Virus record (IMG/VR): IMGVR_UViG_3300035138_000049 | Span: 1-51,505 of that record | Source of the DNA: a virus | Strand: one strand, 5' to 3' | Length of the DNA stretch: 51,505 bases | Shown here: positions 1 through 51,505 of the stretch, in pieces | How the letters are laid out: each line of letters begins with the position of its first letter | Numbering within the stretch: the stretch's first letter is position 1 | Position numbers and translations under genes: made by a program | Notes under the pieces: model-generated | Database searches by the model: none | Told to the model about the DNA's origin: nothing | What the model saw: the letters and a program-made list of their open reading frames with translations, nothing else

Positions 1-127
1 GGCCAGCAAATTGGTCACGGTGGCGGGCAGGCCGGGCATGGGCAAGACCTCGCTCATGCTCAACTGGGCAAGCGGTGCCTGGCGCACGGGTGCCCGTGTC
101 GCCTTTTTCAGCCTGGAGATGGACACC
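1..127. repeat. Terminal direct repeat, left copy (circularity overlap)
   Basis: These 127 bases are identical to 51379-51505. The dnaB frame runs through the repeat, so joining the ends restores one uninterrupted gene. An exact odd-length overlap like this is typical of an assembler closing a circular contig, so it is best read as an assembly overlap and not a physical phage terminus. The unique genome length is then 51,378 bp. Confidence 0.95.
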
Positions 128-751
128 GACGAACTGATGGACCGGATCGCGGCCGCCAAGACCGGGATTTCGTCGCGCAAGTTCGGCAGCGGGACGCTGG
201 ATGAGAACGAGCGGCGCCGGTACAACGCCGCGATCGACGAACTGGCGAAGTGGCGCGGCTATTTCGACGACGCGAGCGCGGAGACGCTGCCCGGCCTCGA
301 CGCGAAGTGCAGGCGCTTGATGAACGCCAACGGCCTCGACCTGGTGTTCGTGGACTACCTCCAGTTGGTGAGCAGCGGCCAGCGCGCGAACAACCGCGTC
401 GAGGAAGTTTCACAGATCACGGTGGGCCTGAAGCGGCTGGCGCGGTCGCTGCGCATCCCGATTGTCGTCGGTGCCCAGCTCAGCCGCGAGGTCAAAAACC
501 GCTCGAACAAGCGGCCGGAGCTGACCGACCTTCGCGAGAGCGGTAGCATCGAGCAGGATAGCGATATCGTGATTATGCTCCACCGCGACAGCTACTACAA
601 CGCCGACGCGCCGCCGGGCGGCGAGACGGAGCTGCTAATCCGCAAGTACCGCAACGGCCCGACCGGCATCGTCAAGCTGATCTTCGAGGCGGAAACCACG
701 CGCTTCGTCGAGGTAGCCGAACGGTTGCGGACGTGGTGGGATGGGATGTAA
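2..751 (+). CDS. dnaB: Replicative DNA helicase DnaB, C-terminal part (continues from 50795)
   Basis: This is the RecA-like motor part of a DnaB-family hexameric helicase, which unwinds the phage replication fork. The Walker A motif GRPGMGKT begins near base 26. The Walker B-like strand LVFVDYLQL and the GAQLSREV and DLRESGSIEQD segments are typical of DnaB. There is no real start here: the frame is open to the window edge, and the N-terminal part lies at 50795-51505. Joined across the circle the protein is 444 residues, a normal DnaB length. The adenine methylase gene begins two bases after the stop. No separate helicase loader was recognised. Confidence 0.96.
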   Translation, partial: ASKLVTVAGRPGMGKTSLMLNWASGAWRTGARVAFFSLEMDTDELMDRIAAAKTGISSRKFGSGTLDENERRRYNAAIDELAKWRGYFDDASAETLPGLDAKCRRLMNANGLDLVFVDYLQLVSSGQRANNRVEEVSQITVGLKRLARSLRIPIVVGAQLSREVKNRSNKRPELTDLRESGSIEQDSDIVIMLHRDSYYNADAPPGGETELLIRKYRNGPTGIVKLIFEAETTRFVEVAERLRTWWDGM

Positions 752-752
752 C

Positions 753-1688
753 ATGAGCATCCAGGCACCATTTCCGTACTTCGGTGGAAAATCCCGCATA
801 GCATCACAGGTATGGGCGCGCTTCGGCGACGTGCCCAACTACGTCGAGCCGTTCTTTGGCTCCGGTGCGGTGCTGCTTTCTCGCCCAACCCCGCCAAAAA
901 CCGAAACGGTCAACGATGCCGACGGGCTGTTGGTCAATTTCTGGCGAGCGGTGCAGGCAGACCCGGACGCGGTAGCCAAACATGCCGACTGGCCGCCGAG
1001 CGAGGTTGACCTTTACGCGCGCCATGCATGGCTGCGCAGCGCCCGCGCCGACGTCGAGCGAATGCTGCGAGAGCCGGAATGGTTCGACGCCAAGCTCGCG
1101 GGCTGGTGGGTGTGGGGCGCCGGCCAGTGGATAGGCCGGGGGTGGGGTCGCATTGACGCGCGCCAGTACCCTCGGCTGAGCGAGGAGGGCAAAAACATGC
1201 GGGCGCGCCGGACATCGGACTATTTGCGACGGCTCTCCAGGCGGCTTGGGCGCGTGCGCATCACATGCGGGGACTGGGCGCGCCTCACCAGCCCCAATGT
1301 GACCGTGCGGCATGGCCGAACTGCTGTATTCCTGGACCCGCCGTACAGTGCCGATCTGCGCGATGACAGGCTGTACGCCGTCGAGGGCGGCGATGTAGCC
1401 GCCGAGGTGCGCGAATGGGCGATCGAAAACGGGGGCGACCCGATATTTAGGATCGCGCTGTGCGGCTATGACATCGAGCACGACGACCTTATACCCGATT
1501 CGTGGGAGCGGCTGCATTGGAAGGCGCGCGGCGGGTATGGATCGCAGGGCAACGGGCGGGGCCGCGAGAACGCATCACATGAGACGGTGTGGTTTTCGCC
1601 GCACTGCCTGGAGCGCCGGCAGCTCAGCATGTTCGACGCGCTGAGCGCCAACGAATTTGGATGTGAAGCGGAAGGAGCGGAAAACTAA
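753..1688 (+). CDS. dam: DNA adenine (N6) methyltransferase, Dam/D12 class
   Basis: The protein transfers a methyl group from S-adenosylmethionine to the N6 of adenine in DNA. The N-terminal PFPYFGGK motif (residues 5-13) and the EPFFGSGAV motif (32-40) form the cofactor site. The catalytic DPPY is at residues 195-198. At 311 residues it is slightly longer than E. coli Dam, with an insert between the two motifs. I chose the ATG at 753 because family members start just before the FPYFGGK motif; an in-frame ATG at 741 would overlap dnaB. No cognate endonuclease is nearby, so a role in shielding phage DNA or marking replication is likely. The target sequence is unknown. Confidence 0.9.
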   Translation: MSIQAPFPYFGGKSRIASQVWARFGDVPNYVEPFFGSGAVLLSRPTPPKTETVNDADGLLVNFWRAVQADPDAVAKHADWPPSEVDLYARHAWLRSARADVERMLREPEWFDAKLAGWWVWGAGQWIGRGWGRIDARQYPRLSEEGKNMRARRTSDYLRRLSRRLGRVRITCGDWARLTSPNVTVRHGRTAVFLDPPYSADLRDDRLYAVEGGDVAAEVREWAIENGGDPIFRIALCGYDIEHDDLIPDSWERLHWKARGGYGSQGNGRGRENASHETVWFSPHCLERRQLSMFDALSANEFGCEAEGAEN

Positions 1689-1981
1689 TGGTTGAAATAA
1701 CTATCGACGACATCAAGTCAAGCAACTGGTTTGCGGTGCTCGGCGAGCGCCAGCAAAAAGAGATCGTGTTCGCGTGTGTATATGCGAGCGAGTTCAGTCA
1801 CGGCACCGATGGCCACCATCGGCTAAGGCCGATCGCGCTCATGGCGGAGCTGGCGGCGCGGTTGTACCCGTGGTCTGATCGGACGCTGCGCTATAGGTTG
1901 GGGCGGTTGGAGGAGCGCGGGATGGTGACGCGACCGGAAGGCGAGCGCAGCGGGTGGTGTGTGGTGGAGATGAATGAATGA
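1688..1981 (+). CDS. Small winged-helix DNA-binding protein
   Basis: This 97-residue protein is translationally coupled to the methylase by a TAATG overlap. Residues about 48-85 form a winged helix-turn-helix: LMAELAARLYPWSDRTL followed by RYRLGRLEERGMVTR, the usual pattern of recognition helix plus 'rLeerGlV' wing. It resembles the wHTH at 4336-4677, which also ends with a GERSGW/GQRSGW-type sequence, so the two may be paralogues. The target is unknown. It may regulate neighbouring phage genes. The next gene overlaps its stop by four bases. Confidence 0.75.
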   Translation: MVEITIDDIKSSNWFAVLGERQQKEIVFACVYASEFSHGTDGHHRLRPIALMAELAARLYPWSDRTLRYRLGRLEERGMVTRPEGERSGWCVVEMNE

Positions 1982-2535
1982 CCTGCATTTGTGGTATTGC
2001 TGAGAAGGGTGTGGTGTGGATCGGAGGCGACAGCGCGTGCGTAAGCGGGTGGGAAACGCAACGAACAAGCATCTCAAAGGTGTTTTTGCGCGGCCAGTTT
2101 CTTATCGGTTGTGCAGGAAGTTTTCGCGCGCACCAAATTGTGAAGCACTTTTTGGATGTGGAGCTGCAACCTGACGACATGGACGATGAGACATTTATGG
2201 TCGTGCATTTTGCCGAGGCGCTGCGCATTTGCCTGAAAGAGCACGGGTACACCAAGATCGAGAATAACCGCGAGGAGGGTGGTTATTTCCTGGTGGGGTA
2301 TCGGTCGCAGCTATATTATGTTGCCAGTGATTTTCAGGTCAATACAAACCTAAATGGGGTTGATGCCATCGGTGCGGGTCGTGAGTACGCGATAGGGGTA
2401 ATGCTAGCGCTGGGCAACTTGCCCCCAGCGGAACGCATCAAACGGGCGCTTGAAATCGCTGAGGAAATGTCGGGGGCCGTTGTTGGCCCGTTTATTATTG
2501 AGAGTACCGAAAACGGCGTGGTGGAGGTGGAGTGA
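1978..2535 (+). CDS. Stand-alone proteasome-beta/HslV-like Ntn hydrolase
   Basis: The 185-residue protein begins Met-Thr, so removal of Met would expose a threonine nucleophile. With that Thr as residue 1, the GGDSA aspartate is residue 17 and the ISK lysine is residue 33. These are the Thr1/Asp17/Lys33 positions of proteasome beta subunits and HslV. A CAGSF segment (mature 44-48) and an AIGAGREYAIG segment (mature 129-139) fit the substrate-cleft glycine strand and the later GSG-like loop. There is no propeptide, unlike many beta subunits. No ATPase partner (HslU, Mpa or similar) is encoded nearby. It could be a peptidase, an amidase-type Ntn enzyme, or part of a host-takeover proteolytic ring. 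Substrate unknown. Confidence 0.72.
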   Translation: MTCICGIAEKGVVWIGGDSACVSGWETQRTSISKVFLRGQFLIGCAGSFRAHQIVKHFLDVELQPDDMDDETFMVVHFAEALRICLKEHGYTKIENNREEGGYFLVGYRSQLYYVASDFQVNTNLNGVDAIGAGREYAIGVMLALGNLPPAERIKRALEIAEEMSGAVVGPFIIESTENGVVEVE

Positions 2536-3407
2536 TGGAAAGGCGACTAAAGCGAATGGCTGGGCCCATTGTGCGCTCACGCACCTGGCCGTGGTTGCGG
2601 GTGGCGCTTATTGTGCTCGCAACCCTTTGCATCATTGAGTTTGCTTTGGGCACCTTTGATCCATGGGGCGCGCACGACAAACAGGACATTCGGACCATTT
2701 TCAAAAACTTTATCCCCCACCCTGCGCGCGGGGCGGCGATGGCGCCGGGGCTGCATGAATATTTTCGTTGGTCGGCGCGCATCGGCACGGATTACACGCG
2801 CCATGTTCCCGACAGCGACCGGCACGGTTCGCCTACTATCGTCATCCTTGGCGACTCTGTGGCGTTCGGCCACGGCGTGAATGATGGTGAAACGTTCGCC
2901 AATGTGCTGGCGCAGCAGATGTCGGATGCGCGGGTGATGTTGGCGGCGGCCACGGGTTACAACAGCCGCAACGTTCGAGATACGATGGCGGACATGGCGG
3001 CGCTGTACGACGTGGACCTGTTCGTGTACCTCGTGACGGCGAACGACCCGATGCCAGAAATTGAATACTGGCTCGCGCAGGATATGCACCAAACCTGGCT
3101 TTCGCTGTATGTGACGCACATCATTGACGTGGTGTCGCGTGGTCCAGACTATGACCCATACGAGTGGACACCCGGCAATACGATGCGCGAGGATTGGCTG
3201 GCGATGAGCGAGGCGGGGGATGTTTTGTTCGCGGCGTTTGAGCCGGGATTTGACCCGATGCTGTTTGAGGCGATGCCCAATGTGGTGCTGATACCGAACT
3301 ACACAGACCGCGCCAGCGTGATCGATGGGCATCCTGGGCCGCGCGGGCACCGGGAGATCGCGGAGGCGCTGTTGCCGCTGATTGAGGAGAGGCTGGGTGA
3401 TGAGTGA
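2535..3407 (+). CDS. Membrane-anchored SGNH/GDSL hydrolase
   Basis: The N-terminus is basic, with one transmembrane segment at about residues 21-38, so the catalytic domain is probably outside the membrane. Block I is ILGDSVAFGHGV with Ser108. The glycine of block II is in AATGYNS (about 141). Block III is TAND (Asn170). The catalytic Asp/His block is DGHPGPRGH near residues 264-272. SGNH enzymes are esterases acting on acetylated sugars, lipids or peptidoglycan O-acetyl groups. The ATG at 2535 overlaps the previous stop (TGATG); a GTG one codon earlier is less likely. It could modify the cell envelope for lysis or block superinfection. It is the only envelope-active enzyme I recognise in this phage. 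Confidence 0.8.
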   Translation: MERRLKRMAGPIVRSRTWPWLRVALIVLATLCIIEFALGTFDPWGAHDKQDIRTIFKNFIPHPARGAAMAPGLHEYFRWSARIGTDYTRHVPDSDRHGSPTIVILGDSVAFGHGVNDGETFANVLAQQMSDARVMLAAATGYNSRNVRDTMADMAALYDVDLFVYLVTANDPMPEIEYWLAQDMHQTWLSLYVTHIIDVVSRGPDYDPYEWTPGNTMREDWLAMSEAGDVLFAAFEPGFDPMLFEAMPNVVLIPNYTDRASVIDGHPGPRGHREIAEALLPLIEERLGDE

Positions 3408-3678
3408 GCAAGATGCCGGCGATAGCCAGTCAGGTGATATAACGATCCCGTGGCGCATAGATGCCACCCTGCCACCCGACGTGATGGTGGCGTTGATAAA
3501 TCCGGCAACAGGAAGCGGCACGGCGCTTTTGCGAGACGGGACGTTCGTAGATGTGCAATTGGAGGCGAGTGATGCTTCTTTTTGCGATGGGCTTTGGCCT
3601 GGTTGTTATGCCAGGACGGCGAAACGCAAGATGAAGAGTTGCATGAATTGGCAGAGGTCGCCCGACGAAAACTCTTAG
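3400..3678 (+). CDS. Hypothetical protein
   Basis: No family recognised. The ATG at 3400 overlaps the SGNH stop by eight bases and follows a GGCTGGGTG-type weak ribosome site. Residues 1-65 look like a compact acidic beta-rich domain (PWRIDATLPPDVMVALINPA, then GSGTALLRDGTFVDVQLEAS). The last 30 residues are Cys/Lys/Arg-rich and probably an out-of-frame tail: the coding signal appears to move to another frame after about 3590, where a second open frame runs to 3803. A frameshift, natural or sequencing, is possible. Confidence 0.55.
   Translation: MSEQDAGDSQSGDITIPWRIDATLPPDVMVALINPATGSGTALLRDGTFVDVQLEASDASFCDGLWPGCYARTAKRKMKSCMNWQRSPDENS
3572..3634 (+). CDS. Possible 20-residue membrane peptide, or start of a frameshifted gene
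   Basis: A clear GGAGGCGAG ribosome site at 3561-3569 precedes an ATG at 3572. The frame reads a hydrophobic MLLFAMGFGLVVM segment, then a basic tail and a stop after 20 residues. A +1 shift near 3610 would join this hydrophobic start to the acidic helical frame ending at 3803, giving a small membrane-anchored protein of about 76 residues. Reading alone cannot separate an independent peptide from a frameshifted gene. Confidence 0.3.
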   Translation: MLLFAMGFGLVVMPGRRNAR

Positions 3679-3803
3679 AACTTGGACACCCGAACTGTCG
3701 GTGCATCTTGGCGCCGTCCTATTTTCATGGCGCGCTCGTCTTTGCTGATTTCATAAACAACGAACTGGAGTTTGGCGATGGCGAAGAAAAAACCGAGGAT
3801 TGA
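3582..3803 (+). CDS. Small acidic hypothetical protein, start uncertain
   Basis: The frame after about 3610 has good protein character: DGETQDEELHELAEVARRK followed by LLELGHPNCRC and an acidic end. No ATG lies in frame upstream, only TTG codons (3582, 3594, 3603). The well-placed ribosome site at 3561 belongs to an ATG in another frame (3572). The product may begin there and shift frame, or may start at a TTG. The end overlaps the next gene's ATG at 3778. Function unknown. Confidence 0.45.
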   Translation: MRWALAWLLCQDGETQDEELHELAEVARRKLLELGHPNCRCILAPSYFHGALVFADFINNELEFGDGEEKTED

Positions 3804-4044
3804 GCTTGGCGCGCAAGTGGTAGCCGCAAACATTTACATCAAAACACCTAGTGACACTTACGATCAATCAGCGCGAGATGTCATCTTGGAGGCGTTGAGT
3901 TGTATCAAATGGACCATCGCGCACGAGGACAGCCAGTACTTCAAATGGGATTTTGAGGACGACCCGCCAGAGCGCGGCGATTTTGCCGCGAGCGTAGACA
4001 TTGATATCGGTTATGACAAGAAGATAGTGCCAAGCGAGGACTAA
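3778..4044 (+). CDS. Hypothetical protein
   Basis: This is an 89-residue protein with no recognised family. The ATG at 3778 has a GGAG site seven bases upstream; a TTG two codons earlier is in frame but lacks suitable spacing. After a basic start (MAKKKPRIELG) the chain is acidic, with a central helix (SARDVILEALSCIKW) and a DPPERGDF turn. It overlaps the preceding open frame by 26 bases and is followed after three bases by the next gene, so it lies in a tight operon. Confidence 0.7.
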   Translation: MAKKKPRIELGAQVVAANIYIKTPSDTYDQSARDVILEALSCIKWTIAHEDSQYFKWDFEDDPPERGDFAASVDIDIGYDKKIVPSED

Positions 4045-4047
4045 GCC

Positions 4048-4332
4048 ATGAAATTCATTGTGTATCGCAGTAGTCAGTCCCCAGAGTTGTTTGATGTACC
4101 GGACGAAAGACGTTCGTGGATGAAGCCGTGTGAGGAAGTGGTAAAAGGGCGAACGGTCTGGAAGTGGAATGATTGCAATGAGGCAGTAGATGCCTGGTTC
4201 GTTGAATTCGACACGCTTGAGGCATTCGTAGAGTGGACGCTTAAGCGGGGTTGCGATGTCATTGTGGGCACGGGTAAGTATCCCATGCCCGAATACCCGC
4301 ACATCGAAATTTATGACGACTATCGGGAGTGA
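4048..4332 (+). CDS. Hypothetical protein
   Basis: This is a 94-residue protein with an alternating strand/helix pattern and many Trp residues (SWMKPCEEVV, TVWKWNDC, DAWFVEFDTL, AFVEWTLKRG). It ends with the acidic IEIYDDYRE. It sits three bases after the previous stop and four bases before the next gene, so it is probably co-transcribed with them. No motif points to a function. It may be a small inhibitor or accessory protein. Confidence 0.7.
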   Translation: MKFIVYRSSQSPELFDVPDERRSWMKPCEEVVKGRTVWKWNDCNEAVDAWFVEFDTLEAFVEWTLKRGCDVIVGTGKYPMPEYPHIEIYDDYRE

Positions 4333-4335
4333 TCC

Positions 4336-4677
4336 TTGACTGCCACCCCTGCCGTCACGCTCGACGAACTGGCCGACCTCCCCGCGCTGATCCGGCGCTA
4401 CGGTGTGCCCAACGGCGATGGGCTGCTGCGCGTTGAGGTGCGCTTGTGCCTGACCGTGCCGGAAAGCAACGGCGCGCTTCCTCTCGTCGAACATGAGACG
4501 CTGGCGGCACTTCGCCAGGCGCGGCGCGACATGGGCCGCGCCGTGCCCACACGCGCAGTTGCAGCGCGGCTTTATGTGTCGCGCACGACGGCATGGAAAA
4601 GGCTCAAGGCGCTGGAGGCGCGTGGTATCGTGGAGCGCGTCGGACAGCGCAGCGGGTGGGTGCTGGCGGGCGGTTGA
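4336..4677 (+). CDS. Winged-helix DNA-binding protein, TTG start
   Basis: This 113-residue protein starts at a TTG preceded by GGGAG at 4326-4330. No ATG lies in frame nearby. The C-terminal half is a winged helix: PTRAVAARLYVSRTTAWKRL is the helix-turn-helix and KALEARGIVERV the wing entry. The N-terminal half contains LDELADLPALIRRYGVP and may form a ligand or dimer domain. The C-terminus resembles that of the wHTH at 1688. It lies immediately upstream of the AAACAT-repeat/hairpin element before the packaging genes, so it is a plausible regulator of late transcription. That link is inference from position only. Confidence 0.72.
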   Translation: MTATPAVTLDELADLPALIRRYGVPNGDGLLRVEVRLCLTVPESNGALPLVEHETLAALRQARRDMGRAVPTRAVAARLYVSRTTAWKRLKALEARGIVERVGQRSGWVLAGG

Positions 4678-4745
4678 AACAAACGCGAAACATCGCTTAA
4701 CATATTGACGCAGACGCCCTATATGCTGTAGGTAGGGCTTTTGTA
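4676..4745 (+). promoter_or_regulatory. Late-block element, copy 1: AAACAT repeats, TTGAC box and terminator-like hairpin
   Basis: Three AAACAT-like hexamers start at 4677, 4688 and 4698 (spacing 11 then 10), followed by TTGACG at 4705. A hairpin has stem GCCCTA (4716-4721) and TAGGGC (4733-4738) and then TTTT. The same arrangement with identical spacing recurs at 10667-10736. The hexamers lie on one face of the helix, as for a cooperative regulator. The hairpin with its T-run could terminate the upstream early operon. Whether TTGAC is a -35 box is uncertain, as no good -10 follows. Confidence 0.6.
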
Positions 4746-4796
4746 TTTCAAGTGGCTTGGGCTACGGGGGTAGCAGGGGCGAAGGGTGGGTAGAGT

Positions 4797-5027
4797 ATGA
4801 CTGATGAGGCGCCGCGCCTTGAATTCATTGCTTCGCTTCCGCCGATACAGTCGGCCATCATGCTCGACGGCAACGGCGACGGGGCGCGGGTGAAAATGGA
4901 TATCCCGGCGAGCGATGTTGGCGCGGTTTTGCTGCTCCAGCACCACTTCAGCGGGAAGACGTTTAAAGTGACGGTTGAGGTCGATGGGTCACGAAGCGCA
5001 GGAAAATCAAGACAAATCAACTACTGA
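4797..5027 (+). CDS. Hypothetical protein upstream of terminase
   Basis: This 76-residue protein is the first gene after the hairpin element and overlaps the small terminase gene by 44 bases. It has an N-terminal IASLPPIQSAIMLDGNGDGARVK-type beta strand pattern and a VGAVLLLQHHFSGKTFKVTVEV segment suggesting a beta sandwich. No family recognised. Its place directly before terS suggests a role in packaging or in early head-gene control. Confidence 0.65.
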   Translation: MTDEAPRLEFIASLPPIQSAIMLDGNGDGARVKMDIPASDVGAVLLLQHHFSGKTFKVTVEVDGSRSAGKSRQINY

Positions 5028-5454
5028 GGGCGTTTTTTTGTTGCTTAGCGATAGTCAATGGCGCTTTGTAACGACCATGATTGCCAACCCCGACATGAGC
5101 AAGGCGGAGGCTGCCCGCGCTATTGATCTGAAGCCGCAGACTATTTATGCATGGCCTGAACACGTAGACGAAGCAATCAAAATTGCCCGTCGCGATATTC
5201 ATGAGGCGACCAAAGAGGCGCGGCGACAGGCGTTGCTTGAGGCTATGCGGGTAAAGGTTGGCGGTTTGCGTAGCAAAGATGAGGCTATCGCGCAAAGGGC
5301 GGCTACCGAAATTATTGAGTGGGAACTCGGCAAGGCCGTTCAAGTTCAGGAAATGACGGGTAAGGATGGTTCGGCCATTCGTTTTGAATGGGTAGACCCC
5401 GTGTCTAGGGATGACAACATTGGCATTGGCGCGGACGAATTACCCGACTCTTGA
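4984..5454 (+). CDS. terS: Terminase small subunit
   Basis: The small subunit recognises phage DNA and hands it to the large terminase. The 156-residue protein has an N-terminal helix-turn-helix (MSKAEAARAIDLKPQTIYAW, about residues 38-57), as in homeodomain-like small terminases. A long charged helix (EAIKIARRDIHEATKEARRQ and onward) would form the oligomeric stalk. The ATG at 4984 follows GAGG; an in-frame TTG at 4975 is also possible. It overlaps terL by 44 bases, which is the usual order. The assignment rests on fold pattern and position. Confidence 0.8.
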   Translation: MGHEAQENQDKSTTEGVFLLLSDSQWRFVTTMIANPDMSKAEAARAIDLKPQTIYAWPEHVDEAIKIARRDIHEATKEARRQALLEAMRVKVGGLRSKDEAIAQRAATEIIEWELGKAVQVQEMTGKDGSAIRFEWVDPVSRDDNIGIGADELPDS

Positions 5455-6628
5455 GCGCCCACACGCTGGCGGTCAGCGCGCATTGTACCTGCACCCGGCG
5501 CGGTTTCAGATTGTCGTGTGCGGACGGCGTTGGGGAAAAACGTTGTTTGGCAAGATCGCAGCAGCCCGCACGCTGTTTAGAGACGAACTTGATGTATGGT
5601 GGATATCGCCAACGTACAAGATGAGTAGCCAAGCGTGGCGCGATTTCAAGCGCGCGTTTGGCGCGTTTGCGGTGCGTGCCGATGGTTCGGAGCGGTACAT
5701 GGAATTTGGTAACGGCGCGGCGTTGACCGTGTGGACCGGCGAGCAAGCCGACACGATGCGCGGCGGCGCGCCCGGCCTAGCGGTGGTAGATGAGGCGGCG
5801 ATGATACGCAATGCGGAGATGTGGCCGGCGGTTATACGCCCCGCCCTGACCGACCACAGAGGCCGTGCGCTTTTTTTGTCCACCCCGCGCGGCCGCAACT
5901 GGTTCTGGGAGTTGTACAGTCGCGGCCTTGACCCGCTCTATCCGCAGTATAAAGGGTGGAATTTCCCCACGCGCCACAACCCGACGATACCGGCAAACGA
6001 GATAGACGAGGCGCGACGCACGTTGCCCGACCGCTTGTTTAGGCAAGAATACCTTGCTGAGTTCATCGAGGATGCTGGCGGGGTGTTTCGCGGCGTGTCT
6101 GAAGTGAGCACCGCCGAATACCGCGAACCCTACGAAGGGCAGTTCGTGATGGGGGTGGACTGGGGCAAGTCCAACGACTTCACCGTGATATCGGTGATCG
6201 ACGTGGGCACAATGACTCAGGTGGACATGGACCGCTACAACCAGATTGGGTGGAGTTTGCAGCGCGGGCGGCTGGTCGCGATGTACGAGCGCTGGAAGCC
6301 GTATCGGATCGTTGCGGAAGAAAATAGCTTCGGCGGGCCGAACATTGAACTCCTGCAAAATGAAGGCTTTCCCATTGAGGCGTTTACGACTACGCCACAA
6401 AGCAAGGGGCCGCTAATCGAGGGGTTGGCGCTTGCGATAGAGCGCGGTGAGTTGACACTATTGAATGACCGCGTGCAGGTGGCGGAGTTGCAGGCTTACG
6501 AGATGGAGCGGCTGCCGTCCGGCCGCTTCCGGTACAATGCGCCCGATGGCGGGCACGATGATACGGTTATTGCGCTGGCGCTGGCGTATCATGCGGTTGG
6601 CGCTGGCTCGTGGTACGAGTTCTGGTAG
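5411..6628 (+). CDS. terL: Terminase large subunit
   Basis: This is the ATP-driven motor and nuclease that packages DNA into proheads. The N-terminal ATPase has a Walker A variant CGRRWGKT (about 37-44), Walker B LAVVDEAA and the coupling motif FLSTPRG. The C-terminal RNase H-like nuclease starts with MGVDWGKSNDFTVISVID and has a late metal-binding HDD in GGHDDTVIALALAYHA. At 405 residues it is a compact terminase. It overlaps terS at its start, and the portal fusion begins eight bases after its stop. Confidence 0.95.
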   Translation: MTTLALARTNYPTLERPHAGGQRALYLHPARFQIVVCGRRWGKTLFGKIAAARTLFRDELDVWWISPTYKMSSQAWRDFKRAFGAFAVRADGSERYMEFGNGAALTVWTGEQADTMRGGAPGLAVVDEAAMIRNAEMWPAVIRPALTDHRGRALFLSTPRGRNWFWELYSRGLDPLYPQYKGWNFPTRHNPTIPANEIDEARRTLPDRLFRQEYLAEFIEDAGGVFRGVSEVSTAEYREPYEGQFVMGVDWGKSNDFTVISVIDVGTMTQVDMDRYNQIGWSLQRGRLVAMYERWKPYRIVAEENSFGGPNIELLQNEGFPIEAFTTTPQSKGPLIEGLALAIERGELTLLNDRVQVAELQAYEMERLPSGRFRYNAPDGGHDDTVIALALAYHAVGAGSWYEFW

Positions 6629-6636
6629 GTGACATT

Positions 6637-9600
6637 ATGGGCTTTTTAGACTGGCTGCGCGGGCGCGGGCGCACTACTGCTGAAATTATCCCCCCACAGC
6701 TTTATTTCGTAGACAACGACGGCACGACACGGCCTGTCACCGGCAAGGTAGCGGAGTGGCACGCGCGCGCCACTCGGTCGAGCTTCACGCAAAACTTGAT
6801 CAATTCACTGCTGCGCGACTACACCAACGTGAGCGACGAGCACCTGGCGCGCGCGTACATTCAGAGCGTCACGGCGGCCGCGTGTATCCAGGTTGCCGCC
6901 GATCTCGCTTCGTCCATCCCGGTGCAGGTGGTCGCGCGCGGCACCGAAGAGGTGCTCGAACAGCACCCGCTCGTGGGGTTTGTGGAGGACGCTGAGGATC
7001 TGCTGTGGTTCGTCTCGGTGTGCCAAAATATCTGGGGCCGCGCCTACCTGCGCAAGCGGCGCAACCGGCACGGTTTCAACAGCGGGCTTGAGCCGGTGCG
7101 TCCTATCGATGTAGAGCCAATCGTGCAACCCGACTACGCCGGTCGGGATCGCATCGTCGGGTACTGGGTGCATAACGAGCGCGACCCGGTGCGCGTCGCC
7201 GACATGATCGACCTACCACTGTTCGACCCGTTCGACCGGCTCGGCGGCCTCTCGCCGCTTGAGTTCGTCTTGGTGCAGATCGGCATAGGCCGCAATCTTA
7301 GTATTCACGCCGCGAACTTCTTCTTCAACGGCGCGCGGCTGAGTGGCATTCTCAAAATGCCGGGGGCGTCACCGGACGAGAAGCGAGAAAGCGAGCGGCG
7401 GTTCAACGCCAAACACCAGGGGGCGCGCAACGCCTGGCGGGTGATGGCGACCAGCAGCGCAGAGGCGGGGTTCGAATCTACCCAGGCCGCGCCCGAAGAT
7501 TTGGCAATGCCGGAGCTTTCCGGCCTTGCCGACGCCGCCATTGCCCGCGCTTTCCAGATCGACCCCGTGCTGATCGGGTTGGGGCAGGCAAGCGACCCCT
7601 TGAGCGCGCAGGGCACGTTTAAGGCGATCGAAGCCAACCAGATACGCAGCAAAACGCTGCCGAAGGTGCGGCGCGCGCTCAAGGGTATCTCGCGCCAGTG
7701 GTCGTGGCGCGACTTCCAGCCGGCCAATCTGTACACGCTTGCGCCCGATATCAACAATATCGAGGCGCTCAGCCCGGTCACGTCCGAAAACGTCACGCTG
7801 GTGGAGCAATTGACGGCCAGCGGCAAGGTGACGCTGAACGAGGCGCGGCAGCGGCTCGGCTTTCCGGCGTATGACGGTGACAACGGTGAGGTGGTAGTGA
7901 TTAGCGGTGTGGCGTATCCGGTTTCGCAGATTGCGAAGGTGGCGCGCGAGAATGTGTTGAACATTGGTTTTGGTGCAGGAATGCCGAGCATCGGCGTGCC
8001 CGTCCTGCCGCAGCCGTCCGCCGAGGCCACAGAGCCGCGCCCCGAAAACGTAACGCAAACCGAACCAATGACCGGTATTCAGGTGCAGAACGCGATAGAT
8101 ACGCTGGAGCGCGCCGCCGCCGGATCGCTTGCGCAAGCGGCGGCCGTTGAAATTCTGGTGGCGCTCGGCTTTGACGGCGACCGCGCTGCGCAGATGGTTG
8201 CCGCCCAGATGAATGAGGCGACGACCACAACGGAGGCGCCTGAACCACTGCCGGGAAAAGCTGTGCCCCCGCAACTACCCGAACGCTCCAACGGCGCGCA
8301 GTTGAAGGAGCTTGCCAACTGGGAGGCGAAGGTCGCGCGGTCCACGCCCGACGTGGAGTTCTACCTCGACGCGCTGGCCGGCCACCCGTGCGCCGCGTTC
8401 GTGCGCGAGCGGCTTGAGGCGCGCGACGCCCCCGACGCGGTGTTCTGGGCTGCTCGCGCGTGGCTGGAGACAGGCGCCGCGCCCCCTTTCGCCCAAGCGG
8501 ACGAAGGTCCGCAACGGGCGACGCGAGGAGCCGAGGGTGATTTAGGATTTGGCTTTTGGGTGAGTTTTTCGGGTTCGGGCACTCTCGTCGATCTGCGTGC
8601 CCAGCTCGTCGATACCAACCCCGAAATAGACTGGCTGCACGAGAGCGAGTGGCACTTGTCGCTGTGCTACGCGGCAGAGCCGCAACTGACCAGCGCGATG
8701 GTTCCATTCATCGAAATGGACTACCTCGACATCGACATGCCTTTCGAGGTCGGCGTTGCCGGCCTCGACATCTGGGAGACCCACAAGGGCAACTGTCTGG
8801 TCGTTTTGATCGAGAAGGCGCGAGAGCTGGACGCCCTACAGCGCGCCCTGTGCATGGAATTTGACAACGCAGGTGTGCCCATCAATGACACATCACTGCC
8901 GGAGAATTACACGCCGCACATCACCCTCGCTTATGGTGTGCCCGACAAATTCCTTGAGCGAGACGGGTTGACATATTCCTCGGCAATTTTGACCATCGAT
9001 AATATCCAACTCGTTGACAAAGACGGCGTTTTCAAGGCGTGGCGCCCAAGTCGTGATGTGCCGGGCGAGCTGGTGCCGATGCTTCGCGCTGTCGCCGACG
9101 ACGTTGGTGCGACCCCCGAAGAATTCAAGCGCTACTGGCGACACTTCGACGCGCTCCAGGTGGACCTTGGCGCGGCGTGGCTCGAATGGATGGCGAGCGC
9201 GTGGGTCGGTATCAAGGACGCGCTTTCCGCCAACCCCGAAACGTACACGCCCAAGCTGCCACCCGCTGACGATCTGATACAACAGTGGCTCGGCACGGTT
9301 GACGAGCCAGGGCCTTACATGCAACTGTTTCTGGCCGGCGCCGCTGCTGGCGTTGACGCGCTGGAGACTGAAACGGCGGCGGATTATCGCAGCGTCACAC
9401 GGCAGGCTGACATTGCGATAGACTGGGAGCTGGTCAACCAAAACGCCTACGAGTTCGCGCGGCAGTACATTTTCGAGTGGCTGCCGGAGATCAACGCAAA
9501 AACCGAGCGGCAGCTGCGCCAGGTCATCGTCGAGTGGATCGAGAGCGGTGCGCCGATGGATGATCTGGTGGACACGGTGGAACGGATATTCCACGACCGA

Positions 9601-9882
9601 GAGCGCGCCAAACTGATCGCGCAAACCGAGGGGCTGCGCGCCTACAACGAGGGCGCGTACAACCGGTACGAGGCAGCGGGCGTCACGCAGGCGACATGGC
9701 AGACGGTGACGGATGAGTTCGTATGCCCCATCTGCAAACCCCTGCACGGCGTTGTCGGCGAGTTCCGCGCGGGCTGGGTACACCCCGGCGGGCCGGGCAA
9801 GGGCGCGAAATATAAGGGCCAGGTGTTCCGCCACCCCGCGCATCCCGGCTGCCGGTGCTTTAGCAGACCGAAGGTGCGATGA
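6637..9882 (+). CDS. Portal protein fused to a 2H phosphoesterase and a MuF-type head morphogenesis domain
   Basis: This 1081-residue protein combines three modules. Residues about 1-420 are an HK97-type portal (TEVLEQHPL-like region, PLSAQGTF, GKVTLNEARQRLGFP), which forms the DNA entry ring. Residues about 630-790 are a 2H phosphoesterase: His673 in HLSLCYA and His761 in HITLAYG give the paired H-x-S/T signature. Residues about 900-1081 are a SPP1 gp7/MuF-type domain (IAQTEGLRAYNEGAYNRYEA) ending in CPICKPLHG and HPGCRC metal-binding-like motifs. The ATG at 6637 precedes the portal start; earlier in-frame codons overlap terL. Portal and MuF are often adjacent or fused. The phosphoesterase between them is the odd part. 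It could cleave 2'-5' or cyclic nucleotides, as anti-CBASS Acb1 does, but that is inference. Confidence 0.85.
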   Translation: MGFLDWLRGRGRTTAEIIPPQLYFVDNDGTTRPVTGKVAEWHARATRSSFTQNLINSLLRDYTNVSDEHLARAYIQSVTAAACIQVAADLASSIPVQVVARGTEEVLEQHPLVGFVEDAEDLLWFVSVCQNIWGRAYLRKRRNRHGFNSGLEPVRPIDVEPIVQPDYAGRDRIVGYWVHNERDPVRVADMIDLPLFDPFDRLGGLSPLEFVLVQIGIGRNLSIHAANFFFNGARLSGILKMPGASPDEKRESERRFNAKHQGARNAWRVMATSSAEAGFESTQAAPEDLAMPELSGLADAAIARAFQIDPVLIGLGQASDPLSAQGTFKAIEANQIRSKTLPKVRRALKGISRQWSWRDFQPANLYTLAPDINNIEALSPVTSENVTLVEQLTASGKVTLNEARQRLGFPAYDGDNGEVVVISGVAYPVSQIAKVARENVLNIGFGAGMPSIGVPVLPQPSAEATEPRPENVTQTEPMTGIQVQNAIDTLERAAAGSLAQAAAVEILVALGFDGDRAAQMVAAQMNEATTTTEAPEPLPGKAVPPQLPERSNGAQLKELANWEAKVARSTPDVEFYLDALAGHPCAAFVRERLEARDAPDAVFWAARAWLETGAAPPFAQADEGPQRATRGAEGDLGFGFWVSFSGSGTLVDLRAQLVDTNPEIDWLHESEWHLSLCYAAEPQLTSAMVPFIEMDYLDIDMPFEVGVAGLDIWETHKGNCLVVLIEKARELDALQRALCMEFDNAGVPINDTSLPENYTPHITLAYGVPDKFLERDGLTYSSAILTIDNIQLVDKDGVFKAWRPSRDVPGELVPMLRAVADDVGATPEEFKRYWRHFDALQVDLGAAWLEWMASAWVGIKDALSANPETYTPKLPPADDLIQQWLGTVDEPGPYMQLFLAGAAAGVDALETETAADYRSVTRQADIAIDWELVNQNAYEFARQYIFEWLPEINAKTERQLRQVIVEWIESGAPMDDLVDTVERIFHDRERAKLIAQTEGLRAYNEGAYNRYEAAGVTQATWQTVTDEFVCPICKPLHGVVGEFRAGWVHPGGPGKGAKYKGQVFRHPAHPGCRCFSRPKVR

Positions 9883-10415
9883 TGCCTGACGCCGTTTCTG
9901 TTGATGTCTCGCGTGTGATAGCAGTCCTTGAACGCGTTGCCGCGCTTGACGGTGCGGCGTTCGATAGCATCGCCATGCAGGCTTCGCGCGTGGCCGGCGT
10001 TCGAGCAGAAGAAGCAGTTGGCGAGTACCCGCCACCGAAGCGCGAGCCGATGCCACTCAAGTACACGTGGGCCGATGGCCGGCGATCGAAGTTCAAGAGT
10101 CTGAGCCACCAGCGCGGGTTTTTCTACCTCCTGCGTACCGGCAAAATCCAGATACCGTACAAACGTCGCGGGCGGCTTGGCGCGTCCATCACCAGCGAGC
10201 CTTACGTTCGCGGGCGCGACACCGGATTTCTTATCGGTACGAACAGCGAGTATAACCTGCTCGTGTTAGGCGCACCTGCTCAGGGCCAGGCGCTATATCA
10301 CCAGAACCATTGGACGCCGCTAATTGAGCGGTTGCAACGCGAAAAGGGTGACATTGCGAACGTGTGGGCCGAGGAATTGTTTGGAGGTATCAGGTCGTAT
10401 GTCTTCGGTGGCTGA
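9879..10415 (+). CDS. Putative head-tail/tail completion protein (HK97 gp10-like)
   Basis: This 178-residue protein overlaps the previous stop by four bases (ATGATG start). The central part, PYKRRGRLGASITSEPYVRG, followed by FLIGTNSEYNLLVLG and QALYHQNHW, fits the gp10-like tail completion pattern in which a 'RtGrLr' turn is followed by strands and a conserved Y/H region. That family normally lies between connector and tail-tube genes; here it lies before the capsid gene, so the assignment is tentative. An alternative is a minor virion protein. Confidence 0.5.
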   Translation: MMPDAVSVDVSRVIAVLERVAALDGAAFDSIAMQASRVAGVRAEEAVGEYPPPKREPMPLKYTWADGRRSKFKSLSHQRGFFYLLRTGKIQIPYKRRGRLGASITSEPYVRGRDTGFLIGTNSEYNLLVLGAPAQGQALYHQNHWTPLIERLQREKGDIANVWAEELFGGIRSYVFGG

Positions 10416-10674
10416 ACAAGTTTTGGTGGTCATTCACGATACGCCGCGCATTGACGCGCCGCTTTTGGGCGTATACGAAGCGGGGGAGCCGCTTGCGGGC
10501 TGTTTGCGACAGTTGATGTTGCAGGTGTACGGCGTGTTTCCTACGGTGCTCTTTGTCGGCGCGGAGACGTTCCGGCGCATGGGGCAGCCGGGCACGTTGC
10601 ACGAAACGCCGGTGTTGGTGGGTGACGTGCCAGAGAACCACCTTGTCGCCGCGCACAAACAAAACGAAACATAG
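10399..10674 (+). CDS. Hypothetical protein
   Basis: This 91-residue protein begins at the ATG at 10399 with GGAGGT 10 bases upstream, and overlaps the previous gene by 17 bases. It has an alternating strand/helix pattern (VLVVIHDTPRIDAP, GCLRQLMLQVYGV, PTVLFVGAETF, TPVLVGDVPENHLV), compatible with a small alpha/beta fold. No family recognised. Its stop codon lies inside the AAACAT-repeat element that precedes the capsid gene. Confidence 0.65.
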   Translation: MSSVAEQVLVVIHDTPRIDAPLLGVYEAGEPLAGCLRQLMLQVYGVFPTVLFVGAETFRRMGQPGTLHETPVLVGDVPENHLVAAHKQNET

Positions 10675-10736
10675 ACGAAACATAGCTAAACATATTGACA
10701 GCGCTAGCCTCTACCATGTAGGTAGAGGCTTTTTAA
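10667..10736 (+). promoter_or_regulatory. Late-block element, copy 2: AAACAT repeats, TTGACA box and terminator hairpin
   Basis: AAACAT occurs at 10667, 10678 and 10688 (spacing 11, then 10) with TTGACA at 10695, matching the element at 4676-4745. A strong hairpin follows: AGCCTCTAC (10706-10714) pairs with GTAGAGGCT (10722-10730), then TTTT. It separates the packaging block from the capsid block. The hairpin is a good rho-independent terminator or attenuator. The repeats look like a regulator-binding array. Confidence 0.65.
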
Positions 10737-10756
10737 TTGCGTGAAACGGGCGACCG

Positions 10757-13099
10757 ATGGCGGATGCTCAAAAACTCAAAGATGCGTTTACCCGGCCCGC
10801 GTGGGTGCATGAATGCATTCGCGACTATATGGCGCAGGGCATGAGTGAGGAGGAGGCTGAAGAGCGTTGCTATGGAGCGTGGCAAAACCGCGCGGAGCGC
10901 TCGGCTCTTCGCCGCGTCAGCCTGGCCGAACCCGAAGGCGTGATTGAGGCATACCTTGCGGTGTGGGGTAGCCACGACCAGCGCGACGACTACGGCACGT
11001 GGTTCGACCGCGAAAAGCCCGCCGAGATGGGCCTCAGATTTTTACCGTTTCCGTTGATGTATGAACACACGTGGGACGGCGAGCTTGGCAACAAAATTAT
11101 CGGCGAGGTGTACGCGATCTGGCCCGACGACGTCGGTATCAAATACCGCGCGCGGCTCGACAAGCAGGGCCTCGACAACGGCGAGTTCCTGCGCATCACG
11201 AGCGAGATACAGCGCGGCGAACTGGGCACGAGCACCGGCAGCGCGCCGCACCTGGCCGAGTTCGACGGCGAGGGCAGGTTCGTCAACTGGCTCATCAGTG
11301 AGGTGACGTTGACGAAAGCGCCGGCGGAAACCCGTATGCCCAGCGCGGTGCTCGTGCGGTCCAAAACAGAACTTATGCAGGATGCGCCAACCGAAGACGG
11401 CCCGCGTGGCTGTGGTGGCGGTTCTGAGAAGAACAATCTTAACGGCAAAGCAGGAGAACAAAGAATGTCAAACAAACCCAAGGGCGCTACCCGGCAGGTG
11501 CCGGTCGAGGCGCTCAACGAAGAACTCGCCGCCGGGCTACAGGCGCTCGTTGACAAGTTCGGAGTCGATGTGGTCCAGGAGGCCATCAAGGCGTTCGCCG
11601 GTGACGGCGAGGAAATTCCGCCGGAGATGCCCGAAGAGATGGCGGCGATGGCAAGCCCGCAGGCCACGCTCTCGGCGCTGAAGGCGAAGGCTGAGGAGAT
11701 CGCCGTCCGCAAACGCGCGGAGGAAGCGACCGCCACGATCCGGGCGCTGAACGACAAGGTAGACGCGCTGACGCTGCGGATGCAGGCTGAGCCGCCCGAA
11801 GAGCCGCCATTGCCCGAATTGCCCGCAGGGGCGACGAGGAGTAGTGGCGGAGCAGGGCGCATTGAGGTGCGCGACTTGCGTTTCCATCACCTGAGCGCCG
11901 CCGAAATGGCGTTCGGCTATCAGGTGCTGCGCGCGGTGCCCTTCGAAAAGCGACAGCGGCAGGCGGTGCTGCCGGTCAGCGATGACTACATGCGCGCGAT
12001 GATGACGAAGGTTCACGCCGAAGCGCAGCGCGGCGACAAGTTGACATCCGAACTCATTTACACCCGCGCCATCCCCTTCACCCGCGCCGACATCATGGGG
12101 AGCGACGTCACCGGCTACGGTGACGAATGGGTCGGGATCTTTTACGAATCCGACCTGTGGGAAAAAATCCGCATCGCCCCGGTGTGGGAGCAGTTCCGCG
12201 CCAAGGGCCTCGTGGAGCGCAGCGTGTCGCGCGGGTACGAAAGCACCCTCATCCCGCTCGAAGGCGACGACCCGACCTGGTACACGATCAGCCAGGCAGT
12301 GAACGTATCTGCCGCCGGCTACCCCGAAGTGCAAGTGCCTGAATCGAAAGTTAGCACTGGGCAGAAATCCATCTCCACCAAGATCGCGGCGGCATACGTG
12401 CCGTTCACCGATAGCCTGACCGAAGACAGCATAGTCGAGGTTGCGCCACAAGTGCGCAGCCAGATGATCGCTTCCGGCCAGGAGCACGTCGAGTACCTGA
12501 TGATCAACGGCGACACCGGCGCCACGAGCGCGAACATCAACACCGACGGCACACCTGCCGCAAACGCGGGATATCTCGCGGCTGACGGCATGTTGAAGCT
12601 GCCGCTCGTCACCAACACCGACAACGCGCGCGACGCCGGCTCCACCTTCGACGAGGACGACTTCCGCTTGCTGTTCCCGCTGCTGGGCACCAACGGAAAG
12701 CACGCAGCCAACCGCGACAAGTTGTTCTTCGTGATCGACTTCAGCGTCCAGGACGCCGCCATCAACATCCCCTCGGTGAAATCCAAGGACGTGTTCAGCG
12801 GGGCCACCATCGAAAGCGGCGAACTGGTGAAAATCTGGCGCGTTGACGTGCTGACCTCCGGCCAGCTCGCCAAAGCCCAGACCGACGGCACGATCAGCGA
12901 CACCGCCGCAAGCAACACGCGCGGTCGCATTCTCCTGACCCGCCCTGACCAGTGGGCCGTCGGGTACAAGCGAGAGATGACGACCGAAATTCAGCGCTGG
13001 GCGCCTGCGTTCACCACGATGATCGTTTGCTCGTTCCGCATTGGCATGGCCTATCGGGACACGTACGCCAGCGCAGTCAGCTACGGCGTGGCCGTGTAA
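10757..13099 (+). CDS. Prohead protease / scaffold / major capsid protein fusion (HK97-like)
   Basis: This is a 780-residue fusion. Residues about 50-205 are an HK97-type serine prohead protease, with His104 in MYEHTWDG, the serine in ELGTSTGSAPH (159 or 162) and an acidic residue in LISEVTLTKAPAE. Residues about 240-360 are a charged coiled-coil delta/scaffold region. Residues about 370-780 are the HK97-fold capsid protein. Between protease and scaffold lies a Gly/Asn-rich linker, followed by an internal ATG at 11465 (Met237) with AGGAG a few bases upstream. The linker looks like a former intergenic space. Separate capsid synthesis from 11465 would supply the many capsid copies, with the full fusion as a minor product. 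The first 42 residues resemble small phage head-assembly helices. Confidence 0.88.
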   Translation: MADAQKLKDAFTRPAWVHECIRDYMAQGMSEEEAEERCYGAWQNRAERSALRRVSLAEPEGVIEAYLAVWGSHDQRDDYGTWFDREKPAEMGLRFLPFPLMYEHTWDGELGNKIIGEVYAIWPDDVGIKYRARLDKQGLDNGEFLRITSEIQRGELGTSTGSAPHLAEFDGEGRFVNWLISEVTLTKAPAETRMPSAVLVRSKTELMQDAPTEDGPRGCGGGSEKNNLNGKAGEQRMSNKPKGATRQVPVEALNEELAAGLQALVDKFGVDVVQEAIKAFAGDGEEIPPEMPEEMAAMASPQATLSALKAKAEEIAVRKRAEEATATIRALNDKVDALTLRMQAEPPEEPPLPELPAGATRSSGGAGRIEVRDLRFHHLSAAEMAFGYQVLRAVPFEKRQRQAVLPVSDDYMRAMMTKVHAEAQRGDKLTSELIYTRAIPFTRADIMGSDVTGYGDEWVGIFYESDLWEKIRIAPVWEQFRAKGLVERSVSRGYESTLIPLEGDDPTWYTISQAVNVSAAGYPEVQVPESKVSTGQKSISTKIAAAYVPFTDSLTEDSIVEVAPQVRSQMIASGQEHVEYLMINGDTGATSANINTDGTPAANAGYLAADGMLKLPLVTNTDNARDAGSTFDEDDFRLLFPLLGTNGKHAANRDKLFFVIDFSVQDAAINIPSVKSKDVFSGATIESGELVKIWRVDVLTSGQLAKAQTDGTISDTAASNTRGRILLTRPDQWAVGYKREMTTEIQRWAPAFTTMIVCSFRIGMAYRDTYASAVSYGVAV

Positions 13100-13111
13100 G
13101 GAGGTTGAGAC

Positions 13112-13501
13112 ATGGCTAACTTACAGCATCCAACCGACGCAAACCGCACCGTCCCGTACGAGAGGGGCATCCCCGGCGCGGCGCTGAGCGCGCCCATTCA
13201 GATCATCGACACCACTGGCACCGAGATCGCGCTGCTATCCGGCGGCGTCGTGTGTGTTAAGAGTTCGAGCGGCGTGGTCGCCGTGACCGTCCCGTCCACC
13301 GTTCGCGTCGGCTCCATGTACATCTTTGTCTCCGAGGGCGGCGGCTCCAACAACGGCACGATCACCCTCGCCAGCGGCGAGACGTGGGACGGGACCAACG
13401 ACGTCCTCACGTTCGACGCCAACGGCGAGACCGTCTACGCCGTCAAGGTGTCCTCGACCCGCTGGTACGTCGCCAATGCCGGCGCCGTGACCTTCAGTTA
13501 G
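13112..13501 (+). CDS. Putative capsid decoration protein
   Basis: This 129-residue protein starts 12 bases after the capsid stop, behind an AAGGAGG site. It is almost entirely beta strand (APIQIIDTTGTEIALLSGG, VVAVTVPSTVRVGSMYIF, GTITLASGETWDG, TVYAVKVSSTRWYV) with Gly/Ser/Thr-rich turns. Small beta proteins right after the major capsid gene commonly decorate or stabilise heads. No family-specific motif is visible, so the role is inferred from position and composition. Confidence 0.6.
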   Translation: MANLQHPTDANRTVPYERGIPGAALSAPIQIIDTTGTEIALLSGGVVCVKSSSGVVAVTVPSTVRVGSMYIFVSEGGGSNNGTITLASGETWDGTNDVLTFDANGETVYAVKVSSTRWYVANAGAVTFS

Positions 13502-13509
13502 GGGGCGAC

Positions 13510-14505
13510 ATGAGCGGAAAACTAACAAACCTTAAAAGAGGCGTGGCGACTAGCGCGGACCTGGCTGATGGGCCGTTTGGCGAGCGCTTCACCGGCAACA
13601 AGTGGTACTTCAAGCCATACGGCGGCAACGACAACAACGAAGGAACGCGCGCGGCACCGTTCGCAACTCTGAACGCCGCGTACAACGCCGCGACCGACGG
13701 CAATAACGATGTGATCTACTACATCGCGGGCGCATCCGATACCGACTACAATTTCAGCACCGCGTTCACATGGTCGAAATCCTACACACACCTGGTCGGC
13801 GTCTGCGCGCCGGTTCTGGTCGGGCCGCGCGCCCGCTTCTTCCAGACCAGCACGGCGACCGGCCTCACGTCGATGTTCACCGTGTCGGGCACCGGTAATA
13901 GCTTCTGGAACATCGAATTGTTCCAGGGCGTGGCCGACGCGACGTCACTGTACGCCGCCACCGTCTCTGGCGGCCGGAACTACTTCAACCGCTGCCAGAT
14001 CTCCGGCATGGGCGATGCGACCCAGGGTGGCACCGCTGGCGCACGATCGCTGGTCGTGTCGGGTGGCGAGAACATGTTCGAAGACTGCTACATCGGCCTC
14101 GACACCGTCGCGCGCAGTGCCGGCAACGTCGAACTCGAAATTAGCGGCGCGGACGCTCCCCGGAACGTATTCCGGTCATGCATACTTCGCAGCTACGCTA
14201 CCAGCGCCGACCACCGCTTGGTCAAATTCGGCGCCAACGCATTCAACGGCGGCTTTTTGATGTTCGATGACTGCCTGTTCCACAATGATACGGCGGCCAT
14301 CAAAACCAGTGCCTTGGCACTCGACTACGCAATGGACAGCCACGCCGCCCCCAACGGCAACGTCATTCTCAAAAACTGCATGTTCGTGGGCTGCTCGGCT
14401 ATTGCCGATGACTACACTGCCTTCCAGGCGCTTGGTATCTGCACCGACGACGACATTGCCGACTACAGCAGCGCAATCGGTTATGCAGTTGCGCCGACGG
14501 CATAG
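13510..14505 (+). CDS. Beta-helix virion surface protein
   Basis: The 331-residue protein starts at the ATG at 13510. It begins GKWYFKPYGGNDNNEG-like, as in proteins that present a right-handed parallel beta-helix. It contains repeated short strands with N/G/C ladders (NSFWNIELFQG, GRNYFNRCQISGMG, GENMFEDCYIGLD, PRNVFRSCILRS, GFLMFDDCLFHN, GNVILKNCMFVG). Such folds are common in pectate-lyase-like phage spikes. Here it lies between capsid and connector genes, so a head-surface decoration is more likely than a tail spike. No catalytic residues recognised. Confidence 0.7.
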   Translation: MSGKLTNLKRGVATSADLADGPFGERFTGNKWYFKPYGGNDNNEGTRAAPFATLNAAYNAATDGNNDVIYYIAGASDTDYNFSTAFTWSKSYTHLVGVCAPVLVGPRARFFQTSTATGLTSMFTVSGTGNSFWNIELFQGVADATSLYAATVSGGRNYFNRCQISGMGDATQGGTAGARSLVVSGGENMFEDCYIGLDTVARSAGNVELEISGADAPRNVFRSCILRSYATSADHRLVKFGANAFNGGFLMFDDCLFHNDTAAIKTSALALDYAMDSHAAPNGNVILKNCMFVGCSAIADDYTAFQALGICTDDDIADYSSAIGYAVAPTA

Positions 14506-14516
14506 GAGCGAATGAG

Positions 14517-14942
14517 ATGATCCGAGTGTTACACGGCTACCGGGGCGCGCCGTCCAAAGAGCGCTACATCGCCGCCGGCGACTACGCCGACGACGACGAG
14601 CGGCTCTTCGGGTTGGCGCAGTACCTCGTAGCCAATGGGCACGCGGTCGTTTTGGCGGAAGAAGGGGGCGGGGACGAACCGCCCCCACAGCAGGGCGAAC
14701 CGCAGGAAGCGCGCGAGGTCCCCGACTCCGGCAAGATGACGCTTGACGAAATCAAGGCGTACCTTGGCGACTTGGTAGCGTTCAGCGACGACCCGGAGGA
14801 TACCCGCGCGCACATCGACGCCATGCGCGCCAGCGAGCGGCTAGGCAAAGGACGCGCCGGCGCAGAGGCGTTGTTCGCGGCGGCCTATGAGGAGTTGGGC
14901 GGTGGAGACGACGAAGACGGCGCCATTGTTGTTGCTGAGTGA
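14517..14942 (+). CDS. Hypothetical head protein
   Basis: The 141-residue protein begins with a compact domain (MIRVLHGYRGAPSKERYIAA, then a helix ending LVANGHAVVLAEE). It continues with a Pro/Gln/Glu-rich linker and a C-terminal helical region (MTLDEIKAYLGDLVAF, AHIDAMRASERLG). The end is strongly acidic. It overlaps the following connector gene by 41 bases. Position between capsid and connector suggests a head-completion or assembly role, but no family was recognised. Confidence 0.65.
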   Translation: MIRVLHGYRGAPSKERYIAAGDYADDDERLFGLAQYLVANGHAVVLAEEGGGDEPPPQQGEPQEAREVPDSGKMTLDEIKAYLGDLVAFSDDPEDTRAHIDAMRASERLGKGRAGAEALFAAAYEELGGGDDEDGAIVVAE

Positions 14943-15795
14943 CGTCAAGCGCGACGTCATTCCCGGCGCCGAGACGGCCGGGACGTACAGCGACGACGGT
15001 AATACGCGGCTGCGCAACGCCATCGAGGCGGCGAGCAACTGGTTCACAGGCCAGTGCGGGCGGCGCTTCGACCGCTACCGGCAGACGCGGTACTACACGC
15101 CGCTGCACATCAACGATGACGGAGACCTGCTCAGCGCTTATGAACTGTGCCTGGACGCAGACCTGCGCAGCGTCGAAAGCATCACCAACGGCGACGACAC
15201 AACCGTCAGCAGCGGCTACATCCTGACGCCGCGCAGCCAGGCCGAAAAGTGGTCCGTCAGGCTCACCCCCGGCGGCACGGTGGTATGGAACTACGACCCG
15301 ACCGGGGACTGGCTGGGCGCGGTCGAGCTGGACGGCTACTGGGGCTACGGCGGCGAGTGGATCGACACCGGCGAAACGGCGCAGAATGACCCGCTCGCGG
15401 CCGCCGGCGCGTCCATCACCTTGAGCGACGGCGGCAGCGCCAACGTCGAGCAGGGGATGCTGCTAAAAGTCACCGACGGCACGAGCACCGAGTTCGTGCT
15501 GGCCGGGGCAGTCACGAACAACGCCAGCCCCGACCCCGACACGGTCGCGGTGACGCGGGCCTACAACGGCACGACTGCCGTAGAGTTCGACCAGGGGGCC
15601 GCCATCTACTACTTCAGAGCGAACGCCTTCGTTCGGCAGCAGATCATTCACCTGTGCCAGTGGATCGGTGAGCGCGCGAAAAGCCCCATGTTCGGCAAGC
15701 TGGTCGTCACCGAAGCAGGGCTTACCCTGGACGTGGACAAAGCGCCGAACGACGTCATGGCTGCAGTCGAGCGGCTGAGGTGGAAAATCGCATGA
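14902..15795 (+). CDS. Head-tail connector (gp6-like adaptor)
   Basis: This 297-residue protein most likely starts at GTG 14902, after GAGGAG; an ATG at 14887 is in frame. It opens with SDVKRDVIPG and a helix NAIEAASNWFTGQCGRRFDR, the pattern of head-tail connector adaptors that dock under the portal. The middle is an inserted beta-rich domain (ITLSDGGSANVEQGMLLKV to VAVTRAYNGTTAVEF). The C-terminal helix AFVRQQIIHLCQWIGERA completes the bundle. The insert makes it longer than typical adaptors of about 110 residues and may be a surface domain. Confidence 0.65.
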   Translation: METTKTAPLLLLSDVKRDVIPGAETAGTYSDDGNTRLRNAIEAASNWFTGQCGRRFDRYRQTRYYTPLHINDDGDLLSAYELCLDADLRSVESITNGDDTTVSSGYILTPRSQAEKWSVRLTPGGTVVWNYDPTGDWLGAVELDGYWGYGGEWIDTGETAQNDPLAAAGASITLSDGGSANVEQGMLLKVTDGTSTEFVLAGAVTNNASPDPDTVAVTRAYNGTTAVEFDQGAAIYYFRANAFVRQQIIHLCQWIGERAKSPMFGKLVVTEAGLTLDVDKAPNDVMAAVERLRWKIA

Positions 15796-16280
15796 CTACT
15801 GAAGTGGATGTACTCGACCGCCTCGTGACCTGCTGGACTGAAGTGACCGGCGTCGCGTTCGCGTTCAAGCTGGAGCCGGACAGGCCGCTGGACGCCGGGC
15901 AACTACCGGCGGTGTACTGTGTAAGCGTCGGCCCCACGTCGGCGCCGACGCACTTCAGCGCCGACGAGGTCAAGGTGGCTCGCGGGTTCGTGTGGCGCCT
16001 GCTCGGTATGCCGCTCGAAGTTGGCATAGACGACAGCAACGAGGGAGCGGAGGCGCTGCGGGTATGCGTGCCGTTCCTGATGCGAGCGCACAAATATTTC
16101 GCAGAGCACCCCCGCCTCGCAACTACGGCGGGCGCGGCCAGTCTCGCGGGCGCGCAGTTCGTGCAAACAACCGACTCCGGCGTGGTCGCCCGCGAAGGTC
16201 CAGGCGGTGTGGTGTATGCTGCCGTTGACTTTACGTTAACTATCACGGTGCGCGAGCAGCTCGGCATTGTGTATTACTAG
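15792..16280 (+). CDS. Putative tail terminator / neck protein
   Basis: This 162-residue protein starts at ATG 15792, overlapping the connector stop. The pattern is an N-terminal helix (DVLDRLVTCWTEV) followed by strands (FKLEPDRPLDAGQLPAVYCV, RGFVWRLLGMPLE) and a C-terminal strand VYAAVDFTLTITVRE. It resembles tail-terminator/neck proteins, which sit between connector and tail tube. Gene order (connector, this gene, major tail protein) supports the assignment. No diagnostic motif. Confidence 0.55.
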   Translation: MTTEVDVLDRLVTCWTEVTGVAFAFKLEPDRPLDAGQLPAVYCVSVGPTSAPTHFSADEVKVARGFVWRLLGMPLEVGIDDSNEGAEALRVCVPFLMRAHKYFAEHPRLATTAGAASLAGAQFVQTTDSGVVAREGPGGVVYAAVDFTLTITVREQLGIVYY

Positions 16281-16289
16281 GAGTTTACT

Positions 16290-17162
16290 ATGGCTCAGAT
16301 CAAAAAAGGCGCAATCGCGGGGTTTCCATTCGCCCAAGTGTGGCGGGTGGACAATGACGGTTACGCGCAGGGGCAACTCACGACCCCCGATAGCCCCGGC
16401 ACCGACGTGACCACGCACGCATATTTGATGCGTGATGTGAAGACGGCGGGGTTCGCGCTGCCGCAAAACGTCAAGGTCGACTTTACTGGCGGCGACAAGT
16501 ATCTTGGCTCGTTCATGTTCGGCATTGCTAGCATTGATGCGTTTGACCTCGCTGCTGCTTATCTGGATGCCAACGTGACGGCACTGGTGAGCGATTCATC
16601 AGTAGACCAGACCACAAACACGCTTTGGAGCGTGTTTGGCATGAACGAGATGAATCCCACGCTCCCACAATGCGGGGTGATGCTACAGGCCAATTTTCAG
16701 AGCAAAGAACCCGGCACATCTGGCCTCAACTATTGGCTCAACCTAATTCTGCCAATCTGCCAGATTGCCCCTAAATGGCCCTCACTTGCTTTTCAGTCAG
16801 AAGCTCCATCATCTTACACAATTCAGCCAAGCGTCGCGACCAAATGGCCCAACGGCGATTCGTTCGACTCGAACCAGGGCTTCGAGGGCAACGAAACCGT
16901 GGCATTTGGTATCGTTACCGATAATCCACTTGCCATCACAACCTATAACGCCGATGGCATCGAGACCACGTTCACCGCTGGCTACCGGCCGATCTCGACG
17001 ACCGTCACGGTCAACGCCACCCAGAACCACCTCGCCGTCAATGGCACGCCGACCGCGCTGTCGAGCATCGTCACCTCGACCGGCGTCGCCACACTGGCAG
17101 CGGCGGGTTCCAGCGCTGACCGCGACGTCTTGATGTACGAGACGCGCTTCATCGCGATCTAA
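16290..17162 (+). CDS. Major tail tube protein
   Basis: This 290-residue protein lies between the neck and tail chaperone genes, behind an AGGAG site. N-terminal strands (AQIKKGAIAGFPFAQVWRV, TTHAYLMRDVKTAGF, NVKVDFTGGDKYLGSF) fit a tube domain. The C-terminal part (ISTTVTVNATQNHLAVNG, SSIVTSTGVATLAAAG) looks like an added surface domain. In siphophages the tube protein precedes the chaperone frameshift pair and tape measure, as here. Confidence 0.8.
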   Translation: MAQIKKGAIAGFPFAQVWRVDNDGYAQGQLTTPDSPGTDVTTHAYLMRDVKTAGFALPQNVKVDFTGGDKYLGSFMFGIASIDAFDLAAAYLDANVTALVSDSSVDQTTNTLWSVFGMNEMNPTLPQCGVMLQANFQSKEPGTSGLNYWLNLILPICQIAPKWPSLAFQSEAPSSYTIQPSVATKWPNGDSFDSNQGFEGNETVAFGIVTDNPLAITTYNADGIETTFTAGYRPISTTVTVNATQNHLAVNGTPTALSSIVTSTGVATLAAAGSSADRDVLMYETRFIAI

Positions 17163-17179
17163 GATCTAAGGGGTGAAAC

Positions 17180-17476
17180 ATGGCTGACGATGAACTTCAA
17201 AAACGGATCGGTAGCGATACGGAAAAGGGGTGGAAATGGCCCGCCCTCGACCTGCTCGGCAGAGCGTACTATCACCCGCCCGCCGGCACGGTCGGTCTGG
17301 GCGGCGGGCACTTCGCCGTGATCCCCGCAGGCGTCAAGCCGGCGCAGTACAAGGAAGCGCTGGAGCAGGTGAGGGACTACCTGGCAAGCCAACCGTCCGA
17401 GCGCACGGTCCCGCCCGATCCGCCGCCGAAGGGTGGGCCAAAGGCCGCCAAGCGGGGCGAGGGAGACGAGAAATGA
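17180..17476 (+). CDS. Hypothetical tail protein
   Basis: The 98-residue protein follows the tail tube gene with an AAGGGG ribosome site. An N-terminal region with LDLLGRAYYHPPAGTVGLGG and GHFAVIPAGVKPAQYKEAL is followed by a basic Pro/Lys-rich tail (PPDPPPKGGPKAAKRG). It overlaps the first chaperone gene by four bases (ATGA). Function unknown. Position suggests tail assembly. Confidence 0.65.
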   Translation: MADDELQKRIGSDTEKGWKWPALDLLGRAYYHPPAGTVGLGGGHFAVIPAGVKPAQYKEALEQVRDYLASQPSERTVPPDPPPKGGPKAAKRGEGDEK

Positions 17477-17883
17477 TCGTCGAGGAACTCGGCGGAGCGA
17501 TCCAGTTTGACGTTGCACCTATAACGTTTGGGCTGCGCGCTAACTACTCGGCACTCAAGGCAGCCATCGGCGTTGATAGCGAAGATGGCGACAAGGAAGA
17601 GCGCGGCATCAAAGATACCCTTGCGTGGCTGCTCGTCTCAACGCGCAGCATCGTCATTAACGGCGAGAGCGAGGCGTTGCGGGCTTTCGAAAACTTCTGG
17701 GGTATGTATGCCGACGGGAAACCGCCGGCTGAATACTTCGACTTTTTCTGGTCGTTTGTCCCTGAGGCGCTTTACACGATGTGGATCAAGGTGGTCAGCC
17801 GCGTGCACAACGAGCCGGTCTATCCCGTGCCCCCAGAGCAGAAAGCTGAACTCACCGACGAGGAGCGCGCGGACCCAAATTAA
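17473..17883 (+). CDS. Tail assembly chaperone, first frame (gpG-like)
   Basis: This is a 136-residue protein with a beta-rich N-terminus (IVEELGGAIQFDVAPITFGL) and helices in the second half. Tail chaperones bind the tape measure before tube assembly. The gene ends with the heptamer CCCAAAT (17874-17880), directly before the TAA stop and in the X-XXY-YYZ register. A -1 slip there would continue into the next gene. This matches the gpG/gpGT arrangement of siphophages, with the tape measure gene downstream. Assignment rests on position plus the slip site. Confidence 0.75.
   Translation: MIVEELGGAIQFDVAPITFGLRANYSALKAAIGVDSEDGDKEERGIKDTLAWLLVSTRSIVINGESEALRAFENFWGMYADGKPPAEYFDFFWSFVPEALYTMWIKVVSRVHNEPVYPVPPEQKAELTDEERADPN
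17874..17880 (+). promoter_or_regulatory. Programmed -1 frameshift site (CCCAAAT)
   Basis: CCCAAAT is a canonical-pattern slippery heptamer (three identical bases, AAA, then T), read as GAC-CCA-AAT in the zero frame just before TAA. After a -1 slip the ribosome reads CCC-AAA-TTA-ATG, which is the frame of the downstream gene. Predicted product: a fusion of about 136 + 110 residues. Confidence 0.7.
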
Positions 17884-18215
17884 TGGCGCGCCGCGAGGAG
17901 TGGCGCGAGAGCATACGAGAGTGGGCGCGGCGCGGCGAAACAGGGCCGCCGCGCCATGAGTTTTATCAAAGCGACCCGTTCGACACTAGTGACGCCGACT
18001 GGGGATTTTACTATCCCGCAGAAGCAGTGAGGTTGGCGTACACGATGTGGGCGGCAAGTGGATTTGCCGTAATACCGAACATTCGCGAGGTAATGGCGCT
18101 TGACCCGAACTATCTGACAGATCTAAACCGCTTGCATCACATCAAGCAGTTTTGGTCGAATGACGATCCCGTTTTAGAGTATGCCGAGGGAGCGACGCCT
18201 TGGGCGAAGACTTAA
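17883..18215 (+). CDS. Tail assembly chaperone, frameshift extension (gpT-like)
   Basis: This 110-residue reading frame overlaps the previous stop (TAATG). It is probably made mainly as the C-terminal part of a -1 frameshift fusion, though its own ATG could also be used. The start, RREEWRESIREWARRGETGP, is a charged helix. The rest contains WGFYYPAEAVRLAYTMWAA. The gpT part of such fusions recruits tail tube subunits to the tape measure. The tape measure gene overlaps its end by 16 bases. Confidence 0.7.
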   Translation: MARREEWRESIREWARRGETGPPRHEFYQSDPFDTSDADWGFYYPAEAVRLAYTMWAASGFAVIPNIREVMALDPNYLTDLNRLHHIKQFWSNDDPVLEYAEGATPWAKT

Positions 18216-20647
18216 ACATCCCGTTTAATTTTAGTCTTGGTGACCGCAGTGCCATAGATGCTGCGAAGGAAACCAGGGGCTTGCTTGTTGACGTTCGCAA
18301 GCAGGTTGATGACGCCGTGGCAAAGGGCGGCGTTGATGCTATTGCCGGCGGGGCAATGCAGCTCAGAAAGGTCAACGCTGAAATCAACCTCCTGGAGAAT
18401 GCTCTCGCCGAAACGATACAGCGTGCCGCCAAGGCGCGGGAGGAAATCGCCAGCGTCGAAAAAGGTACGAAGGAGTGGCGCGATCTCAGGCGGGAAATTC
18501 TGAAGTCCGAAAAAGCCATCACGGATTATTCGGCGCGCCTTGAGAAGATACCGGGCACATTGAAGCCTGCGTTGGAAACTCCGACCGGGCTTGTCGGTCG
18601 AGGCGATACGGCGCTCGCGTCCGTCGCTGGTCTTGCTGGCGCGTTTGGTGGCGGGGCCGGCACTGAAGCGCTGATGATTGGTAGCGACATCTTGGGTGTG
18701 GCGGATGCAATGGGCGAGCTGAGTGAAACGCTTCGGGATATGCCCGGCTTTATTGGTGGCGTGGCGAATGCGGGCGCAGCGCTGGCCGGTATTTTGCCGG
18801 GCGTAAGCGCAGGTATGGGGGCGGTACTGGCGGTGGCCGCGCCGGTTGCGGCGGGTATCGTTGGTGTCGTTGCGGCGTTCAATCAAATCCAATCCAATGC
18901 GAAAAAAGCGCGCGAGGAGATGGAGAAGGAGCTCGAAACCCGACGGCGCCTACTGGTGCTCAGCGGGGAAATTCAGAACGCCACACGCGACGAAGTGCAG
19001 GAGCGTATCGACCAGCTAAACCAACAGATACAGGACGAACAAGCCTTGATTGCCCAGGCGCAAACCGACCGTGAGACGCTGGAAACCGACCACTACAAAC
19101 GGCTTGGTATGTTCGTACACGTTTTTGAGAGTGGCGCAGAGGCGCAAATTGACGCTATCGAAGAAGACATTAAAAATAGCACAAATGCGGTTGAGGGTTA
19201 TACAGCAGAACTTAATGAATTATACGCGGCGCGCGATGATGACCTGCGTGCCGTCAACGATGCAATAGCGGCCGAACGTGAACTTGCTGAGAGTCGCCGT
19301 GAGGAAGCCGACATTATGCGCTCAGCAACCGCTGAGGGCGTACAGAAGCGTATCGATGTAACGCGCGAAGAGCTAGAGTTACAGCGCGAGCATATTGCCA
19401 GACTGGAAGAAGTACGCGCGGGCACAGAAGAGGGGACGAATGCCTACGAGCAAATCAGTCAGGAGATCATCGCTGCCAGCGAGGAGACCGACAACCTAAC
19501 CCAGCACCTGGAGTTTTTGGAGGGCGCGGCAATGAACGCCGCACGCGCCAACGATGCGGCGGCAGAGGCGCTCGAAAAAGAGAGAGAGGCCGCCGAGGAG
19601 GCGGCAAAAGCTGCCGAGGAAACCCGCGAGAAGATGCGTGAAGCCTACGAGTACGGCCAGCAGCAGCTCGCCGACATCGCGGACACGACCCAAAAATACA
19701 ACGACGAAATCGCCAAAATCAACGAAGACAAACTCAAGGCCCTGGCCGACCTTGAGCAGCGTTACAGCGACACGCTCGTGTCCATTGCAGAGAAAGCGGC
19801 AGATGATGCAGAAGCGGCGTACAGGGCGCTTCAGGATGAGATAGCCAGCGCCAACCTGGACATCCAGCGCGACGCCGCAGAGGCGACGCGGGAGGCCGGC
19901 CGCGAAGACCTACAAGCTAAGCTCGACTTCCAGCGCGAGGAGGCGAAGGCGGCCCGCGACCACGCCCGCGACATGAAGCGAATCCGCGAGGACGCGGCGG
20001 CGGCCGAGTTCGACATGATCGCGTCGCGCGACTTCGCCGCGCTGCTGCGCTCGCGCCTGTCCACGTCCCGCGCGCTGGAGCGGGCCGCAGGCGACTACGG
20101 GGTCGAGGGCCAGGAGCGCCGCCTTGCCTTTGATCAGGAGCGCGCCGATACGCAGCGCCAGCGCGAGACCGAACGTCAAGAGCGGCTGATCGACTACCAG
20201 CAGCGCATCGCGGACGCCCGCGCTGCCTACCAGGTCGAGCGGGCCGAGATCAACCAGCAGCGGCAGGATGCGCTCGCCGAGGCGAAGCAGGCATATGACC
20301 GCGAGACCGCGCTGGCGAAAAATGCGGCAGAGCAGGCGCTCCAGGTGCGCGCGGCCGGCTACCGCGAGGAAATCCGTATGCTGGCGATGACCCAAGGCCA
20401 ACGCCTCCAGATCGAGGCCGAGACGCAGCGGGCGCTCCTGCTCCAGGCCCAGCGCACCACGCAGTTCATGAATCAGATGCTCGGCAGCTTGCCGGCGCTT
20501 GGTGGCGGGGGCGGCAACACGACCCACAACAACGCGAACGTGACGCAAAACTTCAACCTCCAGGCGGGTGCGCAGGGCCTTTTGCAAATGCTCGGTCGCA
20601 TGGCCGCCGGCGAAGCGCAGAAGATTATTACCGGGGTAATGGGCTGA
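18200..20647 (+). CDS. Tape measure protein
   Basis: The 815-residue protein sets tail length and is ejected with DNA. It starts at TTG 18200 behind GAGGGAG. Residues about 20-110 form coiled coil. Residues 130-230 are Gly/Ala-rich and hydrophobic (GVSAGMGAVLAVAAPVAAGI), the usual tape-measure membrane-insertion region. Residues 235-730 are a very long Glu/Arg/Ala coiled coil. The end is Gly/Asn-rich (LPALGGGGGNTTHNNANV). At about 1.5 angstrom per residue this implies a tail of roughly 120 nm. No peptidase or lysozyme domain was recognised. Confidence 0.9.
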   Translation: MGEDLNIPFNFSLGDRSAIDAAKETRGLLVDVRKQVDDAVAKGGVDAIAGGAMQLRKVNAEINLLENALAETIQRAAKAREEIASVEKGTKEWRDLRREILKSEKAITDYSARLEKIPGTLKPALETPTGLVGRGDTALASVAGLAGAFGGGAGTEALMIGSDILGVADAMGELSETLRDMPGFIGGVANAGAALAGILPGVSAGMGAVLAVAAPVAAGIVGVVAAFNQIQSNAKKAREEMEKELETRRRLLVLSGEIQNATRDEVQERIDQLNQQIQDEQALIAQAQTDRETLETDHYKRLGMFVHVFESGAEAQIDAIEEDIKNSTNAVEGYTAELNELYAARDDDLRAVNDAIAAERELAESRREEADIMRSATAEGVQKRIDVTREELELQREHIARLEEVRAGTEEGTNAYEQISQEIIAASEETDNLTQHLEFLEGAAMNAARANDAAAEALEKEREAAEEAAKAAEETREKMREAYEYGQQQLADIADTTQKYNDEIAKINEDKLKALADLEQRYSDTLVSIAEKAADDAEAAYRALQDEIASANLDIQRDAAEATREAGREDLQAKLDFQREEAKAARDHARDMKRIREDAAAAEFDMIASRDFAALLRSRLSTSRALERAAGDYGVEGQERRLAFDQERADTQRQRETERQERLIDYQQRIADARAAYQVERAEINQQRQDALAEAKQAYDRETALAKNAAEQALQVRAAGYREEIRMLAMTQGQRLQIEAETQRALLLQAQRTTQFMNQMLGSLPALGGGGGNTTHNNANVTQNFNLQAGAQGLLQMLGRMAAGEAQKIITGVMG

Positions 20648-21072
20648 TGGCGTTCTACCCGAACTACCAGCTCGCGCCCGATTATGACAACGTCGGGTCG
20701 CTCGCGACTCTGGAGGGCACCGTGCCCACCGGCGGCAGTCGCGGCTACCCCCCGGTGAACGCCTACCCCGGCTACGACCCCGGCGTTGAGCGGGCGCGCG
20801 GGAACCTGCAACTGTTTCACAGCGGCTACCCGGTCGTAACCTGGGTGCTCCAGGGGGTCGATTATTGGATGGAGCAGTATTTGCGCGATACGTACTGCTC
20901 CAGCGGCTACTCCGGGAACGTCACGTGCAAAACCACCACCGAGGACCACGACAGCTATGCAAACTACAACGCCGTGATGCGCTTGGAGAAGCGCCGCGAT
21001 ATCCAGCGCGCCCAGGGCCAGCCGGTGTTCAACGAGTACCGCATACGGTTGGTTTTGGTGGAGGCGTTGTGA
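20647..21072 (+). CDS. Minor tail protein
   Basis: The 141-residue protein overlaps both neighbours by one base. The N-terminal region is Tyr/Pro/Gly-rich (AFYPNYQLAPDYDNVG, SRGYPPVNAYPGYDPG), followed by strands (LQLFHSGYPVVTWVLQGVDY) and a helix around YWMEQYLRDTYC. The position right after the tape measure is that of distal tail components. No family assigned. Confidence 0.65.
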   Translation: MAFYPNYQLAPDYDNVGSLATLEGTVPTGGSRGYPPVNAYPGYDPGVERARGNLQLFHSGYPVVTWVLQGVDYWMEQYLRDTYCSSGYSGNVTCKTTTEDHDSYANYNAVMRLEKRRDIQRAQGQPVFNEYRIRLVLVEAL

Positions 21073-24000
21073 TGGCGATACAGGCGGCGCTCAACTCCAC
21101 GCAAAAGGGTTACCTGCGCGCCAGTAGTTGGCGGGCGCAGCAGTACCTGAGCCTTGCGCCGAACACGAACGTGTACACGGCGCAAGTGGACGGTACGCCG
21201 TCGGGAAACGTGTTCGCATCTCTGACGATGGACAACACGAGCGGCACGGCGAGCGACGCATGGGTGGGGTTCACCGTGCTGATATCCCGCACCGATGACA
21301 AAGAGGCGGCGTTCTGGCGTGGCCGGGTGCGCAAAGCCATTGACGGGGCCACGCTTTACATCAACGAGACCTCCGCCGACATTCAGGATGACGATTACAT
21401 TTTCATCATCCAGGACGTGGCGTTGCACGAGAAGTTGCCCCGTGAGGCCAGCGGCACACGGTACAACGACTGGGATATCACGTTTCGCCAATTGCCCCCC
21501 GTCATCAACAACTTGCAAGCTGCCTACGCCGGGTTCATCTCAGGCGGGGCGTTGCAAATCCAGTTCCAGCCGTCGGCGGTTGCGGCGACTTCCGGTGCGT
21601 CGATCAGCAGCTATCAATTTACCATGCCGACCGGATATGGCTCAGTTGCGGCCGGCGCGCTCAACACGAACGATGTAACCATCGATTTCAACGAGGGCGT
21701 GTGGATCGTCCGCCTGGTCGTCACCGACAGCGGCGGGCGCACCGCAACGCGCTATATCCCGGTGTTTGCGCACGGGGAGACGACAACGCCCGCGCTCGGC
21801 TTTGGCGGCGCCGACATCACGGCGGGGCGCGACGGGTTCGGCGCGTCCGTGGCGGCGTTCGACGGCGTCGAGGACGTGCTCGATAACACGCTCGCGGTGA
21901 TGTGGCGCGCCAACGAGTTTTACGGCGCGACCGAGGTCAACTTGGGTAACAACATCGACATGGCGGGCCGCTTCCGCAGCGAGAGCACGCAGGTGGTTGG
22001 TGAGACGGGGATGTATGAAACCCGCTTCACCATTGAGGGGCCAGCGCAGCAGATGCGCAGCGTCGCCAGCCAGCTCATTACCTGCACCAATGAAAGCTCG
22101 CCGTCGGCCTGGGACGAGATTGCCGACCTGACGCCCTGGCGCGCCCTGGTGTACATGCTGGCGGAATTTAGTACGTTTTTTCATCTGTGGTCGCTGTCGT
22201 TTGACGCCACAGCAGGAACCTACGAAGTCCAGGCGCTCGACGCCGACCCGTCGAACTTGTGGGATATGGCGCAAGCGCTCTTGACCAACATCGACAAGCG
22301 GCTGGAATTTCGCCACGATGGGCACGGGTTCGTGTCGATCAAGGGCAATTACGCCGCGTCTGCCACCCGCGACACGCTGCCCACGGTCATCGACCTGGAA
22401 ACGCAAGACTATCTGAACATCGCCGTCGAGCACGCGCACGGGCCGACCGTGGGGCAGATTATCGGCTTTGGCGCGTATTACACCACCGGTAGCGGCGCGG
22501 TCGCGCCGCTCGCGTCCATCGCGCCGGGGCACGCTCAGGGGGCCGGGGCAGAGAAAAGCCAGCGCGCCGATTTCATTCTGGAGGCCGATAGCACCAAGGC
22601 GGCGGCGCAGGCCGAGCTTGGCCGGCGGCTTGGCGACCACTTCGCCGCCGTCAATCCCAAGGACCGTATCAGCGCCGACCTGCCTGACGGCTATTACGCG
22701 CTCGTTCCATCAGTAGGCACCTGGTACACGTGGACGCTGACCGAGGCTAACACGGGACGCAAAGACTACGACAGCGGCGATCGATGGACCCTCGCTGAAA
22801 TATCGTTCGGCCACGACAACGCCACGGGCGCGCGGGTTGTTTCGGCGGTGTTCGAGCGCGAGACCAGCGCCGACGATGCCGGGGTGAGCGCCCAAGCCTA
22901 CACACTGGCGAACCCCTACGCGGCTGTTGATGCCCAGTTCGACTATTTCCCGTGGTCGTCTTTTGCGCCGTTCCCCGACGATCCCGCCAGCTACCTGCCG
23001 CCTGATATCACGCTCGAACAACAGCACCCGTTCGACAGTGACCCGCTGAAGGTCTTTACGCCGGTCCCGCGCGATGGCAACACGGTTCTAGCTGGCGACC
23101 GGGATGCTGACGATAGCGACGATAGCGGCCTGTACCTGACATTCACCTATCTTTCGGCTGCGCCCGAATGGTTCGACATCTCGCCGGCGTCGGGCGTCGA
23201 GATCAAACACTCCTGCTTCAAATCAAATGCTAGTCGCGAGGCGTACTGCCTTACTTACGATAGCAACGCGGACGATTCATATTTCTACTACACCGAGGAC
23301 GCGTTTGCGTCGCCGGTGGCGTGGCAATTCGGAACAACCTTAAGCGGACAATGGGACTACATCCGCGTTGCCGAGGGCGGGGTTTACGTGGTGCGGGGCA
23401 ACACCACCACAAACCTGGTATCGCGCGATACGTGGTCGGTGGACAGCAGCGTGAACGCGTACCAATACGGCACATACACCCTGGAAGATGGTGTGACGTA
23501 CGTCGTGCGTATGGCAGGCGCGGTGCAGTACGATTACCCTGCGCACCCAGGCTATAAGGCGGACGCGCAATACCGGACGTTTGACGATTTCTCCTCGTAT
23601 GTGCGCAAAAATTACGCCGTTTTTAACAATGGAGATAGCCCAGATGCAGACGACGCGACTTACGATGGGGCAACACATACCTATGATTTCACCCGTATAG
23701 GTGCGGGTGCAACCATAGGTATCAAGTTCCCCGATTCAACGTACACCGACAATGTCGGTTCGTTTTCTATCACGCTTTACGAGGTTGTGGCGGCGGCGGC
23801 AAATGCACAGGTGCGCTATAGCACCGACGATGGTGACACATTTGCCGGAGCCGTAACAATTGGTAGCACGCCGGGCAACGAGCAGTGTGGGTTCGACACG
23901 ATCCGCGCGGGCGCTACGTCGGTTGGCTGCGCGCTCAATCAGGTCAAGATTGCGACGGCAGCGGGCGGAGTGTACAGCGATGAGGGCAACGCGCCGGCCG

Positions 24001-24500
24001 ACCTCAATCCAGTTATGATCGATATTCCTCTGTGGAAAGTCGGCGCTGATGGCGGCGCAGTCGCCGACCAGAACATCGACACCGAAACGCCGGAGTACAT
24101 CCTCGGCACGACCGGCGCGGACGGCTCCGGCAACCGTCTGTTCGTCGTCAATTCGAGTGGCGATACAGGCATCCAGCCGGCGAGCGGTTACGCCGCGTTC
24201 AATCCAAATGCTATTGCTACGTGTGACGTGAACGGCTTGCACATTGCCGTATTCATGACGAGCGTGCCCGCTGGCGAAATCCACTTGTTCACCAGCGACG
24301 ACGGTGGCTCGTCCTGGGGCGACCGGGGCGCGATGGCGGAAAGTTCGAAGTGGCTTCGGATGCGCTCGCAGAGTGTCAATCAGCTATTTTTTGTCCAGGG
24401 CACGGACGGCCTGGGGTACTCCGCCGACTTCGGCGCAAACCTGATTACCAAGGACGCACCGGGCGGAAGGGTGCCGCAGTTTATTGAGGTGTACGGCTGA
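21072..24500 (+). CDS. Large tail-tip/hub protein with PKD-like and BNR-like repeats
   Basis: This 1142-residue protein starts at ATG 21072. Residues about 143-236 look like a PKD/immunoglobulin-like domain, ending GVWIVRLVVTDSGGRTATRYIPV. The central part, with LEFRHDGHGFVSIKGNY and AQAELGRRLGDHFAAVNPKD, has the character of a tail hub that docks fibres. The last third holds beta-propeller-like repeats: VRYSTDDGDTFAG and HLFTSDDGGSSWGDRG are Asp-box (S-x-D-x-G-x-T/S-W) motifs. Asp-box repeats occur in sialidases and other carbohydrate-binding proteins, so receptor binding is likely. No catalytic sialidase residues identified. Confidence 0.75.
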   Translation: MAIQAALNSTQKGYLRASSWRAQQYLSLAPNTNVYTAQVDGTPSGNVFASLTMDNTSGTASDAWVGFTVLISRTDDKEAAFWRGRVRKAIDGATLYINETSADIQDDDYIFIIQDVALHEKLPREASGTRYNDWDITFRQLPPVINNLQAAYAGFISGGALQIQFQPSAVAATSGASISSYQFTMPTGYGSVAAGALNTNDVTIDFNEGVWIVRLVVTDSGGRTATRYIPVFAHGETTTPALGFGGADITAGRDGFGASVAAFDGVEDVLDNTLAVMWRANEFYGATEVNLGNNIDMAGRFRSESTQVVGETGMYETRFTIEGPAQQMRSVASQLITCTNESSPSAWDEIADLTPWRALVYMLAEFSTFFHLWSLSFDATAGTYEVQALDADPSNLWDMAQALLTNIDKRLEFRHDGHGFVSIKGNYAASATRDTLPTVIDLETQDYLNIAVEHAHGPTVGQIIGFGAYYTTGSGAVAPLASIAPGHAQGAGAEKSQRADFILEADSTKAAAQAELGRRLGDHFAAVNPKDRISADLPDGYYALVPSVGTWYTWTLTEANTGRKDYDSGDRWTLAEISFGHDNATGARVVSAVFERETSADDAGVSAQAYTLANPYAAVDAQFDYFPWSSFAPFPDDPASYLPPDITLEQQHPFDSDPLKVFTPVPRDGNTVLAGDRDADDSDDSGLYLTFTYLSAAPEWFDISPASGVEIKHSCFKSNASREAYCLTYDSNADDSYFYYTEDAFASPVAWQFGTTLSGQWDYIRVAEGGVYVVRGNTTTNLVSRDTWSVDSSVNAYQYGTYTLEDGVTYVVRMAGAVQYDYPAHPGYKADAQYRTFDDFSSYVRKNYAVFNNGDSPDADDATYDGATHTYDFTRIGAGATIGIKFPDSTYTDNVGSFSITLYEVVAAAANAQVRYSTDDGDTFAGAVTIGSTPGNEQCGFDTIRAGATSVGCALNQVKIATAAGGVYSDEGNAPADLNPVMIDIPLWKVGADGGAVADQNIDTETPEYILGTTGADGSGNRLFVVNSSGDTGIQPASGYAAFNPNAIATCDVNGLHIAVFMTSVPAGEIHLFTSDDGGSSWGDRGAMAESSKWLRMRSQSVNQLFFVQGTDGLGYSADFGANLITKDAPGGRVPQFIEVYG

Positions 24501-25306
24501 TGCCGCGATGGTTGCGTGAAAAATACCGACGCGATACTGGCACCACTGGCGAAGTGGCCGTGCTCGGCAATTCGTCGGGGAAGGTATATGTAGATGGCCG
24601 GAAGGGGTTTGTGTACGTGCGGCGGCAGGCTAGCGATGGCTCATGCACCGATGAAGCTCAGGCGCGCGGGCCAACGGCGAACGTGAAGACCGCCGCCAAC
24701 CGCTACGTAACTTTGGGCTACACAAACAATATCTTGCACGTCACCGGCGTGAGTTTTGACGCAGAGCTGGTGGCGGGACAAAATCCGATGATTAACAATG
24801 CCGCCGATCCTTTGGCGAACAAGTGGACAGATCAGGCCACCCTCAAGACGGCGTATTGCCACGCAGTACAGGGAACCATGACGGCGGCGGTTCGAGTGTG
24901 GCCGGCATTGTACCGGGGGAAGTTTCGCATCATCCAGGGCAATGTCGATCTTACGTCATATGTACCAGCGGCGGGAAAGCATCGGTTGGCGCTGGTATAC
25001 ATCGATACCGGCTTTGATGTCATGGCGACCGGCAGCGACGAGCAGTCGCTTGGCGTGCCGCTCGGCATAGACGATATGAACGAGGCGTACAGCGCCGCGA
25101 CCGATATCCTGGCGCCGATCTGGTTCTGGTATCTCACGAGCAGCACGACCGCGCTGAGCAACGCCGATTATCCAGATGGCAACAAGTGGATTGATGCGCG
25201 CCAGATTATCAATCTGGACGTTGCGACCAGGGTGGACGTTGCATTATTCGACGAAAACCTGGCCTTCATTCTCGACGAAAACGGAACAACAGTGATGGGG
25301 TGGTGA
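24500..25306 (+). CDS. Tail protein, unknown role
   Basis: The 268-residue protein overlaps the hub stop (TGATG). It begins MPRWLREKYRRDTGTT, then a strand region including GKVYVDGRKGFVYVRR and a region typical of phage distal tail or fibre-base proteins (HRLALVYIDTGFDVMATG, ILAPIWFWYLTSSTT). It ends with VDVALFDENLAFILDENG. Size, position and the adjoining fibre-like proteins suggest a structural tail-tip part. No catalytic motif visible. Confidence 0.65.
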   Translation: MPRWLREKYRRDTGTTGEVAVLGNSSGKVYVDGRKGFVYVRRQASDGSCTDEAQARGPTANVKTAANRYVTLGYTNNILHVTGVSFDAELVAGQNPMINNAADPLANKWTDQATLKTAYCHAVQGTMTAAVRVWPALYRGKFRIIQGNVDLTSYVPAAGKHRLALVYIDTGFDVMATGSDEQSLGVPLGIDDMNEAYSAATDILAPIWFWYLTSSTTALSNADYPDGNKWIDARQIINLDVATRVDVALFDENLAFILDENGTTVMGW

Positions 25307-25309
25307 ACG

Positions 25310-26044
25310 ATGGGAGTAGGAATAGGCTCGGCAGAAATCTTTTATGTGCGTCTCAAGGAGCAGGGGAGCGCGCCAGCTACGCCAGCGAGCGGCTACGCGC
25401 AGTTTTACATTACGACCGACCCGCTACTGGCGCTGAAAGACGACGCGGGAAACGCAATCACGTTCGCGTCGGCGCTCGCGCAATTGTCGGACGTCCTGTC
25501 GGCGGCGCAGACCGCCAATTTCGTGCTGGCCGCCGGCGATGGCGCGAGCGGCGGGACGTACCGGGGCCGCGCGCTGGTGGCCGCCGACCTCGCGACCGCG
25601 CTTGCCGAACCGCCCGAAATCGGCGGGACGTCAACCGACGACATCTACGCGACGCTGCTCGGCCTGGGCTCCAGTAGTACGTCCTACTGCTGGATCAAAT
25701 ACAAGGACAGCACAGTGTCGAGTATGTCGGGCGCGACCGCCACGATCGATTTAAATATCCCTGCGAATAGCGTCATCCTGGGCGTTTCGATGAACGTTGA
25801 GGCAGCCATCGCCGACGACGGCGGCGATGACACCTGGTCGAGCGAATTCAACGACGGGGGCACGGTTGTCGCAATCGAAAGCGGCAGCGCGCCCGCGCAA
25901 AACACGAAAGTGATTAAGCCGTTCACGCAGGTCACGGATGCCGAGACCGATATCGTGTTGACGCCGAACGGCGGCAGCTTTACGAGCGGCAGCGTCCGGG
26001 TTGTGGTGGCCTGGTTCCAGATTGACCAGCTACCAAACGCATAA
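25310..26044 (+). CDS. Tail fibre-like protein
   Basis: The 244-residue protein opens with a short attachment-like domain (FYVRLKEQGSAPATPASGYA, then QFYITTDPLLALKDDAGNA), a pattern common at the start of phage fibre proteins. A Gly/Ala-rich linker follows. The C-terminal beta sandwich (ATIDLNIPANSVILGVSMNV to SVRVVVAWFQIDQL) is probably the exposed part. It has one near neighbour on each side with similar composition, suggesting a multi-part fibre. Confidence 0.65.
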   Translation: MGVGIGSAEIFYVRLKEQGSAPATPASGYAQFYITTDPLLALKDDAGNAITFASALAQLSDVLSAAQTANFVLAAGDGASGGTYRGRALVAADLATALAEPPEIGGTSTDDIYATLLGLGSSSTSYCWIKYKDSTVSSMSGATATIDLNIPANSVILGVSMNVEAAIADDGGDDTWSSEFNDGGTVVAIESGSAPAQNTKVIKPFTQVTDAETDIVLTPNGGSFTSGSVRVVVAWFQIDQLPNA

Positions 26045-26055
26045 GGAGGTATGGC

Positions 26056-26406
26056 ATGGGACTGCAAAAAATTGAACTGACACTGACGGCGGCGACCGGC
26101 ACGGCATATACCGACGGGCCAGTATTTGGCTTCGTAGAGTGCATCCGGCTGGAGTATACCGACATCGCCAACGCCACGACCGATGTGACGATCTCCGAGG
26201 AGGGCGACCCGTCGCGCGATATCATGACGATTAGCAACTCCAACACCGATGCTACATATCAGCCGCACGTTTCGATGCAAGACAGCACGGGGAGTGATAC
26301 CGGATTGTATCGGATGCCGTATATCTCAGGCCAACGGCTGAAAATGACAGCGGCGCAATCCGACGCCGGTACGATCACAGCGTATATCAACCTGATCGAG
26401 GTGTAG
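26056..26406 (+). CDS. Small tail-tip beta protein
   Basis: This is a 116-residue beta-rich protein behind a good AAGGAGG site. It contains KIELTLTAATGTAYTDGPV, FVECIRLEYTDI and AGTITAYINLIEV strands with Thr/Ser/Asp-rich loops. It may be a fibre knob or a tail decoration subunit. No family recognised. Confidence 0.6.
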   Translation: MGLQKIELTLTAATGTAYTDGPVFGFVECIRLEYTDIANATTDVTISEEGDPSRDIMTISNSNTDATYQPHVSMQDSTGSDTGLYRMPYISGQRLKMTAAQSDAGTITAYINLIEV

Positions 26407-26408
26407 CA

Positions 26409-27350
26409 GTGGATAGGCGCAGGCGCGCAGCGATCATAGTTGCCGCAATGGGCGGCGGCGTCCCTACACTTTTCCGCGACTTCTTCACCCGCGCAGACGG
26501 CGCGCCTGGTAACGGCTGGTATTCGCCGGACGGTGGGACGATTGCGATTGCGTCAAACGCGCTGGCTATAACGCCGACGTTGGGGGAGGAGCTGCTGCTC
26601 AACGGCGGGTTTGATACTGCCGCCAATTGGTCAATTGGTATTTCGGCGTCTTGGTCAATCGGTTCTGGCGTTGCCAGCTACGATGACGTGACGACGAGCT
26701 ATCTGCAACAAACGGATATTTCTATTGTTTCTGGTGAATGGTTGCAATTTAGGTTTGATGTTAATGCACCAGCTTTAATAAGGCTGGCCTTTTATGGTAA
26801 CAGCGGCTCTATTGACAATGCGTTTATCCCCTACGCAGCTTACAACACTAATTCATATTTCCGCGCGGTTGGAGCAATTCCAAACGCAAATCAACTGCGA
26901 ATTTATGCGGACAACGGTGAGGGAGACGGTGAGATTGACAATGTGAGCCTTAAAAAAATGAGTGCGCTCTTTGCCCTCCGCGCACAGGCATTCACCAACG
27001 CCTACGCCCAAGCCGCGATTACCCGCACCGCCTACACTCAGGCTGGCATCGCCCACTACGCCGATGCCGATAATTTCGTGATCGCCTACTTCAACGGTGA
27101 CGACAAGGTGAAGCTGGTGAAAAACGTCGCGGGGACGTATACCGAGGTGGGCAGCGCTGACATCACCTATGGTGCGGGGAATGTGCTGAAGCTCAGCCGG
27201 TCAGGGACCACCTATACCGTCACATACGACGACGTGGACGAACTCACCCAGACGATCTCCGATAGCGCGTTCACGTCGGCCAAAACGTGGGGACTGTTCA
27301 GTACCCACAACGGCAATAGCTTCGATGACTACGAATGGGGAAAAAACTGA
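26409..27350 (+). CDS. Tail protein with carbohydrate-binding-like domains, GTG start
   Basis: The 313-residue protein starts at GTG 26409. After a short basic start, residues about 20-55 (FRDFFTRADGAPGNGWYSPD) open a concanavalin-like jelly roll that resumes at about 185-313 (HYADADNFVIAYFNGDDKVK, STHNGNSFDDYEWGKN). Between them, residues about 62-175 form a second beta domain (ELLLNGGFDTAANWSIG start, IRIY-like and IDNVSLK end) typical of CBM4/9-like modules. That insert is visibly richer in A and T than its flanks (about 26600-26960), suggesting recent domain gain. A role in sugar binding at the host surface is likely. Confidence 0.7.
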   Translation: MDRRRRAAIIVAAMGGGVPTLFRDFFTRADGAPGNGWYSPDGGTIAIASNALAITPTLGEELLLNGGFDTAANWSIGISASWSIGSGVASYDDVTTSYLQQTDISIVSGEWLQFRFDVNAPALIRLAFYGNSGSIDNAFIPYAAYNTNSYFRAVGAIPNANQLRIYADNGEGDGEIDNVSLKKMSALFALRAQAFTNAYAQAAITRTAYTQAGIAHYADADNFVIAYFNGDDKVKLVKNVAGTYTEVGSADITYGAGNVLKLSRSGTTYTVTYDDVDELTQTISDSAFTSAKTWGLFSTHNGNSFDDYEWGKN

Positions 27351-27589
27351 TGGCAAAAGCGCGCTTTGTAGTGAAATTCGACGCCTCCGCTGGGCGACCA
27401 ACGCTGCCAACGCAGGAAACGCACGGGTTCACGGTAGACGGTCACGGCGTCGATGGGTACGGGTGGGTTACGTGCAGCTACACGCCGCCCTTCGAGAGCG
27501 ACTCGTGCGTGATTCTCGTGAACACGACCGAGGAAGTCATTCTGGGCATGATTGCGCACGACGATTTTGGATTTATTGAGGAGTCCTGA
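27350..27589 (+). CDS. Small hypothetical tail-region protein
   Basis: This 79-residue protein's ATG at 27350 overlaps the preceding TGA. It is beta-rich (KARFVVKFDASAGRPTLP, YGWVTCSYTPPFESDSCVIL, EEVILGMIAHDDFGF) with one Cys pair about 15 residues apart. No family recognised. It is co-transcribed with the tail genes. Confidence 0.6.
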   Translation: MAKARFVVKFDASAGRPTLPTQETHGFTVDGHGVDGYGWVTCSYTPPFESDSCVILVNTTEEVILGMIAHDDFGFIEES

Positions 27590-27591
27590 AA

Positions 27592-27822
27592 ATGTCTCAC
27601 GTGAATCTTGACGGGGAGGTCAAAAAGGTGGACTTGCCATTCACCGCCGCCGAGCGCGCGAAAATGGTGACATTTCTCATCAGCATGGGGTACACCGGCT
27701 TAGATATAGCCGCCGTAGCAAGCTCTGGATCGCGCGAGGCGTTCGCGGCGGCGATCTACGACCTGCACGCCGACGGCGCGACGGCCACCGACATACAGGC
27801 CGCGAACGTGGGCGGTAAGTAG
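27592..27822 (+). CDS. Small hypothetical protein
   Basis: This is a 76-residue protein two bases after the previous stop. A strand (HVNLDGEVKKVDLPF) is followed by helices (AAERAKMVTFLISMGYTGLD, SREAFAAAIYDLHADGATA). The second half resembles short helical DNA-binding or UBA-like bundles, but nothing is diagnostic. It is the last gene before a strong hairpin that ends the tail block. Confidence 0.6.
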   Translation: MSHVNLDGEVKKVDLPFTAAERAKMVTFLISMGYTGLDIAAVASSGSREAFAAAIYDLHADGATATDIQAANVGGK

Positions 27823-27830
27823 GCGGAAAC

Positions 27831-27854
27831 GGGCCGGCGGTCACACGCCGGCCC
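27831..27854 (+). terminator. Strong hairpin at end of tail block
   Basis: GGGCCGGCG (27831-27839) pairs perfectly with CGCCGGCCC (27846-27854) around a six-base loop. Only TGATTAAAC follows, so it is not a textbook T-run terminator. It may slow transcription or protect the 3' end of the late mRNA. Confidence 0.5.
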
Positions 27855-27892
27855 TGATTAAACAACGAAAAGGCGACGCCAGGGACTAAAAC

Positions 27893-28411
27893 ATGGAGAC
27901 GATCACGGCATTTCGCATTCTCAACTACCTAACCGAACACAAGTCGGCGCCACACTCGACGCTGGCAGCCGCGCTTGACATTTCGCAGCACGAATTGCTG
28001 CGGGCCACCGAGTGGCTGTCGTCGGAGGACCTGGTAGCCGACCGGGGCGACCACCTCACGATATCGCCGCATGGCGAACTGGCGGGTCGCATCATGAACC
28101 CGAAAAATCTCGCACCGCCGACCGACGACCCGATGCAGGCGTGGATCGCGCAGCAAACGTTCGCGCTGCGTGTCGATTTCGCCCAGGTAGCCGTGAAGCT
28201 CGACGAGGTGCGGGCTGACCAGCAGCGGCTCGACGAGCAGGTCGAGCACCACAATGTCGTCCTGTTCGGCAACGGCAAGGAGGGTGAGCGCATCGGCGTG
28301 GTAGCAAAGTTGCGTTTGATGACCTACGTTCAGGCCGGCACGCTCGCGGCCGTGATCCTACTGACGGTGCTGGTCGTGGTGCTGTTCATAGTGGCGGGGG
28401 GTGCAGTGTAA
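27893..28411 (+). CDS. Winged-helix protein with coiled coil and C-terminal membrane anchor
   Basis: The 172-residue protein has an N-terminal winged-helix-like domain (residues about 3-62: RILNYLTEHKSAPHSTLAAA, then LDISQHELLRATEWLSSEDL and a HLTISPHG wing). A helical coiled coil follows (VKLDEVRADQQRLDEQVEHH). The end is one hydrophobic transmembrane segment (AGTLAAVILLTVLVVVLFIV). It starts the membrane-protein cassette and overlaps the next gene by TAATG. Coiled coil plus C-terminal anchor is common in phage holin-associated proteins, but a DNA-binding-type head domain is unusual there. It may be a membrane-tethered regulator. Confidence 0.65.
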   Translation: METITAFRILNYLTEHKSAPHSTLAAALDISQHELLRATEWLSSEDLVADRGDHLTISPHGELAGRIMNPKNLAPPTDDPMQAWIAQQTFALRVDFAQVAVKLDEVRADQQRLDEQVEHHNVVLFGNGKEGERIGVVAKLRLMTYVQAGTLAAVILLTVLVVVLFIVAGGAV

Positions 28412-28515
28412 TGGAACTGCTCTGCGGCGGTTTTGCAATATTTGTGTTTGCCGTGTCGTTTCTGATCGCCCGACATTTCGCCATGAAAAATGGCGATGAC
28501 AATAAGGAGAATTGA
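28411..28515 (+). CDS. 34-residue single-span membrane peptide (holin-like?)
   Basis: The ATG at 28411 overlaps the previous stop (TAATG). The peptide has one transmembrane segment (CGGFAIFVFAVSFLIA) followed by a charged tail (RHFAMKNGDDNKEN). Its end holds the AAGGAG ribosome site for the next gene. Its size, topology and location in a cluster of membrane proteins before the late terminator suggest a lysis or antiholin role. Confidence 0.55.
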   Translation: MELLCGGFAIFVFAVSFLIARHFAMKNGDDNKEN

Positions 28516-28516
28516 G

Positions 28517-29173
28517 ATGTTCAACTACAAATCAAAATACCCGCTGGTCCTTGCGCTGGTCGTGGTCGTGCTGCTGCTCGCGCTGCCGGAGGTCGGCGCG
28601 CTGGCCCAGGAGGAATGCACGGGCACCGTCGCCGTCGAGGGCGACCTGGCCGTCGGCGTCTACGAGGTGCCCAGCGCCGTGCAAGGGCCGCCGGCGTTCG
28701 CGCTCCAGAGCGGCGACGAACTGACCGTACTCAACCGCCTGGGCGACTGGCTGCTCGTCGAGTACGGCGACCAGGCCGGTTACGTGCGCGCCGAGGCCGT
28801 CGCGGTGCCCGATACATGCGCGCTTCCCGGCGATGAACTACCGCCGTATCTCCAGCAGCTCGTCGTGGTCGGCATCGTGCTGCTGGGCAGCACCGCCGCC
28901 GGGCCGATCATCACGTACATCACGCAGATCGCCAAGCTAATACTAGGCGCGTTTGGTGTCACCGGTTACGGCGGCAAGATCGCGCTAATCATCGGCGTGG
29001 TCTTCGTGCAGGTCGTTATCGGCGCCAACGTGCTGGGCGTGCAGAATGCGCTTACGGGTGAGTTCGAAACCGCCGCGCGCATCCTGGGCAATATCCTGGC
29101 GCTGCTGGCGTCGCTGGTGGTCTACGGGCCGCTGAAGAAGGCCGGGGTGATGCCTGGCGCGAAACCTGAGTAA
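28517..29173 (+). CDS. Secreted SH3-like domain fused to a multi-span membrane domain
   Basis: The 218-residue protein has an N-terminal signal or anchor (YPLVLALVVVVLLLALPEVG). A bacterial SH3-like domain follows (about 35-95: DLAVGVYEVPSAVQGPP to WLLVEYGDQAGYVRAEAV). The C-terminal half has about three hydrophobic segments (QQLVVVGIVLLGSTAAGPII, KIALIIGVVFVQVVIGANV, ILGNILALLASLVVYGPL). Bacterial SH3 domains often bind cell walls. A wall-binding domain tied to a holin-like membrane domain is unusual and could concentrate lysis at the wall. ATG 28517 follows AAGGAG. Confidence 0.65.
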   Translation: MFNYKSKYPLVLALVVVVLLLALPEVGALAQEECTGTVAVEGDLAVGVYEVPSAVQGPPAFALQSGDELTVLNRLGDWLLVEYGDQAGYVRAEAVAVPDTCALPGDELPPYLQQLVVVGIVLLGSTAAGPIITYITQIAKLILGAFGVTGYGGKIALIIGVVFVQVVIGANVLGVQNALTGEFETAARILGNILALLASLVVYGPLKKAGVMPGAKPE

Positions 29174-29179
29174 CGATGT

Positions 29180-29204
29180 GGTCGGGCGATGCCCGACCTT
29201 AATA
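29180..29204 (+). terminator. Hairpin terminator after membrane cassette
   Basis: GGTCGGGC (29180-29187) pairs with GCCCGACC (29191-29198) over a three-base loop, followed by TTAATAT. A moderate rho-independent terminator or stem before the next gene's start at 29221. Confidence 0.55.
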
Positions 29205-29220
29205 TAACCGGGGTAATAAA

Positions 29221-29760
29221 ATGTCCTACGATCATTCGACTCATCCCGACGGTGAGACATGGCCGCAAAACGTACCGCTCCTGCCGTTCACGCCGGAGCT
29301 TGTGAAGCGCGCCGAACTATACCGCGACCCGCTGGCGACACAGCCCGACGTCGTGCTCAAACCCGGCGAACCTGCTTTGTCGGCGCTGTTCGCCATGCGC
29401 GGGGACCACAGAAGCGGGCCGCGTTTTTTCTGGCCGCTCGACGAGGAGAGCGGTAGCTACTACAGCGGCGACGGCACGCAGAACCTGCCATACGAGCCGG
29501 TCGATTTCTATCTGAGCGTAGAACTCAAGACCGGTGATGCCTGGGAGTTCTGGTTCAGGCGCAGGCCCGCAACCGACCCGGTCCCGGCGCAGTACGACGA
29601 GGACGGCAGCGTGACCGTGCCCGGCGTGGCCGCGCAGGAGCCAGTGGAATACTGCCTCAGACGCGACCGCAAGCCGGCGCGCGGCGAGGGCCGCGAGCAC
29701 CACGTCAATGTATTCGACAACGTGCGTGGGCTGGACGCGGTCGAGGCGCTGCTGGAATGA
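29221..29760 (+). CDS. Hypothetical protein at end of late operon
   Basis: This is a 179-residue protein with no recognised family. It is rich in Trp, Tyr, Pro and charged residues (HPDGETWPQNVPLLPFTPEL, GPRFFWPLDEESGSYYSGD, FYLSVELKTGDAWEFWFRR). It looks soluble and beta-rich. It lies after a hairpin and before the convergent terminators, possibly separately expressed as a late-operon accessory gene. A lysis or superinfection role cannot be judged. Confidence 0.65.
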   Translation: MSYDHSTHPDGETWPQNVPLLPFTPELVKRAELYRDPLATQPDVVLKPGEPALSALFAMRGDHRSGPRFFWPLDEESGSYYSGDGTQNLPYEPVDFYLSVELKTGDAWEFWFRRRPATDPVPAQYDEDGSVTVPGVAAQEPVEYCLRRDRKPARGEGREHHVNVFDNVRGLDAVEALLE

Positions 29761-29798
29761 GCAAATAGATCACCCGCGTCGCTTCGGTGGCGCGGTGC

Positions 29799-29828
29799 GG
29801 GGCCGGCATTGCCGGCCCCAGTGCTTTT
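29799..29828 (+). terminator. Rho-independent terminator of the rightward late operon
   Basis: GGGGCCGGC (29799-29807) pairs perfectly with GCCGGCCCC (29811-29819) across the loop ATT. The next bases are AGTGCTTTT. It closes the long plus-strand transcription unit. Confidence 0.85.
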
Positions 29829-29838
29829 GCAAGAAAGC

Positions 29839-29866
29839 AAAAAAGGCCCGGTCTTATGACCGGGCC
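29839..29866 (-). terminator. Rho-independent terminator of the leftward operon
   Basis: On the minus strand GGCCCGGTC (29866-29858) pairs with GACCGGGCC (29853-29845) around a four-base loop and is followed by TTTTTT. It lies just after the stop of the 29872 gene and faces the rightward terminator, so convergent transcription is sealed from both sides. Confidence 0.92.
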
Positions 29867-29871
29867 TGAAC

Positions 29872-30363
29872 TTACTTGTTCAAAGTTGCTGGTTCATCAT
29901 GTGCCGTTGGGTAGTGCGGGCCAACGGCTAGACGCCGCAAGCCCTCGCGCCTGCGCCCACTCCACTCAACATCCTGGCGTTGACGCAAGGCGCTAACTTC
30001 TCGTTGCGACAACTGGATACTTCCATTGCCATCGGTGGCGCGGTGTCCCAACCTACGACAATCGTCTTCTGTGGCACCTGGGACAAAGCCGGTGCCATCC
30101 TCTCGGACAAACACAAAGCCGCGCCAGGGAAGATGGTAGTAGTAGGTATCACTGCACCAGCCCGGTACCATTGCTGAGTACTTGCGATCAAGGTGGCCGG
30201 CCTTGTAGAGTCGTTCCAATACAAACCCAGCTTCTGCCTCGCCGGCAACACTTGGGTCATGCTCGCGGAGTACATAGTACGCTCCGCTAGGGTCCATGAA
30301 GCCCTGCGGCCACGTCCCCCCAAGCCTCTCAGTGATGATGCTTAGAAGTTCTTCGTCTGTCAT
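29872..30363 (-). CDS. Hypothetical protein
   Basis: This is a 163-residue protein, the last gene of the leftward region. It starts with a helix (TDEELLSIITERLGGTWPQG) and continues with DPSGAYYVLREHDPS, a helix EAEAGFVLERLYKAGHLDRK, and Tyr/Trp-rich strands (TYYYHLPWRGFVFVREDG). The last 60 residues are Arg/Gln-rich. Upstream lies a 40-bp element repeated at 38389, which supplies its AAAGG ribosome site. No family recognised. Confidence 0.65.
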   Translation of the reverse strand: MTDEELLSIITERLGGTWPQGFMDPSGAYYVLREHDPSVAGEAEAGFVLERLYKAGHLDRKYSAMVPGWCSDTYYYHLPWRGFVFVREDGTGFVPGATEDDCRRLGHRATDGNGSIQLSQREVSALRQRQDVEWSGRRREGLRRLAVGPHYPTAHDEPATLNK

Positions 30364-30372
30364 TGTTTTTCG

Positions 30373-30412
30373 CCTTTCGCCCCGCAGGGCAACTCAACAC
30401 TAGTCTACTTAT
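30373..30412 (-). repeat. Intercistronic repeat element, copy 1
   Basis: About 40 bases nearly identical to 38389-38428. On the minus strand the element contains the TAG stop of the upstream gene, the palindrome ACTAGT, GTTGAGTTGCCC, a short GC stem (CCC/GGG) and GCGAAAGG, which acts as the ribosome site of the next gene. The core is conserved although the flanking genes are unrelated, pointing to an RNA or DNA function. Confidence 0.75.
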
Positions 30413-30719
30413 CTTCATGGGCCGTCTTCACGCCCGGCGTGTGATAGCGCGGCTCATTCAGCCACGCCTCGAATGCTTCGCGCGCAAACGCCCAGGTCTT
30501 GCCGACCTGCCGCGCGCCCTCGATGTACCCCAGTCTGCACGCCCGCCGGATGTTGCGGGCGTGCGGTGCGTCTGGGTACTGCTCGCTCGCCTTGGTTACG
30601 GTTAATTCGTCCATATGGCGCTGAATGTTCTCCCAAACCGGGCGATCAACCGACCATTCATCCTCAAGGCCGATTGACACAGCATAGGTTTCTGCGCCAG
30701 GATAGTCTTTTATCATCAT
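30405..30719 (-). CDS. Excisionase-type helix-turn-helix protein
   Basis: This 104-residue protein's ATG at 30719 has AAGGAG six bases upstream. The N-terminal part is acidic (SIGLEDEWSVDRPVWENIQR). The C-terminal part, ARNIRRACRLGYIEGARQVG then KTWAFAREAFEAWL, is a MerR/excisionase-like helix-turn-helix in which the 'tWafpreaFeaWL' helix follows the recognition helix. Such proteins act as recombination directionality factors or small regulators. It is about 3.5 kb from the integrase and on the same strand. Excisionase is possible but unproven. Confidence 0.6.
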   Translation of the reverse strand: MMIKDYPGAETYAVSIGLEDEWSVDRPVWENIQRHMDELTVTKASEQYPDAPHARNIRRACRLGYIEGARQVGKTWAFAREAFEAWLNEPRYHTPGVKTAHEDK

Positions 30720-30883
30720 CCTGCTCCTTACTAGCCCTTGCGGGCGCCTCGCTCTATGCGGGCCGGCGGGGAGTTGCACCCCTTGCGCATCCCTGCGCAC
30801 CATCGCCATACTCTGGCAGCCCAGATGTGCCGGTTTTACCGACCGGCGCGGTTGCACCCCCACCGAAGTGGGGAAAGACTTTC
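30720..30883 (-). other. 164-bp untranslated leader with hairpins
   Basis: No gene seen. On the minus strand the segment holds CCCCAC-TTCG-GTGGGG, a six-pair stem with a UUCG-type loop. The heptamer GGTGCAA occurs twice near GC stems, and a TAAGGAGCAGG ribosome site comes at its end. It may be a structured leader for the excisionase-like gene. No good promoter was found. Confidence 0.5.
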
Positions 30884-31210
30884 TTACTTATAGATGCGCT
30901 CAAGTTCATTTTTCAGGTCTTTGCACATTTCGACGCGGGTAGGATTGGTAATTTCGACTTCATCGCCGGTATCAGGATCAAACTCCTGCCAGTTTCGAAC
31001 GGCCCAATCTGCTGCATCATTGATGGCGTCGTCAAGTGACAGTTCGCCAGCCTCAATAACACTCATGGGCAACTCAATTTCGTTTGCCCACTGCCGCGTG
31101 AAATTGTACCATTCCGTTATCCAGTTTCCGTCATTTGACACCAAATTGATATCAATGACCCGACTTCCGTCCTCGCGCACATCCATTAATCGTTTGGCGC
31201 TCATTTCCAT
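30884..31210 (-). CDS. Hypothetical protein (module A)
   Basis: This 108-residue acidic protein starts at ATG 31210 behind GAAGGAG. It is mixed alpha/beta (RVIDINLVSNDGNWITEW, FTRQWANEIELPMSVIEAG, DDAINDAADWAVRNWQEFDP) and ends with a helix (EMCKDLKNELERIYK). It is the only gene after the strong promoter at 31387-31415, with a leader of about 170 bases. No family recognised. Confidence 0.65.
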   Translation of the reverse strand: MEMSAKRLMDVREDGSRVIDINLVSNDGNWITEWYNFTRQWANEIELPMSVIEAGELSLDDAINDAADWAVRNWQEFDPDTGDEVEITNPTRVEMCKDLKNELERIYK

Positions 31211-31386
31211 ATCTCCTTCTGCTATTGGCCTGCCTCATCAGTGCGTGGGCTGCCATCCCACAACGACCGTCTCCGGTTTCGCCTCTACTTTGGTGGTCCT
31301 GTTTGCCAGGCTTTCGCGGTGTGTTCCGCGTGTCTCCGGTTGTTTGGCGGTTCGAGCGCCCCGGTGTTTTTTGCTGTTGTGACTAT

Positions 31387-31415
31387 ATTATATCCCATAT
31401 CGGCTATAATGTCAA
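31387..31415 (-). promoter_or_regulatory. Consensus sigma70 promoter of module A
   Basis: On the minus strand TTGACA (31415-31410), 17 bases, then TATAAT (31392-31387): a perfect consensus. It lies about 175 bases upstream of the 31210 start. A CCCCC-TAAAAAA-GGGG element lies just upstream. Confidence 0.9.
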
Positions 31416-31431
31416 GTACCAAATAGTGAAA

Positions 31432-31456
31432 TCCACCCCCTAAAAAATGGGGGGGG
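31432..31456. repeat. Module-boundary element 1 (C-run / TAAAAA / G-run inverted repeat)
   Basis: CCCCC-TAAAAAAT-GGGG lies between the terminator at 31471-31501 and the promoter at 31387-31415. The same pattern occurs at 32749 and 33821, each directly upstream of a consensus minus-strand promoter. The T-tract sits inside the loop on the minus strand, so it is not a standard terminator there. Confidence 0.65.
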
Positions 31457-31470
31457 GAGAGGGCTACCCG

Positions 31471-31501
31471 AATAAAAGAAGCCCGGTGGTGAGCCGGGCT
31501 T
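31471..31501 (-). terminator. Rho-independent terminator of module B
   Basis: Minus strand AAGCCCGG (31501-31494) pairs with CCGGGCTT (31486-31479) and is followed by CTTTTATT. It lies about 30 bases after the stop of the 31532 gene. Confidence 0.88.
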
Positions 31502-31531
31502 AGTGGTTTGGTTGTGGGGTTGGTGGTGTGG

Positions 31532-32137
31532 TTACGCCACCTCCAGCACCGGGTTGCCCGCTGCGTCTGCCAAGATAACGTCACCGGATTCACCTCGGTG
31601 CGTGTAGGCAGTCATGCCATCTGTGTTGTATCCGATGTTTTCCAGATCGTGGCGCAGGTCGCTGAGTGTAGTGAGTTCCTCGTCGCTTCCCCATACGTCG
31701 CCAACGTACTTGATCTGGAAATTGCCGCCGTGCGTCTCAATCAGCCTGTCCAATGCGGTCAATTCGTACACTTCGTATTCCTCCTGTTTGTTCTGACTCA
31801 TATATGAACGAAAGCTAATTGCTGGAAATACCCACGCTCGCCCGCGCTTCTTCGCGCCGTCAATCAGCGGCGCCCAGCGGCGGACGGTGGAAACCGGCAC
31901 GCCGTACTCTTTCGCTGCCTCACTGACAGTTATCCAGCGCCAGCCAAGAGCCTCGTTGAAGCGGTGAAGGTCGTCGCCGAACACTTCACCGTTAATAGCG
32001 TCCTTGAAGGCTTGCAGATCGTCAGCATCGCCAATCAGAAAACCGTGCTCGTTGCCGTCCGTAACGGCGAACCATATCTCAGGCTCGCCGTCGTCGTTGG
32101 TCATTGCAATACGGTGTAGCTGAAATTTTGTTTTCAT
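31532..32137 (-). CDS. MerR/HTH_17-type DNA-binding protein (module B)
   Basis: This 201-residue protein has a central helix-turn-helix at about 68-105: ITVSEAAKEYGVPVSTVRRW, then APLIDGAKKRGRAWVFPAI. This is the excisionase/MerR-like pattern in which a conserved Trp-Val-Phe strand follows the recognition helix. The N-terminal part (FQLHRIAMTNDDGEPEIWFA) and the C-terminal part (ADAAGNPVLEVA) form beta-rich flanks. It is coupled to the upstream gene by TGATG. It may regulate the module's own promoter at 32700, where an inverted repeat is seen. Confidence 0.7.
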   Translation of the reverse strand: MKTKFQLHRIAMTNDDGEPEIWFAVTDGNEHGFLIGDADDLQAFKDAINGEVFGDDLHRFNEALGWRWITVSEAAKEYGVPVSTVRRWAPLIDGAKKRGRAWVFPAISFRSYMSQNKQEEYEVYELTALDRLIETHGGNFQIKYVGDVWGSDEELTTLSDLRHDLENIGYNTDGMTAYTHRGESGDVILADAAGNPVLEVA

Positions 32138-32661
32138 CAGTCCACCTCAAAGACAAGCCGCTTTCCGTGCATGTGCGGATCGGCAACTGCCTTGATCGCC
32201 GCGCTGTAAGCCTTCTGCGTAAATGTATCCGGCGCGTTGTCGCGCCACGCCTGGAAGAGCGCTCGCCGGATATTGATGGCAATTTGGCGTATATTCAGGA
32301 TGCCATTCTCATTTAAAGCGAGTGGCTCGACGCTCGTGACAACCAAGACACTGAGTCTTTCCCAGCCGTTCGGGTGCGGCGACCGGAATTTAAATGAGCC
32401 ATCGTAGTGTGTTGGAAAGTTACCGCTTGTTGCGCGATCTTCCATTTCAAATCGAATTGGCAGTTCTTCTTCGACCGAAAATTGTTCAGTGATCTGGCTC
32501 AAATCGCCGCGAGATATTCGCCAGGCTTTATCCTGACCATCGAAGCGTGCGCCGGCTGCCTTGATTGCGTCTTTCATTTCGCTAAACGTGCCGCCAGTGA
32601 CGGTGTAATAGTGCGGCACAATTTCATCTTTCGCCTGAGTCTTGATCGTTACATAATCCAT
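32137..32661 (-). CDS. Hypothetical protein with a HARP-like N-terminus (module B)
   Basis: This is the 174-residue first gene of module B, 38 bases from the -10 box. Residues about 17-52 (YYTVTGGTFSEMKDAIKAAG then ARFDGQDKAWRIS) resemble the HARP-type pattern 'lka.gArfd...kaWri', found in some DNA-annealing helicases and small phage proteins. The middle is beta-rich (LPIRFEMEDRATSGNFPTHY). The C-terminal part is helical (RQIAINIRRALFQAWRDNAP). Function unknown; nucleic-acid contact is plausible. Confidence 0.6.
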   Translation of the reverse strand: MDYVTIKTQAKDEIVPHYYTVTGGTFSEMKDAIKAAGARFDGQDKAWRISRGDLSQITEQFSVEEELPIRFEMEDRATSGNFPTHYDGSFKFRSPHPNGWERLSVLVVTSVEPLALNENGILNIRQIAINIRRALFQAWRDNAPDTFTQKAYSAAIKAVADPHMHGKRLVFEVD

Positions 32662-32699
32662 CTTTCTAGCTCCTGTATGTACTCAACTTCATTACATAC

Positions 32700-32728
32700 A
32701 GTATAAGCGATATTCGCCCATATGTCAA
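32700..32728 (-). promoter_or_regulatory. Sigma70 promoter of module B with TATTCGC/GCGAATA operator
   Basis: Minus strand TTGACA (32728-32723), 17 bases, TATACT (32705-32700). Inverted repeats TATTCGC (32711-32717) and GCGAATA (32729-32735, plus-strand reading) flank the -35 box, a placement typical of repressor control. Confidence 0.88.
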
Positions 32729-32748
32729 GCGAATACCGCTAACATTCG

Positions 32749-32766
32749 CCCCCTAAAAATTGGGGT
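32749..32766. repeat. Module-boundary element 2
   Basis: CCCCC-TAAAAATT-GGGG, matching the pattern at 31432 and 33821. It sits between the stop of the 32773 gene and the module B promoter. Confidence 0.65.
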
Positions 32767-32772
32767 AGGTGG

Positions 32773-33168
32773 CTACTCCGCCACCACTATTCCGCACTTT
32801 GGGCACCAATACGGACCGGTCAACTCGCCGTCACGGTCGCGATCCGGCGCGACGGCGGCGTCCAGTCCGCAGCGCTCACAAACCCAATCGATGTCCTCGC
32901 GACCATCCCCAAAGAACGGGTTCGCGTCTGCTTCGATAAGTGGCGCGTTGGCCGCCAGCTTGCCGAGCGCGACCAGTCCGCGCCGCTGCCGGAGATAGTC
33001 GGCCCACTCGTCAACAGAACGCTCGTCCCACAGGGGATATCGAGGGCCGAACGGCTCCCACTTGTCGATTTTCTCGGCAAGGCCACTTTGATAGAACGCT
33101 TGGCGGCTGGACAAGCCCAGCCGCTCAAGCGCTTCACGAGTGGTGAGGGTGTTGGGAGGGGAAGTCAT
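32773..33168 (-). CDS. Helix-turn-helix protein with C-terminal zinc ribbon (module C)
   Basis: The 131-residue protein starts at ATG 33168 behind AGGGGGAT. The N-terminal part (LTTREALERLGLSSRQAFYQ) is an excisionase-like helix-turn-helix, followed by a DERSVDEWADYLRQR helix. Near the C-terminus a pair of Cys-x2-Cys knuckles (CERC and CPKC, about 21 residues apart) forms a zinc ribbon. The pairing suggests DNA or RNA binding. It is the third gene of module C. Confidence 0.65.
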   Translation of the reverse strand: MTSPPNTLTTREALERLGLSSRQAFYQSGLAEKIDKWEPFGPRYPLWDERSVDEWADYLRQRRGLVALGKLAANAPLIEADANPFFGDGREDIDWVCERCGLDAAVAPDRDRDGELTGPYWCPKCGIVVAE

Positions 33169-33169
33169 G

Positions 33170-33388
33170 TTATCCCCCTGCATCAATTCTGTCTTCCGCG
33201 TCCTGCGCGTTGTAGCCCAGGAAAATCCAGTTTCCCGGTTGACCAGGAATAACTGCGCCAACGCCCAGCTTTGCGGAGCGCTTCCACCAGCCGCGCCGCG
33301 TGACGGGCGCGCCGCCGGTCTGTTCATAGCCGGTGGCGAAAATGACTTCGCTACCGACCAACTTTGCAAGACGCTTTTTTGCACTCAT
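33170..33388 (-). CDS. Small basic hypothetical protein (module C)
   Basis: The 72-residue protein starts at ATG 33388 behind GGAGGT and overlaps the upstream stop by four bases. It begins basic (SAKKRLAKLVGSEVIFATGY), contains APVTRRGWWKRSAKLGVGAV and ends acidic. It has a small beta-barrel-like pattern. No family recognised. Confidence 0.6.
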   Translation of the reverse strand: MSAKKRLAKLVGSEVIFATGYEQTGGAPVTRRGWWKRSAKLGVGAVIPGQPGNWIFLGYNAQDAEDRIDAGG

Positions 33389-33741
33389 AGAACCTCCAAA
33401 ACTTCGATTGTATCGGCTTCGAAAATGATTTGATCGTGCTCGTGCTCGTGGCTACACAGGTAGCCGCAGCCACGAATTTTGAAACAAACCGCGTCGGGGT
33501 CGGCTATCTCGTACCACTCGCTACCGCACTCGCGGGATGTGTAGGCGAAAACCGCGCCGTCCCCTTCGGTCGCAGCACCGCCATCCGTGAAACCCAGGGC
33601 TTCGTTCCACTCACAACCTAGGAACCCGGTCGCATCAATGCTCTCTGCTGCATGCTGATCGGTGTAGTGGTAGCCCACAAAAACACCTTCCTCTTTTACT
33701 GTCAGATATTCCGCTTGATTGATGGTGTCTTTGTGGCTCAT
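33385..33741 (-). CDS. Putative ADP-ribosyltransferase-fold protein (module C)
   Basis: This is a 118-residue protein. Residues about 21-40 (VFVGYHYTDQHAAESIDATG) match the start of many small ADP-ribosyltransferase-like enzymes: an H-Y-T motif, then a helix leading to a 'GF' turn. A later TDGGAATEGDGAVFAYTS region and the C-terminal FEADTIEVLEVL fit the closing strand with its glutamate. Phage enzymes of this class modify host proteins or defence factors. The chain is short and some key residues are uncertain, so this is a fold-level guess. It leads module C behind its own promoter. Confidence 0.45.
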   Translation of the reverse strand: MSHKDTINQAEYLTVKEEGVFVGYHYTDQHAAESIDATGFLGCEWNEALGFTDGGAATEGDGAVFAYTSRECGSEWYEIADPDAVCFKIRGCGYLCSHEHEHDQIIFEADTIEVLEVL

Positions 33742-33774
33742 TTCCCCGTTCCGTTGCTTCGTTACTATAGTCTT

Positions 33775-33803
33775 ATTGTATCACGCTATTTACGCGATGT
33801 CAA
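33775..33803 (-). promoter_or_regulatory. Sigma70 promoter of module C with TTCGTTAC/GTAACGAA operator
   Basis: Minus strand TTGACA (33803-33798), 17 bases, TACAAT (33780-33775). A perfect eight-base inverted repeat, TTCGTTAC and GTAACGAA, brackets the whole promoter (plus-strand GTAACGAA at about 33811 and TTCGTTAC at about 33758). Confidence 0.88.
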
Positions 33804-33820
33804 TGGTTGGTAACGAAAGA

Positions 33821-33843
33821 CTACCCCTAAAAAGTGGGGGTAG
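33821..33843. repeat. Module-boundary element 3
   Basis: CTACCCC-TAAAAAGT-GGGGTAG inverted repeat, directly after the integrase stop and before the module C promoter. It shares the C-run/TAAAAA/G-run pattern with the elements at 31432 and 32749. It could also act as a bidirectional terminator. Confidence 0.68.
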
Positions 33844-34818
33844 CTACTCCGCCAGCATCTCCACCGCCGCATCTACCCGCTCCTCTTTGGTACGTGCGTA
33901 GTATGCCCGCGTGGTTTCCACGCTTCGATGCCCCAGGTAATCCTGCACCACATCAAGCGCGACCCCGGCATTGACCAGCCGGGTTGCGACGTAGTGGCGG
34001 AAGTCGTGCGGGTGGATCGCCGGCAGGCCCAGCGCCCGCCGGGCTGCATCGACCACGTGCCACACGGCTTGTCGGCTTAAAGCACGTCCCTCGTAGCGCT
34101 TGCTGTGCGCGATGAACAGCAGTTCGGTGTCACCCGCGTCGCGCTTTTCCAGGTACGCCTTGACATAATCCAGGCTCTCGCGAAAACGCAGGTAATAGCC
34201 GTGCCCGCCTTTGCCCTTGACGTATACGCGCCAAACGTCGTCGCCCTCGAATGCCTGGGCCGGGAAGTCGCCGGCTCGCAAAGAAAGCACCTCACTGATG
34301 CGCCCGCCGCTCTCAGCCAGGCAGTGCATCAGTGCGCGGTTGCGCAGCGTCTCCAGCGCCCACCGCGCGACCCGGTCGGGGTCCGGGTTGGTGGCAAGCT
34401 TCGGGGGCATGGATGCGCGGTCGTAGTACGCGATCACCTGCTCGATGCCTTCGGGTGGCTCCGGTGGTTTGTGGTCGGCGCGGAAGGTGCTGCCCTTGCG
34501 CGTCGCCTGGTCGAGCGCCCACAGCGCTTTTGCAAGCGGGAATGCGGCGGGGAGGTGGTCGTTGACCGACATCCACTCGAACCAGCGGCGGCACGCGCTG
34601 AGGTACAGCCTGACCGAAGCGGGGGACAGGTCGCGTTCGTCGAGCAGCCATTGCGTGAACTTGACCAGGATCGCCTTGTCGCCGGCGTCGAGCTGCACTA
34701 GGGGCTTGGGCGCGAACTCGATGAACAGATCAATGCCGCGCCGGTAGGTGTCGATCGTGTGGTGTGTACGCACCATCTCGGACAGGAAGGCGTCGCGGGT
34801 GAAGGGGTAGATCATCAT
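33844..34818 (-). CDS. int: Tyrosine recombinase (integrase)
   Basis: This 324-residue tyrosine recombinase integrates and excises the prophage. The N-terminal SAM-like core-binding domain (about 1-110) contains FTQWLLDERDLSPASVRLYL. The catalytic domain has Arg173 (SGGRISEVLSL), a lysine in KGKGGHGY (about 201-203), His271 and Arg274 (HPHDFRH), His297 (GHRS) and the nucleophile Tyr306 or Tyr307 (TRAYYAR). Start ATG 34818 follows GAGGTG; ATG 34815 is an alternative. It is preceded by a 52-residue membrane protein gene and a promoter with a perfect inverted repeat. It shows the phage is temperate. The attP site was not located with confidence. Confidence 0.95.
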   Translation of the reverse strand: MMIYPFTRDAFLSEMVRTHHTIDTYRRGIDLFIEFAPKPLVQLDAGDKAILVKFTQWLLDERDLSPASVRLYLSACRRWFEWMSVNDHLPAAFPLAKALWALDQATRKGSTFRADHKPPEPPEGIEQVIAYYDRASMPPKLATNPDPDRVARWALETLRNRALMHCLAESGGRISEVLSLRAGDFPAQAFEGDDVWRVYVKGKGGHGYYLRFRESLDYVKAYLEKRDAGDTELLFIAHSKRYEGRALSRQAVWHVVDAARRALGLPAIHPHDFRHYVATRLVNAGVALDVVQDYLGHRSVETTRAYYARTKEERVDAAVEMLAE

Positions 34819-34850
34819 ATCACCTCTAGTCGACAAGTTCTATCCCAATC

Positions 34851-35009
34851 CTAAAACAGAACATCAATTATGAAGGTGAGGGCCTTACCTATAATCAGTC
34901 CAAGTAGGACCGCACCGCCAATATCCTTAAGACAACTTCCGCCCTGTTTATCTGGAGGCCCAGGCTCACCCATTTGATTTTTAAAGAATGTTGGTCTTAT
35001 CCATCCCAT
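34851..35009 (-). CDS. 52-residue membrane protein upstream of integrase
   Basis: ATG 35009 follows AAGGAGC. The N-terminal half is polar (GWIRPTFFKNQMGEPGPPDK), followed by one hydrophobic segment at about residues 30-50 (IGGAVLLGLIIGKALTFII). It is the first gene after the promoter at 35064-35092 and shares that transcript with the integrase. A small integrase-linked membrane protein could act in superinfection exclusion or lysogeny. No family recognised. Confidence 0.65.
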   Translation of the reverse strand: MGWIRPTFFKNQMGEPGPPDKQGGSCLKDIGGAVLLGLIIGKALTFIIDVLF

Positions 35010-35063
35010 CGCATCGCTCCTTGAGTAGGGTAGGGCATCACCCCCGCGCCCGATTTTGCTTAC

Positions 35064-35095
35064 ATAATCATGGAAATGACACCTAATGTCATTTC
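35064..35095 (-). promoter_or_regulatory. Promoter of the integrase unit with perfect inverted repeat
   Basis: Minus strand ATGACA (35092-35087), 17 bases, GATTAT (35069-35064). The -35 box lies inside a perfect nine-base inverted repeat GAAATGACA (35073-35081) and TGTCATTTC (35087-35095) with a five-base centre, a likely operator. The 40-odd bases up to 35135 hold nothing else I recognise. Confidence 0.7.
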
Positions 35096-35135
35096 ACCGT
35101 TACTATCACGAAATCTTGCGCCCACTATCCGAAAT

Positions 35136-36488
35136 TCAACCCGCCTCGGCCGCGTCGCCGTCGTCGGGTAGATCGTCCGGGCCGTAGTCCAGGGACATGT
35201 TCCAGCTCGTTTTTTGCCGAAATTCGCCCTCGATAACCCCTTTTTCACTGGTGTCCTGGTGTGGTGTGGTGTGGTGTGGTTGGTGTGGTGTGGTGTGGTG
35301 CCGGTAATTTCGCACGGGCGGCGGCAAAATTTCGGGTAGTGCCGGCACGTTGGGCGCGTCGAACGATGTCAGCCAGACGGTGTGTTTGAGTGCCTGGGTA
35401 ACGGTCATCGGCTGCCCATCCCTGCCGCGCGCCAGCACCCAACTGCTGTTTGGGTGCCCCGTCTCTTTTTCGATCAAGGCCAAATCGGAGAGGAACCCTA
35501 CCATTACGTGATAGGTATCTTCGCTGATGCTGGCGGCTGCGCACAACCGCCGGCGGCTGAAGCCCACCGGCGCATCCTCGCCGCGCGGGACGTGCTCTGT
35601 CCAACGCAAGAAGCCCAACGCGGCCAACTTCCACGCCTGCCGTACCTGCCGCTCACTGGCCCGGAACGCGGCATCCATCGCGTCGGGCTTGATCGCAGCG
35701 CGCAGTCGCTCGGCCCGCGTTGGTTCGTCGCCTGGCGCGGCCAGCGCCGGCGCGGGCGCGAAACCGGGCAGTGCGCGGGGTTCGCCGGTCTGCGCATCGA
35801 TGTACAAGCCGGCTTGCTCCATGATGAGCTGCCGGCGCGTGTAAATCGCGCGCTTGAGCGATAGGAACCGGGCGTAGTGCCACAGCACAATCGCGGCGGC
35901 AATCGTGGCGATGCTCACTATCGCAATTTTGGCGACGTGCCCGGTCTGCCGGTCCAGGTCAGCCTGGCCGGCCTTGCGCTCTGTTTCTTTCGCTTCGGTT
36001 TCGAGTTCTTTGGCGCGGGCGGCCTCCTGGGTGGCATAGGCGTCCTCCACGGCTTCCGCGCGCGCCGTTGCGGTGGCATCCGTCTGGTCGCGCTCCAGTG
36101 CAAGCGCCTGTGTCGTCGCGGTCGCCGCCGCGCTGTTGGCGTATGCGGTCGCGCCGGCGTTGTATTCCTCGACCTGCAACGTGAGCGCCAGCGCCGCGCT
36201 CGTGGCGTCGGCCTGAGCGCGCTCGTAGGCGAGCTGCGTTGCCATCGCATTACGCGCTTCGGCGGTGCTGGTCTGCTCGACGAAATACAGATTGTTCGCC
36301 ATTTCGCGGACGCTGGCGTTGGGGTCTGCCAGGGTCACGGTGGGGCCGGCGGGCATCACGGTTGGCGCTGGTGTCGCAGTGACGACCTCGACGATGCGCT
36401 CGGCTTGCGGGGTTTGTGCGGTGGTGCAGCCAGCGAGCAGGAGAAGGGCCAGGGCGGTAAGTATTACCCGGTTATACTTCCTGCCCAT
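35136..36488 (-). CDS. Lipoprotein with transmembrane segment and C-terminal winged-helix-like domain
   Basis: The 450-residue protein starts at ATG 36488. A lipoprotein signal ends in LLAGC (Cys21). Residues 31-55 are T/P/A-rich. Residues 60-180 form an Ala/Thr/Glu-rich helical stalk (for example ATATARAEAVEDAYATQEAA). A transmembrane helix follows at about 184-206. The C-terminal half would be cytoplasmic; residues about 275-355 (QVRQAWKLAALGFLRW, RRRLCAAASISEDTYHVMVG) look like a winged-helix domain of the kind seen in replication initiators and regulators. The tail contains His/Thr/Pro repeats encoded by a pentanucleotide tract. It may sense the outer surface and act inside, as ToxR-type regulators do. 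That reading is inference. Confidence 0.65.
   Translation of the reverse strand: MGRKYNRVILTALALLLLAGCTTAQTPQAERIVEVVTATPAPTVMPAGPTVTLADPNASVREMANNLYFVEQTSTAEARNAMATQLAYERAQADATSAALALTLQVEEYNAGATAYANSAAATATTQALALERDQTDATATARAEAVEDAYATQEAARAKELETEAKETERKAGQADLDRQTGHVAKIAIVSIATIAAAIVLWHYARFLSLKRAIYTRRQLIMEQAGLYIDAQTGEPRALPGFAPAPALAAPGDEPTRAERLRAAIKPDAMDAAFRASERQVRQAWKLAALGFLRWTEHVPRGEDAPVGFSRRRLCAAASISEDTYHVMVGFLSDLALIEKETGHPNSSWVLARGRDGQPMTVTQALKHTVWLTSFDAPNVPALPEILPPPVRNYRHHTTPHQPHHTTPHQDTSEKGVIEGEFRQKTSWNMSLDYGPDDLPDDGDAAEAG
35258..35300. repeat. GGTGT pentanucleotide tandem repeat inside the lipoprotein gene
   Basis: About eight copies of GGTGT with one interruption near 35280. It encodes His/Thr/Pro repeats near the C-terminus of the 35136 gene. 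Because the unit is five bases, gain or loss of one copy shifts the reading frame, as in phase-variable genes. Confidence 0.85.
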
Positions 36489-36966
36489 TTCCACCTTCCG
36501 CTTCTGGTGTCGCTTCCCCAAGCCAGCCGTCAATGTCCGCGACGCACATACGCGACGTCTCCGCAAAGGCGGTCGCGCTGATGACGTCGCAGGCGATCGC
36601 TTGGGCAATTGTTGCGGCGAACTGGCGGCCCTTGAGCGCCGCGTTGCGCAGCGCTGCCGCCGACCGCTCCAGCTCCTTCCTGCGCTTCACCTCTTTGACG
36701 ATCCGGTCCCTATCGGTCCGATACCACTCATCGAGCCGCTGGAGCCGTCCGAGCAGCCCCTTGGCGGTACGGCTGTATCCGCTGTGCTCGATGCCCAGCG
36801 CGTCCAAGATGTCGTGGCAAGCGTCGAGGTCGGCTTGCGTGTCTTTGCAGTCGCCACATGCCCAATACTCTGCCTCGGCCTTCACCGCTGCCGCTCGCTC
36901 CGCGTCGAGCCTTGCCTGCACTTCGTCTAAGTGCCGTTTAACTTCCCGATAGTTCTTAATTTTCAT
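36472..36966 (-). CDS. Coiled-coil hypothetical protein
   Basis: This 164-residue protein starts at ATG 36966, inside the end of the upstream gene. Residues 1-40 are a charged coiled coil (NYREVKRHLDEVQARLDAER). CGDCKD gives a Cys-x2-Cys pair near residue 37. A second helix (LLGRLQRLDEWYRTDRDRIV) follows. The C-terminal 35 residues are acidic. It overlaps the lipoprotein gene by 17 bases. It may bind the coiled coils of its neighbours. Function unknown. Confidence 0.65.
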   Translation of the reverse strand: MKIKNYREVKRHLDEVQARLDAERAAAVKAEAEYWACGDCKDTQADLDACHDILDALGIEHSGYSRTAKGLLGRLQRLDEWYRTDRDRIVKEVKRRKELERSAAALRNAALKGRQFAATIAQAIACDVISATAFAETSRMCVADIDGWLGEATPEAEGGNGQEV

Positions 36967-37711
36967 TCCCCACCCCATCCCGCCGCTTACACGCCCGCTC
37001 GTGACTGGCGCGTCCCTGCGGCGAGTCGAACACCTGGCCACAGTATTGGCATGTCAGGCTAGCCTCAAGCTCGCCTACCCTGGCTTCCAAGTCGTTCGCC
37101 CTGGCCCGCTCTTCGTGTACCTTGGTCGTAAGCTCTCGCTGCTTAGAGTTGGCCTCGGTTACCCTAGCCTCTAGTTCGGCAACCCTAGCCTGTTCCTGTC
37201 TCAGGCTAGCCTCGGCCTTGCTTAGGCTAGCCTCCATCTTGGATACCTCTAGGTTATCCCTACCCTCACCCTGGCTCACCCTAGACCCGCGCAAGTCCGA
37301 GCTAGAGTACTGCAAGCTCCTGGCAAAGGCTACCATGCCCCCTACCATGACCGGGGCTAGGGTGACAATGGCGGTCCATAGGATGAGCCACCCACCCGGC
37401 AGCACCTCCCTCGTTTCTAGCCCGCGCTGCACCGCGACCATCGGCGGCGTCATGATGATGGGGGCAAGCGCGATCTGTACGATGACCATACGGGCCAGCC
37501 AGCCGAGCCGGGCGGGCGGGCTGCCGGCGCGGCGCTTGAGCATCCCCCACGTCTCGACGCAGTAGAACGCGCCACCGGCCAACAGTACGCCCATGCCCAG
37601 GGCGACCACGGCGTTATGGTCGGGCAGCGTGCTTTGATAGCGCGGTATCTCGATGAGAAACAACGCGGCGATGAGGAACAGCCCTAGCCGGTCGTGCCAT
37701 TTGCGGTTCAT
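36956..37711 (-). CDS. Multi-span membrane protein with coiled coil and C2HC zinc finger
   Basis: The 251-residue protein has about four hydrophobic segments in residues 8-130 (LGLFLIAALFLIEIP, AVVALGMGVLLAGGAF, MVIVQIALAPIIMTPPMV, LILWTAIVTLAPVMVGGMVA). A long coiled coil follows (150-220: EASLSKAEASLRQEQARVAE). A C-terminal zinc finger has the spacing Cys-x2-Cys-x12-His-x3-Cys (CQYCGQ through SHERAC). The coiled-coil part uses unusual AGG, CTA and AGC codons and is dense in CTAG tetramers, unlike its neighbours. The finger resembles that of the 42110 gene. A cytoplasmic zinc finger on a membrane anchor is unusual and suggests tethering of a nucleic acid or partner to the membrane. Confidence 0.68.
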   Translation of the reverse strand: MNRKWHDRLGLFLIAALFLIEIPRYQSTLPDHNAVVALGMGVLLAGGAFYCVETWGMLKRRAGSPPARLGWLARMVIVQIALAPIIMTPPMVAVQRGLETREVLPGGWLILWTAIVTLAPVMVGGMVAFARSLQYSSSDLRGSRVSQGEGRDNLEVSKMEASLSKAEASLRQEQARVAELEARVTEANSKQRELTTKVHEERARANDLEARVGELEASLTCQYCGQVFDSPQGRASHERACKRRDGVGNEN

Positions 37712-37735
37712 GTCGTAGCCTCCAGTTTCAGGATA

Positions 37736-37930
37736 TCACGGTTTTCGCGGGTTGTGGTTGAGTTGACTCAATCGTTGAATACGATTCCTGGCGCGCGTTT
37801 CGGCACCGCGACACCAACGACACCTATATATCCAAAGCTCGTGACCATAGGCCGACGAAAGTATTTCGTGGACATGGGCGGCTGACCCACCTCGCCCGCA
37901 CGAGCCGCATTTCCAATCAAGGTAGTTCAT
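37736..37930 (-). CDS. Small zinc-ribbon protein
   Basis: This 64-residue protein starts at ATG 37930 behind GAGGTG. Two Cys-x2-Cys knuckles (CGSC near residue 8 and CRWC near residue 37) should bind one zinc ion. The C-terminal half is basic (RARNRIQRLSQLNHNPRKP), as in nucleic-acid-binding ribbons. It is one of at least eight tiny Cys-rich proteins on this strand. Confidence 0.65.
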   Translation of the reverse strand: MNYLDWKCGSCGRGGSAAHVHEILSSAYGHELWIYRCRWCRGAETRARNRIQRLSQLNHNPRKP

Positions 37931-37956
37931 CGTTCACCTCGTCTATGTTTGTTGTG

Positions 37957-38379
37957 TTAGATAGCTATTGCCTGCTCTAATTGCAAGACCTTGGCATAAT
38001 CGCCGTCTTCGTGCGCAACTTGCGCCTCGCGTTCATATCTCCATAGCGCTCGCTCGTATGCATCAATACTCAGCGGTTCCGTTCCGTGTGGCTTGTAGGC
38101 GTGTACACGCCAGAGATAATCCTCATAATCCGCCGACCAATTGCGACAGTGTGCGAAATACAAGTGGCCGCTATTTACGGTAATTCCTATCCCCATTCCG
38201 GCGAAAAGCCGCTCAAGTCGCCGCGAACTTGAGTAGGTCAATTTATCGAGCTGAATTGTTCTACCGCGCTCCATAAGCTCAATCTCTGCTGGTGTGTCGC
38301 CACCCAACACGGTTGACCGATATGCGATAGTTGTACCTTCTTTGAAACGCGCCTTGTTTTCGAAAAAACCGTGATCCAT
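37957..38379 (-). CDS. Hypothetical protein
   Basis: The 140-residue protein is mixed alpha/beta, with SGHLYFAHCRNWSADYEDYL and a C-terminal helix pair rich in Glu and Arg (AYERALWRYEREAQVAHEDG). It is preceded by the 40-bp repeat at 38389-38428, which provides its AAAGGATAA ribosome site. No family recognised. The end lies in a gene-poor stretch of 26 bases before the zinc ribbon gene. Confidence 0.62.
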   Translation of the reverse strand: MDHGFFENKARFKEGTTIAYRSTVLGGDTPAEIELMERGRTIQLDKLTYSSSRRLERLFAGMGIGITVNSGHLYFAHCRNWSADYEDYLWRVHAYKPHGTEPLSIDAYERALWRYEREAQVAHEDGDYAKVLQLEQAIAI

Positions 38380-38388
38380 TGTCTTTAT

Positions 38389-38428
38389 CCTTTCGCCCCT
38401 TGGGGCAACTCAACACTAGTCTACTAAT
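38389..38428 (-). repeat. Intercistronic repeat element, copy 2
   Basis: Nearly identical to 30373-30412. On the minus strand it contains the upstream stop TAG, ACTAGT, GTTGAGTTG, a GCCCC-AA-GGGGC hairpin and GAAAGG before the next ATG. A base change in one arm of the stem is matched by a shorter stem in copy 1. Confidence 0.75.
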
Positions 38429-38858
38429 CACCAATCGGCCACACATACGGCAGGCCCGCCGTTTCTGCCCACCCAAACCGATCATACCACGCCGCGTCCT
38501 TGCGCAGCAGGTTCGACCGGTGCGCGGCGTGAAACGCCTCGTTGCCCAACCACGAAGGGTTGGGACCGTGGTAGGATCGTCGCATAAAGAACTCCCCGGC
38601 TTTGTGCTCCAAGCGGCCACCACGCCGGCCCCCACGCCACCGCAGCCGCCACTCGACGTACAACGCGCGACCGTAGCGCACCAAGGCACTTTCGTGCCCC
38701 CGCCACATCTTGACGGCGGGATGGTTGGCCCAACCGTTCGACGCGCCAGTCAAGACATTGTGTATCTGCATCGCCTCGGTGATTTGCTTGTTGAGGCGGC
38801 GGTTGTCGAGACACTGCGCCGATAGCGTGAAGTTGGGGTAGGGGAGAAAAGTTTGCAT
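38424..38858 (-). CDS. Pyrimidine-dimer DNA glycosylase-like protein (MSMEG_6728 type)
   Basis: This 144-residue protein begins MQTFLPYPNFTLSAQCLDNR, followed by RLNKQITEAMQIHNVL and NHPAVKMWRGHESALVRYGR. This is the characteristic pattern of the MSMEG_6728 / T4 endonuclease V-related family. T4 endonuclease V cuts at UV-induced cyclobutane pyrimidine dimers. The conserved early Arg/Lys residues and the NHPAVxMWxG block are present. It is coupled to the AbrB-like gene by a TAATG overlap. A DNA-repair role is probable; enzymatic activity in this subfamily is less certain. Confidence 0.8.
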   Translation of the reverse strand: MQTFLPYPNFTLSAQCLDNRRLNKQITEAMQIHNVLTGASNGWANHPAVKMWRGHESALVRYGRALYVEWRLRWRGGRRGGRLEHKAGEFFMRRSYHGPNPSWLGNEAFHAAHRSNLLRKDAAWYDRFGWAETAGLPYVWPIGD

Positions 38859-39091
38859 TAGTCGTCCTCTTCGGCTTGCGTGGCATCCAAAAAGGACACC
38901 TCAAACGACCGCTGTGCATCAACCATCTCTTTGAAGTGGTCGATCAACCTGAAGTGCGACGGGTCAACGTAGGCGATAGCGCCGCCGAGGTCAAAGACCA
39001 GGAGTTCGTCGCCGGGTTGCCAGTCATTGTTGCGGCACATCTGTGCAGGCGCGGTAAGCTGATTATTCTTCTGGAGCTTGACGGTTTGCAT
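38858..39091 (-). CDS. AbrB/SpoVT-type DNA-binding protein
   Basis: The 77-residue protein starts with a swapped-hairpin AbrB-like domain: VKLQKNNQLTAPAQMCRNN then DWQPGDELLVFDLGG. AbrB/MazE proteins bind DNA as dimers and often control their own operon. A perfect 14-base palindrome, TACGTATATACGTA (39106-39119), lies between its promoter's -10 box and its ATG, a good candidate autoregulatory site. ATG 39091 follows AGGAGG. The partner downstream is the glycosylase-like gene and not a toxin, so antitoxin function is not supported. Confidence 0.8.
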   Translation of the reverse strand: MQTVKLQKNNQLTAPAQMCRNNDWQPGDELLVFDLGGAIAYVDPSHFRLIDHFKEMVDAQRSFEVSFLDATQAEEDD

Positions 39092-39105
39092 GTGGCCTCC
39101 TTACG

Positions 39106-39154
39106 TACGTATATACGTATGGATATTATACACCTGAAACGAGCCACATGTCAA
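39106..39154 (-). promoter_or_regulatory. Promoter and 14-bp palindromic operator of the abrB-like unit
   Basis: Minus strand TTGACA (39154-39149), 18 bases, TATAAT (39130-39125), then the perfect palindrome TACGTATATACGTA (39119-39106) and AGGAGG. Placement of the palindrome just after the -10 fits repression by the gene's own AbrB-like product. Confidence 0.88.
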
Positions 39155-39155
39155 G

Positions 39156-39368
39156 TCAACGGCAACCGCGCCGCCCCGCCTCCCGTTCCATCTTCGCCTT
39201 GCACCGCCCGCACACCGCCGCGCCATCCGGCAGCGCATCGACGACGCGCGCCCCGCTCGTTATCGGCAGACCGCACAACGGCGCGACCGCTTCGCCATCA
39301 TCAGCGGCGATGTGGTACACGTTGCGGTGGCGTGCGGTGGCGGTGGCGGTTTGGAGGTATTGGATCAT
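39156..39368 (-). CDS. Small zinc-binding phage protein
   Basis: This is a 70-residue protein with one Cys in LCGLPITSG and a Cys-x2-Cys in VCGRCKAK about 25 residues later, plus His in RHRNVYHIAAD. This small fold recurs in phages. The 49132 gene has the same layout (LCGLTL then CKRC), so the two may be paralogues. It overlaps the methylase stop by ATGA. It ends 26 bases before the promoter of the next unit. Function unknown. Confidence 0.65.
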   Translation of the reverse strand: MIQYLQTATATARHRNVYHIAADDGEAVAPLCGLPITSGARVVDALPDGAAVCGRCKAKMEREAGRRGCR

Positions 39369-40354
39369 GGTTGTTCGCTACCCTCAAGCGTGGCCTCTAC
39401 AGACCACCCTAAATCTCGCGCCAGCAGCCGCCATGCAGTCGCAGCCACAGCCGGAACCTGCCCCTGTCCAGAGGCTCTAACCCGCTCCATCCTGGAGGCC
39501 ATCCCATCAACCAGTCTTGCCAGTCCGGGTTCAGTTGCCCACCATTCCCAGGGTTCATGCGGCCCTTCCTGCTCCCCGTCTTCAACAGCCTGCTCAGACC
39601 ATTGGTGTGCATCTTCTCTGCATCTGTCGCGAGCGGCGTCGGTAGCATTTCCCGCTCCCTGACCGCCTGGCCCAGGGTGGGGCCGGCCCCGTATCTCTCC
39701 CGACTCGCCCGACTGGTCGGTCTGTCGTCTTTGGTCGTTGGCGTCGGCCACACGCGCGACGGCTTCGCTTCCAAGCTGTCCTTGACCGCCGCCGGCAAGT
39801 CCCACCCGTGCGTCGCGGTAGCTTTCGCTTGCCCCCACAAACACGTTACGCGCGGCGTGGGCCACAACCCAGAGCCGGTCCCTCTGGTGATTGGCGCCAA
39901 CGGCGGAAGCCGGTATGCAATCCCACCGCACATCAAACCCGCCCTCGGCCAGGTCTCTTTGAACTCGTCCGTAATACCCATGACTGCCCCAAAGGAGCGC
40001 TGGTACGTTTTCCAAATAAACGTACTCTGGCTCGACCTCTCTAATGATGCGAATGGTGTCAGGCCAGAGGTTGCGTTCGTCGTCGCCGGCAAGCTGCTTT
40101 CCCGCCGCGCTAAACGGCTGGCACGGAAATCCCGCAGTGACGATATCCACTGATCCAGCCCAGGGACGCCCGTCGAATGTTCGGGCGTCGTCCCAAATGG
40201 GCGCGTCATCGAGGTATCCGTCCGCGATTCGCTGCTTGAGGACGGAGACGCAGTAGGCGTCGATTTCGACGTAGCAGGCCGTTCGCCATCCGAGCAGCCA
40301 TCGGGTGGCGAGTAATCCACCACCTGCGCCGGGAAATAGAGCCAACTCATACAC
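39365..40354 (-). CDS. dcm: DNA (cytosine-5) methyltransferase
   Basis: This 329-residue C5-methylase has the cofactor motif LALFPGAGGG (residues 5-13), the catalytic GFPCQPFS with Cys78, the ENV motif (115-117) and QRDRLW (157-162). The C-terminal motif-X-like region is GQGQVPAVAATAWRLL, where Asn is more usual than Gln at the second position. It methylates cytosine C5, probably protecting phage DNA. No restriction enzyme is adjacent. A second open frame covers almost the whole gene (see 39409). The target recognition region (about 165-290) is Gly/Arg/Gln-rich and may be atypical because both frames constrain it. Confidence 0.92.
   Translation of the reverse strand: MYELALFPGAGGGLLATRWLLGWRTACYVEIDAYCVSVLKQRIADGYLDDAPIWDDARTFDGRPWAGSVDIVTAGFPCQPFSAAGKQLAGDDERNLWPDTIRIIREVEPEYVYLENVPALLWGSHGYYGRVQRDLAEGGFDVRWDCIPASAVGANHQRDRLWVVAHAARNVFVGASESYRDARVGLAGGGQGQLGSEAVARVADANDQRRQTDQSGESGEIRGRPHPGPGGQGAGNATDAARDRCREDAHQWSEQAVEDGEQEGPHEPWEWWATEPGLARLVDGMASRMERVRASGQGQVPAVAATAWRLLARDLGWSVEATLEGSEQP
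39409..40350 (-). CDS. Overlapping second-frame protein inside the cytosine methylase gene
   Basis: A 313-residue open frame, +1 to the methylase, covers 95% of it. Its product has the features of a phage protein I recall as recurring: SFIWKTYQRS-like (TFIWKTYQRSFGAVMG), ETWPRAGLMCGGIAYRLPPL, repeated LWPTP/VWPTP/LPTP units, and GGQLNPDWQDWLMGWPPGW near the end. These are not random translation of a GC-rich gene. The ATG at 40350 lies four bases inside dcm. Either it is a true dual-coded protein, or database entries of this kind are themselves alternate-frame readings of dcm-type genes. Expression is unproven. Confidence 0.45.
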   Translation of the reverse strand: MSWLYFPAQVVDYSPPDGCSDGERPATSKSTPTASPSSSSESRTDTSMTRPFGTTPEHSTGVPGLDQWISSLRDFRASRLARRESSLPATTNATSGLTPFASLERSSQSTFIWKTYQRSFGAVMGITDEFKETWPRAGLMCGGIAYRLPPLAPITRGTGSGLWPTPRVTCLWGQAKATATHGWDLPAAVKDSLEAKPSRVWPTPTTKDDRPTSRASRERYGAGPTLGQAVREREMLPTPLATDAEKMHTNGLSRLLKTGSRKGRMNPGNGGQLNPDWQDWLMGWPPGWSGLEPLDRGRFRLWLRLHGGCWREI

Positions 40355-40416
40355 GTCTTACCTCCATCACATCACCCCCAACACCCTAAGCCACCACGCC
40401 GCGCCGCAGGGCGTCG

Positions 40417-40593
40417 TCACGGTCGATCATGGTACACCTCCGTTTGCAGCGCCTTCACCAGCCGTATCCGGTGCCCAACGAATGGACGTATCCGTTCCAG
40501 GCATTCGGCGCACATATAGACACGGTCGCCGTCGTGGTAGATGACAAGGCGCGTGGCGTCGTTGTGGCAGTTCTTGGTGGCGCAGGTGTTCAT
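40417..40593 (-). CDS. Small Cys-rich protein
   Basis: The 58-residue protein starts at ATG 40593, overlapping the DndC-like stop (ATGA). Cysteines at positions 4, 9, 28 and 31 (NTCATKNCHN, MCAEC) can bind zinc. The C-terminal half is basic (RIRPFVGHRIRLVKALQ). It is part of a coupled run with the DndC-like protein and two zinc-finger proteins. Function unknown. Confidence 0.62.
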   Translation of the reverse strand: MNTCATKNCHNDATRLVIYHDGDRVYMCAECLERIRPFVGHRIRLVKALQTEVYHDRP

Positions 40594-41738
40594 AGCATCA
40601 ACTCCTGAGTGACGAGTTTGCCATCGTCCGTAAGTGCGACGCGGTCCACCGGTTCGTTGCCCGTAGGCTCGTCGCCGTCCCACTTGTTCGGCCAGGTGCC
40701 GGCCGCGATCAACTCCCTGATGCGCGCCAACTCCTCGTCGTTGATCAGGTCCACACCGGCCCGCGCTTGGATATCCAGCACCCGCGCCAGCCCCATCTCG
40801 CGCGCTTCCATCGTCAGCGGCCCAAGCCGCTGCTGGTTTTTCGAATATTGGCCGTCTTTGCGCATCTCCCCGCCTGGTTTGCGGAGACGGTGCTGCGGCG
40901 CTTTCAGTTCGCGGTAGAGGGGCTTGAGTTCGAGCAGTGGGGCCAGGTGCGCCCACTCGTTGGTTTTCACCAGGCCCTCCAGCGCCGTATCCCTATCGAC
41001 GAGGTTGCAGCCGGCGCAGCCCGTGCGCACGTCCCCATCGCCGTAGACGGCCGCGATATCGGCCACGTCGAACCCGTGCTCGCCAAAATAGAGCCAGTCC
41101 CACACGTGGCAAAGCCGCCAGTGCAGGAGCGGGGCCAGCGTGTCGGCCACACTTTCGGGCGTTGCCTGCTGAAACCATCCCTGCCCACACTCGCCGCTGT
41201 CCTTCGAGCACGACAGCGCGATGCGCTGGTCCCGCGCAGCGCTTTCGCCCAATCTCACGCCGGTGAGCATCAGCAGCTTTTCGCCGGTGGCGTCGCGCAA
41301 GTCCTGCAACTCGCGCAGCATCGGCTCGACCTTGAGCTGCGGCGTACACCAGCGAAAGCGGTTTTTCGGCGGGGGCACGCCCCGGCCAAACATGTAGACG
41401 AAAAACCTATCATCCATCTCCGGCAGCACAACGTGCGCCTCAAGGCCCTGCCCGCGCAGTATATCCAGCAGTCGCATGGCCGACTGCTGGAGCGGCGGTA
41501 GTTCCATGCGCGTATCCGCATAAAGAACGGTGAGCGATTCTGGTGGGTCGATCTTGCCGACCTGGATCGCCCACGCCACGAGCGCGACTGTGGCCGTGCT
41601 GTCCTTGCCGCCGGAGTATGCGATTGCCCAGTGACGGTAGCGCTGGCCGTACTCCGCGACGCTGGCGAGGGACAGGTCGATGGCGTCGGTCAGCGTGAGG
41701 CGCTGATCTTCCCAAAGCGACGGCTGTCTCCCGTTCAC
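40590..41738 (-). CDS. DndC-like PP-loop sulfurtransferase / PAPS-reductase family protein
   Basis: This 382-residue protein starts at GTG 41738 (AGGAGA upstream; GTGA overlap). The PP-loop SGGKDST is at 42-48. The YADTRMELPP strand (73-82), FFVYMFGRGVPPPKNRFRWC (112-131) and LTGVRLGESAARDQR (158-172) correspond to DndC, the enzyme that activates the DNA backbone for phosphorothioation. Cys131 plus C177, C184, C241 and C244 could hold an iron-sulfur cluster. No DndA, B, D or E is present. Phages carry many solitary members of this family, whose role is unresolved. It might divert host sulfur chemistry or evade Dnd defence. Confidence 0.75.
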   Translation of the reverse strand: MNGRQPSLWEDQRLTLTDAIDLSLASVAEYGQRYRHWAIAYSGGKDSTATVALVAWAIQVGKIDPPESLTVLYADTRMELPPLQQSAMRLLDILRGQGLEAHVVLPEMDDRFFVYMFGRGVPPPKNRFRWCTPQLKVEPMLRELQDLRDATGEKLLMLTGVRLGESAARDQRIALSCSKDSGECGQGWFQQATPESVADTLAPLLHWRLCHVWDWLYFGEHGFDVADIAAVYGDGDVRTGCAGCNLVDRDTALEGLVKTNEWAHLAPLLELKPLYRELKAPQHRLRKPGGEMRKDGQYSKNQQRLGPLTMEAREMGLARVLDIQARAGVDLINDEELARIRELIAAGTWPNKWDGDEPTGNEPVDRVALTDDGKLVTQELML

Positions 41739-41986
41739 AAAAACGTCTCCTGTATCTCCTCCACCCTCAGCGCCGCGCGCATCTCCGGCTCGCTCTCCAT
41801 CGCGCCTAGCTCGTAGAGCAGGTCGAGCTTTTCGTGGGGATACGCCAGTTTGTCGAGCGCCTTCTCGACGAGCGGCCACAGGTCGGGGTAGCGGCCGGCG
41901 AGCTGGCCTGATGCGACGGCGATGTCGAGTTGATCCTGTAGGAATTCGGACGTTCGACGCCGTGCGATAACTGCATTACCGTTCAT
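41735..41986 (-). CDS. Small helical hypothetical protein
   Basis: The 83-residue protein is mostly helical (RRRTSEFLQDQLDIAVASGQ, DLWPLVEKALDKLAYPHEKL, DLLYELGAMESEPEMRAALR). It overlaps its neighbours by 4 and 11 bases in a tight run ending with the DndC-like gene. It could be a partner of that enzyme. No family recognised. Confidence 0.6.
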   Translation of the reverse strand: MNGNAVIARRRTSEFLQDQLDIAVASGQLAGRYPDLWPLVEKALDKLAYPHEKLDLLYELGAMESEPEMRAALRVEEIQETFL

Positions 41987-42113
41987 CGCTTCGCCCCTTC
42001 TTCGTCCGGCAGTTGCCGAACATGAGGTGCTGCGCCAGGCGCTCGGCGGACAAGAAGCGCTTGAGGCAGAACGGGCAGAAGTAGCCCTTGCCGTTTCCCG
42101 TTGAAAGTTTCAT
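41976..42113 (-). CDS. 45-residue C2HC zinc-finger protein
   Basis: The ATG at 42113 overlaps the upstream stop (ATGA). The peptide reads KGYFCPFCLKRFLSAERLAQ then HLMFGNC: Cys-x2-Cys-x12-His-x5-Cys, a single zinc finger of classical type, followed by a basic tail (RTKKGRSDER). Such stand-alone fingers can bind DNA, RNA or protein. Confidence 0.7.
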   Translation of the reverse strand: MKLSTGNGKGYFCPFCLKRFLSAERLAQHLMFGNCRTKKGRSDER

Positions 42114-42604
42114 CGCGCCACCTCCACAGTTGGGCACAGTACAGTGTTGAGGATTCTGTCGCCGTCATCGACGAGCGTTCCGCCATCATCCAGCCATCGG
42201 TGTAGCTCGTCTATGTCGTCTTCGGCGTACATGCGCAGTTTTCCGTAGCGCAGAAAGGCCCGAAAACGCCCACAGCCCCAATCTTGACCAACACGCGGCC
42301 ACTGGTTAAGCGGGACGGGCGTCTCGTCATAATGTGCGTCCAACCCCGGCCATTTGTCCGTTTCATAGTCGGGAACCTCGACCCAGTACCTGCCTGAAAA
42401 AATGTAGCCGTGTGTTGGCGGCAACCAGGGCGGTGGCTGAATGTCGAAATAGTCGAAATACCACGCCCTGGCAAGTTCGCCTTGCTTCGGGGTGCGGCGC
42501 GGATTTTTGAAACAGTATCGCTCGTGTTTCGTCGCCCCGCGCTCGGTGCGGTACAGCTTGCGGCAGTATTGGCACTCGTAGGCGTCAATTCTCTTTGGCG
42601 TCAT
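42110..42604 (-). CDS. Zinc-finger protein with unknown C-terminal domain
   Basis: This 164-residue protein starts at ATG 42604 (ATGA overlap with the upstream gene). Residues about 11-31 form a C2HC finger: CQYCRKLYRTERGATKHERY then C (Cys-x2-Cys-x12-His-x3-Cys), strikingly like the finger at the end of the 36956 membrane protein. The rest is Trp/Tyr/Pro-rich (FDYFDIQPPPWLPPTHGYIF) and ends with a helix and strand. DNA- or protein-binding role likely; domain unknown. Confidence 0.68.
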   Translation of the reverse strand: MTPKRIDAYECQYCRKLYRTERGATKHERYCFKNPRRTPKQGELARAWYFDYFDIQPPPWLPPTHGYIFSGRYWVEVPDYETDKWPGLDAHYDETPVPLNQWPRVGQDWGCGRFRAFLRYGKLRMYAEDDIDELHRWLDDGGTLVDDGDRILNTVLCPTVEVAR

Positions 42605-42927
42605 TTCACTCTCACCGAACCCTTCACGTTGGACACCTTGCGCACCGTCACCAGCCACTCGTACCCCGGCATGTCCAGCAGCTCGTCAAGCTGCTTTGCG
42701 TTGTAACTGGCGCGTTCGTATGGCGCGCACCACTGCGCGTAGCCGTTCGGGTCCTCCCACCGCTTGCCGGTCAGGTCCTCATATTCGGCGGCCAGGTTTT
42801 CGAGCTTCGCCCGCGCTTCGTCCATGCGCGGCTTCAGCTCGGCTTCTACGGCGTCAATCTGCGCCTTGCAATCGCGCACGACAGCGACCATCTCTGCTAT
42901 TTCGGTGTACAGTTCTTGCTCGGTCAT
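42601..42927 (-). CDS. Coiled-coil hypothetical protein
   Basis: The 108-residue protein has a long charged helix at residues 1-55 (IAEMVAVVRDCKAQIDAVEA then ELKPRMDEARAKLENLAAEY), then DLTGKRWEDPNGYAQWCAPY and helical SYNAKQLDELLDMPG. The layout (coiled coil followed by a small Trp/Tyr domain) resembles Gam-like or recombination-accessory proteins. It adjoins the annealing-type protein. Unassigned. Confidence 0.62.
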   Translation of the reverse strand: MTEQELYTEIAEMVAVVRDCKAQIDAVEAELKPRMDEARAKLENLAAEYEDLTGKRWEDPNGYAQWCAPYERASYNAKQLDELLDMPGYEWLVTVRKVSNVKGSVRVK

Positions 42928-42950
42928 TGTTTTACTCCTTTTCTCCCCAA

Positions 42951-43024
42951 CCCTGCCGCGCAGCCGTAGCCACGCGGCAGGGCGTCAAGAGGAGGCCCTG
43001 GGCCGGCGCGTTGCCGAACCCAGG
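42951..43024 (-). other. Two tandem hairpins between genes
   Basis: CCCTGCCGCG (42951-42960) pairs perfectly with CGCGGCAGGG (42973-42982). CCTGGG (42997-43002) pairs with CCCAGG (43019-43024). They lie between the annealing-type gene and the next gene. The T-run expected for a terminator is missing, so an RNA processing or attenuation signal is likely. Confidence 0.55.
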
Positions 43025-43033
43025 ACGCCCCCG

Positions 43034-44296
43034 CTAAAGTAGTTCGGGCTGACCGCTCTCTTCCGCCAGCTTACGGACAGCGCGCAGGTACACCATGATC
43101 CCGCGCGCCTCAACATTCTCGCACGACTCAGACAGCCACTTGGCATAGCCCCTGTCGTTGTCGGCAATGTCGCCCAACGTCTTGCCCTTGTTTTTACCGA
43201 ACCACATTTCGGTGTTGCGGTAGTCTTCCAGTTCATCGGGCAAGGGTTGCCACCCCGTCTCTTTGGCCCACTCGTAGAAATCGGGCCACACAAGCGGGGA
43301 CTCTTCGTCCCCACCTTGCGCGGGGGTTTCATCGGGTAACGTTTCGACTTCCCCCTTCCTGCTGTTCACAAGTTGCGCCTCTGGCGCGTCGATGGTCAGC
43401 GCCTTGATGATGCTGTCTACATCGTCGGATTTGGTGACCTCGCCGGCCGCTTCAGCCGCATTCAGTGCCGCCATCGCCTCGCGCATCTCGACGGCCAGCG
43501 CGTTGGCGACCGCCGCGACGGTTGCGCCCGGCCAGGACGTGGGCCGGGTAGCTTCAGGCGGCCCGGACTGCGCGGGAGCGGGTGCGCCGTTGCGCTTCGG
43601 CGGCACAGGCGGCGGCTCAAAGTCACCGTTTACGAAGTCTTCCATGTCCTGGGTAAAGAACTCGGACGCATTGACCGCGATCAGCACGGCGGCGACCAGG
43701 GCGCGCTTTTGCGCCATTTTGTCTACCGTGTTCAACTGGTCCGCGCGGTCGGGGTTTTCTACACGCCCAGTTTCCTGCTCGGTGATGCGCGTGTCGTTAG
43801 CGGCAAAGTTCGCGCCGCAGCCGCCGGTTTTCTCCCAGCAGTACCAGCCATCGTCGCGCTTGCTGCGCCGGATGTTCTCCGCGCCGCACTGTGGGCAGAC
43901 GCGGCCCGCGCGACGATAACGGTACTTGCTCTCATAGGAGTTGCACGAGCCGTTACCCGTGCCTACGAGCATCCCGCCGCGCGTGTACAATTCGCACTGG
44001 TACTGGAAATAGAACAGGCCCTTGTCGAAATCGACCACCTTGTCCAGGATGACGAACTTTGGGGTGAGCCGGAAAAACGTCGCCAACTTCTCCGCGCCTG
44101 GCTTGAGCAGTGTATTCTTGTCGGTGCCCGGCACCTTGCCGTAATCGATATTTTCGACAAGTACATTGCTGCTCACGAAGTCGTTTAGCGCCTGCCGCAT
44201 GGCCTGCGCCTCGTGCAGCGACATAATGGATGCCGCACCGAACCCCGTTGCCAATTCATCATTCACCTCTACAACCGCCAAACCCTTATCATTCAC
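43034..44296 (-). CDS. Phage recombination-type protein with zinc ribbon and DUF3820-like C-terminus
   Basis: This 420-residue protein begins with a conserved phage region (VENIDYGKVPGTDKNTLLKP then GAEKLATFFRLTPKFVILDK) and GTGNGSCNSYESKYRYRR. A zinc ribbon has Cys134, 137, 153 and 160. The region VDKMAQKRALVAAVLIAVNA ends the first domain. The linker (about 230-330) is Pro/Ala-rich. The C-terminal 50 residues (MWFGKNKGKTLGDIADNDRG then YAKWLSE) match the 'pfGKykGk...YlkWl' pattern of DUF3820/exonuclease tails. This class often sits in recombination/early regions and may aid annealing or single-strand handling, but that role is inferred. Confidence 0.7.
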   Translation of the reverse strand: MNDKGLAVVEVNDELATGFGAASIMSLHEAQAMRQALNDFVSSNVLVENIDYGKVPGTDKNTLLKPGAEKLATFFRLTPKFVILDKVVDFDKGLFYFQYQCELYTRGGMLVGTGNGSCNSYESKYRYRRAGRVCPQCGAENIRRSKRDDGWYCWEKTGGCGANFAANDTRITEQETGRVENPDRADQLNTVDKMAQKRALVAAVLIAVNASEFFTQDMEDFVNGDFEPPPVPPKRNGAPAPAQSGPPEATRPTSWPGATVAAVANALAVEMREAMAALNAAEAAGEVTKSDDVDSIIKALTIDAPEAQLVNSRKGEVETLPDETPAQGGDEESPLVWPDFYEWAKETGWQPLPDELEDYRNTEMWFGKNKGKTLGDIADNDRGYAKWLSESCENVEARGIMVYLRAVRKLAEESGQPELL

Positions 44297-44319
44297 TGCT
44301 GCACCTCCTCTTGATGCAC

Positions 44320-44502
44320 CTAAGCCGCCACGGGCGCGGCAGCGTCGATATCGTCGTACACGAGCGTCCAGCCGTCGCGCAGCTCATACGGGCACTCGTC
44401 GTCGTCGTGCCGATCGAACCACGGGCGCGGGGCTGCCCACCACGGCTCGGCTTCCTGCACTTCGTTCTCGTCGGTCGGTTCGTCGTATCCGGTCAGCAAC
44501 AT
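44320..44502 (-). CDS. Small acidic hypothetical protein
   Basis: The 60-residue protein has AGGGAG six bases before ATG 44502. It is strongly acidic and Trp-rich (DEPTDENEVQEAEPWWAAPR, WFDRHDDDECPYELRDGW), recalling DNA-mimic inhibitors by composition only. It is the gene just before the recombination-type gene. Confidence 0.55.
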   Translation of the reverse strand: MLLTGYDEPTDENEVQEAEPWWAAPRPWFDRHDDDECPYELRDGWTLVYDDIDAAAPVAA

Positions 44503-44505
44503 CAA

Positions 44506-44663
44506 TAACTCCCTTCGTTTCAGTCTCCCCCCCCACCCCCGGCGGCCAGCGGGGTAGTTGCCGGCCGCCTTAGGGAGGGTTGGAGAAGGTGGCGGACATA
44601 AGCCCGCCGCGCTGCCGTCGAACCGCGAAAGCAGACGCTCGACGGCATGACGGCGTTCTCATG
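44506..44663 (-). other. 158-bp intergenic segment with hairpins
   Basis: No gene seen. GGCGGCC (about 44539-44545) pairs with GGCCGCC (about 44563-44569), beside a C-rich run. GCCGTCGA pairs with TCGACGGC at about 44611-44646. These may terminate or pace leftward transcription after the 44664 gene. Confidence 0.5.
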
Positions 44664-45017
44664 CTATGCGCCCGTGGGCACGCCTGGCTCGCCAGGTACA
44701 GGCCGAGGCGGGCGTGGTTGCGGTTGGACGGGTGGGACCGGCAGCGCGAACCGCGCCACCAGGTCCTCGGCCTTCGCCATCTCCACGACCTCGTCGGTCG
44801 CCAGGTCGTAGAGTTCGTACCCAAGCGCCATCTCCATCCAGGAGCGGTAGCTCTCGAAGGGCGAGCCATACGCGGCGACGATCGCGCCGGCGTCGTCCCG
44901 CGCAATCCGAATATCGTGCGGCACGTCCGGCACGCTGCCTACCGGGCTGCTGAAGTACCGTTCGTCGGGGTCTTCGAAAATTACGGGCTTGTGATCAATG
45001 ATCATGGTGTTAGCCAT
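44664..45017 (-). CDS. Hypothetical protein
   Basis: The 117-residue protein starts at ATG 45017 behind GGAGG. The N-terminal half is beta-rich (MIIDHKPVIFEDPDERYFSS); the middle holds a helix (ESYRSWMEMALGYELYDLAT); the tail is Pro-rich (PVPPVQPQPRPPRPVPGEPG). It overlaps the upstream gene by eight bases. No family recognised. Confidence 0.6.
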   Translation of the reverse strand: MANTMIIDHKPVIFEDPDERYFSSPVGSVPDVPHDIRIARDDAGAIVAAYGSPFESYRSWMEMALGYELYDLATDEVVEMAKAEDLVARFALPVPPVQPQPRPPRPVPGEPGVPTGA

Positions 45018-45201
45018 TTCTGCTGCCTCCGTCCCTTACTGCGCGCTGAGCCGCGCGTCGTGCGTACTGGTGCTGGCGGTCGCGACGACGTCGCCGCGCT
45101 CGCGCTCTGCGTCCCGCACCAGCCAACCGGCGGTCGAGCGCACCCCAGTCGATGTTTAGCGTGTGACCGTGTTGGTCGTCGGGGCTGGCGATGATGATCA
45201 T
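45010..45201 (-). CDS. Small Arg-rich hypothetical protein
   Basis: ATG 45201 overlaps the previous stop (ATGA) and follows GGGGGCGGGA. The 63 residues begin hydrophobic (IIIASPDDQHGHTLNIDWGA) and continue with an Arg-rich stretch (RRLAGAGRRARARRRRRDRQ). Arg-richness can arise by chance in GC-rich DNA, but the overlapping start signals support translation. Confidence 0.5.
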   Translation of the reverse strand: MIIIASPDDQHGHTLNIDWGALDRRLAGAGRRARARRRRRDRQHQYARRAAQRAVRDGGSRNG

Positions 45202-45389
45202 TCCCGCCCCCTGTGCGCCGCGCACTCCGCTTCGCTTGCGGCCCGCGACTGGCGAACCGCAATCCTCCGGAAGCCATCAGCTCTGACCTGATGGCCCCCG
45301 CCAAAAAGCCTGACACCTACATGCCAGTTCTTCAGGGAGGCCCGGCGCAGCCCCGTCGCCCGATTCCGATTCGCCTGCCTGTTGCTCAT
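45198..45389 (-). CDS. Small basic hypothetical protein
   Basis: The 63-residue protein starts at ATG 45389 behind GGAGGTGA, coupled by TGATG. It is Arg/Ala-rich (RQANRNRATGLRRASLKNWH) with GVRLFGGGHQVRADGF. It belongs to a run of seven coupled tiny genes. No family recognised. Confidence 0.5.
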   Translation of the reverse strand: MSNRQANRNRATGLRRASLKNWHVGVRLFGGGHQVRADGFRRIAVRQSRAASEAECAAHRGRE

Positions 45390-45658
45390 CACTTCACCTC
45401 CGTAACCGGGACCGCTGCCCCGATACGATTGTCTACAAGCCGCCGAACGCTCGCGGTCCAGCGGCCCGAATTCCAGATGCACGTCACGTTGCCAAACAGC
45501 GCCTTGATGGTGGCTGGATAACGCAGATCGTCGCGGCCTGCCAGGGCAGAGAGCACCTGGAAGCGGCGCTTGGGCGCGTTCCGCAAGACGACCGTGCCGG
45601 GCACAGGGTTGTCGCGCGTGACGCCGACCTGGTACGTGCGGGGGATGGTGCCGTTCAC
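45389..45658 (-). CDS. Small hypothetical protein, GTG start
   Basis: The 89-residue protein starts at GTG 45658, overlapping the stop of the small membrane protein gene (GTGA). It has beta-rich IPRTYQVGVTRDNPVPGTVV then a LSALAGRDDLRYPATIKALF helix and CIWNSGRWTASVRRLVDNRI. It looks like a compact domain. Function unknown. Confidence 0.58.
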   Translation of the reverse strand: MNGTIPRTYQVGVTRDNPVPGTVVLRNAPKRRFQVLSALAGRDDLRYPATIKALFGNVTCIWNSGRWTASVRRLVDNRIGAAVPVTEVK

Positions 45659-45810
45659 AGTAGCACCACCGCGACGACGAACCCGGCGACGAACCCGGCG
45701 ACGATGAGGAGGATCACGGCCAGCGTGGGGCTGATCGCGCGATTGGCCGGCGCGGGGACCGGCGGGTTGAGCCATTCGAGCGGGTCGATCAAGTCGTCGC
45801 GGTTTTTCAT
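45655..45810 (-). CDS. 51-residue single-span membrane protein
   Basis: ATG 45810 overlaps the upstream stop (ATGA). The N-terminal 25 residues are polar and Pro-rich (DDLIDPLEWLNPPVPAPANR), followed by one transmembrane helix near residues 30-51 (LAVILLIVAGFVAGFVVAVV). It pairs with the 37-residue membrane peptide directly upstream. Confidence 0.6.
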   Translation of the reverse strand: MKNRDDLIDPLEWLNPPVPAPANRAISPTLAVILLIVAGFVAGFVVAVVLL

Positions 45811-45920
45811 GACAATCTCGCTATGACCTGAATGATCACGGCGGCCAGCGCCACGGCGATCACAAACGCGTTGAAGAGCGTCCCGTTGTCTGCGCTCTCG
45901 TTGGAATGTTTGTCGCTCAT
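45807..45920 (-). CDS. 37-residue single-span membrane peptide
   Basis: ATG 45920; polar N-terminus (SDKHSNESADNGTLF) followed by a transmembrane helix (NAFVIAVALAAVIIQVIARL). It overlaps both neighbours by ATGA. Two adjacent tiny membrane peptides in an early region may act in superinfection exclusion. Confidence 0.55.
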   Translation of the reverse strand: MSDKHSNESADNGTLFNAFVIAVALAAVIIQVIARLS

Positions 45921-46096
45921 TGGTGTCTCACGCCCTTTCGAGTTCGCCGCGCCTGGCCGGCGGGGCAGGTGCAATCGACGAGTCGCATGGTTTTGGGGTT
46001 GAGGCGCCGACCGCTGCCGAGGCACTTCGGGCACACGCCCCGCCGCTTCAGGTCAGCGCTCGCGTCTTCGAGGATATCTTGCATCTTGCGGGTCAT
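45917..46096 (-). CDS. Small zinc-finger protein
   Basis: The 59-residue protein starts at ATG 46096 (ATGA overlap). After a helix (TRKMQDILEDASADLKRRG) it contains CPKCLGSGRRLNPKTMRLVD then CTCPAG, a DnaJ-like or zinc-knuckle pattern with four cysteines. The C-terminus is basic. It may act on nucleic acid or on a host protein. Confidence 0.65.
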   Translation of the reverse strand: MTRKMQDILEDASADLKRRGVCPKCLGSGRRLNPKTMRLVDCTCPAGQARRTRKGVRHQ

Positions 46097-46779
46097 GCCT
46101 GCACCTCCGGCGCGGCGAGCGCGTCGGCAGCGCCGGCCATGTCGCCGTCGAGCGCCATGACGAGCAGCGCGGGACTGTTGAACGTGACCGCGCCGAGGCG
46201 GCCGGCGTACCCTGCCTCCAGGAGCGCGCGCGCCATCGCCGGTACCGACCAGTTCGTAATCGAGGCGTGGGCCTCTATGCGGTTGTTGTCGAACGTGTGA
46301 AGAACGATGAAGCGGGGGTCGCCGTGGGGGGCGGCGAATTCGAGCACCTCGATGTCGTGGTCGCTGGCGATCTGCGAGTCGCTCATGTCGCAGAGGCCCA
46401 TGACCCAGTTGAAGTGCTCCTCGCAGTAGCGCTCGGTGTACTGCGACGCGACGCCCTGGATCACGCATTCGTGCGTGGGGCGCTCCATGCAGTCGATCTT
46501 TGCGCAGAGATAGCCGTCTTCGCGCTGGCGCTCGATCTGCGCGGCGGTCGCGGCGGTGCTGAGATCATCGCGCATCTGGTCGGCCCATTGCCGAGCCTCG
46601 TCGAGCTTTTCGGGGTCTAGCTGAACGAGCGCCGTGTCGTCGTAGACCGGACTCTCGGCGCGACCTTCTTCGTCGTCCCATCCGTCATCATCGACGTCCG
46701 GAGGATCATAGCGACAGGGCGGGCAAATGCCGCCTTCAAGCTCGTCGCTCTCTTCGCCACAGTAAAAACACTTGGACAT
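46093..46779 (-). CDS. Early protein with N-terminal zinc knuckle
   Basis: The 228-residue first gene of the leftward unit follows a consensus promoter and an AGGAGG site (ATG 46779). Residues 4-22 hold CFYCGEESDELEGGICPPC, a Cys-x2-Cys pair spaced as a zinc knuckle. An acidic stretch follows. The middle has Cys/His residues (CAKIDCMERPTHECVIQG, RYCEEHF) that could bind a second zinc. The C-terminal half (LHTFDNNRIEAHASITNW then SVPAMARALLEAG) is alpha/beta. As the first gene of the early operon it may take part in host takeover. Family not recognised. Confidence 0.7.
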   Translation of the reverse strand: MSKCFYCGEESDELEGGICPPCRYDPPDVDDDGWDDEEGRAESPVYDDTALVQLDPEKLDEARQWADQMRDDLSTAATAAQIERQREDGYLCAKIDCMERPTHECVIQGVASQYTERYCEEHFNWVMGLCDMSDSQIASDHDIEVLEFAAPHGDPRFIVLHTFDNNRIEAHASITNWSVPAMARALLEAGYAGRLGAVTFNSPALLVMALDGDMAGAADALAAPEVQA

Positions 46780-46857
46780 ACGAGCCACCTCCTGAGTGGT
46801 TGACGCGGAGGCGGCCCCATGGGATAATGGAGTCGCCCGCGCTGCAAATTACGGGTT

Positions 46858-46894
46858 GAGGTTGGCGCTAGCTTCAAGGTTTAGCGCCAGCCTC
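46858..46894. other. Leader hairpin of the leftward operon
   Basis: GAGG-TTGGCGCTA (46858-46870) pairs with TAGCGCCAG-CCTC (46882-46894) with one mismatch. It lies in the 5' leader of the leftward transcript. Read on the plus strand it is followed by TATTTGTTTT, so it could also block rightward read-through. Confidence 0.6.
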
Positions 46895-46906
46895 TATTTG
46901 TTTTCA

Positions 46907-46935
46907 AGCATATCATACTATATGGATAATGTCAA
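46907..46935 (-). promoter_or_regulatory. Leftward early promoter
   Basis: Minus strand TTGACA (46935-46930), 17 bases, TATGCT (46912-46907). It faces the rightward promoter at 46980 with two CTATATAG palindromes between, like a lambda-type divergent control region. Confidence 0.9.
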
Positions 46936-46955
46936 GCTATTTTTCGGCATTCTAT

Positions 46956-46978
46956 CTATATAGCACCGTTCTATATAG
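46956..46978. promoter_or_regulatory. Twin CTATATAG operators
   Basis: The palindrome CTATATAG occurs at 46956-46963 and 46971-46978, 15 bases apart start to start. A related CTATATGG lies at 46918-46925, inside the leftward promoter spacer. They are likely sites for the helix-turn-helix regulator encoded at 47038. Confidence 0.7.
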
Positions 46979-46979
46979 G

Positions 46980-47008
46980 TTGACACATGGCACGGTATAT
47001 GATATCAT
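46980..47008 (+). promoter_or_regulatory. Rightward promoter of the regulator/replication unit
   Basis: TTGACA (46980-46985), 17 bases, TATCAT (47003-47008). The regulator's GTG start lies 29 bases after the -10. Confidence 0.9.
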
Positions 47009-47037
47009 CGTATCAGTTTATTGAAAGGAGGCGCAGC

Positions 47038-47304
47038 GTGAGTAGAACGCGAGTTGTGAGCCGCGTCGGAGAGTTGCTGGCGGCAAAGGAAAAACTTGAA
47101 GGTCGCCGGATCACAAACAAGGAAATCGCGGACGCTACCGGAATGAATCCGACCAGTATCAACGAGTGGCGATGGGGCGACGTTGGCCGCTTTGACCAAA
47201 ACATGATCGCCGCCTGGTGCGACTACCTTGACATCGGGCCGGGCGAACTGTTCGTGGTCGAAAGAGACACCGAGGATTTTAGCGTTGCCGCCAGCATAGC
47301 ATAA
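47038..47304 (+). CDS. Cro/C1-type (XRE) transcriptional regulator, GTG start
   Basis: This 88-residue protein starts at GTG 47038 with AAAGGAGG nine bases upstream. Upstream in-frame codons lie within the promoter, so they are excluded. The helix-turn-helix spans about residues 22-50: KLEGRRITNKEIADATGMNP then TSINEWRWGDVGRF. The C-terminal part (IAAWCDYLDIGPGELFVVER) matches the usual end of XRE domains. There is no cleavage/dimerisation domain, so it is closer to Cro or a short C1. It probably binds CTATATAG sites between the divergent promoters. Confidence 0.85.
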   Translation: MSRTRVVSRVGELLAAKEKLEGRRITNKEIADATGMNPTSINEWRWGDVGRFDQNMIAAWCDYLDIGPGELFVVERDTEDFSVAASIA

Positions 47305-47782
47305 AACAATGACGGCCCCTCTAATGGGACCGCCACCTTCCTACCCGCCTTCGCTTGCCAGCAGCGCGGGGTTCATTATCTGCCTAGCGGCAGAGTAACG
47401 ACATTATGATTGCAAACGCTAACTGCAAACCGTTTACCAATTGCGCCATATCCATATTCTGTGATACAATGACCCTATCACGTCCTCTGGCGGGAAGGCC
47501 GGTTCGTCCATCCTCAACCCCTAGCGCGGGCCGTATGTTCGATACCGACCTCCCCGCCAGAGGGCGCGATGCATTCTGTGATAAACCCCACCCGAAGCTG
47601 CAACATATATTTCTGGAGATAACAGCGCGGCATAATGCGCGCGAGTCGTTCTCTCATCCATCCTCACCCCGGAGTCTAGCACAACCGGATAACAAATACA
47701 AGGGCGCGTATACATTCACCGTAGCACAAAAAGCGTATTTTGTGACTGAGCTGGTCGGCCAAAACCCAGGGAGAGTAAAAAA
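47305..47782 (+). other. 478-bp non-coding region with long inverted repeat and partial duplication
   Basis: No convincing gene. A hairpin near 47310 may terminate the regulator transcript. An extended -10 promoter (TGATACAAT, -10 at 47465-47470, weak -35 TTGCGC at 47441) is followed by an 11-base perfect inverted repeat, CCTCTGGCGGG (47484-47494) with CCCGCCAGAGG (47553-47563), closing a 58-base loop. ATTCTGTGATA occurs at 47456 and 47573; TCCATCCTCA at 47507 and 47657. It may encode a structured small RNA or leader. An open frame at 47406-47816 has no protein-like character. Confidence 0.55.
47441..47470 (+). promoter_or_regulatory. Rightward extended -10 promoter
   Basis: TTGCGC (47441-47446), 18 bases, TACAAT (47465-47470) with the TGN extension at 47462-47464. 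It would start transcripts at about 47477, just before the long inverted repeat, and could drive the replication genes. Confidence 0.55.
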
Positions 47783-47920
47783 ATGTCGAGTAGAAACGTT
47801 GCGCTCGTTGCGATAGCCGCCATTTTTCTCATTGCCGTCTGCATGGTCTGTTATTCGCTGGCCGTTCTGGCCGGCCTTATAGGAGCAATAATTCCATGGA
47901 TACTTTTACTTTTCTCATAG
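47783..47920 (+). CDS. 45-residue two-span membrane peptide
   Basis: ATG 47783 follows AGGGAGAG. The peptide is nearly all hydrophobic: VALVAIAAIFLIAVCMV, then AVLAGLIGAIIPWILLLF. It overlaps the start of the next membrane protein by 25 bases. Possible roles are superinfection exclusion or membrane targeting of replication; none is shown. Confidence 0.6.
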   Translation: MSSRNVALVAIAAIFLIAVCMVCYSLAVLAGLIGAIIPWILLLFS

Positions 47921-48312
47921 TCGGCCTGGCCGTCGGGTCGCTCGCAGCGATATCGCTCACCGCGCTCGTGCGCGGGGGCGTGCGCAATATCCAGCACGGT
48001 GGCGTGCAAATTGTCACAGCTACCAAGGGCTGGGAGAAAGCGCGCGAAATTGAACAGATCGAGGACGCGACCGCGAACATCGTCGCCGCTCTATGCGAAT
48101 GCCAAACCGCAATTGAACTTGTTACTGCCGCCGCCGATGGTCGTTTCAATGGCGATCTGGACGCGGCGATGAGCGAGCGCTTCGGCGCTGCCATTGATGC
48201 AATGAAGAGACAGCACGTCACGCTCGCGCGACATCGCAGCGGCGAGCAAGCGGCATCCGAGGTCGCGCTGTTTTATGAAAAAATGGCGAACGAGCGCGAG
48301 AATGGATTGTAG
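47896..48312 (+). CDS. Membrane-anchored hypothetical protein
   Basis: The 138-residue protein has an N-terminal transmembrane helix (TFLIVGLAVGSLAAISLTAL). A soluble helical domain follows (GWEKAREIEQIEDATANIVA, AIELVTAAADGRFNGDLDAA, EVALFYEKMANERENGL). AGGAG lies about ten bases before the ATG. No family recognised. It ends shortly before the structured RNA-like region. Confidence 0.6.
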   Translation: MDTFTFLIVGLAVGSLAAISLTALVRGGVRNIQHGGVQIVTATKGWEKAREIEQIEDATANIVAALCECQTAIELVTAAADGRFNGDLDAAMSERFGAAIDAMKRQHVTLARHRSGEQAASEVALFYEKMANERENGL

Positions 48313-48314
48313 CC

Positions 48315-48352
48315 TGAGCATTGCCCAGGGCTGCGGAGTCGCGCGCTTTAAC
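48315..48352. repeat. Repeat R, copy 1 (half element)
   Basis: GAGCATTGCCCAGGGCTGCG and the following GAGTCGCGCG match 48979-49008 with two or three changes. Only the left arm of the hairpin seen in copy 2 is present. It lies just before the tRNA-like segment. Confidence 0.75.
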
Positions 48353-48354
48353 AT

Positions 48355-48492
48355 GGGCGGGTGGCTGTTGCCAACGAGTATTCAATAGACGACTGCGTCA
48401 GGATTGCAACCTGAGCAATACGATTGAATACGGGAACAAAAGCAAGTTATTGCAATCACTGCTTGCTTGGCGGTTCAATTCCGCCCCCGCCC
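48355..48492 (+). ncRNA. Candidate structured RNA with tRNA-like acceptor, T-arm and anticodon-like arm
   Basis: GGGCGGG (48355-48361) pairs perfectly with CCCGCCC (48486-48492). Just before the latter is a textbook T-arm: GGCGG-TTCAATT-CCGCC (48469-48485). A five-pair arm TCAGG-ATTGCAA-CCTGA (48398-48414) has U33-like T and anticodon-like TGC. A nine-base inverted repeat GTATTCAAT/ATTGAATAC (48378-48386, 48423-48431) encloses that arm. AAGCAAG/CTTGCTT forms a further seven-pair stem before the T-arm. At 138 nt, without a canonical D-arm and without an encoded CCA, it is not an ordinary tRNA. It could be a degenerate tRNA, a tRNA-derived attP carrying a tRNA 3' end, or a new RNA. Confidence 0.4.
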
Positions 48493-48520
48493 TACCCGCT
48501 TATTTGAACGGAGGCTGCTA

Positions 48521-49078
48521 ATGTTTCCTGAACTCGGTTATTGGATGCCCGCGAAGGACGGCGACCTGCGCGCCCTGGCGCTGTACCGCCGCCACTACAG
48601 CTACTACGAGTACGCCGACGGCCGGCGGCGGCCTGGGTCGCCGAACTGGACGCTGATAGCCGGCCCTGGCGAGAAGATGGTGCTGCTCACGTCACGCGCC
48701 GATGCCCTGTTCGTGTGGCGGAAGTTCATCTCGATGAACGACCAGGGCGGCGTCAACTGCGCGGTCTTCCGCAACGAGGGCGACGTGCTCAGCAGCGCGC
48801 TTATTCGTGAGGCCATGCAGTTGGCGTGGCGTCGCTGGCCGGGCGAGCGGCTGTATACCTACGTGGATCCCGCCAAGGTCAAGAGCGCGAACCCCGGCTA
48901 CTGCTTCAAGGTGGCGGGGTGGAAGGCGTGCGGTACAACGAAAGTGAATAGTTTGCTTATCTTAGAGGCGTTTCCCTTGAGCACCGCCCAGGGCTGCGGA
49001 GTCGCGCGTTTGCCAGATTGGCGCGGCTCCGTGGCCCTGGGGAGCGCTCAAGCGCTTCTGCCGCCGGGGATTTTGTAA
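48521..49078 (+). CDS. Conserved phage hypothetical protein with element-derived C-terminal extension
   Basis: The 185-residue protein starts at ATG 48521 behind GGAGG. It shows a pattern I recall from phage genomes: ALALYRRHYSYYEYADGRRR, PGEKMVLLTSRADALFVWRK, GVNCAVFRNEGDVLSSALIR, LAWRRWPGERLYTYVDPAKV and NPGYCFKVAGWKACG, ending near SLLILEAFP. The pattern resembles an acetyltransferase-like alpha/beta domain, but this is unproven. The last 33 residues are encoded by the 75-bp hairpin repeat R (48977-49051) and look unrelated to the family, as if the repeat had inserted at the gene's end and replaced the original stop. Confidence 0.75.
   Translation: MFPELGYWMPAKDGDLRALALYRRHYSYYEYADGRRRPGSPNWTLIAGPGEKMVLLTSRADALFVWRKFISMNDQGGVNCAVFRNEGDVLSSALIREAMQLAWRRWPGERLYTYVDPAKVKSANPGYCFKVAGWKACGTTKVNSLLILEAFPLSTAQGCGVARLPDWRGSVALGSAQALLPPGIL
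48977..49051. repeat. Repeat R, copy 2 (complete 75-bp imperfect hairpin)
   Basis: Four nested stems: TTGAGC/GCTCAA, CCCAGGG/CCCTGGG, GGAG/CTCC and CGCGC/GCGCG, total 22 pairs, apical loop of 13 bases. It shares its left arm with 48315-48352. It lies inside the C-terminal coding part of the 48521 gene. No T-run follows. Confidence 0.75.
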
Positions 49079-49131
49079 CGATGGGGGTCGTTGCTGGGGT
49101 CGCCGGCGGCACGCATAACTGAGGTGAAAAC

Positions 49132-49362
49132 ATGACCATCTACGGCAAAAACGAAAAAGGCGTATGGCACGACATGACGAGCACCGATCCGCCGGTGACG
49201 CTGTGCGGGCTTACACTCCGCTCGCCGATGCTGACCAACGCCGTGCCGGGCGATAACCGTTGCAAACGCTGCGCAGAGTACCGGCTGCACGAGCGGCAGG
49301 TGGGAAAGCAGCTTGCCGGTGACTACCGGCACTACTACAGGTATGAGGTACCGAGGACATGA
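49132..49362 (+). CDS. Small zinc-binding phage protein
   Basis: The 76-residue protein starts at ATG 49132 (GAGGTG upstream). It has one Cys in VTLCGLTLRSPML and a Cys-x2-Cys in RCKRCAEYR about 20 residues later, matching the layout of the 39156 gene. The C-terminal part is basic and Tyr-rich (DYRHYYRYEVPRT). It precedes the replication initiator. Function unknown. Confidence 0.62.
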   Translation: MTIYGKNEKGVWHDMTSTDPPVTLCGLTLRSPMLTNAVPGDNRCKRCAEYRLHERQVGKQLAGDYRHYYRYEVPRT

Positions 49363-49431
49363 ACGCGGGCGGCCACATAGTACGGGCTGGAGGTCGCCGT
49401 TAAGTGAGCGGAGCAACTTTGCTAGGACGGC

Positions 49432-50595
49432 ATGATGGAAGATCAACCAGAATACGACGGACATAAAAGCTACGCTTCCGGGTATATCGCGCGAGAACGG
49501 GCAGAGCAGCGTATTGTTAAAGTGCCGCTCGACTATGTAGATATGATGAACGGAAACGTCTACGCGGCGATGCTGCTCGCCCAAATCGTTTACTGGCATG
49601 GCGCAGACAGCGAGGGTAAGTCACGGCTCAAAGTCAAGCGTGATGGCCACTGGTGGTTAGCCAAAGAGTATAAGGATTGGTGGGACGAGTGCCGCATACG
49701 CGAGGGTACCGCCAGGAAACACATTGACCAGATGGTTAAGAGCGGTATTCTTATTCGAAAGCACTTCCGTTTCGGCGGAATGCGCACCACGCACCTACGC
49801 ATTGATTGGAAGATTTTCAAAGAAAAACTTGCCGAGGTGCAGGACGTCAATGCACCCCCGGTCAGCTATAACGTAGCTGACCGGAACGCTACAACGTATC
49901 CGACCGGAACGCTACAACGTAGCGGACCCTTAACAGAGACTACTACAGAGAATACTACAACAAGAGCCGATGACGCTGCCGGCTGCGATTTCGACGACCT
50001 CCCCACCATGCACGACAACACCGAGTTCATCACGGGCGAGAAGCCTAACGGCCGCAAAGCCCAGGATGACTTACAGGTCATGGCCCGTCCGGTCTACGCC
50101 GTTCTGCTGTCCACCGGTATTAATCCAACCTCGGCGATCAAGGCCGCGCGGTGGATACCCGCCAGCGTCGCGTTTGGCTCGGTGTTCCAGTGGCTTAGCC
50201 GGCAGGTCGAGGAGACTGTGGCAAACGGACACTTGCGCGGATTGTTCGCGCAGCAGATCACAAACCCGACCATGAAGCCGCCGCCAAAGTTCGTGACTCT
50301 TGCCAAGTTGGACGAGGCACGGCGCCACGACCTGACGCTTTACGTCCGTGCCATTCAAGCGCACCCAGAACAGCAAGAGCACCCGCCGGCAAAATGGGTT
50401 GGCGCATCGCAGAAAACCGTAGACCTGTTTCTGTCCATTTGCACGCGCGGCTCAAACCGCGACCCGACGAAACACTACGCATGGCGAGACGATAGCGCGC
50501 TATGGCCTGCCGTCGAGGCGTGGGCTGGCGAGGATGCGTGGACCGAAGACGTGAATGCTTGGATCGAGAGCAAGCGGCAGGAGGTTACAGCGTGA
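49432..50595 (+). CDS. O-like replication initiation protein carrying the origin
   Basis: This 387-residue protein has an N-terminal winged-helix-like domain (residues about 25-125: IVKVPLDYVDMMNGNVYAAM then LLAQIVYWHG, CRIREGTARKHIDQMVKSGI and a wing with GMRTTHLRIDW), like phage replication initiators of the lambda O or DnaD-like type. The middle (about 140-200) is low complexity and is encoded by the iteron region at 49865-49950. The C-terminal half is helical. DnaB follows after one small gene, as in initiator-helicase pairs. Expected to bind the iterons and load DnaB. Confidence 0.8.
   Translation: MMEDQPEYDGHKSYASGYIARERAEQRIVKVPLDYVDMMNGNVYAAMLLAQIVYWHGADSEGKSRLKVKRDGHWWLAKEYKDWWDECRIREGTARKHIDQMVKSGILIRKHFRFGGMRTTHLRIDWKIFKEKLAEVQDVNAPPVSYNVADRNATTYPTGTLQRSGPLTETTTENTTTRADDAAGCDFDDLPTMHDNTEFITGEKPNGRKAQDDLQVMARPVYAVLLSTGINPTSAIKAARWIPASVAFGSVFQWLSRQVEETVANGHLRGLFAQQITNPTMKPPPKFVTLAKLDEARRHDLTLYVRAIQAHPEQQEHPPAKWVGASQKTVDLFLSICTRGSNRDPTKHYAWRDDSALWPAVEAWAGEDAWTEDVNAWIESKRQEVTA
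49865..49960 (+). other. ori: Putative replication origin: 23-bp iterons plus A/T-rich segment
   Basis: The 20-mer GACCGGAACGCTACAACGTA occurs exactly at 49879-49898 and 49902-49921 (period 23). A third partial copy, GCTATAACGTA, lies at 49865-49875, and another GACC follows at 49924. Next comes an A-rich stretch to about 49960 with ACTACTACAGAGAATACTAC. The period is not a multiple of three, so the repeat is kept at DNA level and not for the protein. Location inside the initiator gene mirrors the lambda origin. Confidence 0.75.
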
Positions 50596-50798
50596 AAATC
50601 CGTTACGTGTTGATCGTGCAGAATTTGGACGGCACGAACGAGGCGACCGAACACGAGACGTTCGAGGCGGCGCTTGAGCAGATGCGCGTCACCGCCGGCC
50701 GCGACGCCCATGTCGAGGTGCTGGACGTTACCGGCCAGGTCGTCAACACCATCAAGTACGTCGCCCGCACCGTCACGACCTGGGAGCTGGCGTCATGA
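50592..50798 (+). CDS. Small hypothetical protein between initiator and dnaB
   Basis: The 68-residue protein starts at GTG 50592 (GTGA overlap; AGGAGG upstream). Its pattern is beta-alpha-beta: MKIRYVLIVQNLDGTNEATE, a helix TFEAALEQMRVTAG, DAHVEVLDVTGQVVNTIKYV. It overlaps dnaB by ATGA. It could be a replication accessory or loader-like protein, but no family was recognised. Confidence 0.65.
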   Translation: MKIRYVLIVQNLDGTNEATEHETFEAALEQMRVTAGRDAHVEVLDVTGQVVNTIKYVARTVTTWELAS

Positions 50799-51505
50799 GC
50801 GAGGCGCCTATTCAAGACGCGGAAGCCGAAGGAGCGGTAATCGGTGCAGTCCTGATCGACCCGGAGCGTCGGTACGATATGGCGTTTCTGGAAGCCAGCG
50901 ACTTCTTCATCGTCCGCCACCGGTGGATCTGGAGCGCGATTCAGCGCCTCCACGCGCGCGGCGACGCCATCGATTACATGACCGTGGTGGACGAGCTTCA
51001 AGCGCACGACCAGCTCGAAGAGGCCGGCGGCCCGGTGTACATCACGCACCTGATCAACAATACGCCGATTTCGCGCCATGCCGAAACCTACGCACGCATC
51101 GTGCAGCGCAGCGCGTACCGCCGGCGGCTGCTAGACGCCATCGGGGAAATCGCAATCCTGGCGCACGACGAAACCACGCCGGTGGAGGAGCTGCACGACC
51201 GGGCGCGGGCATTCGTGGACGGCGCGGCCGGCAACATCGCGACGCGCGATATCGTGACCATGTTCGAGGCGGTGGGCGCGCACGTGGACAAAGTCGTCGC
51301 GGCCCAGGCCGAGCCGGAGGCGGCGCGCGGTATCCCGACCGGGTACGGCAACCTCGACGGTACATTCGATATTCTCAGGGCCAGCAAATTGGTCACGGTG
51401 GCGGGCAGGCCGGGCATGGGCAAGACCTCGCTCATGCTCAACTGGGCAAGCGGTGCCTGGCGCACGGGTGCCCGTGTCGCCTTTTTCAGCCTGGAGATGG
51501 ACACC
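50795..51505 (+). CDS. dnaB: Replicative DNA helicase DnaB, N-terminal part (continues at base 2)
   Basis: ATG 50795 overlaps the previous stop (ATGA). The N-terminal DnaB domain is clear: DAEAEGAVIGAVLIDPERRY, FFIVRHRWIWSAIQRLHARG, LINNTPISRHAETYARIVQR, and the linker helix RRRLLDAIGEIAILAHDETT. The motor domain starts at GIPTGYGNLDG (about 180). The reading frame is open to the window edge and is the same as that of 2-751. The joined product is 444 residues. Confidence 0.96.
   Translation, partial: MSEAPIQDAEAEGAVIGAVLIDPERRYDMAFLEASDFFIVRHRWIWSAIQRLHARGDAIDYMTVVDELQAHDQLEEAGGPVYITHLINNTPISRHAETYARIVQRSAYRRRLLDAIGEIAILAHDETTPVEELHDRARAFVDGAAGNIATRDIVTMFEAVGAHVDKVVAAQAEPEAARGIPTGYGNLDGTFDILRASKLVTVAGRPGMGKTSLMLNWASGAWRTGARVAFFSLEMDT
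51379..51505. repeat. Terminal direct repeat, right copy (circularity overlap)
   Basis: Exact copy of bases 1-127, in the same dnaB codon frame. See the left copy. It shows that the window is a full circular genome opened inside dnaB, just before the Walker A motif. Confidence 0.95.

Follow-up and report, generated by a model that had tools for sequence, protein, structure and literature searches.

Introduction

Acb1, represented by T4 gp57B and the enzyme of Erwinia phage FBB1, cleaves CBASS messengers with a catalytic tetrad of H44/T46/H113/T115 and a stacking residue, W74 (PMC9117128). Its pocket is lined by the base-stacking aromatics Y12, W74, F107 and W147, and E141 contacts the adenine (PMC9117128). 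CBASS cell death is late in onset (PMC9117128). The T4-type enzyme has about 150 residues and stands alone.

2H domains have also been reported on phage head proteins. In the part of Iyer et al. 2017 that deals with them, MuF- or portal-linked 2H domains are proposed to act as RNases or to degrade the signalling nucleotides of immune systems (PMC5512222). The corresponding part of Iyer et al. 2022 returns to the 2H-MuF/portal fusions and proposes that they counter SMODS, cyclic-mononucleotide and CRISPR signalling (PMC9503650). Injected counter-defence was already proposed for these fusions in the same parts of the two papers (PMC5512222, PMC9503650).

In phage SPP1 the portal gp6 directs the MuF protein gp7 into the procapsid interior, and of the virions that lack gp7 only about 25% are infectious (PMC6316719). 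There gp6 and gp7 are separate proteins; one or two copies of gp7 are present, and assembly does not require it. MuF proteins of temperate phages often bear toxin domains as well, according to the part of Jamet et al. 2017 used here (PMC5576092). Below we compare with these systems a viral gene that joins portal, 2H and MuF domains in one chain.

Results

The window analysed is the whole stretch of 51,505 nucleotides, which is one complete virus record. A direct repeat of 127 bases lies at its ends (1-127 and 51379-51505). With a single copy of the repeat, the 444 codons of a DnaB-type helicase gene read without a break over the join. Because of the end repeat and the helicase gene reading through, we take the record as circularly closed, with 51,378 bases. 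The head-tail module contains terminase, portal, capsid and tape-measure genes, and a tyrosine integrase gene is present, which makes the phage temperate. The source is thus a temperate tailed phage.

The fusion gene occupies 6637-9882 on the plus strand. It is a single ORF of 1081 residues with no internal stop, and the open frame around it extends for 1106 codons. The likely ribosome-binding site, GGTAGGTGA (6624-6632, +), overlaps the stop of the terminase gene and is the sole strong Shine-Dalgarno match in the ORF, just 5' of the start at 6637. When the ORF was scanned for internal starts, none with a convincing Shine-Dalgarno sequence was seen before the 2H or the MuF part.

Three domains were recognised in the chain. 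The portal core at residues 79-408 (6871-7860, +) matched PF04860 with 116.5 bits (cut-off 39.1, E 1.8e-33) and phrog_2662 of PHROGs with 1.6e-53; with TIGR01537 (portal_HK97) it scored 76.7 bits, under the cut-off of 112. It is followed by a linker, delimited by composition, at residues 441-615 (7957-8481, +). Stretches rich in P/A/T/S/E/G at about 451-480 and 525-550 of this linker are suggestive of a flexible tether. The 2H phosphoesterase domain covers about residues 635-808 (8539-9060, +) and was located by PF13563, TIGR02258 and a phmmer match to the solved Acb1 9q2g. The C-terminal MuF domain at residues 959-1074 (9511-9858, +) matched PF04233 with 45.7 bits (cut-off 29.6, E 1.3e-11) and phageSPP1_gp7 (TIGR01641) with 38.1 bits, slightly under the cut-off of 39.65. 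Portal and MuF each exceed their curated Pfam cut-offs. The first-pass annotation had read portal, 2H and MuF in one chain of 1081 residues, and the stop-free ORF with Pfam matches for all three confirms that observation. A recent insertion of the 2H part was also considered, as its GC3 of 0.687 seemed low; 684 of 3130 comparable sequence windows are equally low, and this reading was therefore dropped.

In the whole chain, PF13563 (2_5_RNA_ligase2) matched residues 702-796 with 30.9 bits (E 3.4e-7), and the isolated 2H domain scored 36.9 bits; the cut-off is 27. This is the only 2H family cut-off that the domain passed. Because the Pfam match begins C-terminal of His673, the first histidine motif was checked separately. 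TIGR02258 (RNA 2',3'-cyclic phosphodiesterase) aligned residues 649-766 of the whole chain with model positions 16-129 (E 3e-6). The alignments with TIGR02258, with 9q2g (residues 647-768) and with a T4-type Acb1 profile all place both histidine motifs in register, and hhalign to the last profile covered residues 649-775 with a probability of 95-96. The two histidines, HLSL at His673 and HITL at His761, are exactly where the first-pass annotation had placed them.

These two Hx[ST]h motifs occur in the correct order and 88 residues apart. The spacing is about 78-94 in the cellular 2H set and 69 in T4-type Acb1. The first catalytic motif, H673-L-S675 (8653-8661, +), aligns with HxT of Acb1, and the second, H761-I-T763 (8917-8925, +), lies inside YTPHITLAY in the alignment. 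All four tetrad positions (HxS, HxT) are filled by permitted residues; Ser in the first motif is allowed in 2H enzymes, but the published Acb1 tetrad has Thr. Sequence comparison supports the assignment of the middle domain to the 2H phosphoesterase superfamily. The domain did not reach the curated cut-off of TIGR02258 (31.6 versus 65.7 bits) or that of the Acb1 family PF23474 (19.9 versus 27 bits). AlphaFold2 gave very low confidence, with a pLDDT of 31.8 for the 2H domain with an alignment and 37.9 for the full chain from the single sequence. Both models, and the fold search made with the full-chain model, were discarded for their low pLDDT.

The nearest relatives of the 2H domain are Acb1 proteins, at about 25-30% identity. 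In a phmmer search against solved proteins, Acb1 proteins were the only significant relatives, the best being 9q2g (E 1.1e-4). With profiles built here, the domain scored 27.0 bits for Acb1, 12.7 bits for ThpR-type cellular proteins and 18.9 bits for other cellular 2H proteins. None of 200 shuffles of the domain exceeded 2.4 bits with the Acb1 profile. A W-x-[TD]-x-x-[GQ] motif covering the position of W74 is present in 7 of 7 Acb1 proteins and in the fusion chain, and in none of the cellular 2H set. In the fusion it reads W713-E-T-H-K-G (8773-8790, +) and corresponds to WKTDDG, WPTEKG and WTDHKQ of the Acb1 proteins.

In trees from three taxon samples, in which the cellular 2H proteins all come from one bacterial phylum and the 2H domain forms a long branch, the domain joined phage Acb1 with supports of 98/93, 98/97 and 99/97. 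One alternative, in which it groups with cellular 2H proteins, could not be rejected (p-AU 0.087). Cellular 2H proteins used as queries in phage records gave almost no matches, and for that reason the trees hold no further phage 2H lineage.

Among the pocket residues of Acb1, W74 is matched in the alignment by W713, and F640 or W641 falls near Y12. Pro755 apparently takes the position of F107. For the lid, no confident alignment of E141 and W147 with the fusion chain was obtained. With PF23474 below its cut-off, we do not call the domain an Acb1. Taken together, the scores, the trees and the shared W motif favour a domain that would work like Acb1. The hint at Acb1 in the first-pass annotation is strengthened by the sequence search and by the tree supports of 98-99 and 93-97.

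The fusion can be set beside each known system. It shares with Acb1 the two-histidine tetrad, the W74-type W-x-T-x-x-G and YTPHITL. It differs in its distance of about 25-30% identity, in its score under the PF23474 cut-off, in the apparent replacement of F107, in a C-terminal lid that cannot be aligned and in being embedded in a long chain. With ThpR/LigT (TIGR02258, PF13563) it has in common the 2H superfamily and both motifs in register, whereas it scores under the TIGR02258 cut-off and falls outside the ThpR-type proteins in the trees. It lacks the GGFP...RVLWVG region, which most of the ThpR-type proteins compared possess. Like SPP1 gp6 and gp7 it pairs a portal with a MuF partner of the capsid interior, but here the two are fused. 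As in MuF polymorphic toxins, an enzyme domain is linked to MuF in a temperate phage; here the enzyme is N-terminal of MuF, and the part of Jamet et al. 2017 used here notes no 2H toxin (PMC5576092). The polyvalent or packaged effector fusions in the part of Iyer et al. 2017 used here also join 2H to portal and/or MuF in a single polypeptide. The present chain differs from those described in the text of that part by having portal, 2H and MuF all together with 2H in mid-chain. On this comparison, the triple order portal-2H-MuF and the affinity to Acb1 are what the present case adds.

The fusion gene directly follows the terminase large subunit gene (5411-6628, +), which matched phrog_2 (1.5e-37) and, over the cut-off, Terminase_6N and 6C. 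ORF 9879-10415, next after the fusion gene, has no family match. Downstream in the same head module, the major capsid protein chain (10757-13099, +; phrog_617, phrog_1623) has 780 residues. The capsid match lies mostly at residues 523-780; since the first 520 match only phrog_617, and weakly, the capsid protein may carry a fused protease or scaffold. Upstream of the head genes, an HslV/proteasome-like peptidase (1978-2535; phrog_1040, 6e-17) is a candidate for the processing of head proteins. A DNA methyltransferase at 741-1688 (phrog_56, 2.7e-28) is a possible anti-restriction gene. The PAPS-reductase/DndC-like protein at 40590-41879 (-) (phrog_12882, 6.7e-135; PADLOC DndC, 1e-39) is possibly tied to DNA phosphorothioate chemistry or to sulfur metabolism. 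A PADLOC search with the fusion chain gave no match, and the scanned subset of the record's genes showed no recognisable RNA ligase or kinase.

The N-terminal portal part recurs with 65-67% identity in an independent contig, L001, which ends at residue 320. In L001 (1763-4239) the terminase before the portal has no detectable similarity to the terminase of the window (E 0.31). Like portals behind terminases without detectable likeness point to mosaic exchange between terminase and portal. No second copy spanning the 2H-MuF part was found in the sequences searched. Viral contigs searched with the 2H or the MuF part returned nothing or only T4-type Acb1, scans of genome contigs returned nothing or only distant actinobacteria portals, and plasmids searched with the 2H part gave no match. 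Within one phylum, 198 genomes searched with query P0001 and 396 searched with Acb1, the latter without a positive control, yielded no fusion.

Discussion

Portals are dodecamers, and by general portal anatomy the part that follows the core faces the capsid interior. Each portal subunit would continue behind its core, by way of flexible linkers, into a 2H phosphoesterase and a C-terminal MuF head domain. From this anatomy and the example of SPP1 gp6 and gp7, we expect the 2H domain inside the head, together with MuF. Since both are fused to the portal, up to about twelve copies are expected on the capsid-interior side of the ring. The first-pass annotation had put the enzyme at the DNA exit ring, and this placement should give way to the capsid interior.

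The chemistry would be metal-independent and of the two-histidine type, carried out by H673/S675 and H761/T763. Likely substrates, which it would open, are 2'-3' cyclic, 3'-5' cyclic or 2'-5' linked nucleotides or oligonucleotides. The most likely role, to which we give an even chance, is counter-defence, in which the 2H domain would cleave nucleotides against nucleotide-signalled immunity of the CBASS kind as its relative Acb1 does.

If so, the domain may act mainly in the producing cell once portal chains are made, that is, in the late phase, when CBASS responds. Action in the producing cell, during late expression, needs no release step, and a late structural gene would fit a role against CBASS because the cell death is late in onset. 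It had also been argued that a portal-borne enzyme could act at the moment of entry. This does not follow from portal membership; an intact portal is left outside the cell with the emptied capsid, and only a chain that is cut by proteolysis or ejected could have a second role at entry. We are doubtful of the fullest version, in which a virion ring of about twelve Acb1-type 2H domains destroys cyclic-nucleotide alarms in the producer and, once processed, in the next host before phage genes are expressed.

An enzyme directed at RNA is a tentative alternative that we hold to be well short of probable. It would be an RNase or an RNA 2',3'-cyclic phosphodiesterase working on host or phage RNA, such as tRNA ends or CRISPR RNA, and not on signals. 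The sole 2H cut-off passed is that of the general family PF13563, both motifs align with the phosphodiesterase model TIGR02258, and the part of Iyer et al. 2017 on MuF/portal-fused 2H domains suggests an RNase role by analogy with PBECR fusions (PMC5512222). The score for TIGR02258 is far under its cut-off, though, the profile scores and the trees put the domain nearer to Acb1 than to ThpR-type proteins, and the scanned subset of genes contains no recognised RNA ligase or kinase. A 2H fold without catalysis or with a structural task alone, such as holding packaged DNA, nucleotides or scaffold in the head, would suit a position on the interior side of the portal beside MuF. Inactive enzyme domains on MuF are known, and the PBECR domain of Mu gp30 is predicted to be inactive in that same part of the 2017 paper (PMC5512222). 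We consider this unlikely, because the tetrad residues are all permitted in a domain that is otherwise so divergent.

The temperate nature of the phage and the toxin domains often borne by MuF proteins of such phages (PMC5576092, in the part used here) could also recall a toxin-like effector that is sent into the host or into competing bacteria. MuF toxins place the toxin C-terminal to MuF, whereas here MuF ends the chain (to 1074 of 1081), and the general family scans recognised no immunity gene alongside, the next ORF being without a family match. 2H domains are not known to be growth-inhibiting toxins in themselves, and delivery of a toxin is very unlikely. An artefact of metagenome assembly, or an overlooked stop between separate genes, might be suspected because the 2H-MuF part is known in one copy and the independent contig L001 stops short of it. 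The 1106-codon frame without a stop, the ribosome-binding site only at the start, the unremarkable codon composition of the 2H part, the circularly closed record and the published similar fusions leave such an error with next to no likelihood.

As judged from its sequence, the fusion is a real further case of the already predicted 2H-portal/MuF chains, with the Acb1 affinity as the added point. The first-pass annotation, partly supported overall, knew of no described portal with this activity. Such fusions had been reported in 2017 and 2022 in the parts of those papers used here (PMC5512222, PMC9503650); no assay of any 2H-portal or 2H-MuF fusion was found in the literature searched. Should the domain prove active as a cyclic-nucleotide phosphodiesterase, the phage would have a virion-linked counterpart of Acb1, an immune-evasion enzyme tied to an essential structural gene and a concrete protein for the 2017 prediction of 2H on portal/MuF as pre-loaded counter-defence. 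If it is directed at RNA or inert, it would be an ordinary case of effector domains grafted on head proteins.

Two other phage proteins with 2H-like domains were noted. In a 634-kb uncultured phage (L019, 1327-2643), a 438-residue ORF has an N-terminal 2H-like domain and an apparent DnaQ-type (DEDD) exonuclease. For the Acb1-like protein of Burkholderia phage BcepSauron (L067, 2411-2923), GenBank gives the name "prohead protease" and RefSeq "RNA ligase"; both names look doubtful.

Follow-up and report, generated by a model that had tools for sequence, protein, structure and literature searches.

Two frames of the dcm gene in the viral window (the whole 51,505-nucleotide stretch of DNA analysed) are both conserved protein-coding sequence, and what lies in the second frame is a genuine gene. 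We consider it very probable that the locus encodes a heterodimeric C5-cytosine DNA methyltransferase from overlapping genes, with catalysis in one subunit (alpha, the annotated frame) and target recognition together with motif IX in the other (beta, the +1 frame); for this enzyme we infer separate translation, complex formation, activity, specificity and biological role. The dual-frame arrangement was found in more than 100 phage and bacterial genes, for which usually one protein is annotated.

Organization of the locus

The alpha ORF (positions 39365–40354, minus strand; annotated-type dcm, C5-cytosine methyltransferase) encodes 329 amino acids from a GTG start and contains motifs I–VIII plus a motif X-like block, and the beta ORF (39409–40350, minus strand, +1 frame) encodes 313 amino acids and starts at an ATG 4 nt further downstream. 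The original prediction of a 313-codon alternate frame over 95% of dcm proved correct, both ORFs being present at these coordinates without a stop. A Shine-Dalgarno-like GGAGGT read from the sequence (40360–40365, minus strand) precedes the GTG of alpha by 5 nt and the ATG of beta by 9 nt, a position from which it could serve both, the use of either start being presumed.

Alpha matched PF00145 over residues 6–168 (E 4.7e-28) and phrog_363 (E 3.1e-59), and it carries the catalytic motifs by which a C5-cytosine DNA methyltransferase is recognised: I, IV (PCQ; 40118–40126), VI (ENV; 40004–40012) and VIII (QRxR, here QRDR; 39875–39886), the last three located on the minus strand by an alignment with M.HhaI over 68–165. 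The motif X-like GQGQVP (39452–39469, minus strand) was placed from the sequence and comparison with homologous loci. Nearly all relatives have GNGQVP or GNAVVP at this motif; the GQGQVP of the window alpha could be a tolerated change or the sign of a weakened enzyme.

Beta residues 55–288 matched phrog_1008 (E 5.5e-25) over profile positions 25–278 of 329, which is most of the profile, and residues 1–308 are 47% identical to a viral locus; no match to Pfam was found. On the minus strand, its ETWPRAGLMCGGIAYRLPPL segment (39898–39957) overlies alpha motifs VI–VIII and is a predicted beta-hairpin, which is locally confident in the AF2 model (residues 131–150, pLDDT about 80). Three cassettes follow, delimited by cassette family analysis and alignment—cassette 1 (WPTPRV...; 39751–39864), cassette 2 (WPTPTTKDD...; 39646–39750) and cassette 3 (LPTPLATDAEK...; 39541–39645)—and then a motif IX-like block (GGQLNPDWQDWLMGWPPGW...; 39451–39540) with near-invariant columns, which overlaps the alpha motif X block where both frames are constrained (all minus strand). 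All three motifs quoted in the original prediction are present in the +1 product, and their supposed recurrence in phage proteins is real: WxTP cassettes and LNPxWVEWLMGxP occur in hundreds of loci. A tblastn search with beta returned Acinetobacter, Microcystis, Synechococcus, Salmonella, Stenotrophomonas and many Paenibacillus larvae phages. Against PDB sequences, the only hits of the beta profile were to KLHL20 and to designed kelch-like repeats; they covered about 20 residues, and we disregarded them.

The families phrog_1008 and phrog_363 are both labelled DNA methyltransferase and are listed apart, and nothing in PHROGs says that one DNA encodes both in different frames; at least in these loci, that is the case. 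An annotation pipeline that disallows overlaps retains just one of the two.

Stop codons in the +1 frame

We gathered viral loci, 80 bacterial loci (found with a beta profile), and Pseudomonas, Acinetobacter, plasmid and E. coli loci. For stop counts, loci were chosen only by an alpha ORF and the end motif in +1, and openness of the +1 frame was no criterion. Within the window, just 3 of 5000 within-gene synonymous permutations of alpha left +1 codons 2–313 open (mean 5.0 stops), and the longest +1 opening was 314 codons at alpha, against 42–181 codons in the 23 other long window genes checked.

Across the family, the second frame of homologues hardly ever contains a stop: between PCQ and LNPxWxxWLMGxP, we counted one +1 stop in 22,265 codons (119 loci) as against 872 in the +2 frame. 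Restricting the count to the 104 non-identical loci gave one +1 stop in 19,677 codons where synonymous permutation predicts 262 ± 11, and 758 in +2 where 850 ± 21 are expected. By sub-zone, observed and expected +1 stops were 1 and 52 from PCQ to +37, 0 and 128.5 over motifs VI–VIII, and 0 and 80.6 from motif VIII to IX. In the N-terminal zone the permutation null is imperfect, as the +2 frame departs from it too (428 vs 321). Upstream of PCQ, the openness of the +1 frame varies by locus and substitution rates bear no sign of selection on it; the strongest support for beta is from the PCQ motif onwards.

Of the 80 bacterial loci, 76 have an alpha ORF in the frame overlapped by beta (L164 among them assigned by eye); the remaining four comprise the fused locus L166, a copy with a broken frame, and two loci that are fragmentary or were poorly read.

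In 74 of 105 loci a +1 stop lies upstream of the end motif (nearly all before PCQ, one at +13), and therefore beta must start inside alpha there. Where the alpha start is followed by a +1 ATG 4 nt on, the +1 frame was open from that point in 51 of 58 loci, compared with 24 of 46 others (Fisher p 6.6e-5, uncorrected for kinship). The N-terminal +1 zone of these 58 dual-start loci held 9 stops against 66.7 expected, the seven stop-bearing loci forming one related group. Since the window is itself a dual-start locus, the 313-amino-acid form of its beta is plausible from the sequence, the alternative being an internal start.

Selection on the two frames

We estimated omega by zone from 35 independent locus pairs, with C5-methyltransferases without beta as controls. 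The controls gave omega_beta of 0.65–0.86 and omega_alpha of 0.17–0.20 in all zones (omega_alpha 0.20 after motif VIII). In the overlapped loci, omega_alpha and omega_beta were 0.30 and 0.91 from the start to PCQ, and 0.34 and 0.82 from PCQ to motif VIII; because controls without beta give 0.65–0.86, an omega_beta of 0.8–0.9 before motif VIII is no evidence for beta. From motif VIII to IX, omega_beta was 0.59 (0.54–0.64) and omega_alpha 1.10 (1.01–1.21), and from IX to the end they were 0.31 (0.23–0.40) and 0.39 (0.29–0.51), respectively, so that the C-terminus is constrained in both frames.

Comparison of synonymous and non-synonymous change, as the original prediction had proposed for both frames, thus found selection between VIII and IX on the +1 frame and not on the dcm frame. 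Alpha, in other words, lacks the conserved VIII–IX recognition region that a C5-methyltransferase has in the same chain (omega_alpha 1.10 vs 0.20 in controls). Differences in this zone numbered 818, 485 and 502 at alpha positions 1, 2 and 3, the reverse of the controls (0.12, 0.06 and 0.30 per codon) and unlike the codon statistics of a shadow frame: the freely evolving position is the third position of beta (alpha position 1), which is the pattern of a gene read in +1. Here the annotated dcm frame is open yet unconserved, and behaves as a passenger.

WxTP cassettes

Between VIII and IX, the +1 frame is made up of blocks beginning W/F/L-x-T-P. Among 730 similar cassette pairs, identity was higher in +1 than in frame 0 in 649 and lower in 3 (means 0.81 and 0.53). 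In 53 cassette pairs, such as L106/L161 (0.62 in +1 vs 0.14 in frame 0) and L133/L148 (0.80 vs 0.33), identity was more than 60% in +1 while the catalytic parts of the genes were less than 55% identical, a sequence pattern that looks like the exchange of recognition modules.

An Acinetobacter plasmid (pPM193665_2; L245:2506–3260) carries a short alpha/beta pair, whose beta is without clear WxTP cassettes and ends LTMKWPLGWTDLKPL; it is possibly a minimal or decaying form.

Split and fused relatives

A pattern census of the fetched loci (not deduplicated) counted 169 as fully and 12 as partly overlapped. In the partly overlapped loci L036, L038, L041, L043, L048, L249, L250, L255 and L303, alpha stops after motif VIII, and the cassettes, IX and X are on beta. 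In two fused loci, L166 (a Pelosinus MAG) and L247 (a viral contig, 85% identical to L166), the later cassettes, IX and X stand behind motifs I–VIII in one ORF. The L166 ORF, of 418 amino acids, matched phrog_363 (E 2e-67) and, over residues 189–400, phrog_1008 (E 7.1e-25), and the AF2 model of L247 (residues 1–357) aligned with M.HhaI 11–327 (Z 23.3, rmsd 2.3 Å, 191 residues), its recognition region being below pLDDT 50. The +1 frame of both fused loci still codes for the N-terminal half of beta and the first cassette before a stop, so that a small second product may exist even beside the fused enzyme. We rejected L279 as a fusion, as its cassettes stay in +1 and the alpha frame has gained IX only.

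In a tree built from the catalytic region, the overlapped genes occur throughout a supported group of 143 rows, with the fused and split kinds nested inside; in rows labelled noIX, the motif was possibly overlooked by the search pattern. Phyla in this group include Pseudomonadota, Bacillota, Actinomycetota, Verrucomicrobiota, Planctomycetota, Nitrospirota and Acidobacteriota. The tree, which is without a proper root, suggests that the overlap is the older state.

An E. coli prophage (PCP07014; L244:1498–2300) carries an annotated dcm pseudogene with an internal stop, in which both frames are broken at nearly one place after motif VI.

Two subunits or another product

In the enzyme that we propose, alpha (frame 0) would supply the catalytic motifs I–VIII plus motif X, and beta (+1) the motif IX-like block together with a target-recognition region of W-x-T-P cassettes. 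Both polypeptides would be translated separately—in the window probably from the GTG and ATG 4 nt apart, with one Shine-Dalgarno sequence—and would assemble into one enzyme methylating a specific sequence, which would probably shield phage DNA from host restriction. Modelled alone, beta had a mean AF2 pLDDT of 54.8 (from an alignment of 53 rows, one of which, L026:1965–2885, is an alpha protein), and Foldseek found no match to this model in the PDB. In hhalign comparison of the IX–X part of beta with canonical IX–X regions, motif X only was aligned (probability 5.5%, P 0.007), and the putative motif IX of beta is named by position and pattern.

A programmed +1 ribosomal frameshift near motif VIII, which would yield a single chain of motifs I–VIII, the beta recognition region and IX with no separate beta, is an unlikely alternative to these two subunits. 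In the split relatives L036, L038, L249 and L255, a shift near VIII would produce a complete I–X enzyme like that of the fused L166 and L247. However, in the fully overlapped class, to which the window belongs, the shifted product would be without motif X, and frame 0 stays open across the entire recognition region to reach motif X. The +1 frame is also stop-free well upstream of VIII (over VI–VIII, 0 vs 128.5, and from PCQ), although a shift at VIII would not require this, and the precedents, M.EcoHK31I and M.AquI, consist of two polypeptides.

We give very little credence to the possibility that beta, though a real protein, has a function independent of alpha (e.g., in regulation or anti-restriction) and came to be overprinted on dcm by chance. 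It would fit the missing Pfam match, but the cassettes and IX are fused in frame behind the catalytic domain in L166, motif X too is on beta in the split relatives, and alpha has no conserved recognition region of its own where beta is conserved.

That +1 is a shadow ORF, held open and seemingly conserved by GC-rich composition and conserved alpha residues, accords with the 62% GC of the window alpha and with other long shadow ORFs in the window, but we reject it as having practically no chance of being right: the synonymous-permutation null fails family-wide (1 vs 262 stops), also at 40–48% GC (L018, L138, L162 and L246), the codon-position pattern is reversed, cassette identity is higher in +1, beta sequence is in frame with the catalytic domain in L166 and L247, and alpha cannot cause the conservation of beta between VIII and IX because it is itself unconserved there. 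Of the two options left by the original prediction, an overprinted pair or a widespread annotation artefact, the stop and selection evidence upholds the former and discards the latter.

Returning to the two-subunit enzyme, we further propose, tentatively and with slightly less than even confidence, that specificity lies wholly in the hidden frame; that beta is modular, with WxTP cassettes swapped between distant phages; that each swap must keep alpha open to reach motif X; and that full overlap is older, the split and fused forms having arisen repeatedly.

Comparison with known methyltransferases

In M.EcoHK31I, the alpha gene contains the coding sequence of the beta subunit in another frame, and M.EaeI is similar; both are set beside the window here by description. 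M.EcoHK31I (YGGCCR) is a two-polypeptide C5-methyltransferase (Lee, Kam and Shaw 1995, as cited in PMC3404938) with motifs I–VIII and X in one polypeptide and IX in the other (PMC3404938). The window ORFs have the same spread, with I–VIII and X in one and the IX-like block, so called by position and pattern, in the other; the second window ORF lies in an overlapping frame and is under selection, as would be expected of the M.EcoHK31I type. They differ in that the window beta is long (up to 313 amino acids, 95% of alpha) with repeated WxTP cassettes, and in that selection on the recognition region acts in the beta frame, whereas the predicted target-recognition domain of M.EcoHK31I has been assigned to the large subunit (PMC3404938). 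M.AquI (CYCGRG) is split I–VIII/IX–X (PMC3404938), which resembles L036, L038, L041, L249 and L255, where alpha has I–VIII and beta the rest of the recognition region and IX–X; M.AquI, however, is split end to end (PMC3404938), whereas here the N-terminal half of beta overlaps alpha in the other frame.

Dual-frame coding within a phage methylase gene is also known from the ShiLan insertion in a mycobacteriophage methylase, where a second frame conceals an HNH endonuclease (PMC11855218); the ShiLan element is mobile and codes for a nuclease, whereas here the overlap is the methylase itself and ancestral-looking. A prophage orphan methyltransferase with predicted YGGCCR specificity has been published (PMC4722110). 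In Paenibacillus larvae phages (Bloom, Diva and others) the same arrangement is deposited as two overlapping CDS, both called cytosine methyltransferase; as far as can be seen from the records, the annotation does not remark on an enzyme of two subunits. Our literature search found no description of such a methylase overlap in phages. What appears to be new, judging by the sequences, is a widespread phage variant of the split C5-methyltransferase with its recognition region coded only in the hidden frame.

Long same-strand overlaps in which both products are conserved are seldom found and difficult to establish; this one is backed by more than 100 homologues from many phyla. As the annotated recognition region is apparently a passenger, motif predictions or structures would be wrong if they were based on the annotated protein alone, and expressing the annotated ORF elsewhere with the second frame destroyed (e.g., by codon optimisation) could give an inactive enzyme. 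Cassette exchange under a double-coding constraint offers a testable model of overlapping-gene evolution. Furthermore, a large natural set of split C5-methyltransferases is of practical interest for targeted methylation, to which M.EcoHK31I has been put before (PMC3439449).

Adjoining genes

On the minus strand, the locus is flanked by a gene for a pyrimidine dimer DNA glycosylase (38424–38858; PF03013, E 9.2e-22) and by one for a 429-amino-acid protein with a PAPS reductase domain (40590–41879; PF01507, E 5.5e-10). Phage members of the PAPS reductase superfamily are sometimes tied to DNA modification.
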